Part shown: in pieces, positions 1 through 45,751 of the stretch
Layout of the letters: each line of letters starts with the position of its first letter
How positions within the stretch are numbered: the first letter of the stretch is position 1
Assembly: GCA_945878775.1 (NCBI GenBank)
Contig: CAMCUQ010000005.1
Location: 1 to 45,751, forward strand
Length of the DNA stretch: 45,751 nucleotides
Direction of reading: 5' to 3'
From: Chthonomonas calidirosea
Lineage (GTDB): Bacteria; Armatimonadota; Chthonomonadetes; Chthonomonadales; Chthonomonadaceae
Made by a program: the position numbers and the translations under genes
The notes under the pieces: model-generated
Database searches by the model: none
What the model was told of the DNA's origin: nothing
What the model saw: the letters and a program-made list of their open reading frames with translations, nothing else

Positions 1-141
1 TTGGGTACACCGGCTCGTCCGCCCCAACCGCGTGGTTATTCGCAAGGGAGGCAAAAGGGAGTGAAAGTCACCCCCGCGACGAGATACAAAACGGTCTACA
101 AGGCGAAAAACAAGACAAATAAGACCACAGCAGTTGTCTAA
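1..141 (+). CDS. C-terminal fragment of a basic, low-complexity protein (cut by window start)
   Basis: Frame 1 is open from base 1 to TAA at 139-141: LGTPARPPQPRGYSQGRQKGVKVTPATRYKTVYKAKNKTNKTTAVV*. Lys/Thr/Arg-rich; no family recognised. Confidence 0.4.
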   Translation: MGTPARPPQPRGYSQGRQKGVKVTPATRYKTVYKAKNKTNKTTAVV

Positions 142-144
142 ACG

Positions 145-1038
145 TCAATCATTATAGACCTCTCTCTGAATGAGCATACGACTACGGGCACAACAGTCCT
201 GCCCTGCGTTCGCAAAGACGCTCCAAACGGTCTCTGCCGCTTTTTCAACGTTGGCATCGGCAAAGACGAGGCTTGCAGACTTACCGCCTAGCTCCAAAGA
301 GACTCGTTTTACCCCCTCTGCCGCCATCCTCATCACCTCTTTGCCTGTCCGGGTGGAACCCGTAAACGAGACTTTGCGTACCAGAGGATGAAGGACCAGC
401 GAACGCCCTACCTCCGCGCCACCGAACACGACATTCAACACACCATCGGGTATCCCAGCCTCCTGCGCTAGCTCCGCCAAACGCAGGGCAGTGAGAGGAG
501 TGGCAGGGGCGGGCTTGAGTACCACCGAATTTCCCATCGCCAACGCGGGCGCAACCTTCCAAAGCGTCACCACAAAAGGGAAGTTCCAAGGAACGATAAG
601 CCCACAGACACCCACAGGCTCCCGAAAGACAAGCCCTATCCCATTTCCCGATACAGGTGCGGTTTCGCCACAAAAGGCGGGTAAAATACCCGCAAAGAAC
701 TGTAGTATGTTTGCGCCATACTGAATCTCGTCCCGTGCATCGGTGATCGTCTTCCCTGCATTGCGCGACTCTAGTTGTGCTAGCTCTTCCGCGTTGGCAC
801 GAATCAGGTTGGCGAGGTTAATCAGAGTTTGAGAGCGTTTTGAGGTGGGCATCTTCCGCCAATCGCCACGCGCAAAAACACGGTCAGCAGCACGCACAGC
901 GAGGTCTACTTCCTCGGCAGTCGCATCTGCAATTTGGGCAAGCGTCTCTCCCGACGCGGGGTTAATCGTGGGGTTCACCTCTCCGATAGGGTTCGGCAGG
1001 GCTTTCCCATCGATCCAACAGGTCTTCAGTTCTGGCAC
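145..1038 (-). pseudogene. Aldehyde dehydrogenase, 3'-truncated (297 aa; ends just after the catalytic Cys)
   Basis: ALDH motifs GLIVPWNFP, GNSVVLKPAPATPLTALRLAEL, FTGSTRTGKEV, LELGGKSA and NAGQDCCA are present. The ORF stops at ...MLIQREVYND*, about 190 aa short of a typical ALDH. No ALDH-like continuation was read in the other minus-strand frames of bases 1-144. Confidence 0.75.
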
Positions 1039-1205
1039 GTGAAATATCTCCTATTGAGGGGCTGAGTTCGAGGACACTGCCCTAAAGTTCGCTCCATATA
1101 GCAGGGATTCCTGCCCGTTCGCTCTGTTTTGTCTGCAAGAGGTAATGCCCTTTTGTAGCACTTTGAACCACAAGAATACCGCACATTGATGCCCGAAAGA
1201 GAAAA

Positions 1206-1736
1206 ATGGAATCCGTTAGCGAAAAACTCCCCGTTTCTGTACTGAGAACCCACCTACAAATGGAAGACATTGCCGCTTTTCGCCCTGCGTGGAGTCAGGC
1301 TCCCGAACTCCTTATAGTGCCTATAACTTTCTGCCCCAATTCTTTCTACCGCTATTTGTATGGAGAGGTTGGGCAGGAATACCATTGGGTAGACCGTCTG
1401 GAATGGAGTGAGGAGGAACTCCGCACCTATCTCAATGACCCCAATCTACTCTTGCGCGTTCTTTACGTAGGTGGCGCCCCCGCAGGCTACTACGAATTGA
1501 TAAAAGAGCAAGATGGCTCTGTGCAAATCGCCTACTTTGGGCTACTACCAGAGTTTATCGGGCAAGGGCTAGGCAAGCATCTTCTCTCCACAGCAATAGC
1601 CGAAGCATGGGAACAAAACCCGACGCGAGTTTGGCTCCACACCTGTTCTCTGGATAGTCCTGTAGCCCTCCCAAACTACTTGGCACGTGGGTTTACACCC
1701 TATCGGGAAGAGACTTATACCGCCTACCTGCACTAA
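1206..1736 (+). CDS. GNAT-family N-acetyltransferase
   Basis: 176 aa; GNAT-like core (VQIAYFGLLPEFIGQGLGKHLLSTAIAEAW) and C-terminal VWLHTCSLDSPVALPNYLARGFTPYREET. Confidence 0.85.
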   Translation: MESVSEKLPVSVLRTHLQMEDIAAFRPAWSQAPELLIVPITFCPNSFYRYLYGEVGQEYHWVDRLEWSEEELRTYLNDPNLLLRVLYVGGAPAGYYELIKEQDGSVQIAYFGLLPEFIGQGLGKHLLSTAIAEAWEQNPTRVWLHTCSLDSPVALPNYLARGFTPYREETYTAYLH

Positions 1737-1870
1737 GAGCCCAAAAACGAGGCACAAATCGCATCCATTATGCGGTATAATAGACGGTGCAAATTTGACA
1801 CGATTTCTACCAATGATAGCATTGTCTTGTCTGCTTTTGGGATTCAGAAAGAGGAGTTTACATACCGATT

Positions 1871-2362
1871 ATGAGCATTTACCCCTCCCCCGACAAACTC
1901 GATACCTTTGATAGTAAGTACGCCCTTGTCATTCTCGCGGCAAAACGCGCACGTCAGATCAAAGATGGTGCCGCCCGCTTTGTACAGAGCAAATCGCCCA
2001 ATCCGCTCACCATCGCACTCGAAGAGATCGCCGAAGGCTTCATCATTCCGCGTCATATCGAAGACCCTTCTGCCACCGCACACCAGAGAGCGCTCAAACC
2101 AACCGAGCCGACTATAGAAGACATTATTGGTGCAGGTCCCGTCTTGGCAATGGATTCCAGACAAGATCGCCTTATGGATGCGGCGTCTGCCCTCCGTGCC
2201 GCAGAGCCCGATTCCGATGATGAAGACGATTTGCTCCTGCACGGGGACGATGAAGAGGTGCGCCCTATGGATGAGTTCGTCCTTGAGACACAAGGGCTTC
2301 TCGTATCTCTTGACGACGACGACGACCTCGACTCCGTTATTGACGATGACGACGACGACTAA
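1871..2362 (+). CDS. rpoZ: DNA-directed RNA polymerase omega subunit with long acidic C-terminal extension
   Basis: N-terminus has omega-like SKYALVILAAKRARQI...NPLTIALEEIAEG. 163 aa, ending DDDDDLDSVIDDDDDD. Confidence 0.75.
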   Translation: MSIYPSPDKLDTFDSKYALVILAAKRARQIKDGAARFVQSKSPNPLTIALEEIAEGFIIPRHIEDPSATAHQRALKPTEPTIEDIIGAGPVLAMDSRQDRLMDAASALRAAEPDSDDEDDLLLHGDDEEVRPMDEFVLETQGLLVSLDDDDDLDSVIDDDDDD

Positions 2363-2436
2363 GAGTCTCACAGCAGTAGATAGGCTTGGTGAGAGCAAAA
2401 ACTGCTTTGCCCTCTCAGCTTATCCAATCGGTCAAG

Positions 2437-2462
2437 CCCATCTCTCACATTAGGGAGATGGG
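2437..2462. promoter_or_regulatory. Hairpin in the rpoZ-dnaJ intergenic region
   Basis: CCCATCTC (2437-2444) and GAGATGGG (2455-2462) form an 8-bp perfect stem. There is no U-tract, so it may be a 5'UTR structure. Confidence 0.35.
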
Positions 2463-2526
2463 TATCTGTTGGGTGGGGTACAGGATACACCCCGTATCGT
2501 TCAGGTAGAGGAGAGACGATAATCGC

Positions 2527-3636
2527 ATGGCAGCCCAGTCCAAAGATTTCTATGAGTTGCTTGGTGTTCAACGCGATGCTTCGGGGGACGACATTAAACG
2601 CGCCTACCGAAACCTCGCGCGAAAATTTCACCCAGACTTCAACAAAGAGCCAGATGCCGCCGACAAGTTCAAAGAGCTTCAAGTCGCATACGAGATTCTG
2701 AGTGACGACACCAAACGCCAACAGTACGACCGCTACGGAGAAGCCGCCTTCGCCAATAACGGCGCAGGGCAAGGATATGGGGCAAACCCCTTTGGAGATA
2801 TGTTCAGCTCGTTCTTTGATGACTTTATGGGTGGTTCGCGTTCGAGTAATGCCACGGAGGTACGGGGCGATGATTTGCGCCATGACCTCGAACTCACCCT
2901 AGAAGAGGCAGCTGCCGGAGCCGAGAAAACCATCAAATACCAACGCCTAGAGACCTGTGACACCTGTGACGGCTCTGGCGCAAAGCCCGGAACAGCCCCA
3001 GATACCTGCTCTCAATGCCGTGGTACAGGACAGATTCGCTTCTCACAAAATACCCTCCTCGGAACCTTCCATACCACCCAAGCCTGCCCTCGATGTAAAG
3101 GGCGTGGCGTCACCATTACCAGCCCATGCAACACCTGCTCTGGCACAGGCAGGAGCCGACGCACCGTCGAAAAAACGATGAAAATCCCTGCAGGAGCCGA
3201 CACCGGTATGCGACTGAGACTTGGCGGCGAGGGGGATTCTGGCGTCAATGGTGCGGAAGCGGGCGATCTCTATCTGTTTCTCCACGTACAAGAGCACGAT
3301 CTCTTTGAACGCAGAGGCAACGATCTTTTTGCCACCATCCCTGTCAGCTTTCCCACCCTCACCCTTGGTGGAACCATTCAAGCACCTCTTGTGAACGGCT
3401 CAGAAGAGCTACGTATCCCTGAGGGAACACAGGGAGGGCATACCTTCACCCTCAAGGGACGCGGTATCCCCGACATTCGAGGGAGAAAACCCGGAGACCT
3501 AAATCTCACGGTTCATGCCGCCGTGCCCACACATCTCACCCTAGAGCAGAAAGAGCTACTGCAACGTTTTGCCGAATCCCTCGGCGAACACCATGAGGGG
3601 CAAAAAGGCTTCTTTGGTCGGCTCTTTGGACACTAA
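2527..3636 (+). CDS. dnaJ: Chaperone protein DnaJ
   Basis: J-domain with HPD ([12 protein letters not shown]), G/F region and four CxxCxGxG-type zinc-finger repeats. Confidence 0.97.
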
Positions 3637-3639
3637 CCC

Positions 3640-4572
3640 ATGCGCTGGACTGTAATTACCGTTCCCTGCCACCCAGAAGCCACCGAAGCCATCAGCGATG
3701 CACTCCTTGAAGCTGGTTGCGGAGGCGTGGTGCTACAAGGCGAAGACCCCGTCCTCATTCAAGGCAGTATTCCTGCCACCGACGATTCGGGCGACAAGAT
3801 TCACGCCCTCTATCTGCACCTCAAACGACTACCGGAGTTTGGGCTGCCGCCAGTTCAAGGTGAGATCACTCTCCACTTCGCAAACGACGAAGACTGGGCA
3901 GAAGCATGGAAAAAGCACTTCCACACCACTCGTATTGGGACACGGATCGTCATTCAGCCCAGTTGGGAAGAATATACTCCCGAACCCCAAGACCTCGTCC
4001 TACATCTTGATCCCGGCATGGCGTTTGGGACAGGAGGACACCCCACCACACGCCTTTGCTTGCAAGCCCTAGAGGTGTATCTCCAAGCGGGAGCCGTCGT
4101 TGCAGATGTGGGAACGGGGAGCGGAATCCTTGCCATTGCCGCCGCAAAGCTAGGAGCCTCCATCGTCCATGCCACAGACATCGACATTGTGGCGAGGGAG
4201 GCGGCGCGGAAGAACGTCGCGTATAACCAATTAGAAAAGACCGTCAAAATAGAGGAGATGGAGGAGTTCGAGACGGAGGCGCGAGGTTGTGATCTTATTG
4301 TTGCAAACATCGTTGCCCAAATCGTCATAGACCTTGTACCTACCATCTTGCCCCGACTCAACTCACAAGGCTATTTCATCGCTTCCGGTATTGTGGAGGA
4401 GTACCATGACCGTGTGAAGCAAGCCTGCGAAGCATTGGGACTAACCCACCTTGAGACCCGCAACGAAGATATATGGGTTTGCCTCGCCTTTCAAAAGCCG
4501 GGCGCAGAAGCCCCCTCCACAGAGGAGAGTTTGCCCGCTCTTCCGCGTGGCGGCTATCCTTGGGCAGTGTGA
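3640..4572 (+). CDS. prmA: Ribosomal protein L11 methyltransferase
   Basis: 310 aa; PrmA signatures DPGMAFGTGGHPTTRLCLQAL, VADVGTGSGILAIAAAKLGA and LIVANIVAQIV. Confidence 0.95.
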   Translation: MRWTVITVPCHPEATEAISDALLEAGCGGVVLQGEDPVLIQGSIPATDDSGDKIHALYLHLKRLPEFGLPPVQGEITLHFANDEDWAEAWKKHFHTTRIGTRIVIQPSWEEYTPEPQDLVLHLDPGMAFGTGGHPTTRLCLQALEVYLQAGAVVADVGTGSGILAIAAAKLGASIVHATDIDIVAREAARKNVAYNQLEKTVKIEEMEEFETEARGCDLIVANIVAQIVIDLVPTILPRLNSQGYFIASGIVEEYHDRVKQACEALGLTHLETRNEDIWVCLAFQKPGAEAPSTEESLPALPRGGYPWAV

Positions 4573-4581
4573 CGACCTCTC

Positions 4582-5319
4582 ATGCCTCACCTCTTTCTGC
4601 CTTCTGCCCAGTTTTCAGCCGATTCGGCGCAGATACTCGGTGAAGACCATCAGCACATTGCAAAAGTCCTACGGATGCGCCTCGGCGAATCGCTAGTGCT
4701 ACTCGATAATCAAGGCAACGCCTTTTGCGCCACGCTCACAGAAATGGGGAGGCACAGCAGTACCGCGCAGATAGACTCTCCGCTCTCCCTCGCAACGGAA
4801 CCCCCATTACGCCTCATTGTGGCACAAGCACCGGGCAAAGGAGATAGGTTTGAGCAGGTGATTCAGCACGGCACAGAGGTAGGAGCCACTGCCTTTCAGC
4901 CTCTCATCACAGAACGGGGCGTCGTTGCACTCTCAGCAGAACGGGAAGCCACAAAACGCGAACGTTGGCAACATATCGCGAAAGGTGCTGCCGAACAGTC
5001 CAACAGACTCTTTATTCCACAAGTATTCCCTGCCATACCTTTTCGAGAATGGGCAGAAGCTCAAGAGCCGAACACCACTCTACTTCTACACACTGCCCCG
5101 AACCTGCCCTCTCTCGCGCAGTTTCTCGAAAGACTGCCCTCCCTTCCCCCTTCCCTCACCCTTGCGGTGGGCGCAGAGGGCGGCTGGAGTCCTACGGAGG
5201 TATCCCAAGCCGAAAAGGTGAATTTGGCTCTTGTTAGTTTGGGAAGGCGCATCTTGCGAACCGAAACGGCGGCACTTGTCGCCCTCAGTCAGATACTCTA
5301 CCATGTTGAACGGAGATAG
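4582..5319 (+). CDS. rsmE: 16S rRNA (uracil(1498)-N(3))-methyltransferase
   Basis: RsmE/SPOUT motifs KGDRFEQVIQHGTEVGA, AVGAEGGWSPTEVSQAE and LGRRILRTETAALVAL. Confidence 0.95.
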   Translation: MPHLFLPSAQFSADSAQILGEDHQHIAKVLRMRLGESLVLLDNQGNAFCATLTEMGRHSSTAQIDSPLSLATEPPLRLIVAQAPGKGDRFEQVIQHGTEVGATAFQPLITERGVVALSAEREATKRERWQHIAKGAAEQSNRLFIPQVFPAIPFREWAEAQEPNTTLLLHTAPNLPSLAQFLERLPSLPPSLTLAVGAEGGWSPTEVSQAEKVNLALVSLGRRILRTETAALVALSQILYHVERR

Positions 5320-5324
5320 AAAAA

Positions 5325-6788
5325 ATGTCCATTTTGGGTCCCGACGGACAGCCCATTATTAGCGGTCCACAGCCCTCCAGCGAGGTGCGCCAAATGGTTG
5401 ACCAGATACAAGCCATCGCCTTGCAGGGAGGCACAGGAGTTGCCCTACAGCGTATGGTCGTTGTCTTTCAGGAGGATGTTGTCAGCGACTTCGTCCTCGC
5501 GACAGCCTGTGACCTCTTGGCAAAAGCGCAAGCAGAGCAGACGGCTCTCTGGAACCAACTGCCACTAGAGCAAAAAGCCGAGGTTCCTGCGCCTTCAGAT
5601 GAAGAGCTTCAACTCTTCCTGTACCTGCGAGAAAATACCAGTAGCCCTCAAGCCTACTACGACATCGGCACGCGATTCTTTCGCATGGGGCAGATGATCG
5701 TCTCTCGCCCCTTCTATGCCCGCGCCAAAGCACTACTCGGTAAAGAGCAGAGTGAGCTAAACCAAAATGTGAGCGTCGAACTAGCGCAAAACCTTATGGA
5801 ACTCAGCGGATACCAAGAGGCAGCCGACATCCTACAAGACCTAAACGATACGTATGGAGGTCTGCCCATTGAACTCATCCTCAAAATGACCGAGTGCTAT
5901 GCCCTCTTGCGTTCCCTCCCGGAAGCCGAAACCCTCTTTGGAATCATCACAGAAGACGCTTTGGTAAACAATCCCGCGCTCGAAGAGTGGTTTGAAGAGA
6001 CAGGCGATCTGCTTGCCCGCATCCACGATTTCGATGGTCGTGAGCAACTCGCCTTGCGTGAGTGGCACTATGTCCAAACGCGCGGCGCGATTGTTGCCCT
6101 AAATTCCGATCAGAGTATGCCCGGTGAGCGATTCGCCTTCTGCGCCCCTCCCCTTCAGGAGATCGCTCAGATTGTTGGAGTGACAGCCGCCGCGCTTGAC
6201 CAAAAAGGCTATGCCCCCAATCGGCTCCTCTGGCTTGGCGAGCGTTCGGAACCGTTGGCACGTCTCTTTGCCGAGTGGTGGGACATCGACCCTGCCGCGA
6301 TCCGTTCCTATGTACCCGGAGATAATACAGACAACGAAGACGACTTGGCACTCCTCGTCATGTCCCACTCCTACGATATTATGGCGCTCCCCAACGAAGA
6401 AGCCGTCTTTGAACTCTATGAGGCAAAAGCGGGTCTCATTACCTTCTCCTTCAATCTTCAATGGACAGAGCGACAGGCAATCACTCCCGATATCGTCGGA
6501 TTGTTGTCCCAATACTGCTACCTGCCTTGGGAAGCGACTGTCGCCATAGACAATCAGGGCGGCGTGAGCGTCACCCCCATTGAAACGGCTCCAGATGCCA
6601 AAGCCCTCGCAAAACAAATGGCAGCCCTTTTCCCCTCCGAACAAGATTGTGACCAACATGCCCAACGGCTCTTGGAAACCTATGCCGGTTGCACCGATCT
6701 GATTCTCGATCATCGTGACGGCGAACTGTACCGCAAATCCCTGGTGACACATTCGCCCATCCCAAGCCCTCAAATCGCCTTTAACTAA
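5325..6788 (+). CDS. TPR-like repeat-containing protein of unknown function
   Basis: 487 aa, co-directional and 5 nt after rsmE; helical repeat-like segments (YYDIGTRFFRMGQMIVSRPFYARAKALLG). Confidence 0.75.
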   Translation: MSILGPDGQPIISGPQPSSEVRQMVDQIQAIALQGGTGVALQRMVVVFQEDVVSDFVLATACDLLAKAQAEQTALWNQLPLEQKAEVPAPSDEELQLFLYLRENTSSPQAYYDIGTRFFRMGQMIVSRPFYARAKALLGKEQSELNQNVSVELAQNLMELSGYQEAADILQDLNDTYGGLPIELILKMTECYALLRSLPEAETLFGIITEDALVNNPALEEWFEETGDLLARIHDFDGREQLALREWHYVQTRGAIVALNSDQSMPGERFAFCAPPLQEIAQIVGVTAAALDQKGYAPNRLLWLGERSEPLARLFAEWWDIDPAAIRSYVPGDNTDNEDDLALLVMSHSYDIMALPNEEAVFELYEAKAGLITFSFNLQWTERQAITPDIVGLLSQYCYLPWEATVAIDNQGGVSVTPIETAPDAKALAKQMAALFPSEQDCDQHAQRLLETYAGCTDLILDHRDGELYRKSLVTHSPIPSPQIAFN

Positions 6789-6818
6789 CGAGAGCCTGTT
6801 TTCGTGAGAAGTGAGGGG

Positions 6819-8405
6819 CTACAAAGTGAATTTCGGCAGTCGAATTTGCACTGTAGTCCCCTTCCCCTCTTCGCTCAGAATTCGCATACTCCCCCCATGT
6901 GCGTCCACAATCCCCTTGCAGATAGACAGTCCCAAACCGCTTCCGCCTGCATTACGCGCACGCGCGGAATCGACCCGGTAAAAACGCTCTCCCAAGTGCG
7001 CCACATGTTCAGGCGCGATCCCAGTTCCCGTATCGATAACCTCCACAAGAGCCTGTTCTCCCTCCTGTGTCACCCGAATCGTGATCTTGCCCTCAAGGGG
7101 GGTGTTGCGCCCCGCGTTCTCCATCAAATTTGTAAAAAGCCGGATCAGTTCATCCTCACACCCGCTTACCAAAAGCGATTGATCCTCCATCTCCAAAACC
7201 AAAGGCGCACGGTCTGATCGTCGAACACGCGATATTGCCTGAATAAGGGGTTCCACGAGGGGCATATCTATCGGGTTACGCGCAAGTTGCCCACTATCAG
7301 AGCGGGCTAACAGTAAGAGATCATCCACCAAACGCGCAAGTCCTCCTGCCGTTGTGTCAATATCCTGCATCGCCTGACGATACTCTTCCAGTGGCGCATC
7401 GTGATTCAGAGTCACATTCGCATTCACCTTGATAGCCGTCAAAGGAGTTCGCAACTCGTGCGCGGCATCCGCAGTGAATCGGCGTTGTTGCTCAATGAGG
7501 GTATTCAGCCGTTCGATCAACTCCTGTTTCGTCCTGAAGCCGTCTTCTAGGCGGTTCAGCATCGCGTTGAACGTGCCCGCGAGTTGCCCTAGCTCGTCGT
7601 CCCCTTGCACAGGCAGACGCTGAGAAAGCGCATCCATACCAATCCTTTGTGCGGCACGCGTAATGCCCTGTACCGCCTGCAATGCCCTGCCCGTCATCCA
7701 ATACCCCCCAGCACCCGAAACAATGAGTGCCACAGGAGCCAATAGAAGCAAGGTTTGATTCAAGCCATCAACAGCGCGGTAAACCTCAGTAAGCGCATAG
7801 GGAACCTGAATAACCCCCTCTACTCTGCGTTGATAGATAACAGGAAGCGAAAAGACTCGTATCAGCTCTCCCTCTTGTTGAATCGTCTGATAGTTAGAAC
7901 GCCCTTGCAAAGCCTGCTCGTATCCCGTCTTGTCCCAGGGCGTCGGACTGTTTTTGCGAGTGCCACCCTCTTTTGGTGGAGGCGCAAAGTAGGCAGGACG
8001 CATGGCTCTGCTCCCATCGGCGGCAAGCCTCTCCTCACGCGGAGGCGGGCGACGACGAAACCTTTCATTCTCACGCGGAGGCTGTTCCCTGCCACCCCCT
8101 CCTTCGAATCGCCCCTCCGGCGGTCCCGGTCGCTCTTGCCCATCTGGTGGAGGGGGAGGATTCTCGTTGGATTCCATGGGGGGAGGGGGAGCCATCCAGG
8201 GCGGGGGGCGTTCCCGCACACGGCGAGCACGTTGCGCCAATTCTATATCGACAGAGCGCAACATCTCAGTCCGAACCAGCAGGCGCAAAATCCACCCAAG
8301 CGCGATCAGCAGAACCGCGAGTGCCAGAATATTCCACAGCACAAGTCGCGTCCGCAACGATGAAAAGAGTCGAATACGCCCCACTCCAGTCGTAGCAGAG
8401 TTCAT
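6819..8405 (-). CDS. Sensor histidine kinase with Pro/Arg-rich extracytoplasmic domain
   Basis: Two TM segments, HAMP, H-box FTADAAHELRTPLTAIKVN, N-box NLMENAGRNTP and G-boxes DTGTGIAPEH / GGSGLGLSICKGIVDAHGG. Start overlaps the regulator stop (ATGA). Confidence 0.95.
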   Translation of the reverse strand: MNSATTGVGRIRLFSSLRTRLVLWNILALAVLLIALGWILRLLVRTEMLRSVDIELAQRARRVRERPPPWMAPPPPMESNENPPPPPDGQERPGPPEGRFEGGGGREQPPRENERFRRRPPPREERLAADGSRAMRPAYFAPPPKEGGTRKNSPTPWDKTGYEQALQGRSNYQTIQQEGELIRVFSLPVIYQRRVEGVIQVPYALTEVYRAVDGLNQTLLLLAPVALIVSGAGGYWMTGRALQAVQGITRAAQRIGMDALSQRLPVQGDDELGQLAGTFNAMLNRLEDGFRTKQELIERLNTLIEQQRRFTADAAHELRTPLTAIKVNANVTLNHDAPLEEYRQAMQDIDTTAGGLARLVDDLLLLARSDSGQLARNPIDMPLVEPLIQAISRVRRSDRAPLVLEMEDQSLLVSGCEDELIRLFTNLMENAGRNTPLEGKITIRVTQEGEQALVEVIDTGTGIAPEHVAHLGERFYRVDSARARNAGGSGLGLSICKGIVDAHGGSMRILSEEGKGTTVQIRLPKFTL

Positions 8406-9088
8406 TCTGCCTCCTCTTCTGCAGGACGACGCAGTGTATACCCCACGCCTCGCACCGTATGAATCAATTTCGCCTCATGCCCTGCATCGATTTTCTTACG
8501 CAAAAGCCCCACGTAGACATCAACCACATTGGAAACACCCTCTTCATCTTGCCACACACGCTCCTGAATCACCTCGCGGGTGAGGACGCGCCCCTCATTA
8601 GATGCCAACGCCTCTAATAGATCATACTCCCTTTGGCTCAAGCCAATAGTCACCCCTCTACGCGTTACGCGTCTCTGTCCCGTGTCGATCTCCAGATCGG
8701 CTATCCGCACAACCCGCGTGCGATGCATTCTGTCCCGCCGAATGAGCGCATGAACTCGCGCCAACAGTTCAGGAAATTCAAACGGCTTCGGAAGATAGTC
8801 ATCTGCCCCTGTCTCAAGTCCCTTCACTCTGTCCTCCAGAGAATCCCTTGCTGTCAGCATCAGGATAGGAAGCCGACTACGACGATACCGCAACTCCTCA
8901 CACACCTTCCAGCCATCCATGTAAGGGAGCATCACATCCAGGATCATAACAGAATATTCGTTCTCACGTGCCATCTGTAACCCCATCCGTCCGTCCTCCG
9001 CCACATCTACCTGAAACCGCGCCTGTTCTAGCCCCCGCCGAACTGCTTTGGCAATGGCGACATCATCTTCCACTAGCAGAATTCGCAT
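8402..9088 (-). CDS. OmpR/PhoB-family response regulator
   Basis: MRILLVEDDVAIAKAVRRGLE...MILDVMLPYMDGW...LMLTARDS...DDYLPKPF plus a winged-helix C-terminus. The supplied ORF extends to 9229, but the ATG at 9088 follows a GGAGGAGA Shine-Dalgarno and begins the receiver domain. Confidence 0.93.
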   Translation of the reverse strand: MRILLVEDDVAIAKAVRRGLEQARFQVDVAEDGRMGLQMARENEYSVMILDVMLPYMDGWKVCEELRYRRSRLPILMLTARDSLEDRVKGLETGADDYLPKPFEFPELLARVHALIRRDRMHRTRVVRIADLEIDTGQRRVTRRGVTIGLSQREYDLLEALASNEGRVLTREVIQERVWQDEEGVSNVVDVYVGLLRKKIDAGHEAKLIHTVRGVGYTLRRPAEEEAE

Positions 9089-9287
9089 CTTCTCTCCTCC
9101 CAAGTACATCCATAAGGATAGACTTTGGCAACACTCACAACTCCCTTGCAAACAAAGATACTCGAAAAGTATGAATTTTTGATGAAAATTCTCTTCAGCC
9201 CTGTTTCCAGCACAAAGTTCACCCGTCATTAAGGGTAGTACCGATCACTCTCCTTTGGGTACGCATCCGATTACGACCGTTTGATCA

Positions 9288-9301
9288 GACGCACATGCGT
9301 C
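9288..9301. promoter_or_regulatory. 14-bp palindrome upstream of the lipoprotein gene
   Basis: GACGCA-CA-TGCGTC lies in the divergent intergenic region between the response regulator and the lipoprotein gene. Confidence 0.3.
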
Positions 9302-9331
9302 AAAACAAAGGAAGGAGTGTATCTTTTACCC

Positions 9332-10450
9332 ATGATGCACAAAAATAGTTGGAAGTGGCGATTCCTTGTCGCCGCCCTCTCCATCCCCCTCGTTTCATTC
9401 AGTGGCTGTAGCAACGGAGGGGGCAATAGCCTCAACGGTGGCTCCCGATCTGTGGACCTCTATGTCACCGACAATTTCCGTGACGACTTCCGTCAGGTAC
9501 TCATCACCCTGTACAAGGTCGAAGGCAGTACCGATGGAACCACATTCCAAACCCTCTTTCAAGACACCACAGGCACAACACTCGACGTGGCAACACTCAG
9601 AAACTCCGCACAGCTCCTGAGCCGAATCAACGCCCCCAATGCCGGTTACACGCAGATTCGCGTCACCATTGATGAAAAGATCACCTTGCAATCAACGGGA
9701 GGGGGAACTAGCACCCAAGTCTCCGTAGACTCCAATATCGGAGCACATAATAACGGGCAAGTGACTCTAGCCTATACAGCTCCTGTGGGCAACATGAGCG
9801 ACAAGATCGTGATCGACTTTGATCTCGCCGCCTTCCAACTCATCGGGAACAAGGTGCGCCCCTCCCTCCATCATGGGAATGCCACTCAATTTGATCTCAA
9901 AGACCATATCTGCCGATTGGCGGGCGTCGTCTCCAACCTCCAAGCCGGAGCTAGCTTCCAGCTGAACCCACCGCATGGACAACCTTTCACAATCAACCTC
10001 TCCGCAAGCACGCAGGTTCTCCAATCAGAATCTGGCGTAACCAGCACACTGGCAGAGGGGCAGTTTGTGATGGTACAAGGCGACGTGAACCCAACAAATC
10101 GCACTGTCAACGCCACGGTAGTTACCATCCTCCCGAATGTACCCGGAACCCCCGCAGAGCCACCAAGAAAAGACAGGTTCGCAATGGCAATGGGGAGCGT
10201 TACAGAGGTAGATGCCACAAAGAACACGCTCACGTTGAACCTAACCCAGACATTCCGATTCACCCCCACATTGACCACACTCACGGTCAAAACCGACTCT
10301 GCTACCGTCATACGCAAATCCAAAACGGAGACGGGGCAGCTCTCCGATGTCACAATCGGAACAAAAGTTGCTGTCGGAGGCAAATTCGACAAGGATACTG
10401 GAGTGCTTACGGCGAAATTTGTGATGCTCAACCCGCCAGAACACAAATAG
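9332..10450 (+). CDS. Lipoprotein with DUF4382-like and DUF5666-like regions
   Basis: Start taken at MMHKNSWKW; lipoprotein signal ...SIPLVSFSGC; RSVDLYVTDNFRDDFRQVLITLYKVEG resembles DUF4382; VMVQGDVNP...MAMGSVTEVDATKNTLTL resembles DUF5666 repeats. Confidence 0.75.
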   Translation: MMHKNSWKWRFLVAALSIPLVSFSGCSNGGGNSLNGGSRSVDLYVTDNFRDDFRQVLITLYKVEGSTDGTTFQTLFQDTTGTTLDVATLRNSAQLLSRINAPNAGYTQIRVTIDEKITLQSTGGGTSTQVSVDSNIGAHNNGQVTLAYTAPVGNMSDKIVIDFDLAAFQLIGNKVRPSLHHGNATQFDLKDHICRLAGVVSNLQAGASFQLNPPHGQPFTINLSASTQVLQSESGVTSTLAEGQFVMVQGDVNPTNRTVNATVVTILPNVPGTPAEPPRKDRFAMAMGSVTEVDATKNTLTLNLTQTFRFTPTLTTLTVKTDSATVIRKSKTETGQLSDVTIGTKVAVGGKFDKDTGVLTAKFVMLNPPEHK

Positions 10451-10473
10451 CCCTGTTCCAGGGAAACCCTATT

Positions 10474-10502
10474 TGGCGGAGTAGAGGCTCTCTACTCCGC
10501 CA
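10474..10502 (+). terminator. Intrinsic terminator
   Basis: TGGCGGAGTAGAG-GCT-CTCTACTCCGCCA is a 13-bp perfect stem, followed by TTTCTG. Confidence 0.85.
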
Positions 10503-10544
10503 TTTCTGTGCCAAACATCACTCTACAAGGAGGTTTGCTGGTCT

Positions 10545-11231
10545 ATGTTCCGTACAACCAACAGTTCCATTAGCCGTATCCTCTCTTTCGCCTCCACTCT
10601 TTCGGTCGGCTTACTGCTTGCCGCCGTCTTCGGGTGTGACGACGACTCCGTCTCTGTGGCAAGTTCTGGGATTCCCAGTGCCTCCGCCACTCAGTTCCAA
10701 GTCCAGACAGGGCGCAATCTCGTCATTGGCTTCGGGTGTGGTGACTGCCACAACGGAGGCAAACAAGACCCCACCGATCCGAACTGGCTTTCAGGTTACC
10801 GTGCGGGAATTCCCGGACAACCGTTCCAGATCGGTCCCTTTCAGACCTACCCTGCAAACTTGACCCCGCACGCCACCGCAGGCTTAGGCGGTCACACAGA
10901 TCGGCAGATATACAACGCGCTCAAATTTGGGCTTGATCCCGAAGATACCGCCGATGTAACCATCACCTCCACCACACCGGGATCAGGAAATTTCCCCGCA
11001 ACTCCCCACTACTTGGCTCCCCCCATGCCTTGGATAGCCTATCGCCATCTCACAGACGATCAAATCTGGTCTATTGTCGCCTACCTAAAGCATGGCATTA
11101 AAGCCGTAGATAACACCGTGCCCTCTAGTGGTGGCCCCGGAGACTTCTGGGCAAGTAGCTATGTCGATTCCGCAGTTGGACCCAAAACGATTCCTACCTA
11201 CCCCGCAAGCAATGAGGTATTTAGCCCCTAA
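10545..11231 (+). CDS. Monoheme c-type cytochrome lipoprotein
   Basis: Lipobox-like LLLAAVFGC; CGDCHNGG heme motif; C-terminal LTDDQIWSIVAYLKHGIKAV typical of class I cytochromes c. Confidence 0.88.
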   Translation: MFRTTNSSISRILSFASTLSVGLLLAAVFGCDDDSVSVASSGIPSASATQFQVQTGRNLVIGFGCGDCHNGGKQDPTDPNWLSGYRAGIPGQPFQIGPFQTYPANLTPHATAGLGGHTDRQIYNALKFGLDPEDTADVTITSTTPGSGNFPATPHYLAPPMPWIAYRHLTDDQIWSIVAYLKHGIKAVDNTVPSSGGPGDFWASSYVDSAVGPKTIPTYPASNEVFSP

Positions 11232-11248
11232 TTCCCTCGCAATCTCAT

Positions 11249-11289
11249 GGAACGCTCTCATTCTGCTCACGAGGGAATGAGAGCGTTCC
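11249..11289 (+). terminator. Intrinsic terminator / strong hairpin
   Basis: GGAACGCTCTCATTC (11249-11263) and GAATGAGAGCGTTCC (11275-11289) form a 15-bp perfect stem, then TCATTTT. Confidence 0.8.
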
Positions 11290-11306
11290 TCATTTTCATA
11301 CCACCC

Positions 11307-12452
11307 ATGTCAAAGCCACATCTCCCCAACCTCAACCAGATCAATCGTGTCCTGATCATCCGTCTCAGTTCCATCGGCGATGTCGTTCACGCCACTCCTC
11401 TCTCTGTGGCATTAAGCGAAGCTTTCCCTCATCTGGAGATTAGCTGGCTCGTTGAGGAGATGTCGGCGGAGATAGTGCAGGGCAACCCCTATCTCAAAGA
11501 GGTGATCGTTGTGCCACGCTCCCGCTGGAAAAAGGGAGGCTGGAATAGTCTCCACATCTGGCGTGAAAAGCTCGCCTTTCTCTCCTCTCTCCGCGCAAGA
11601 AAGTTTGATCTCACCCTCGATCTTCAGGGCTATGCCAAAAGCGGGGTTATGGCTTTGGCGACAGGAGCCAAACACCGTATCGGCTGGCGAAGACTCCGAG
11701 ACGGCTCAGAATGGATATCCCAAGCCGTACCCCCTAGACCAGAAAGCCTACATCGGGTAGAATGGTTCTTAGATGTTGTAGGCGCGTTGGGGGTTCAAAC
11801 CGAAACGGTAAACTTTCCCCTCACTATTCCCGACAGCGCACGACAGTCGCTAAATACAAAACTAAACGCTTATGGCATAGAGGCGTCCCGTCCCTACCTC
11901 GTCCTCAACCTTGCCACAGGGAACGAAGTGCGTCGATGGGGTGTAGAAAAATACGCAGAGTTGGTTTTAGAGATCGCTCGGCGTCATCCCTATTCTCTCA
12001 TACTCATCGGCTCAAAAAAGGACAAACCGCTCAACCAGGCTCTGCTAGACCGTATAAAACCGCACTATCCTGAGAGCCTCCCTCCCCCCGTCGATCTGGC
12101 GGGAGAGACAAACCTAAAAGAGCTTATGGCACTCTTGGAGCAAACCGCCGTTCATATCACAGGAGATACTGGCTCTACCCATATTGCCGCCGCGATGGGA
12201 ATTCCCACCCTTAGCCTCTATGGTCCCACCGATCCTGTGCATGCCGGGGCTTGGGGACAGGCAGAACGCACTCTCTCCCATCGTGAACTCTGTACGCGTG
12301 GCTGTGGGGGAAAAGAGTGCGCCCACCCTTGCCTACGAAAACATCCTGCCACCGAGGCAGGAGAATCACCAAATGTCGCCGCTTGCCTCGACGCGATCAC
12401 GGCACAAGACGTATTAAAACTGCTGGAGGCTTTACCGAATGTCCCCAACTAA
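11307..12452 (+). CDS. Glycosyltransferase family 9 (ADP-heptose:LPS heptosyltransferase-like)
   Basis: ILIIRLSSIGDVVHATPL-type N-terminus and HITGDTGSTHIAAAMGIPTLSLYGPTDP motif. Start moved from 11247 to ATG 11307 because the upstream hairpin occupies the longer ORF. Confidence 0.9.
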   Translation: MSKPHLPNLNQINRVLIIRLSSIGDVVHATPLSVALSEAFPHLEISWLVEEMSAEIVQGNPYLKEVIVVPRSRWKKGGWNSLHIWREKLAFLSSLRARKFDLTLDLQGYAKSGVMALATGAKHRIGWRRLRDGSEWISQAVPPRPESLHRVEWFLDVVGALGVQTETVNFPLTIPDSARQSLNTKLNAYGIEASRPYLVLNLATGNEVRRWGVEKYAELVLEIARRHPYSLILIGSKKDKPLNQALLDRIKPHYPESLPPPVDLAGETNLKELMALLEQTAVHITGDTGSTHIAAAMGIPTLSLYGPTDPVHAGAWGQAERTLSHRELCTRGCGGKECAHPCLRKHPATEAGESPNVAACLDAITAQDVLKLLEALPNVPN

Positions 12453-13656
12453 CGAACGAAAACCAAATAGGGCAGTTGCCTATCGTTCGGGAATGCGAGT
12501 CGCCATCGCAGCCCTTGCCGGAACCTCATCGGCAGAACGGGCGCGGCAGGCACTCATGCGGGCAAAGCGCATCGCCGTTCTCAACAAATTCAAGTTTATG
12601 GGTGATACCCTTGTCGCAACACCTCTTTTGCGCCAACTACGGCAATATTGTCCAGAGGCAGAGATCGATATTTTCACCTCTTCCTCGGCGGCTACTGCCC
12701 TCGAAGACTATCCCTACATCAATCGGGCTATCTCCTTAAAACAGGGGAGCGGTAGACGCCTCCAACATATGCAGGAGCTAGTTCACACCCTCAAAAAGGG
12801 ACACTATGACGTTGCCTTTCTCCTAAATCGCTCGATGCAGTGCGCCATCGCCACAAAGCTCGCAGGCATTCCCACCCGCATCGGCTACAAAGCAGAGTGC
12901 AGGAGTCCTCTTCTCACCCTCCCCATCCCCTACTCGTTCGACCGCAATGAGATCAGTTGCCACCTCGATATGCTTCGCGCCCTAGGGCTTCCCGCAGAAG
13001 ACACCCTTCCAGAACTCGTTTTCTCGGACACCATAAGGGCACGAACCTATGAACTCCTCACCGAGTTTGGCTGGAGAGGCGATCTCAACGGACACCCTCT
13101 TATCGGCTTTCAACCGGGAGCAAACGATGCCTATATTCGAGAATGGGGTGCAGACCGCTATGCAAGAGTGGCGGATAGACTTATTGAGGAGTTAGGCGCA
13201 ACGGTCGTGATTCTTGGTGGACTGGAAGAGAAAGAGACCGCCGACGAAATGGAAAGGATTATGACTCACCCCGCGCTGAACCTTATTGGCAAAACGAAAC
13301 TGCGCGAAGCGCTTGCCCTTATTGGAAACTGTGATCTCTGGATCGGTAACGACTCTGGGTTGCTCCATACCGCTGTGGCACAAGGGGTTCCCACCATCGG
13401 CATCTATGGACCTAATAAAGTGGTGCGTTGGGGGTACGACACCAAACGACACCGCTCCCTCGTCGTCTTTCCAGAGCGTCCCGCCGAGACAGATGCCGCC
13501 ATTCGCCAATGCCTGGACCAAATCCCCATCACCCTCGTACTAAAAACCGCACGGGAGGTGATGAACGCAACGCCAACCGCTTTCTCGGAAGCAGAAGCCC
13601 CCTATTTCACAGCGACACAAGAGCAGGCACAACTGCTTGCCGCCCGTCGTCGCTAA
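12439..13656 (+). CDS. Glycosyltransferase family 9 (second heptosyltransferase-like)
   Basis: FKFMGDTLVATPLLRQLRQYCPEAEID; LIGNCDLWIGNDSGLLHTAVAQGVPTIGIYGPN. The exact start is uncertain. Confidence 0.88.
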   Translation: MSPTNERKPNRAVAYRSGMRVAIAALAGTSSAERARQALMRAKRIAVLNKFKFMGDTLVATPLLRQLRQYCPEAEIDIFTSSSAATALEDYPYINRAISLKQGSGRRLQHMQELVHTLKKGHYDVAFLLNRSMQCAIATKLAGIPTRIGYKAECRSPLLTLPIPYSFDRNEISCHLDMLRALGLPAEDTLPELVFSDTIRARTYELLTEFGWRGDLNGHPLIGFQPGANDAYIREWGADRYARVADRLIEELGATVVILGGLEEKETADEMERIMTHPALNLIGKTKLREALALIGNCDLWIGNDSGLLHTAVAQGVPTIGIYGPNKVVRWGYDTKRHRSLVVFPERPAETDAAIRQCLDQIPITLVLKTAREVMNATPTAFSEAEAPYFTATQEQAQLLAARRR

Positions 13657-13670
13657 GGAGAGTTTGATCG

Positions 13671-14507
13671 ATGTCACATACGGTAGCCATAGGCGATATC
13701 CGCGTAGGTGCGCCCGAAAACCCGCTCACCCTGATTGCAGGTCCCTGCGTCATAGAGAGTCTTGACCTGTGCCGAGAAATCGCCAGTACCGTACAAGCCC
13801 TCACGCAGAAACTTGGGATTGGCTATATCTTCAAGGCGAGCTTCGACAAGGCGAATCGCACCTCTGGCAGTGCTTTTCGGGGTCAGGGTATGGAAAAAGG
13901 GCTTGAGATACTAGAGACCATAAAGACCGAGTTCGGTGTCCCAGTCCTCACCGATGTCCATGAAACATGGCAGTGCCACATCGTTGCACAGGTATGTGAC
14001 GTGCTTCAGATCCCCGCCTTTCTTTGCCGTCAAACCGATCTTCTCCTCGCTGCCGCCGACACAGAATGCGCTGTCAACATCAAAAAAGGGCAGTTTCTTG
14101 CCCCTTGGGACACGCGCAACATCGTCGAAAAAGTCGAGGCGACCGGCAACAAAAACATCCTGCTAACCGAACGAGGCAACTCCTTTGGATACAATACCCT
14201 CGTCGTCGATATGACCAGTCTCCCCATTATGCGCTCTTACGGCTACCCCGTTGTCTTTGATGGAACCCACAGTGTCCAAAAACCCGGAGGCGCAGGAATC
14301 GCTTCAGGTGGAGCCAGAGAGATGATTCCCTACCTCTCCAGAGCCGCCGTCGCCGTTGGGATCGATGCCCTTTTCCTAGAGGTACACCCAGAGCCAGAAA
14401 AAGGACTCTCAGATGCCGCCTCCATGCTCCGACTCAGTGAACTCCCTGCACTTTTGGAACAACTCGTTCGTATAGATGCCATTGCCAGAGAGGGAATGAC
14501 TCCGTGA
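13671..14507 (+). CDS. kdsA: 3-deoxy-8-phosphooctulonate synthase
   Basis: [52 protein letters not shown] and [12 protein letters not shown]. Confidence 0.96.
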
Positions 14508-15511
14508 AAACACTTCCCGCGTCGCAACAAGAGGCACAACTCTGGTTAGCAAACGCCAAAGAGACCCTCAATGTCGAAGCAACTGCTATCCTCCGCCTCT
14601 CCGAACGACTGGATAACCACTTCCTCGACGCGCTCGAACTGCTCGATTCTTGTGCCGGCAAAGTAATAGCCACCGGAGTCGGCAAATCTGGGATCGTGGC
14701 ACGAAAGATGGCGGCGACGCTCACCTCAACCGGTTGCCCTACCGTCTTTCTGCACCCTTCGGAAGCCATGCACGGCGATCTAGGGATTGTGGCGGAAGAG
14801 GATGTTGTGATCGCGCTTTCCAACAGTGGCGAGAGTGAGGAAATTCTGGCGATACTGCCTGCACTCCTTGCCCGTAAAGTCCCCATCATCGCCATTGTAG
14901 GCAACCTCCACTCCACGCTTGCCCACCGCTCCACGGTGCTTCTCGACTCCTCCATTGAGCGCGAAGCCTGTCCGCTCAACCTTGCTCCCACAACCAGCGT
15001 TCTCGTCCAGTTGGCTTTAGGAGATGCGCTTGCCATGACTCTACACCACCGCCGGGGCTTCCGCGCTGAAGACTACGCACGCAACCACCCCGGAGGCAGA
15101 TTGGGTAGACGGCTCACCCTGCGCGTGCGGGACATACTCGCCACACACGCCCCCCCTCTCCCCTGTGTTTCCCCAAATGCCACACTGATGGAGGTTCTCT
15201 CGGAAATCAGTGCCAAGTGCGCCGGCGCAACCACCGTGGCAGAGCCCAATATGCCCATGCTTGGCATTATCACCGACTACGACACCCGTCGCGCCTTCCA
15301 ACTGCACGGCGCAAAAGCGGTAGAACTCTTTGCCCGTGACATGATGAACCCTCATCCCAAGGTCGTCTTGCGTGAAGAAGAGTTGGCATATGAGGGCTTG
15401 AGACGCATGGAGGAGGGCGAACGTCCTGTCTCCGTCGCCCCTGTCCTCGACAGCAACGGCTTCTGCATCGGAATGGTGCGTCTCCACGATTTCCTTCGCG
15501 CTGGCATCTAG
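14504..15511 (+). CDS. kdsD: KpsF/GutQ-family arabinose-5-phosphate isomerase (SIS + CBS domains)
   Basis: [46 protein letters not shown] and [14 protein letters not shown]-terminal CBS pair. Overlaps the kdsA stop by 4 nt. Confidence 0.93.
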
Positions 15512-15625
15512 CCTCTTCCCCTCATCCCAGCTCCACTTTGCTCACACTTTTTCACACACTAGCCCGTGAAAAAGCTGCTTCTGCATAAAAAATCACCTGC
15601 ATCGCACAATATTAAGTGCAAAACA

Positions 15626-15646
15626 CTTGACAGTACCACACTCAAG
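15626..15646. promoter_or_regulatory. HAIR-like operator (candidate HspR site) overlapping the clpB promoter
   Basis: CTTGACA-N7-ACTCAAG compared with the HAIR consensus CTTGAGT-N7-ACTCAAG. It lies within a wider inverted repeat, ACACTTGA-N11-TCAAGTGT (15623-15649). TTGACA (-35) is embedded, with TAATAC near 15649. Confidence 0.65.
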
Positions 15647-15704
15647 TGTAATACTATATCCATCCCAATATCCTGAGCGCGAAATCGAATAGGAGGCACT
15701 CCCT

Positions 15705-18320
<2,616 letters not shown>

Positions 18321-18355
18321 TCTGCCCACAAAGCAGAGAGGCTCAAGAATACCCT

Positions 18356-18392
18356 CAAACTCTTGTGATACTTTGAGCATCACAAGAGTTTG
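18356..18392 (+). terminator. Strong hairpin downstream of clpB
   Basis: CAAACTCTTGTGAT-N9-ATCACAAGAGTTTG is a 14-bp perfect stem. No clear U-tract follows (TAGCTTTAG). Confidence 0.55.
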
Positions 18393-18567
18393 TAGCTTTA
18401 GGGGGTACCAAAAGCGCAGGAGATATCAGGCTCCACCACCCTATTTCAGTACCCCCGTCCCCTTCTTTCAGCCTCCCTTTTTCCGCCTGAAGCTCTCTCG
18501 AAATAACACTTATCACCTACCAATGTAAATTAATGCTCAATTCATCAAAAATAGTTACACGTAGAAC

Positions 18568-18596
18568 TTGACAGAGCTAACTAATCTGCCTATAAT
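18568..18596 (+). promoter_or_regulatory. Perfect consensus sigma-70 promoter of the PBP1A-type gene
   Basis: TTGACA (18568-18573), 17-nt spacer, TATAAT (18591-18596). Confidence 0.9.
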
Positions 18597-18603
18597 ACCT
18601 AGT

Positions 18604-21072
18604 ATGGCAAGCAGTGTATCCAACGCATCAGGAAATTCGCGCAGTCGCATGGCTCGCCGCCTCAGCCCAGGCGAGATACGTCGTCGCTGGAAAACTATTC
18701 TTGCGATAGCCTTTTTAGTTGTCGAAGCCATTACCGCCATCCTCCTCGTTAGCTTCGCCGTCGTCTTTTGGCGCTTCACCCAACAGCTTCCCTCCATAGA
18801 AGCCGCCGTCAATGGAATTGACCTCAATGAGCCATTAGCAACCACCGTCTGGTCACAAGACGGAGTGAAGCTGGCAACGCTCAGAGTAGAAAACCGCAAG
18901 CCCCTCAAAGAGCTAAGCCAAATTCCCAAATATGCCAAAGAGGCGACTCTTGCCATAGAAGACCACCGCTTCTATACCCACCCCGGCATCGATCTTAAGG
19001 GAACCATGAGAGCGGTTTGGGTGAATGTAAGCTCCAACAAATCCTCACAAGGAGGAAGCACCCTCACCCAGCAGCTTGTGCGAAATGTAAAGCAGTTTGG
19101 GGTTGGCAAAGAGAAAAAATTAGAGCGTAAAGTGCGCGAGGCATTCATCGCCCTACGCCTAGAACAACTCTACTCTAAAGACGATATTCTTCTGCTCTAT
19201 CTCAATAACATCTACTATGGACGCGGCGCGTATGGTATCGAGGCAGCCTCACAGACGTTTTTCGGCAAATCGGTTGCTAATCTCACCCTGAATGAAGCCG
19301 CTATGCTTGCAGGAATGGCTCAACGCCCCTCCGACTTTTCACGCGACTCCCAACGCCAAGCCGCCATAGATCGCCGCAACGAAGTGCTTGGCAAGATGCT
19401 AGAGTATGGCTATATAACGGAGCCTGCCTTCAACAAAGCCAAGAACGATCCCGTCAAGTTTGCTCCCCACAAACTCCAAAACAACTTCGATTTTAAGGCT
19501 CCCCATTTCGTCACCTATGTGCTGCGTCAACTCTTCAACAAGTACGGAACCGATTTCGTCTACTCTGGCTTGAAGATTGAGACCACTCTGAACTGGAATA
19601 TGCAGCAATGGGGAGAGAAGACCCTCCGAGGTGGACTCGACCGAGATTCTAGAGTTGGGGCAAATCAGGGCGCGTTGGTCTCTATAGATAACCACACAGG
19701 CTACATTCGTACTATGGTAGGCGGCAGAAACTTCTATGTGGATCAGTTCAATGCCGTCACACAAGGGCGCAGGCAACCCGGCTCCACCTTCAAAGTCTTC
19801 GACTACACCGCCGCTTTTGATACAGATGCCGCCAGCCTCTATAGCTCCTTTACCGACGAGCCTATCGCCTACCCCAACAACCCGGACAAGATCGTCAAGA
19901 ACTACAGTGGCGGGTACAGCTACAGGTCTGTTTCGTGCCTCACCGCCATCCAGTTTTCTAAGAATACCGTTGCCGTAAAAGTCGCACAAAAAGTGGGAAT
20001 TAGGACGGTCATCGCCTATGCCAGAAGGATGGGCATCACCACAGCGATAGCGCCCTATCTCCCCAGTGCACTCGGAGCCTCCGCCGTCCGTCCCATCGAT
20101 CTCGCCTCTGCATACTCTGTCTTCCCCATGCAGGGAAGGCGTGCATTGCCCATGTCCATTGCTCGTGTGAGTGATTCTTTGGGAGAGGTGGTCTGGGAAA
20201 ATCAACCTCAGATTACAGAGCAACTCCTCAAGCCCAGCACGGTAGAGCAGATCGATAACGCCCTTCGTGCCGTGGTCGAAGGGGGAACAGGAACCCGTGC
20301 CGCAGGAGTGGAGGGCGCAAGAGGCAAAACAGGCACTACAAACGACAACCGTGACGCCTGGTTTGCTGGCTATACCCCAGAGCTAACCACAGTTATATGG
20401 GTCGCAAGCGTGCGCAAACTCAAAAACGGCAACGCCTTGTACCAAGTCATGCCCGGAGCCACAGGAGGACATGTCTGCGCTCCTATATGGAAAGAGTTCA
20501 TGCTTCAAGCCGTCCCAGAACAACGTCGAACCCAGATCAATATTCCGGGCATTACCGTCACACAAACCCAAGCAGAGATCAAGACGGCGGAGACGCAAGA
20601 TGTAGATCGACAAAAGAAGCGTAAAAAGAAGCAAGACAACAAACCGAAAACAGAGCCTACGGACGATAGCAACGAGACTGAACCTACCCCAATGGGTCCC
20701 AAAGAGTTTGGGCAAGATGGAACTCCCATCGATCCCGAAGGCAATAATGGAACAGAAACCCCCTCGGATAACACGCCAAAGGATACGGGAGGAGAGAAAG
20801 CCCCTGCCGAAGCCGAGCCTCCGCCAGAGGCGAACCGAGATACAACAATTAACATTCGGTCGAATCCGCGCAGGTCGGAAAACACACTTGCCCGAACACC
20901 CACACCAAAGCCTGTTGCGGCATTAATGACTACAGCCTCCCTCTGTCAAGAATCGGGGCAGAGAGCAACTCGCTACTGCCCCAATACCCATTCAAAGCGA
21001 ATGTCCGCTGATCAGCGTCAAAGTTTAGGTAAATGTACCCTCCATCGCGTCCCCCCCGGTGAAGAAGAGTGA
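18604..21072 (+). CDS. Class A penicillin-binding protein (transglycosylase/transpeptidase, PBP1A family)
   Basis: GT51 motifs EDHRFYTHPGIDLKGTMRA and GGSTLTQQLVRN; transpeptidase RQPGSTFK, SKNTVA-type and KTGTTNDNRDAWFAGYTPE. Start at ATG 18604, since the supplied ORF start (18568) is the -35 box. Confidence 0.95.
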   Translation: MASSVSNASGNSRSRMARRLSPGEIRRRWKTILAIAFLVVEAITAILLVSFAVVFWRFTQQLPSIEAAVNGIDLNEPLATTVWSQDGVKLATLRVENRKPLKELSQIPKYAKEATLAIEDHRFYTHPGIDLKGTMRAVWVNVSSNKSSQGGSTLTQQLVRNVKQFGVGKEKKLERKVREAFIALRLEQLYSKDDILLLYLNNIYYGRGAYGIEAASQTFFGKSVANLTLNEAAMLAGMAQRPSDFSRDSQRQAAIDRRNEVLGKMLEYGYITEPAFNKAKNDPVKFAPHKLQNNFDFKAPHFVTYVLRQLFNKYGTDFVYSGLKIETTLNWNMQQWGEKTLRGGLDRDSRVGANQGALVSIDNHTGYIRTMVGGRNFYVDQFNAVTQGRRQPGSTFKVFDYTAAFDTDAASLYSSFTDEPIAYPNNPDKIVKNYSGGYSYRSVSCLTAIQFSKNTVAVKVAQKVGIRTVIAYARRMGITTAIAPYLPSALGASAVRPIDLASAYSVFPMQGRRALPMSIARVSDSLGEVVWENQPQITEQLLKPSTVEQIDNALRAVVEGGTGTRAAGVEGARGKTGTTNDNRDAWFAGYTPELTTVIWVASVRKLKNGNALYQVMPGATGGHVCAPIWKEFMLQAVPEQRRTQINIPGITVTQTQAEIKTAETQDVDRQKKRKKKQDNKPKTEPTDDSNETEPTPMGPKEFGQDGTPIDPEGNNGTETPSDNTPKDTGGEKAPAEAEPPPEANRDTTINIRSNPRRSENTLARTPTPKPVAALMTTASLCQESGQRATRYCPNTHSKRMSADQRQSLGKCTLHRVPPGEEE

Positions 21073-21097
21073 TACCCTCGAGAAGACGAATACACCC

Positions 21098-21802
21098 ATG
21101 ATCGAGTTCAAAGACGTTTGTGTCTCCTACGCTTCAGGTTGGCAAGCCCTCCACAACCTCAATCTCACCGTCGAGAAGGGCGAGTTTGCGTTTATTGTGG
21201 GTCCCACAGGAGCCGGGAAATCGACACTGCTCAAACTCATCTATCGGGATGAGAAACCCACACAAGGAACCATCCGCGTGTCGGACCAAAACCTCAATGA
21301 GATGCGCCTCCGTGACATCCCCTTTTTGCGCCGCAAGATCGGAGTCGTCTACCAAGATTTCGGCTTGCTTCCCAACAAGACGGTCTATGAGAACGTCGCC
21401 TTTGCCCTTCAGGTGATCGGTGCCGCTCGAAGTACCATTCGCAAGCAGGTTCCCCATGTGCTTGAGCTTGTGGCAATGGGACACAGACCCGATTCCTTTC
21501 CCAATCAGCTCTCTGGTGGAGAACAACAGCGTGTCGCCATCGCTCGCGCCCTCGTAAACGATCCCCCGATCCTCCTCGCCGATGAACCCACCGGAAACCT
21601 TGATCCAGAGACCTCCATGGGCATTATCCAACTCCTCAATCATATCCATGTTCGAGGTACAACGGTATTGGTAGCCACGCACGATCATGCCATTGTGGAC
21701 ATGATGCAGAGGCGTGTGCTTGCTTTTGAGCGTGGAAAACTGGTTCGAGATGAACTGGTTGGAGCCTATCGCTCTGCCGAGTTTGAGGAGCCACGCCCAT
21801 GA
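21098..21802 (+). CDS. ftsE: Cell division ATP-binding protein FtsE
   Basis: ABC ATPase with [42 protein letters not shown]; followed immediately by ftsX. Confidence 0.93.
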
Positions 21803-22692
21803 AACTCCACAGCCTTATCTTCCTCATAGGCGAGGCGGGGCGCAACATTCGGCGCAACGGCTTGATGTCTCTGGCGGCACTCGGCACAGTAACCGTTGCC
21901 CTCACGGTACTTGGAGGTTCCCTCTGGACGACTTTTCGCCTCAATGAGTTCGCTCGATTACAACCGGAGCGATTTAACCGAATCGATCTCTTCCTTCCTG
22001 CCACTTCAGATCGCTCTGTCGCCGATGCTCTCCAAAAACGAATCGAAAAACTGCCCAACGTGAAAAACGTGGAGCTTGTGCCCAAAGAGGAAGCATGGAA
22101 ACTGATCCAACAGCAGGAGCCAACTCTCACGCAAGCCCTCGAAACCAACCCTCTCCCCGACAAGCTAGAAGTAGAGCTAGAGGACCCCACACAGGTCTCC
22201 TCGCTTGCACAGCAGTTTCGGGATCATAAGGCGTTTTCGCAGGTGGAAAAAGTGGTGGATGCAGGCGAAGAGGTACGCACTCTGGTCAACTTTGCCCGCA
22301 TCATAAAGATAGTGGGCGGCGGACTCTCAATAGGGCTTTTCGTTGCCACACTGTTCATCATCCACAACACGATTCGGCTCACTGTGTTTGCACGACGACG
22401 CGAGGTACGAATCATGCAGATGGTGGGTGCAACTCCCGGCTTCATTCGCCTCCCTCTCCTCTTAGAAGGGCTTTTTCACGGCACGATTGGGGGCATTATT
22501 GCGGGGGTATTGGTGTTGCTTTGTGGCAGAGAGGTCTCTCTCTTCGTTACAAGCCTAAAATCGCCTTTAGTAGGCAACCAAGCCTCTTTACTCTCCCCTG
22601 CACAGATATTCGTCCTCATCACGCTCATGGGAGCCTGTCTCGGAGTTGTGGGCAGTTTTCTCGCCATTCGTCGCTTTGTGAGACAAATATAA
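21799..22692 (+). CDS. ftsX: Cell division permease FtsX
   Basis: 297 aa; FtsX fold with KLPNVKNVELVPKEEAW and REVRIMQMVGATPGFIRLPLLLEGLFHGTIGG; overlaps ftsE by 4 nt. Confidence 0.93.
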   Translation: MKLHSLIFLIGEAGRNIRRNGLMSLAALGTVTVALTVLGGSLWTTFRLNEFARLQPERFNRIDLFLPATSDRSVADALQKRIEKLPNVKNVELVPKEEAWKLIQQQEPTLTQALETNPLPDKLEVELEDPTQVSSLAQQFRDHKAFSQVEKVVDAGEEVRTLVNFARIIKIVGGGLSIGLFVATLFIIHNTIRLTVFARRREVRIMQMVGATPGFIRLPLLLEGLFHGTIGGIIAGVLVLLCGREVSLFVTSLKSPLVGNQASLLSPAQIFVLITLMGACLGVVGSFLAIRRFVRQI

Positions 22693-22743
22693 CGCTTGGT
22701 ATCAAGTTCAAGACCTCGTTTGTGAGCATCAAGGAGGTGTACC

Positions 22744-24153
22744 GTGGAATACCAAATTGAGTCTGAGCTACTGCAACCCACTCCCCGCCCTATCCAGCCC
22801 AAATTGCCTCCTACGGCAATAGGGTGTATGGCACTCTTTTTTACTCCTTTTGTCGTAGTAGGAATCTATCTTGCCATCGACACGATTAGGACTTTAGGAG
22901 AGGTATTACACCCCGATCCACAATCCCCAACTCATGGCGCGACTCTAGGGTTTATCTTTCAAGCCGTTTTTGCGCTATTTTGGAATGGTGCTCTCATCTA
23001 CATGACAACCGCTAGTATTAGGAAAACGCGTAAAGATTCTCTTATAGTACGTGAGGGAGTGCCTGTGCCCGCAACGATTCTGGAGAGCAAATTAGAAAGC
23101 CACAACGATACTGACCAATGCATCTATCGCTATAGCTTTGTTCGTAGGGACGGAGCCACTATCGTTGGGACGCAAACGGTAAATAGATCAGGAAATGCCA
23201 ATATTGAAAAGGGGGACACCGTTACCCTTCTGTACCTGCCAGATAAATCGGAGCAGAACGCACTCTATCGTTTTTGCGATTACCGCGCTAAAGGGACAGT
23301 GAGTACCGAGTATGCACACGGCACAAAAACAGACCCTCTTCCAGTCACTCCAATTCCAGCCCCGTCCTTCTCCACACCCTACAGGATGGAGCCAGAGCTG
23401 AACCAGCCCATACCACGCTCCATAGCACCTATCCCTCGTGGAATACAGACCGCTTCTGGCTGTTTTATCCTGTTTATGACCCCCTTTGTCTTGATAGGCT
23501 TGTGGCAAGCCTATCAGTCTATCACCATTACCGCTGTGCAAGGGTTTGGCACTACTACCGAAGCCATTGTGGAGTCGAAAGCAGAGGGCAAGCGATTTCT
23601 TACGGAAGGTAAGAATGGACCTAGTACGCACCTCTATGTCACCTATCGGTTTCAAGCCAACGGGCACACCTATCGCTCTCAAGATGATGTCTACGAAAAG
23701 GACTACGAACGCATTCGACCTGGTGATAGGCTCTCGATTCGCTACCTGTTTTTCGCACCCTCAAAACTCACCCTCCTGGTAGAGCGAAGTGCCACGGCGG
23801 ATTCCGATAGCATAGTACAGACCCTGTTTTGGAATGGCATCGTAAGTCTCTTTATTCTTATTCCCTTTAGCGCGAGAGTCCAAGGGCGACGTTTCATTCG
23901 ACGTGGCATTGCCGTTCCTGCCACAATTACCTCCAAAACAGTGGACACAAACGGCAATTCAGATACCTGCTATCTCCATTTCCAATATCACGTACAGGGC
24001 AAAGCCTCTCCATTGGAAGGAAAGCAGATGCTTCAAAAGTTGCAATTGGAGGGGATTTCAGTGGGGGAGACTCTCACGCTACTCTATCTGCCAAACGCTC
24101 CCGATAAATACAAGTTCTACCGCTTCTCATTTTATAAAGCCCGCCTCTCCTAA
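22744..24153 (+). CDS. Membrane protein with internal duplication (DUF3592-like)
   Basis: GTG start after AAGGAGGTG. Two homologous halves, each with a TM pair and a VxGDxxxLxYLP-like segment. Confidence 0.7.
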   Translation: MEYQIESELLQPTPRPIQPKLPPTAIGCMALFFTPFVVVGIYLAIDTIRTLGEVLHPDPQSPTHGATLGFIFQAVFALFWNGALIYMTTASIRKTRKDSLIVREGVPVPATILESKLESHNDTDQCIYRYSFVRRDGATIVGTQTVNRSGNANIEKGDTVTLLYLPDKSEQNALYRFCDYRAKGTVSTEYAHGTKTDPLPVTPIPAPSFSTPYRMEPELNQPIPRSIAPIPRGIQTASGCFILFMTPFVLIGLWQAYQSITITAVQGFGTTTEAIVESKAEGKRFLTEGKNGPSTHLYVTYRFQANGHTYRSQDDVYEKDYERIRPGDRLSIRYLFFAPSKLTLLVERSATADSDSIVQTLFWNGIVSLFILIPFSARVQGRRFIRRGIAVPATITSKTVDTNGNSDTCYLHFQYHVQGKASPLEGKQMLQKLQLEGISVGETLTLLYLPNAPDKYKFYRFSFYKARLS

Positions 24154-24239
24154 CCGTTAAGGACAGAAAGCGCATCAAACAGCTTCCCTCTGCCCTAGAA
24201 CACATTAGACCTCTCTACTGAAAAGCACCTTATAATGGC

Positions 24240-24275
24240 AAAAGAGAGGTGGGGTGTTAGCCCCGCCTCTCTTTT
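24240..24275. terminator. Bidirectional intrinsic terminator
   Basis: AAAAGAGAGG(TGGGG)TGTTAG(CCCCG)CCTCTCTTTT lies between the convergent 22744 gene and the 67-aa minus-strand gene. Confidence 0.85.
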
Positions 24276-24326
24276 GCTTGAAGGTCTCTCTTTTTCGTCT
24301 TTTTTGTTTGTGTTACTTTTGGTTTG

Positions 24327-24530
24327 TTAGTACGATGCGTTTGTTTCGCGGGAGGTTAGCCGACGGAAACGGCGCGAAGTTTGCACGATCTCCACACGCT
24401 CTGGCAGGGTGTCACGCTCTTCAACACGAACCACGTCTCCGGTCTCCATATCGATGTAGACTCCGGGATCAACGGTCTCCCCCGACCAATACTCTCTCAC
24501 ACTAAATCTTGCTACCTGAAGGGGTGGCAT
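24327..24530 (-). CDS. Small hypothetical protein (67 aa)
   Basis: Good Shine-Dalgarno (AAAGGAGAAAGAG-ATG), a convergent terminator at its 3' end, and no competing ORF with better support. Confidence 0.6.
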   Translation of the reverse strand: MPPLQVARFSVREYWSGETVDPGVYIDMETGDVVRVEERDTLPERVEIVQTSRRFRRLTSRETNASY

Positions 24531-24946
24531 CTCTTTCTCCTTTCAAAATAACGGCTAGAGAAGGGTTCTACTCTCCCTAAAACAAGGGGCAGAACAAGGT
24601 TGCCTCACATTGCGCTTCAGTTCTAGGCTCGTGTCGTCTCCGCCTCTATCGGGCGTCTATTCTTTCGCCTCTGCTTGTGCAGGGCAGCTTGAAGCGATTC
24701 AACAATGCGTTCTCAACGCTACACACTAATTATGGCACATTTTGCGATATTCCGCAAGAGAGGCGAACAGTAGCAATATTATTCGTACTCTAGCACTCTC
24801 TTCAACTCTCTATCGCCCTTGAATCGCGTTCACTATAAGAATAGACCCAAAATAGTTGAGAAAAGTTACGGTCATTGCGACACTTTTCTTTGCCCCCTCG
24901 CGTCCTCTCTCCTGTAACCCCAAAACTAAAAGGAGCACACACGCAC

Positions 24947-26128
24947 ATGGTGGCATCCCCCACAGAAACCCGCGCCAGCCTCAAAGCAACCTGTCCCCGC
25001 AAAGAGCTGTTTGAAGCCGTTCAGACCGTAGGACACGCCGTATCAGGTAGAAGCGCACTCCCCATTCTTAGCCATATTCTTATTCGCACAGAGAGCAATG
25101 GACTTCGGCTCATTGCAACAGACCTCGAACTCGGCATTTCGTGCTACATTCCTGCCCAAATATCAGAGGCAGGCGCACTCACTGCTCCCTCACGCCCCTT
25201 TGCAGAGGTCTTGGGCAATCTGCCCGACAAGAGCGACGTTGCGATCTCTGTCGATAAAAGCTACACAGTGCGAGTCCATTGCGAAAAGTCCGACTACAAA
25301 ATATTGGGCTTACCTGCCGAAGAGTATCCCTCTCTGCCAGAAGTGAAAGATAACGTCTCTTTTTCCATCCCACAAGCAAAAATGCGAGAGATGATTCGCC
25401 AAACCCGCTTCGCTGTAGGAACCGACGAAACACGCCCCATTCTCACAGGCATTCTTATGGTATTTGATGGAGACAGCCTGAAGTTTGTAGCCACCGACAC
25501 CCACCGCCTCGCCGTCAAAACCGCAACAGTGACCAACGGCAACGGTTCCCAAAACGCCATTGTCCCCGCCCGTGCCATGAACGAACTCACACGGCTACTG
25601 ACAGGGGAAGAGGGCAACGTGGAGGTACGCCTCTCAGGCAACCAAGTAATGTTCCTACTCCCTGGCGAGAACCAAGTCCAAATCATTGCGCGACTTATTG
25701 AGGGACAGTTCCCCAATTTCCAGAGGGTCATTCCTGCCGAATACACAAAGCGACTTATTGTTCCCACCCCCAACCTTCAGAGTGCCGTAAAGCGTGCCGC
25801 CATCGTTGCCCGCGAAAACTCCCAAAGAGTCATCTTCCGCGCAACCGAGGACAAACTGGTACTTACCGCAGAGAGTCAAGTCGTTGGAAACGCCTATGAG
25901 GAGATCGAGATCGAGGCTCAAGGAGGCGATATTGAGACCGCCTTCAACGCAAAATACCTACTCGAAGTTCTGGACGTTCTGGAAGAGGATCACCTCTACC
26001 TAGAGCTAACAGAGGCACTCAAGCCCGGCGTCCTCCGCCCTGTTCCTGCCCCTGTGAAAGACGGCGATACCGTTGTTCCGGGAACCCCAGACTACCTCTG
26101 TGTTCTCATGCCAATGCAGATATACTAA
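24947..26128 (+). CDS. dnaN: DNA polymerase III subunit beta (sliding clamp)
   Basis: AVSGRSALPILSHILIRTE..LIATDLELGI; FAVGTDETRPILTGI; C-terminal DYLCVLMPMQIY. Start set at ATG 24947. Confidence 0.95.
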   Translation: MVASPTETRASLKATCPRKELFEAVQTVGHAVSGRSALPILSHILIRTESNGLRLIATDLELGISCYIPAQISEAGALTAPSRPFAEVLGNLPDKSDVAISVDKSYTVRVHCEKSDYKILGLPAEEYPSLPEVKDNVSFSIPQAKMREMIRQTRFAVGTDETRPILTGILMVFDGDSLKFVATDTHRLAVKTATVTNGNGSQNAIVPARAMNELTRLLTGEEGNVEVRLSGNQVMFLLPGENQVQIIARLIEGQFPNFQRVIPAEYTKRLIVPTPNLQSAVKRAAIVARENSQRVIFRATEDKLVLTAESQVVGNAYEEIEIEAQGGDIETAFNAKYLLEVLDVLEEDHLYLELTEALKPGVLRPVPAPVKDGDTVVPGTPDYLCVLMPMQIY

Positions 26129-26170
26129 AACGTAGTCGGCGAAAGTCGCTCTGAATCTGCCCTCGTCATG

Positions 26171-26198
26171 CCCCTTTTCCCAACCCTGGGAGAAGGGG
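26171..26198 (+). terminator. Hairpin / probable terminator of dnaN
   Basis: CCCCTTTTCCCA-ACCC-TGGGAGAAGGGG (one G-U pair). Confidence 0.6.
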
Positions 26199-26299
26199 CA
26201 ATAATATTCATCACTTTGAATTATGCGAAAAATACAGAGCATCGTTTGAGAGCCACAATGTGCTAAAATCCAATAATCACTTTCACTTTGAGGTAAACA

Positions 26300-27280
26300 A
26301 TGCCTGAACCGAACCCATCACCGCAGGTGCTTTGCGCCGGTATCCTTGTCGCCGACATCTTTGTTCCACCCATGCCTAGCCTCCCAGCGTCGGGAGAACT
26401 ACGTGCCACCGAAGACTTTTTGCTAGAAACAGGGGGTTGCGCCGCCAATGTAGCCACAAGCCTCACACGCCTTGGGGTTAGTGCCGCCGTTAGTGGCGTG
26501 GTCGGAACCGATGTTTTTGGTGATTTTTTGATCAACGAACTTACAGAAAAAGGGGCAGATACCTCTGGAATTCGACGCACCCCCTATTTTGGAACCTCCA
26601 AAACAGTGGTTCTCCCCGTCATTGGAGATGACCGCCGTTTTATTCATACCTTCGGTGCAAACAACGATTTCAATGAGAAAGACATTGCTCTCGATACCCT
26701 TGAGGAAGGCAGCGTCCTCTATCTTGGGGGGTTGCTCATCATGCCTGCCCTCAAAAGCGAGGGAGTCGCGCGTCTTTTTGAAGCGGCACGTTCCCGTAGA
26801 ATCACGACGGTACTGGATGTGGTGGTTCCCATAGGAGATGCCTCCGAAGCAATGGAGTACCTTCGCCCAATACTCCGCCATACCGATCTCTTCATGCCAA
26901 ACGATGAAGAGGCACACTCCTTAACGGGAGAGGAGGAGGTAGAGAAGCAGGCAGATGCCTTCCTGAAGGCAGGATGTACCACCATTATCATCACTCAAGG
27001 CGTGAAAGGAACCCTCCTCAAGAACAAAGAGGTCGCCCTCTATGCCGACACCTACCCGATAGAATTTGTCGATGGCTCCGGGTCTGGTGACGCTTTTGCC
27101 GCAGGATACATCACGGGTTTGGTGGAAGGGTGGGATTTGAAACGGACTCTCACCTTTGCCAGCGCTATAGGTGCGTCGGCTTGTACCCAACTGGGCTGTA
27201 CGCCGGGAGTGTTCAACCGAGAACAAGCGCAGACAATGATGAGTGAATATCTTCTTAACATTCCAGAAAGAACGAATTAG
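26300..27280 (+). CDS. PfkB-family carbohydrate kinase
   Basis: ETGGCAANVATSLTRLGV and C-terminal DGSGSGDAFAAGYITGL; 326 aa. Confidence 0.92.
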   Translation: MPEPNPSPQVLCAGILVADIFVPPMPSLPASGELRATEDFLLETGGCAANVATSLTRLGVSAAVSGVVGTDVFGDFLINELTEKGADTSGIRRTPYFGTSKTVVLPVIGDDRRFIHTFGANNDFNEKDIALDTLEEGSVLYLGGLLIMPALKSEGVARLFEAARSRRITTVLDVVVPIGDASEAMEYLRPILRHTDLFMPNDEEAHSLTGEEEVEKQADAFLKAGCTTIIITQGVKGTLLKNKEVALYADTYPIEFVDGSGSGDAFAAGYITGLVEGWDLKRTLTFASAIGASACTQLGCTPGVFNREQAQTMMSEYLLNIPERTN

Positions 27281-27302
27281 CCCACCGTTCGCCGAACTCA
27301 AC

Positions 27303-27346
27303 AAAAGCCCTCTGCTACTCCATTTTCAGAGCAACAGAGGGCTTTT
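27303..27346 (+). terminator. Intrinsic terminator after the PfkB kinase
   Basis: AAAAGCCCTCTG...CAGAGGGCTTTT, a 12-bp perfect stem ending in U-rich sequence. Confidence 0.85.
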
Positions 27347-27439
27347 GCATTGCCCCACCTAAAAGACCCCTCCCCCTCCTGATTTCAAAACAACACCCCT
27401 CCTCGAAGACAAGATTCACGTATAAACAAAAAAAGAGGG

Positions 27440-27468
27440 TTGACATCTTGTTAGTATGTGTCTATAAT
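27440..27468 (+). promoter_or_regulatory. Perfect consensus sigma-70 promoter for the aldolase/SDR gene
   Basis: TTGACA (27440-27445), 17-nt spacer, TATAAT (27463-27468). Confidence 0.9.
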
Positions 27469-27485
27469 AAACTTATTGACCATAC

Positions 27486-27509
27486 GTTCACCACTTGAAC
27501 ATTTGTTCA
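27486..27509. promoter_or_regulatory. Candidate sugar-regulator operator just downstream of the predicted TSS
   Basis: GTTCA-CCACT-TGAAC (27486-27500) overlaps TGAACA-TT-TGTTCA (27496-27509). Confidence 0.5.
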
Positions 27510-27534
27510 CACTAAGCGAGACTTGGAGCCGACA

Positions 27535-29589
27535 ATGCAAAACCTATGGAATGAGAGCGATGCCTCTAGCCTTACGCCCATCGAGCAACTGACGTATATG
27601 TCGCGCCTCATTGGAGCCGATACAAGTCTTGTGGTTTGGGGTGGAGGCAACACCTCCCTCAAGCTTTGGGAAGAGGATTTTCGTGGTAGAGCTACCTATG
27701 TGTTGCGGGTAAAAGGCAGCGGCTCCGACCTTAAAACCATTGAACGCAAACACTTCACGGGGATACGAATGGACGACGCTATCGCAGTCGAATCCCGTGA
27801 AGATATGACAGATGATGAAATGGTAGCCTACCTCGCCCTCTGTCAGACCAGCCACACAGACCCCAGAGGCTCCATAGAGACCCTACTCCATGCTTTCCTA
27901 CCTGCCACAGCCGTTGCCCACAGTCATGCAGATGCCATTGTTGCCCTCTGCAATAACACGCGGGGCGCGGAGGCAGTGCGCGAAGCATTGGGGGAGAGTG
28001 TCATACAAATCCCTTACCGTCGCCCCGGTTTTCTGCTCTCAAAAGAGGTGGGAGCCGCAGTCAAAGAGAATCCTCATGCGACAGGGCTTGTACTGATGAA
28101 TCATGGGCTGATCACTTGGGGGGAGACTTGCAAAGAGGCGTATGACAGACACATCACGCTTACCAACCTTGCTGAGGAGTACCTCGCGAAGCAGCGACTA
28201 GGAAAAGCGGTTTTTGGAGGGATACAAGTCGCTCCGCTCACAGAACAGCGTCGGCATGAGATAGCATCCGCCATTGCGCCTCTCCTTCGGGGTGCTATCA
28301 GCGTTCCAAAGCGGATGCTCTTACGGTACGAAGATTCAAAAGAGGTACTTGATTTCGTGGGTTCCGAACAAGCCTCGCGCGTCTCACAAATCGGTGCAGC
28401 AACCCCAGATCATATTCTCAGCACGAAGATACTTCCGCTCTTCGTGACCGTCACGCACCCAGAGGACGAGGCTCATGTGGCACAGTGCATTCGAGAATCG
28501 GCGCAAGAGTGGCGTGATCGCTATGCCGCCTATTTTGAGCGCAATCGCAAAGACCAAAAGAGCCTCGATCCGACTCCCCGTGTCGTTTTGATCCCTGGGC
28601 TTGGAATGTGGACAACGGGCAAAGACCTGAAGACGGCACAGATTCCGGCAGACATCTATCGACACACCATGCAGATCATCGCAGACGCAGAAGGGGTATC
28701 AGGATACAAGACCCTCTCGGAACCAGATGGTTTTGACGCGGAATATTGGGGGCTTGAACTGTACAAACTGACTCTCGCACCTCCCGAAAAAGAGCTGGCG
28801 CGACGTGTCGTGATGGTGACGGGCGCGGCAAGTGGTATCGGACGCGCTATCGCCGAAAAGTTTGCTCAGGAGGGGGCGCATGTGGCTATCTGCGATCTCA
28901 ATGAAAGCGATAGCCAAGCCGTTGCCGATGCCATCAACAAGAAACAAGGCTCCCTTTGCGCGATAGGTATCGCTATGGATGTGACGCAAGAGAGTGCCGT
29001 TCAGCAGGGCTTTGCAAAAGTCGCATTGGCATTTGGTGGCTTAGACATCGTTGTCTCCAATGCGGGCATCGCCCCGACGGGCAAGATCGAAGCTCTCTCT
29101 TTGGAGACATGGGAGCGCAGTTTTGCCGTGAACGCAACGGGACACTTCTTGGTAGCACGGGAGGCGGTAAAGGTGCTTCGCGCTCAAGGGTTGGGAGGGA
29201 GCATTGTCTTTAATGTCACCAAAAATGTCTTTGCCCCCGGCGCAGATTTTGGAGCCTACAGTTGCGCGAAGGCGGCGGAGGCACAACTCGCTCGTATACT
29301 CGCAATAGAAAACGGCGTCTTCGGAATTAGGGTGAATATGTTGAACCCCGATGCGATCTTTGAGGCGGGGCTATGGACTCCAGAGCTGAAAGCGGAGCGG
29401 GCAAAAGCGAAAGGTATTCCGCTTGAGAGTTTTGAGCAGAGCATTCAGCAAGGCAACCTTCTCAAAGCAAAGGTGACCGCGCAAGATGTGGCGGAAGCCG
29501 CGCTCTTCTTTGCCTCAGAGCGTAGCGCGAAGACTACAGGAGCCGTTTTGCCCGTCGATGGAGGGCTACGAGACGCTTTTCCCCGCTAA
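27535..29589 (+). CDS. Bifunctional rhamnulose-1-phosphate aldolase / short-chain dehydrogenase (RhaD-SDR fusion)
   Basis: N-terminal class II aldolase/adducin domain (AHSHADAIVALCNN, MNHGLITWG); C-terminal SDR (VTGAASGIGRAIAEKF, VSNAGIAP, AYSCAK). ATG 27535 preceded by GGAG; the supplied ORF starts upstream at TTG. Confidence 0.9.
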   Translation: MQNLWNESDASSLTPIEQLTYMSRLIGADTSLVVWGGGNTSLKLWEEDFRGRATYVLRVKGSGSDLKTIERKHFTGIRMDDAIAVESREDMTDDEMVAYLALCQTSHTDPRGSIETLLHAFLPATAVAHSHADAIVALCNNTRGAEAVREALGESVIQIPYRRPGFLLSKEVGAAVKENPHATGLVLMNHGLITWGETCKEAYDRHITLTNLAEEYLAKQRLGKAVFGGIQVAPLTEQRRHEIASAIAPLLRGAISVPKRMLLRYEDSKEVLDFVGSEQASRVSQIGAATPDHILSTKILPLFVTVTHPEDEAHVAQCIRESAQEWRDRYAAYFERNRKDQKSLDPTPRVVLIPGLGMWTTGKDLKTAQIPADIYRHTMQIIADAEGVSGYKTLSEPDGFDAEYWGLELYKLTLAPPEKELARRVVMVTGAASGIGRAIAEKFAQEGAHVAICDLNESDSQAVADAINKKQGSLCAIGIAMDVTQESAVQQGFAKVALAFGGLDIVVSNAGIAPTGKIEALSLETWERSFAVNATGHFLVAREAVKVLRAQGLGGSIVFNVTKNVFAPGADFGAYSCAKAAEAQLARILAIENGVFGIRVNMLNPDAIFEAGLWTPELKAERAKAKGIPLESFEQSIQQGNLLKAKVTAQDVAEAALFFASERSAKTTGAVLPVDGGLRDAFPR

Positions 29590-29732
29590 TTTTGCAAATT
29601 GAGAAGGGTGATTCGAGGAGTACGCGGAAACATACAGGAGTGATTTGTGCTTTCGTCTTTCTGAGCAAGGGCTTTTGGCACAAAACCTATTTTCTACTGT
29701 AGAGACGCGCAAGAACGCGCAAAGAGGGGCAT

Positions 29733-30713
29733 ATGCCACAATCAGAACAGGATACCAGTGGAAATATCGAACTGCTAACCCGTATCGCCTCTCTCTACTA
29801 CCTTGATAACCTGACGCAAGCAGAGATTTCTATTCGGATAGGACTTTCGCGTATCAAAGTGGTTCGGCTCCTGAAGAAAGCGAGAGAACTGGGTATTGTG
29901 GAGATACGCATCCATACCCCTGCCGTGCTACGCACCTCGTTAGAGACCGCCCTGATACGCAAATTTGGGCTACAGCAGGTTCTACTCGTTGCAGATCAGG
30001 TGAGTGAAGAGAACCAAAGGGAGTTGACGGCACAGGTCGCCGCAACGCAACTGGACAGGCTCCTACAGGAGGGCGATAGGGTTGCCATTGGTATGGGGCG
30101 CAATGTCGGAGCCGTTCCCTATGTGCTTGGTACAGTCACTCCTCGCAAGTGTGTCTTTGTAACCGCCATTGGAGGATCGCCTCTGGTGGGTCAACCCATC
30201 AACTCGGCAGACATTTGCCGTCGTTTGGCAGAGCGTTTTGGTGGCACCAGTGAGTGCCTTTATGCACCCGCCTACGTGGAAAGTCCAGAATTGCGCGAGT
30301 CGTTTTTGCGCCATGAAGAGGTGCAAAGCGTTCTCGATAACGCACGCCATGCGCGTCTTGCCCTCGTCGGCATTGGTGACGCAAAGAACCAAAGTGCCGT
30401 TGTCAAGATGGGCTGTTTTTCAGAGGTAGATATGGCACGATTGCGTGATGCAGGAGCGGTGGGCGATATTCTCGGTTACTTTTTTGACAGAGAGGGACGC
30501 CCCATAGGACCCGGCATGAATGAGCGGGTTATTAGCGTCAGCGGAGACGATCTACGCTCTATCCCATGCGTGATCGCCGTTGTGGCAGAAAGTGAAAAGA
30601 CAGCGGCTCTTCTGGGGGCACTACGCGCAGGTCTGCTCAACGTTTTGATCACAACCGTTGGTAATGCTCGCCGTCTGCTGGAGATGGATGCCCCTGCAAC
30701 GATAGCGGTGTAG
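29733..30713 (+). CDS. SorC/DeoR-family sugar-binding transcriptional regulator
   Basis: IASLYYLDNLTQAEISIRIGLSRIKVVRLLKKARELGIVEIRI HTH followed by a SorC sugar-binding domain; 326 aa. Confidence 0.92.
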   Translation: MPQSEQDTSGNIELLTRIASLYYLDNLTQAEISIRIGLSRIKVVRLLKKARELGIVEIRIHTPAVLRTSLETALIRKFGLQQVLLVADQVSEENQRELTAQVAATQLDRLLQEGDRVAIGMGRNVGAVPYVLGTVTPRKCVFVTAIGGSPLVGQPINSADICRRLAERFGGTSECLYAPAYVESPELRESFLRHEEVQSVLDNARHARLALVGIGDAKNQSAVVKMGCFSEVDMARLRDAGAVGDILGYFFDREGRPIGPGMNERVISVSGDDLRSIPCVIAVVAESEKTAALLGALRAGLLNVLITTVGNARRLLEMDAPATIAV

Positions 30714-30802
30714 CTGTGTGGAGAGGCTGGAGGATCATACCATGCTAGCCCTCAAATCTGCCCAATAACCTTCATTTCAAACAGAAAGAACGATAGAATT
30801 CG

Positions 30803-31696
30803 ATGCCACTCGATTCGATGCTTACAATGATGCGCCACGCCAAACAGGGGGGCTATGGTCTCGGCTATTTTGAAGCGTGGGATGCCTACTCTATGGAGGC
30901 AGTTCTCGAAGTTGCAGAAGAGGAATCCTCCCCCATTATCTTGGGCTTTGGGGGAATGATGCTCGACTCTGAATGGCTAGATGCTAGCGGAGTTGAACTC
31001 CTCGGAGCCATTGGGAGCCACTATGCCCGCAAGTCACGAGTTCCCGTTTCACTCATTCTAAACGAAGCACAAACCCTTGAGCAGACACTTCAGGGGATCG
31101 ATTCAGGGTTTAACGTGGTGATGCTCGATACCTCAGCTTGGGAGTGGGACAGAGCAGTGGAGGCGGTTTCAGAACTAGCAAAAATCGCTCATGAACGGGG
31201 CGTAACGGTAGAGGCAGAGCTAGGACGCCTCCCCGACGCCACCACCGAAGGAATAGACGACACCACTGCCTTCCTCACCGATCCTTCTGATGCCCAGAGC
31301 TTTATTGAACTCACAGGAGCAGATTGTTTGGCAGTCTCAATAGGGAATGTACACCTACTCACCGCCCATGATGCCCCGGTGAATATGAATCACCTTCGCG
31401 CAATCCATGAGCGTGTCTCTATCCCCTTAGTGATCCACGGCGGAACCAGTTTCCCTGCCGCTAGCGTTGCAGAAGCGATTCAATACGGCGTCGCGAAATT
31501 CAATGTAGGAACCACCCTCAAAAAGACCTTTACCGAGGCAATTCGGTGCGAGGTTGCTGATTGGTCCCCGAATGTAGATGTCCACGAAATCTTGGGTTCT
31601 CACAAAGAGCGTGATCTCATGGTGGTTGGCAAACGCGCCATGAAGGAGAGAGTGCGAGAGTTGTTATGCCTTTATGGTAGCAACGGTCGCGCATAA
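30803..31696 (+). CDS. Class II fructose-bisphosphate/tagatose-bisphosphate aldolase paralogue lacking the canonical DH motif
   Basis: VEAELG, TDPSDAQSFIELTGADCLAVSIGNVH, PLVIHGGTS and AKFNVGT align with GatY-like aldolases. The LDHx segment reads LNEA. Confidence 0.85.
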   Translation: MPLDSMLTMMRHAKQGGYGLGYFEAWDAYSMEAVLEVAEEESSPIILGFGGMMLDSEWLDASGVELLGAIGSHYARKSRVPVSLILNEAQTLEQTLQGIDSGFNVVMLDTSAWEWDRAVEAVSELAKIAHERGVTVEAELGRLPDATTEGIDDTTAFLTDPSDAQSFIELTGADCLAVSIGNVHLLTAHDAPVNMNHLRAIHERVSIPLVIHGGTSFPAASVAEAIQYGVAKFNVGTTLKKTFTEAIRCEVADWSPNVDVHEILGSHKERDLMVVGKRAMKERVRELLCLYGSNGRA

Positions 31697-31708
31697 TTTG
31701 GGAAAGGA

Positions 31709-32707
31709 GTGACCCCCTTGACGGTCGCAACAAGAGAAAATGAATCCCGCACAGACCTTCTGAACCTCTATCGGGAGATGCTTCTCATTCGTCGGTTTGA
31801 GGAGAGGTGTAATGCCCTCTTTCTACAGGGCAAGATTCCCTCAACGCTTCACCTCTATATAGGTCAAGAGGCGGTGGCGGTGGGCGTCTGTGCCGCACTC
31901 CGCCCAGACGACTATGTTCTAGGAACCCATCGCCCTCACGGTCATGCCCTCGCAAAAGGGGTTACCCCTCATTCGATTATGGCGGAACTGTATGGCAAAG
32001 TGACGGGCTGTTGCAAGGCAAAAGGGGGGTCGATGCATGTCGGCGATATGTCTGTTGGGATGTTCCCCGCCATTGCTATCGTCGGAGCAAATGCCCCTAT
32101 TGCAACGGGAGCCGCCCTTTCCGCGAAGATGCGCGGATCGGGACAGGTGGTGGTTGCGTTCTTTGGGGAGGGTGGTTCCAATGAAGGAGCCGTTCATGAG
32201 GCGATGAACATGGCGGCGATTTGGCGTCTCCCCGTCCTTTTCGTCTGTGAAAACAATCTTTACGGCGCATCTACTCCCGTCAACCAGATAGTGGCGGTGG
32301 AAAATGTGGCGGATCGGGCTGTTGCCTATGGGATGCCGGGCGTGATTGTGGAGGGAAACGATGTCGTTGCCGTCCGAGAAGCGACTCGCACTGCCGTAGA
32401 AAGAGCGCGAGCAGGAGAGGGACCCACTCTTATAGAGTGCAAAACCTATCGGCTCTGTGGTCACTCACGAAGCGACGCTTGCAACTATCGTACCCGCGAG
32501 GAAGAGGCAGAGTGGCGAGACAAAGAACCCCTCACTTGGCTGGCAAGAGTACTCATTGAGGAGAGGCAACTCGCCACTCCTAGTGACCTAGAGCGCATAG
32601 AGGCAGAAGTAGAGGCGGTAATGCTGGAAGCGATTGCGTTTGCAGAAGAGAGTCCGGAGCCTAAACCCGAAGATGCACTCCTTCATGTCTTTTGGGAGGA
32701 CAAATAG
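31709..32707 (+). CDS. Thiamine-pyrophosphate-dependent 2-oxoacid/acetoin dehydrogenase E1 alpha
   Basis: LIRRFEERCNALFLQGKI, GGSMHVGD, FFGEGGSNEGAVHEAMNMAAIWRLPVLFVCENNLYG and RLCGHSRSD. The exact start is uncertain. Confidence 0.93.
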   Translation: MTPLTVATRENESRTDLLNLYREMLLIRRFEERCNALFLQGKIPSTLHLYIGQEAVAVGVCAALRPDDYVLGTHRPHGHALAKGVTPHSIMAELYGKVTGCCKAKGGSMHVGDMSVGMFPAIAIVGANAPIATGAALSAKMRGSGQVVVAFFGEGGSNEGAVHEAMNMAAIWRLPVLFVCENNLYGASTPVNQIVAVENVADRAVAYGMPGVIVEGNDVVAVREATRTAVERARAGEGPTLIECKTYRLCGHSRSDACNYRTREEEAEWRDKEPLTWLARVLIEERQLATPSDLERIEAEVEAVMLEAIAFAEESPEPKPEDALLHVFWEDK

Positions 32708-33721
32708 ATGCCCGTTATGACCATTGCAGAGGCTCTGCGTGAGGGTATTCGTGAGGAGATGCGGCGCGATCCCACCGTGTTCTGCTTGGGTGAGGACATT
32801 GGGATTCCGGGCGGGTTTGGAGGCGCGTTCACGGTCACATTGGGGCTATCGGACGAGTTTGGGCATGATAGGATACTGGATACTCCCATCTCGGAGATAG
32901 GCATTGCGGGGGTTGCTATCGGGGCAGCAATGACGGGTATGCGCCCCATCGCCGACGTGCAGTATGGGGATTTTCTCTTTTGCATGATGGATCAACTGGC
33001 GAATCAAGCCGCGAAAATGACCTATATGTCTGGTGGAACGGTCAAAGTTCCTCTCGTAATGCGTGCGCCAGTGGGTTCTACCCGACGCGGTTCACAGCAT
33101 GCCCAGAGTCTGGAAGCCTTTTTCACCCACATTCCGGGTCTTAAGGTGCTGGCTCCCTCCACAGCATACGACGCAAAAGGGCTATTGAAGAGCGCCATTC
33201 GCGATGAAAACCCTGTGCTTATCTTTGAACACAAACTGCTTTATGGAAGCAAAGGGGGACGCTCTGAAAAGGGTGCATTGACCGCTGTGGGCGAGGTTCC
33301 CGATGGCGATTACGTGGTTCCTATCGGTAAGGGAATCGTGCGGCGTGCGGGCAAAGATGTGACCATTGTCGGCAAACTCCTCACGGTGTACCGTGCGCTT
33401 GGAGCAGCAGACGAGTTGGCACAAGAGGGTATTGAGGCGGAGGTCATCGATCCACGAACATTGATCCCCTTAGACAAAGAGATCATTCTGGAGTCGGTTC
33501 GCAAAACAGGCAGATTAGTCGTCGTGGAAGAAGACAATATCACGCACGGTTGGGGTGCAGAGATCGCCGCCATGGTGGCAGAAGAGGCGTTCTTCTATCT
33601 GGACGCACCGATCAAGCGGGTTGCGGCTCCCGATACCCCTCCCCCCTTCGCGCCCCCGATGGAAGAGTTCTATGTGCCGAGTGTGGCGCGGGTTGTTGCC
33701 GCCGTCAAGTCGCTTTTCTGA
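32708..33721 (+). CDS. 2-oxoacid/acetoin dehydrogenase E1 beta
   Basis: VFCLGEDIGIPGGFGGAFTVTLGL, DTPISEIGIAGVAIGAAMTGMRPIADVQYGDF and VVVEEDNITHGWGAEIAA. Confidence 0.95.
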   Translation: MPVMTIAEALREGIREEMRRDPTVFCLGEDIGIPGGFGGAFTVTLGLSDEFGHDRILDTPISEIGIAGVAIGAAMTGMRPIADVQYGDFLFCMMDQLANQAAKMTYMSGGTVKVPLVMRAPVGSTRRGSQHAQSLEAFFTHIPGLKVLAPSTAYDAKGLLKSAIRDENPVLIFEHKLLYGSKGGRSEKGALTAVGEVPDGDYVVPIGKGIVRRAGKDVTIVGKLLTVYRALGAADELAQEGIEAEVIDPRTLIPLDKEIILESVRKTGRLVVVEEDNITHGWGAEIAAMVAEEAFFYLDAPIKRVAAPDTPPPFAPPMEEFYVPSVARVVAAVKSLF

Positions 33722-33730
33722 GGAGAGAAC

Positions 33731-34819
33731 ATGTCTGTAAATGTGGTTGTTCCCCCGCTAGGCACAACGGTAGACACGCTCACCCTGATCGCTTGGTATA
33801 AGCAGGAGGGGGATTTTGTACAGAAGGATGAGCCGCTCTTTGTGGTAGAAACGGATAAAGCGACTCTCGATGTAGAGTCGCCTGCTTCCGGTATTTTGCA
33901 AAAAGTGAGCGCAACGGCAGGAGATTCTGTCAATGCCCTGAGTCGGATCGCGGTTATTTTGGCGGAGGGTGAATCGCTCACCGAGGCAAAGCCCACACTC
34001 TTGGTAGAGAAACCGGTGGCGACGCCAATACAGGCACCCAAACCTGCCCCTGCTCTTGAACAGCGTAAACTTTCGTTGCCACGTCGCATATTCATCTCGC
34101 CACGGGCAAAGCGTTTGGCAGAGACGAGTCAGCTTGCTTGGCAAACTATCGTTGGCACAGGTCCCGAAGGCGCGGTTGTGGAGCGGGATGTGCGTGCGGC
34201 ACTCAGCAAGCCCCAATCTGCGGTGACCCCGATTACGCTAACGACGGAAACCGATGCCACCGAGTTGGTTGCCCTACAAGCCAGACTAAGGCAAATGGGT
34301 GTTACCGTCTCCTACGACGATCTGCTCTTGTTGATTCTGGTACGTGCCTTGCGAGAGCATCCCAAAATGAACGCCTCTTTAGAGGGCAACACCGTGACGC
34401 ATTGGGAAGCGGTTCATATCGGAATGACGCTAGAGGTTGAGGAGGATTTGCGCCTTGTTGTGCTAAGAGATGCGGATCAGAAGGGCTTGAAAGCACTGGC
34501 GCAGGAGACAAATGCCCTAAAGAGAAATGCCGAAGCCGGCAATATTTCCCCAGATCAATCACAAGGAGCCACCTTCGCCATTACCAATCTGGGAACCTTC
34601 GGAATAGATGCTTTCACGCCTGTCATTCCCCTCCCTGCCTGTCCCCTCTTGGGAGTAGGACGCATCAAACAAGAGAATGCAGGTGACAAGGCGACACAAA
34701 GGCATAATATGTGGATCAGCCTCTCCTTCGATCCGCGTCTTGTGCGTGGAGTATTAGGAGTACGCTTCTTGCAGTGCGTTGCAGAGTACATTGAGACACC
34801 CACGCTCGCGCTGATCTAG
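33731..34819 (+). CDS. 2-oxoacid dehydrogenase E2-like protein (lipoyl + PSBD + acyltransferase-like domain, catalytic motif substituted)
   Basis: Lipoyl site VVETDKATLDVESPASG; PSBD ISPRAKRLAE...GTGPEGAVVERDV; C-terminal LSFDPRLVRGVLGVRFLQ where DHRxxDG is expected. Confidence 0.88.
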   Translation: MSVNVVVPPLGTTVDTLTLIAWYKQEGDFVQKDEPLFVVETDKATLDVESPASGILQKVSATAGDSVNALSRIAVILAEGESLTEAKPTLLVEKPVATPIQAPKPAPALEQRKLSLPRRIFISPRAKRLAETSQLAWQTIVGTGPEGAVVERDVRAALSKPQSAVTPITLTTETDATELVALQARLRQMGVTVSYDDLLLLILVRALREHPKMNASLEGNTVTHWEAVHIGMTLEVEEDLRLVVLRDADQKGLKALAQETNALKRNAEAGNISPDQSQGATFAITNLGTFGIDAFTPVIPLPACPLLGVGRIKQENAGDKATQRHNMWISLSFDPRLVRGVLGVRFLQCVAEYIETPTLALI

Positions 34820-34856
34820 TTTTTCGCTTACGCTAGGAGCAAAGGAACGCAAATCG

Positions 34857-36839
34857 ATGAAGACTTGCCATGATCTATCGACACTAAACTGGTCACTTTC
34901 GGGCTGGACGCCCCATCTTTGGCGACTGATGCAGACGCTAGAGATAGGCGCAGTCAGTTCCGCCGAATTTCAGGCGATTCCCGCCCCTGTCCCCGGCTCT
35001 GTCCAACGCGCCCTACAGGAAGCAGGACTCTTACCAGACTGGAATCTAGCAGAGGTTTCGCGAGAGTGTGAGTGGGTAGAGAATCGGCATTGGAGTTATG
35101 AGACTCTCCTGCCAGACACCCTGTTCTCGGCAGGAAAGCGGTTTCGGCTCCACTGCGAAGGGTTGGACTATAACGGTTGGGTCTTTTTAAATGGAGTGGA
35201 GATCGGTGCTTTTTGTGGAACCCACGTTCCCCACACCTTCGATCTCACTCCTCACCTCAAAGAGACGAATAACCTCCTGCGTATCATCTTCGATCTGCCT
35301 CCGCGTTGGCTTGGGCAGTTTGGCTTCACCTCACAGGTTCGGGAGTGGAAGACGCGCTTCAATTATGCATGGGACTGGATACCCCGTTTCGTACAACTAG
35401 GCATTTGGGACGCCCTTCGGATTGAAGTAACTGAAGGCAGTGAGCTCGAGGAAGTGCGTTGCACCACAGATGCCGATATCAGCTCTGGAACCGGAGTTCT
35501 GCGAGTAGCAGGACGCGCAGTCTCTTCTAGCACAGATCGGCTTCAGCTGACTCTTTCAAAGGGAGAGAGGCAAATTCGCGAAGAGACCCTCCCGGCAGAG
35601 ACGTTTCAAACCCTCGGTTTCGCATGGCAGAGTCTCCCCATCGCGCTTTGGTATCCTAATGGAGAGGGAGAACAACCCCTCTACACCCTCACACTCACGC
35701 TTTTGAACTCGGCAGGAGAGGTGCAGGATAGTGAGACCCGCCGGGTTGGATTTCGGCATATCGTGTGGGAGTCTTGTGAAGGGGCTCCAGAAAACGCCGA
35801 TCCTTGGATTTGTGTCGTCAACGGAAAGCGCGTCTTTTTGCAGGGGGTCAACTGCCCTCCCATGCTCCCAAACTATGCAGATACGCTCCCAGACGCCTAT
35901 CAAAAACGGCTTGCGCTCTATCGTGATCTCGGTGTGAACACCCTGCGTGTAAACGGTTGTGGGTTTCTGGAAAAAGAGGTGTTCTACGACTATTGCGATG
36001 AAATGGGACTGATGATCTGGCAGGACGTTCCCCTATCCTCGTCTGGTATCGATAACGTTCCCCCCGATGATCCCCTTTCCATTGCGGGCGTGAGCGCGAT
36101 CCTTCGCTCCTTTATATTGCGTCGCCAACATCATGCCGCGCTTCTTCTCTGGTGTGGAGGCAATGAACTCCATTCCCGCTCTCCCGAAGGTTACGGCGTT
36201 CCCATGACGACAGCACATCCCCTCATTGGACGCCTCGCCGAAACAGTGAAAGAGTACGACCCCACCCGCAGATTTCTGCCCACAACGGCGACGGGTCCCC
36301 GCTTCTATGCCGACGCAAAAGACTTTGGCAAGGGACTACATTGGAACACACATGGACCTTGGAAATTGTGGGGGAGTATGGAGGCTTGGCAAGAGTATTG
36401 GCACGCAGACGATGCCCTATTCCGCGCGGAAACAGGTGCGCCGGGAGCTTGCAACGCCGATATTATTCGCCAATATGCTGGAGAGTATGATCCCATGCCC
36501 ATCACGGACACAAGTCCAGTATGGCGTCGCCCACTCACATGGTGGGTTGAGGTTGGGGCTTTCAAAGAAGAGTTTGGGAGAGAGCCAAATACCCTCGAAG
36601 AGTATGTGGAGTGGAGTCAAGCCCGTCAGGCAGAGGCGTTGCGTATCGCTGTGCAAGCCTGCAAAGACCGCTTTCCGCGCTGTGGTGGGATACTCCTGTG
36701 GTGTGGGCACGATTGCTATCCCTGTTCTGCAAACACCAGTATCATCGATTTTCATAATAACCCCAAACCTGCGGCGTTGGCACTTCAGACGGTATGGAAA
36801 AGCCCTGCGGGACAAGGAGAAGCACATCATGGGGAGTAG
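34857..36839 (+). CDS. Glycoside hydrolase family 2 protein (beta-mannosidase-like)
   Basis: GH2 layout (VPGSVQRALQEAGLLPDW, LHCEGLDYNGWVFLNG), acid/base LLLWCGGNELH, nucleophile region FRAETG. No signal peptide seen. Confidence 0.85.
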   Translation: MKTCHDLSTLNWSLSGWTPHLWRLMQTLEIGAVSSAEFQAIPAPVPGSVQRALQEAGLLPDWNLAEVSRECEWVENRHWSYETLLPDTLFSAGKRFRLHCEGLDYNGWVFLNGVEIGAFCGTHVPHTFDLTPHLKETNNLLRIIFDLPPRWLGQFGFTSQVREWKTRFNYAWDWIPRFVQLGIWDALRIEVTEGSELEEVRCTTDADISSGTGVLRVAGRAVSSSTDRLQLTLSKGERQIREETLPAETFQTLGFAWQSLPIALWYPNGEGEQPLYTLTLTLLNSAGEVQDSETRRVGFRHIVWESCEGAPENADPWICVVNGKRVFLQGVNCPPMLPNYADTLPDAYQKRLALYRDLGVNTLRVNGCGFLEKEVFYDYCDEMGLMIWQDVPLSSSGIDNVPPDDPLSIAGVSAILRSFILRRQHHAALLLWCGGNELHSRSPEGYGVPMTTAHPLIGRLAETVKEYDPTRRFLPTTATGPRFYADAKDFGKGLHWNTHGPWKLWGSMEAWQEYWHADDALFRAETGAPGACNADIIRQYAGEYDPMPITDTSPVWRRPLTWWVEVGAFKEEFGREPNTLEEYVEWSQARQAEALRIAVQACKDRFPRCGGILLWCGHDCYPCSANTSIIDFHNNPKPAALALQTVWKSPAGQGEAHHGE

Positions 36840-37614
36840 ATTAAGTAAGGCACAGGTCGCCTCCTATCAAGAGGATGGCTACCTTATCATCAAGGAGCCT
36901 GTATTGCCACTTCCTCTCTTCGAGAAGCTAAAAGCACTCTCTACCGAGAAGTTTGCCGAGTGGGCAGAGAAGCGTGACGGGGTTGCGCCCTCACTCATTG
37001 ACTGCCCACATTGGAGCGATACCCGCCTCTTCGAGTATCTTCTTGCAGACGAAATACTCGATATTGTGGAGTCACTCATTGGACCCGACATCGCCATATT
37101 CGCCTGTCACTTTTTGCAGAAGCCGCCACAGGTTGGCAAGCGGGTTCCGTGGCATGAGGACTCCGCCTACTGGAAGGGGCGAATGGAGCCGATTGAAGTC
37201 GCCTCAATTACGATTTCGTTGGAACCCTCCACCAAAGAGAACGGCTGTCTCTGCGTCTTGCCCGGTACACACCGCCACGGCTATTCCGACTATCTGCCCG
37301 TCTCCGATCCCTCCGCGCAGGTCTTCCCTATCGAAGTTCGCCCAGAGCAAATGGATGAATCGCGCGCGGTCTCCATTGAGCTGGAGCCAAACCAAGCCTC
37401 GTTTCATGAGGGGCGAATTATACACGGTTCCGAGCCGAATCTGGGGACATTAGGGCGTAGCGCATTCACCATCCGCTACTTTCCCACCACCGTGAAGTTC
37501 ATCTCAGAGAAAAACCCGAATTTCCAAATCTATTTGGCGCGAGGGGTAAATAAAGCAGGGAACCCCTATAGCGATCCAACAAAGACCTACCCCCCTGCGG
37601 GCGTGATTGCATAG
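36829..37614 (+). CDS. Phytanoyl-CoA dioxygenase (PhyH)-family Fe(II)/2OG oxygenase
   Basis: MGSRLSKAQVASYQEDGYLIIKEP; HxD in VPWHEDSAYW; distal HGSEPNLG...R. Start set at 36829 (overlapping the GH2 stop); the supplied ORF extension to 36307 overlaps GH2. Confidence 0.88.
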   Translation: MGSRLSKAQVASYQEDGYLIIKEPVLPLPLFEKLKALSTEKFAEWAEKRDGVAPSLIDCPHWSDTRLFEYLLADEILDIVESLIGPDIAIFACHFLQKPPQVGKRVPWHEDSAYWKGRMEPIEVASITISLEPSTKENGCLCVLPGTHRHGYSDYLPVSDPSAQVFPIEVRPEQMDESRAVSIELEPNQASFHEGRIIHGSEPNLGTLGRSAFTIRYFPTTVKFISEKNPNFQIYLARGVNKAGNPYSDPTKTYPPAGVIA

Positions 37615-37701
37615 ATACCGTGTGGTATTGAGGGGGGCGCATGATGACGCAAACCAGACAGGCATACCCTCTCTTTGAAAAATGCTTGACCTATCTTTCT
37701 G

Positions 37702-37709
37702 AACCGGTT
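37702..37709. promoter_or_regulatory. AACCGGTT palindrome upstream of the GH38 gene
   Basis: Context TTCTGAACCGGTTTGAGG, just upstream of the RBS. A similar GAACTGGT occurs in the regulator promoter near 40398. Confidence 0.25.
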
Positions 37710-37724
37710 TGAGGAGAGAATACG

Positions 37725-40265
37725 ATGTCGAAACTCACTGTTCACTACATTTCCCATACACACTACGACGCAGAAGTCTTCCTAACGCGAGACGAGACGT
37801 TTGAGATCGGTTATTCGGTGCTGTTTGGTGCTCTCGCGGCGATGCGAACCGACCCGAAATTCAAGTTTGCACTGGATCAGACCTGCTATATTGAACCGTT
37901 CCTGCGAACCTACCCCGAGGAGCGTCCCTTCTTTGAGCAGATGATCGCTGAGGGACGACTGGAGATCACCTGCGGAATGCACGCCATGCCGGATGTGAAT
38001 ATCCCCTCTGGAGAGTCCTTCATTCGGCAGGTCATTGCGGGTAAAGCGTGGTGCGAAAAGGAGTTGGGAGTCGATGTGCGTAGTGGTTGGCTTCTCGACA
38101 CCTTTGGGCAACACCCTCAGATTCCGCAACTGATGGCAAAGTGTGGCTTCGACTACAACGTCTTTCAGCGTCTCGGCTCCTATGATGGACATACCGAATA
38201 CTGGTGGAAAGGGCTAGACGGAACTCAGCTCTTTTGCCACTGGATGCGCTCCACCTACTGCGTCCTGTACTATGCGCCGGGCAACCTTCACGAGTTCAAA
38301 AAATTCGTCGATACGCGTCTCACCGAGCTAAAGAAGCACGCCCTCACCCCCCACCTCCTTGCCATTAGTGGCGCAGACTTGAGCCACATTCAACCGAATA
38401 TTACACAACTCTTTGAAGAGTACAATCGCACCTATGACGACGTAGAGCTTATTGTCTCGACCCCCAAAGAGTATTTTGACCTCGTAAAGACGCTTGCCGA
38501 CTTTCCCGTTTGGGAAGGCGACCTCAATCCCGTTTTTCAGGGCTGTTATAGCGCACGGATCGCCGTGAAGCAGTGGAACAGACGCGTGGAGACAGAACTC
38601 GTCATTGCAGAGATGGCAGACGCTTTTGCCGTAACCCTCGGAAACGCCTCTCAAGCAAACCAACTCGCGCAGACGTGGGAGCCTGTCCTCTTTAATCAGT
38701 TCCATGATATAATCTGTGGTTCCCATGTGGACAAAGTCTATGTCAATACCATAGATAGATACAAAGCCTCCCATGTTCGAGCAAGCGTGTGCCTTGAGAG
38801 TTCTCTCGATGACATTCTGAAGGATATTGACACTTCTGGTGATGGAACCCCCATAGTGGTCTTCAACACCCTCAGTTGGGACAGAAACGACGTGGTAGAG
38901 TGCCGTGTGGGCTTCTCGGAGAAAGATGTTTTTGAGGTTGAAGTTCGTGATTCGTGTGGTAATCTAGTGCTGAATGACCTCTTGGCGTGTGAGCGATACG
39001 AGACGGGAGGCATCAAGCGTGCCACCGTGCTATTTATAGCCAAAGGGGTTCCCTCCGTGGGATATGAGGTGTACCGAGTCCTACGCGCCACAGGCTCCTC
39101 TGCTCCATCGACATTGAAAAGCAATCAGCCCCAAGTCTGGATGGCAGACATCCATACCGACATTATCGAGAACGAGTACTTCAAGATCGAGATCGACGCC
39201 TGGAACGGTGCTATCAAGAGCCTTGTCAACAAATCCACCGATTGGGAGATCATACCCACAGATAAGCCCTATGGAAACACGTTTGTCAAGGAACTCGATA
39301 ATGGCAACTTCTGGGAGTACAACGGACACTGTAAAGGCGACGCGCTCTTCCCCATGAATCGGGATCATCCACTGCCCACAGAGGGCGACGCCCGTGCTTC
39401 CTTCTCACACCACTACGGAGGAGATGGACGCCTCACCAATGGACAGGCGCATACAGACTACAACGTCAATTTTGCCTATGGAAAGGGGTTCTTCGCGACC
39501 CGAATTCGGCTCTATTCCGGCTTAAACAGGATCGATATTCACACCAAATTGATCAACGAGGATGAGCGGGTACGGTATCGCATGGCACTGCCCACTACCC
39601 TGCAAGGGGGCAAGATTACCCAAGAGATTCCCTTCGGAGCCATTGAACGCCCAAAAGGAGAGTTTCCTGCCCAAAACTGGATGGACTATAGCGACGACAA
39701 ACAAGGAATCGCTGTCCTCAATCGGGGACTACCAGGCAACAATGTGGATGGGGATGTCCTACTGCTCTCCGTGCTCAAGTGTACTGCATTGAAAGAGGGC
39801 TATGGAGAGGGCGTCGGAGGCTTTAATCGTGGAACCAAAACTACAGATGGTTATGAGCTAGGGGTACAACACGAGTTCGACTACGCCTACGTGCCTCATG
39901 CGGGTGACTGGAAAGAGGCGCAGATCGTGCGGAGGGGCATGGAGTTCAATCAGCCTCTGCTGGCACGCAAAACCACACACCACACAGGCAAACTCCCTCA
40001 ACGTCAATCTCTGTATAATCTTTCAGTAGATCATGTCGCGCTGACTGCCGTCCGAAGCACGCCACAGGGTACAGTCATTCGGCTCTATGAGACACAAGGC
40101 AAGCCCTGCTCCGCCGTGACGCTTCGATCCGCATTTCCATTTGTTTCGGCAGAAGAGACGAATCTGATAGAAGCGGAAGGCGTTGCAGTCGCTTCCCAAG
40201 GTGATTCTCTCACCTTTTCAATCGACGCTTTTGAGATAAAAACCTTTCTGCTAAGAGACTCGTAG
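37725..40265 (+). CDS. Glycoside hydrolase family 38 alpha-mannosidase
   Basis: HYISHTHYDAEVFLTRDE N-terminus; nucleophile region SGWLLDTFGQHPQIPQLMAKCGFDYNVFQR; C-terminal GH38 beta domains; 846 aa. Confidence 0.9.
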   Translation: MSKLTVHYISHTHYDAEVFLTRDETFEIGYSVLFGALAAMRTDPKFKFALDQTCYIEPFLRTYPEERPFFEQMIAEGRLEITCGMHAMPDVNIPSGESFIRQVIAGKAWCEKELGVDVRSGWLLDTFGQHPQIPQLMAKCGFDYNVFQRLGSYDGHTEYWWKGLDGTQLFCHWMRSTYCVLYYAPGNLHEFKKFVDTRLTELKKHALTPHLLAISGADLSHIQPNITQLFEEYNRTYDDVELIVSTPKEYFDLVKTLADFPVWEGDLNPVFQGCYSARIAVKQWNRRVETELVIAEMADAFAVTLGNASQANQLAQTWEPVLFNQFHDIICGSHVDKVYVNTIDRYKASHVRASVCLESSLDDILKDIDTSGDGTPIVVFNTLSWDRNDVVECRVGFSEKDVFEVEVRDSCGNLVLNDLLACERYETGGIKRATVLFIAKGVPSVGYEVYRVLRATGSSAPSTLKSNQPQVWMADIHTDIIENEYFKIEIDAWNGAIKSLVNKSTDWEIIPTDKPYGNTFVKELDNGNFWEYNGHCKGDALFPMNRDHPLPTEGDARASFSHHYGGDGRLTNGQAHTDYNVNFAYGKGFFATRIRLYSGLNRIDIHTKLINEDERVRYRMALPTTLQGGKITQEIPFGAIERPKGEFPAQNWMDYSDDKQGIAVLNRGLPGNNVDGDVLLLSVLKCTALKEGYGEGVGGFNRGTKTTDGYELGVQHEFDYAYVPHAGDWKEAQIVRRGMEFNQPLLARKTTHHTGKLPQRQSLYNLSVDHVALTAVRSTPQGTVIRLYETQGKPCSAVTLRSAFPFVSAEETNLIEAEGVAVASQGDSLTFSIDAFEIKTFLLRDS

Positions 40266-40382
40266 CCTCTAAACTGCATGGTGAAGCAATCTCTAAAGGA
40301 GGAGTCGCAAAACCCAAAACATCTTTCGCGAAAAATATCTACGTGAAAGGTGTTCCTGGATCAAAAATCGAAGATAAGCCCC

Positions 40383-40410
40383 TTGACAATTGGTACGGAA
40401 CTGGTATACA
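40383..40410 (+). promoter_or_regulatory. Sigma-70-like promoter of the GntR-LacI regulator
   Basis: TTGACA (40383-40388), 16-nt spacer, TATACA (40405-40410). The spacer/-10 carry TGGTACGGAACTGGTATACA. Confidence 0.75.
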
Positions 40411-40442
40411 CTGCACATATAAAGAGAATTTAAGGATAGTTC

Positions 40443-41603
40443 ATGCCAAGCCGTTCGGAAGCACCTAGAATACGCACGCTTATGTATGTGCAGATAGCAC
40501 ATCATATTCGTGAACGCATCTTAGACGGCAAATATCCTGCAAACTCTCTCCTTCCCTCTGAGCGCGAATTGGCACAGGAGTGGAAGGCAAGTCGCCAGAC
40601 TATTCGCCTCGCCCTAGAGCAGTTACGCCAAGAGCAAATGGTCAGCTCAGAACAGGGACGAGGAAACCGTGTACTTTCCCAAGAGCTAATCTTCGATAGT
40701 GCCACGGAGGACGACTCCTCTTCTAAGTTGGCAGCTTTGGTGATCTATGATGTGACTCATGGGGGCGCAATGGCGATCTGCCAAGCGGCAGCGGCAGCGA
40801 TGCAGGTTGAAGGCTATCACCTGATCGTTGCAGAGACAGCTCCACAGTCGAACCGACGGGCAGAAGACGAAGCGCAACAGATTCGCTCTCTCATTGATAA
40901 AGGAATTCGCGGGCTAATCATCTACGCAGAGCCAACAGATAGAAACCGTGCCCTGCTCGAAGAGGCTCTAGACAAAGGGATTCAAGTGGTACAGATCGAC
41001 CGCTACCTCACGGGGCTACCCTGCGATCATGTGGGAGTGGAGAACGCGCTAGCCTCTGCGGAGATCACAGAACACCTTTTGACGTTGGGACATCGCATAA
41101 TCGGATTTATCTCGTTTACGCAGTCTGCATCTACCTGCCACGAGCGTTTCCAGGGCTACTGCTCTGCCCTAACACGAAATGCCATACCAGTCACGGAAGA
41201 CATCATCGGTTATTACGATACCAATGGCGAAAAGTTGGAAGAGATACGCTCCATTATTCAACAATGGCAAGCACTCACGGAACCACCCACCGCCATTTTT
41301 GCCGTAAATGATGAACTCGCATTCGATATGCTACAGGTTTTGGCTACTCTTCAGATTTCTGTGCCGAGCCAGATCGCAGTTGTGGGCTTTGACAATCTTC
41401 CTGCGGCTAGTCTCGTATCCCCTCCCGTCACGACGGTAGCACAACCGTTTCAGGATCTGGGGTACACCGCAGCCCAGTTGCTCTTGAGCCGAATGCAACG
41501 CAAATTTGGAGGACATCCTCGGCGCGTTCTGCTCCCTACTCAACTTGTTGTACGGCAGTCTTGTGGCACGCTTCTCGTACAACCCCAACCCATTTTGGTT
41601 TGA
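40443..41603 (+). CDS. Transcriptional regulator: GntR-type HTH fused to LacI-type sugar-binding domain
   Basis: N-terminal QIAHHIRERILDGKYPANSLLPSERELAQEWKASRQTIRLALEQL (GntR HTH); C-terminal periplasmic-binding-like domain with HLLTLGHRIIGFIS and VVGFDNLPAASLVSPPVTTV. Confidence 0.92.
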   Translation: MPSRSEAPRIRTLMYVQIAHHIRERILDGKYPANSLLPSERELAQEWKASRQTIRLALEQLRQEQMVSSEQGRGNRVLSQELIFDSATEDDSSSKLAALVIYDVTHGGAMAICQAAAAAMQVEGYHLIVAETAPQSNRRAEDEAQQIRSLIDKGIRGLIIYAEPTDRNRALLEEALDKGIQVVQIDRYLTGLPCDHVGVENALASAEITEHLLTLGHRIIGFISFTQSASTCHERFQGYCSALTRNAIPVTEDIIGYYDTNGEKLEEIRSIIQQWQALTEPPTAIFAVNDELAFDMLQVLATLQISVPSQIAVVGFDNLPAASLVSPPVTTVAQPFQDLGYTAAQLLLSRMQRKFGGHPRRVLLPTQLVVRQSCGTLLVQPQPILV

Positions 41604-41771
41604 CCTCCCTGCTCTTTAGAGGTCACCAACGAAGATGTACCTGTAACAAGTCGCATAGAGATCGCTTGAAGTGCCGTATGCCTCTTTTCCATTGTTTTAC
41701 TTCGGCACAGCAGAGTATCTCGCGTCCAGTTATGTGGTAACAAGAACCTATCGATGAGGAGGTGAAGACCG

Positions 41772-42020
41772 ATGAAGAAAGAGCTCAGTCCTGCTGTGAC
41801 TTGGACTATCATCATTGTATTGGTTGTCGCCGTGCTAGGTGTAGGCTTCACAATGTTCAGACCCAAAGCTGTCGATTACGACAAAAAAGGGAGTGACGAT
41901 TTAATGAAAAAAGTGGGGTCAGGCGGCAAATTGTACGATCCGCCCGGTAGGGTAGACGGTAGTGGGAAGTTCGTTCCACCAGGTATGGGTGGTACTAACA
42001 ACCCGATGACCGGCAGATAG
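41772..42020 (+). CDS. Small single-pass membrane protein (82 aa)
   Basis: Strong SD (GGAGGTGA) upstream; N-terminal TM (TWTIIIVLVVAVLGVGFTMF) and Gly/Pro-rich exterior tail. Confidence 0.75.
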   Translation: MKKELSPAVTWTIIIVLVVAVLGVGFTMFRPKAVDYDKKGSDDLMKKVGSGGKLYDPPGRVDGSGKFVPPGMGGTNNPMTGR

Positions 42021-42039
42021 TTTGCTTTTCAAACTATCT
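42015..42039 (+). terminator. Hairpin overlapping the 82-aa ORF stop codon
   Basis: AGATAGTTTG-CTTTT-CAAACTATCT, a 10-bp perfect stem. Confidence 0.5.
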
Positions 42040-42162
42040 CTACATCTCTCTTAGTTGGCACTTAGCTCCTCTCCACACTCAATGACGAAGCGAAACGCAT
42101 CGTAGTTTAGCAAGAGAGCCTAGGCGTCAATCCTATTGCCTCAATATAAAGGTGACAGAACG

Positions 42163-42975
42163 ATGAGAAGTTCTCGCAAAGCATTTACTCTAATCGAACT
42201 ACTCGTAGTCATCGCGATCATCGCTATTCTTGCCGCGATTCTCTTCCCTGTCTTCGCACAGGCACGTGAGCGTGCGCGTTCTTCCAGTTGCGTAAGCAAC
42301 CTAAAGCAGATCGCCCTTGCTCTCAAGATGTATCAGCAGGATTACGATGAGAAGATGATTACACCCGGTGGTCTTCCTCGAACAACCGCCGATGGCTCCA
42401 CTTGTGACGATGGTCAACGGCGTCCTGACGGCGCAGAGATCGTCCGTATGATGGGCGGCGGAACCGAATATATGTTGCGCCCCTACATCAAGAACAGCCA
42501 GATCTTCAAATGCCCAAGTGACACGGGCGAAAACCTCTGGGGACGAAGTAGCACAGGGTGGCCCTGGTCAAACTGTGAATGGTTCAAGACTCCCTCCTCC
42601 TACCATTTCCGCCACGTAATGGAGATGGGTGACAACGGCTGGGGCCCTGCCCACAACGACCAAATCTGGGTCGGCAACTCCGAAGCAGGTATGGGACGTC
42701 CTTCTAGCCTCATCGTTTTTTATGAGGCATCTGCGTTTCACCAAGAGAAACTTCCTCTCTTTGGCGGCGTCCATCCTGAGGGTGACGGTAGCGCGGCAAT
42801 TCGTGCCAATCCTCGCCGTACCTTCAACGCATCCTTCGCTGACGGTCACGTCAAAATATATCGCCTGAACCACAAAGACCCCGCATGGAACACCAACCAT
42901 GACATGAACTGGGTTCTTTACGGTACAGCCGATGGTGGCGGTGTTGCTGGAGGCTCCGACTTCAAGGGCGAATAA
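42163..42975 (+). CDS. Type IV pseudopilin-like protein (prepilin N-terminal cleavage/methylation, H-X9-DG-type C-terminus)
   Basis: [34 protein letters not shown] prepilin motif; [17 protein letters not shown] near the C-terminus. Start at ATG 42163. Confidence 0.92.
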
Positions 42976-42998
42976 CCCTTAAAGCCTGCATGGTTTGC

Positions 42999-43036
42999 AA
43001 TCAGGCTCCTTTTCCTCTAAGGAAGGGAGCCTGATT
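42999..43036 (+). terminator. Intrinsic terminator/hairpin after the pseudopilin
   Basis: AATCAGGCTCC...GGAGCCTGATT, an 11-bp perfect stem. Confidence 0.7.
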
Positions 43037-43102
43037 AGTGTTCATCTACTTCACATCGAATTTCACTCCGATACGCCAACACCATCAGAAGGACACCCGC
43101 GT

Positions 43103-43723
43103 ATGTCTAACACGACACCGAACCCATCCCAAGCTCCTCCTAAAAAGCGACGTAGTTATAAGGAATACATCATTGTACTGATCATTATTGGAGGCATTTT
43201 TGGTGCTGCCATGTACCAAGAGCAGATCACCAACTATGTTACGATGCAGCGCCTAGACGCAGAGGGACCTCCCCGGCAAATAAAGACATTCCTTACTGCA
43301 CTACAAAAAGGGGACCAAGCCACCGCAGATGCTCTGTTTGAGCCACAAACCAGCTATAAGCCTCTGATGGAAGGCGGTAAATGGAACGGCTACTTTATTA
43401 TTTCCCAAGCAGGAAAGATGGTCTTTACTTTGCCTGAAAGTGCTCCCAAAGGAGAGGTCGGTAATCTAAAGACCGAGTTTAACCTGAATGGGAAAGTCTC
43501 TGCCCTTGTCACAGCACCCGACGGTAGGGGCAAGATGGTTGACTTTCGCCTAGAATCATTTGATGGCATCTGGAAAATCACAGAAATGCGCGGAGGCAGA
43601 CCGGACAAGCCTGCAAGCAAGACGGTGAAAAAAATGACTCCACCGCCCGTTCCAGGTGGGGGACCCAAACGCCCCGCACCCGGCGGAGCACCAAAGACAG
43701 CACCTAAACCAGCACAGCCCTAG
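43103..43723 (+). CDS. Membrane-anchored hypothetical protein with Pro-rich C-terminus
   Basis: ATG 43103 preceded by AGAAGGA; single TM (YIIVLIIIGGIFGAAMY); C-terminal PPPVPGGGPKRPAPGGAPK. Confidence 0.75.
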   Translation: MSNTTPNPSQAPPKKRRSYKEYIIVLIIIGGIFGAAMYQEQITNYVTMQRLDAEGPPRQIKTFLTALQKGDQATADALFEPQTSYKPLMEGGKWNGYFIISQAGKMVFTLPESAPKGEVGNLKTEFNLNGKVSALVTAPDGRGKMVDFRLESFDGIWKITEMRGGRPDKPASKTVKKMTPPPVPGGGPKRPAPGGAPKTAPKPAQP

Positions 43724-43742
43724 TGGGCGGAGGCAATTAAGA

Positions 43743-44981
43743 GTGGCGGAAACACAAACCACTAAAAAACGAGGACTTTATCTCCTGTTGGCACTCACCG
43801 TGATACTCGGAGCGAGTATCTATGGCATGGGTCTCTGGCAACGCCAACAGGAGGCACGCCTCCACAACATGAAGGTACAAGACCTTGAGGTAATGGCAAA
43901 GAATCAGCCGACATCCAACTCGGTGATCTATGCCCTCGGTCTCGCCTATGCACGCGATAGCCAATACTCAAAAGCCATCGCTCAATTTCTTGCCGTCTTG
44001 AGCAAAGACCCAGCCCGTGCAGATATCTTGAATGATCTCGGCGTAGTCTACCTACTTCAAGGACGTTACTATGAATCCCTCGTAGTCCTAGAGGGCGCGC
44101 TCCGGCTCAAACCGGACTACCCCGCAGTGTATGCAAATATGGGACGCCTCCACCTCGCCACGAAAATGCCCTTCACTGCCACGAGAGAGCTTGAAAAAGC
44201 CGACAAACTGGAACCAAAAAATTTGGGCACTCTTTGTGACTTAGGACAGGCTTATCAACGTACTTTAAACTACAAGCTTGCTCTAGGAGCCTATCAGAAG
44301 GCAATGGATATAGATGGTGCTGCGCCACAAGCCCTCATTGGTGCAGGGCAAGCCTACTATGCCATGACCCAGTATGATAAAGCAGAAGAGGCTTTAAAGA
44401 AGGCTTTGGTAATCACTCCCAACGACTCGAACGCGCTTTTGGCACTGGGGCGGGTTCAATTGGAGAGAGCCGTAACGCCTGCCGATCTCACTTCCACACA
44501 GGACACCTTAGAGAAGGCATTGCGGGCAGACCCCGATGAGGCGGAGAGTTGGTATATGCTAGGTCGTTTGAGATCACGCCAAGGCAAAAATACAGAGGCA
44601 CTTGAGATGCAGAAACGCGCCTTGAGGATTGCGCCAAACCATACCGGCGCACTCCACCAATTAGAGCGTTGCTTACGCGCTGTTGGGCGAGACAAAGATG
44701 CAGACAAAGTGGCGAAGGTGCATGAGGAACGCAAGCTCCATGATCGGCGTGAAATGCTCTTGGAAGAGCAGATCACACGGAATACCAACGATTGGGATGC
44801 CCGTGCCGAACTGGTACAGATATACCTAGAGTCAGGCAAACGCTCTCTTGCCGTTCTTATGTGCGATCATATTCAAAAGGAGAAGCCGGATCATCCTCTC
44901 CTTCCGAAGCTCTTGCAGATGATCAATGTTCCCCAGACAAGCCCTGTGCCCAGTACACTCTTGAAGGGAAATGCACCGTGA
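43743..44981 (+). CDS. TPR-repeat protein with N-terminal TM anchor
   Basis: GTG 43743 after GGAGG; many TPR units (IYALGLAYARDSQYSKAIAQFLAVLSKDPARADILNDLGVVYLLQGRYYESL). The supplied ORF start (43656) overlaps the upstream gene. Confidence 0.88.
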   Translation: MAETQTTKKRGLYLLLALTVILGASIYGMGLWQRQQEARLHNMKVQDLEVMAKNQPTSNSVIYALGLAYARDSQYSKAIAQFLAVLSKDPARADILNDLGVVYLLQGRYYESLVVLEGALRLKPDYPAVYANMGRLHLATKMPFTATRELEKADKLEPKNLGTLCDLGQAYQRTLNYKLALGAYQKAMDIDGAAPQALIGAGQAYYAMTQYDKAEEALKKALVITPNDSNALLALGRVQLERAVTPADLTSTQDTLEKALRADPDEAESWYMLGRLRSRQGKNTEALEMQKRALRIAPNHTGALHQLERCLRAVGRDKDADKVAKVHEERKLHDRREMLLEEQITRNTNDWDARAELVQIYLESGKRSLAVLMCDHIQKEKPDHPLLPKLLQMINVPQTSPVPSTLLKGNAP

Positions 44982-45751
44982 AGCGGTATCTTATCTTGAT
45001 GGGATGCGTCGCTACCCTGTTTGGCAATGGAGCCTGTAACCCCAAAGGTAATACCAAGCAGAACCCTGAACCCCCTAACACCTCTTCTGCCCCTCCCCCC
45101 TTCAAACTGGTGGAGGTGGCAGAAGAGCGCGGTCTCCATTTTACCCACACCGCCTCCTCACGCTCCCCAATCACCATTGTGGAGACGATGGGAAGCACCG
45201 CCTGCTTTATCGATTATGATAACGACGGTTGGCAAGACGTACTCCTCGTAAATGCGGGGCAGGACTTTCAAAAACCGAAACAGGTCTCCGGCACAAAACT
45301 CTTCCACAATGGCGGTAACGGCACGTTTACCGACGTCACCGCACAGAGTGGTATCGTTGTCGAGTCCTACGCCACAGGAGCCTGTGTAGGAGACTACGAT
45401 AACGACGGCAACGATGATCTTTTCATCACAGGTTTTGGGAAGAACTATCTCTACAAAAACCTCGGCGGGGGCAAGTTCAAAGACGTGACCGCCGAAGCGG
45501 GTATTCAGCATCGCCCAAACGGGTGGGGCATTGGTTGCGCCTTTGTAGACCTGAACCGCGACGGAAAACTCGATCTCTTTGTGGGTAACTATGTCATCTA
45601 TGACTCACGTATGCCCTATTGCCAATCGGCAAATATTCTTCACGGTTGCACCCCAAACCAATACTCTACACAGGCAAGCGAACTCTACATCAATTTGGGA
45701 AGTGGCAAATTTGCAGAGAAAGCAAAGGAGTGGGGCGCAGAGAACAAGAAG
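44978..45751 (+). CDS. CRTAC1-like / FG-GAP (VCBS) repeat lipoprotein, truncated by window end
   Basis: Not in the ORF track (no stop). GTG 44978: MKRYLILMGCVATLFGNGACNPKGN...FKLVEVAEERGLHFTHTASS...CFIDYDNDGWQDVLLVNAG...VGDYDNDGNDDLFITGFG...FVDLNRDGKLDLFVGNYV; overlaps the TPR stop (GTGA). Confidence 0.88.
   Translation, partial: MKRYLILMGCVATLFGNGACNPKGNTKQNPEPPNTSSAPPPFKLVEVAEERGLHFTHTASSRSPITIVETMGSTACFIDYDNDGWQDVLLVNAGQDFQKPKQVSGTKLFHNGGNGTFTDVTAQSGIVVESYATGACVGDYDNDGNDDLFITGFGKNYLYKNLGGGKFKDVTAEAGIQHRPNGWGIGCAFVDLNRDGKLDLFVGNYVIYDSRMPYCQSANILHGCTPNQYSTQASELYINLGSGKFAEKAKEWGAENKK

Follow-up and report, generated by a model that had tools for sequence, protein, structure and literature searches.

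The window – the whole 45,751-nucleotide stretch of DNA analysed here – encodes, within a sugar-related locus, an E2-like component of a 2-oxoacid dehydrogenase complex whose acyltransferase site appears to have been lost, and which is probably an E2-derived, lipoyl-bearing adaptor or scaffold that no longer performs its own acyl transfer to CoA and leaves completion of the reaction to another E2 or another acceptor. Homology to E2 acyltransferases is present over the catalytic domain, where Pfam 2-oxoacid_dh (PF00198) matches residues 153–361 at 4.1e-46 and covers profile positions 15–231 of 232. Residues 331–340 read LSFDPRLVRG where an E2 usually reads xSxDHRxxDG, and PRLVRG stands in place of the catalytic HxxxDG motif. 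An earlier sequence-only reading had reported that the catalytic His is replaced by Pro (CCG at 34733–34735) and the motif Asp by Arg (CGT at 34745–34747), with the lipoyl site ETDKATLDVES and the subunit-binding domain intact; all of this was confirmed, the last point by a Pfam E3_binding match at residues 120–155. The gene and the parts of its product are as follows.

33731–34819, plus strand: E2-like protein of 362 aa, with lipoyl domain, linker, subunit-binding domain and truncated catalytic domain
33743–33958, plus strand: lipoyl domain, residues 5–76 (Pfam Biotin_lipoyl, 3.4e-15)
33857–33859, plus strand: lipoyl-lysine K43, in the ETDKA motif that is invariant in the altered clade
34088–34195, plus strand: peripheral subunit-binding domain, residues 120–155 (Pfam E3_binding, 4.3e-08), 61–71% identical within the clade
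34205–34231, plus strand: junction without strand A and helix H1 of the catalytic domain, nine residues here (alignment, models)
34226–34816, plus strand: remaining catalytic (CAT-like) domain (Pfam 2-oxoacid_dh, 4.1e-46; Foldseek matches to E2 cores)
34730–34750, plus strand: altered active-site motif DPRLVRG for DHRxxDG (sequence, alignment)

The same loss recurs in related species. A family search recovered orthologues that are 63% (G001), 59% (G002) and 47% (G005) identical to the window protein, together with a fragment in G003 (56%), and the corresponding motifs read DPRLVRA in G001 and G003, DPRLVGS in G002 and DPSKIRA in G005. The catalytic His is Pro in all five orthologues of the clade – compared with His in 30 of 30 aligned canonical E2s – and the motif Asp is Arg or Gly in the five altered species, which span two genera; in these five the loss is fixed. 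All altered E2s retain the Asp that precedes the lost His, and four of the five the Arg that follows it, while no replacement His is conserved near the motif in the clade, the sole invariant His of the catalytic part (H229) lying far away in the sequence.

Gene order is shared too: E1beta and E1alpha adjoin the altered E2 in all of these orthologues' loci, and an aldolase–E1alpha–E1beta–E2 operon is common to the altered species, the aldolase being present wherever the contig reaches (the G003 locus is split over two contigs, and the G001 contig ends after E1alpha). A PfkB kinase gene lies upstream in G002, G003 and G005; in G004, which belongs to the same genus as G005, no gene of the altered-E2 type was found. 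The incompleteness of the source assembly (65%) might have suggested a sequencing or assembly error, or a mutation confined to one strain, but the recurrence of the loss in five species, in separate assemblies and with conserved synteny, refutes this and leaves it a vanishingly small probability. A pseudogene is ruled out by the open reading frames and by the presence of the same change in five species.

The lesion also exceeds the motif to which it had initially been ascribed, as the catalytic domain is truncated in addition. In the alignment, the distance from the subunit-binding domain to the strand TPITLTTE is 6–11 residues in the four complete altered E2s, compared with at least 32 in every other E2 read, and the deleted stretch contains the first strand (beta-A) and helix H1 with its invariant R..IA motif. 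AlphaFold models give the E2 of G021, from a sister family, a strand at 182–187 and a helix at 191–201, and the window E2 neither of the two, with the other main elements kept (mean pLDDT about 80); what the window protein retains is therefore short of a complete core with the H1 lipoyl-docking helix. The lipoyl domain of E. coli E2p docks onto H1 and the N-terminal stretch (PMC8421416). Every altered E2 differs at four residues that 30 of 30 canonical E2s share – A274 to Thr, G280 to Asp, H378 to Pro and D382 to Arg or Gly (G021 numbering) – and G383 is changed in all except the window E2, while N255, G329 and D377 are retained wherever covered. As far as sequence can tell, the deletion of H1 makes real acyltransferase activity less likely, and it may also weaken trimer formation.

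Intact orthologues point to the origin of this state. In the same order, G021 carries PfkB, PhyH, aldolase, E1alpha (76%), E1beta (89%) and an E2 with TFDHRLVDG; related clusters occur in G027 and G024, and the syntenic orthologues of the sister family retain DHRLVDG. A tree of 36 E2s places the altered proteins in a single clade (100/100) nested in the active orthologues, next to G021 (89/88), with orphan, PDH-type and OGDH-type E2s clustering apart from it. Because the altered E2s make up one clade inside intact orthologues, the tree indicates that the catalytic site was lost in a single event, from an active E2 of the same operon. Canonical orthologues, which the earlier reading would have taken as a sign of a strain mutation or an error, do exist, but in the sister family, and the loss belongs to a lineage rather than to a strain.

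Constraint is unevenly distributed over the protein. Within the altered clade, the lipoyl domain is 68–82% identical, the binding domain 61–71% and the catalytic domain 38–61%, the last being the fastest-changing folded domain; catalytic minus lipoyl-domain identity averages −27 points, compared with 0 to +11 in four other E2 groups. Across the altered species, E1beta is 90–96%, E1alpha 79–87% and E2 46–63% identical, and the omega of E1beta is about 0.02 (such ratios being rough, with synonymous sites near saturation); this degree of E1beta conservation implies that the operon is in use. For the close pair G001/G003, the omega of the catalytic fragment is about 0.3, a value based on about nine amino-acid changes, compared with 0.02–0.04 for canonical E2s over the same stretch and 0.13 for GH2. 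Judged by these sequence comparisons, the catalytic domain is relaxed, yet not free of constraint. As a separate observation, the window E1beta (32708–33721; L037, L038, L039) is, at 90–96%, unusually conserved in comparison with its operon neighbours and also with the housekeeping E1beta, which is 81–95% identical among the same four species.

The genes surrounding the altered E2 are the following.

26300–27280, plus strand: PfkB sugar kinase, conserved operon partner
27523–29589, plus strand: bifunctional aldolase/short-chain dehydrogenase (RhaD-like)
29733–30713, plus strand: SorC/DeoR-type sugar-responsive regulator
30803–31696, plus strand: class II (FBA/tagatose type) aldolase, conserved operon partner
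31709–32707, plus strand: E1 alpha, PDH-like (Pfam E1_dh, 3.3e-91)
32708–33721, plus strand: E1 beta, 90–96% identical across species with the altered E2
34857–36839, plus strand: GH2 glycosidase (beta-mannosidase-like), directly downstream of the E2, syntenic in G001, G002 and G003

The nearest solved structure to the window E1alpha is human PDH E1alpha. As claimed earlier, this is the sole E2 of the cluster and no E3 is adjacent to it; among the annotated operon genes, no candidate acceptor enzyme (thioesterase or phosphotransacetylase) was recognised. The stretch 26300–41603 as a whole has the look of a sugar locus, with PfkB, the RhaD-like aldolase/dehydrogenase, the SorC regulator, the class II aldolase, E1/E2 and GH2, followed by a PhyH dioxygenase, a GH38 alpha-mannosidase and then a GntR/LacI-type regulator. 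PhyH is shared with the G021 operon, and a DUF4432 protein occurs in the G027 cluster. An inositol pathway was considered and rejected, the PfkB kinase scoring best to IolC at half of the cut-off (150 vs 300), and a 266-aa gene in G021 that had been suspected to be IolB is the PhyH dioxygenase.

Both a second canonical E2 and lpd, which the sequence-only reading had proposed to look for in the genome, were found: the source assembly (65% complete) holds two canonical E2s away from the altered-E2 cluster and an lpd, likewise elsewhere (G000:C53; 544 bits, cut-off 408.8). A search of the genome contigs matched distant canonical E2s only. Relatives (G001–G006 and G015; L041–L045, L048, L049) have an orphan canonical E2 of about 460 aa with LSFDHR and no E1 gene seen beside it. 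Two further observations concern other E2-like genes: at L050, positions 5364–6344 (G001:C327), an E2-like ORF carries an interrupting TGA within the homologous stretch, which may reflect an assembly frameshift of the OGDH-type E2, and the canonical-type E2s at L018, L019 and L015 read DHRxTNG, with Asn for the motif Asp. The E2p of A. vinelandii likewise carries Asn at that position (PMC9681731).

That the genome has canonical E2s and an lpd at other sites supports the role that we favour, that of an adaptor cooperating with a canonical E2. The neighbouring PDH-like E1alpha/beta would load the lipoyl arm from a sugar/aldolase-pathway product, the subunit-binding domain would recruit E1 and the genome's shared E3, and the remaining CAT-like domain would serve assembly only. 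Transfer of the acyl group to CoA would then most likely take place in the active site of a canonical E2 from the same cell, either the PDH-type one or the orphan known from relatives, which could share a mixed core with the altered E2 or act in trans. The sequence-only reading had offered two possibilities, a lipoyl-carrier or E3BP-like E2 and delivery of the acyl group to a non-CoA acceptor; what they have in common, that the acyltransferase site is gone but the lipoyl and binding domains remain, is strongly supported by the five species, the deletion of H1 and the inverted conservation of the domains.

Three other accounts of the operon have to be weighed against this one. The altered E2 might still catalyse acyl transfer to CoA, either at a low rate or through a rebuilt site, in what would be an ordinary, if slower, dehydrogenase. 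In E. coli E2o, substitutions of the catalytic His375 leave 2% (Ala), 13% (Gly) or 60% (Trp) of the activity, the His variants together spanning 0.5–60%, Asp379Ala leaves 9.5%, and the Asp before the catalytic His is important (PMC5986005). As these variants are active and the Asp before His is kept here (FDPR), residual acyl transfer is possible; the Arg retained in four of the five altered E2s and the strong constraint on the operon fit it as well. What makes a working transferase unlikely nonetheless is that the losses include His, the motif Asp and helix H1 as well as further invariant residues, that the clade has gained no conserved His near the motif and that constraint on the catalytic domain is relaxed.

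Alternatively, the acyl group might leave the lipoyl arm for something other than CoA, through hydrolysis to the free acid or transfer to phosphate, another thiol or a protein, which would make the complex a CoA-independent 2-oxoacid dehydrogenase, with E1 loading the arm and the acyl group released to water or a dedicated non-CoA acceptor. Conservation of the lipoyl domain and E1 beside a vanished CoA-transfer site, in an operon without a second E2, would suit such a scheme, but the annotated operon genes include no recognised acceptor enzyme and the cell has canonical E2s, and we regard both the route and the kind of complex it implies as doubtful. The E2 might also be vestigial, in a complex running without E2 chemistry and with E1 as a decarboxylase or ligase; it does change fastest among the operon genes compared, but an open ORF in four complete copies, the identity of the lipoyl (68–82%) and binding (61–71%) domains and an omega below 1 even for the catalytic part make decay distinctly improbable. 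The adaptor reading remains the one we prefer.

Compared with PDH-type dihydrolipoyl acyltransferases (PF00198), the window E2 shares domain order, fold and an operon with E1alpha/beta, and differs in having Pro for His and – across the clade – Arg or Gly for Asp, in the deletion of strand A and H1 and in its fast-evolving catalytic domain; D-H-R is described in a recent structural study as conserved across all E2 sequences (PMC8421416). A search of the open-licence literature found no report of an inactive bacterial E2, which is weak evidence of absence. GcvH and LbpA are single-domain lipoyl carriers, and a carrier mode is possible for the window E2 too, which differs from them by its subunit-binding domain and its mostly preserved CAT-like domain.

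The closest known parallel is eukaryotic E3BP (protein X, PDHX), which is likewise derived from an E2 and combines lipoyl and subunit-binding domains with a CAT-like domain, one that is inactive in E3BP and predicted from its residues to be inactive here. In fungi, the E3BP version of this domain has a partial E2 fold and attaches to the E2 core (PMC7494870, PMC10156792). The window E2 matches human PDHX at 5.4e-39, and Foldseek also matches the modelled core of PDHX. Shared descent is not what the tree – built without eukaryotic E3BP – points to, the nearest relatives being E2s from operons in the same order whose site is intact; the window protein is bacterial, of independent origin from an operon E2, and encoded beside its own dedicated E1, which it would also serve, with no partner E2 adjacent. 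The literature presents E3BP as a gene of eukaryotes (PMC10156792). Because of its descent from a bacterial operon E2, and with E3 specificity and co-assembly being putative features, we do not file the window E2 as an E3BP; we infer instead a bacterial analogue, in architecture and presumed logic. A carrier or scaffold role known until now chiefly from a eukaryotic protein would probably occur in bacteria as well, where the active orthologues from the same operon provide a natural before-and-after pair, and the role of an E2 without acyl transfer becomes testable with ordinary proteins.
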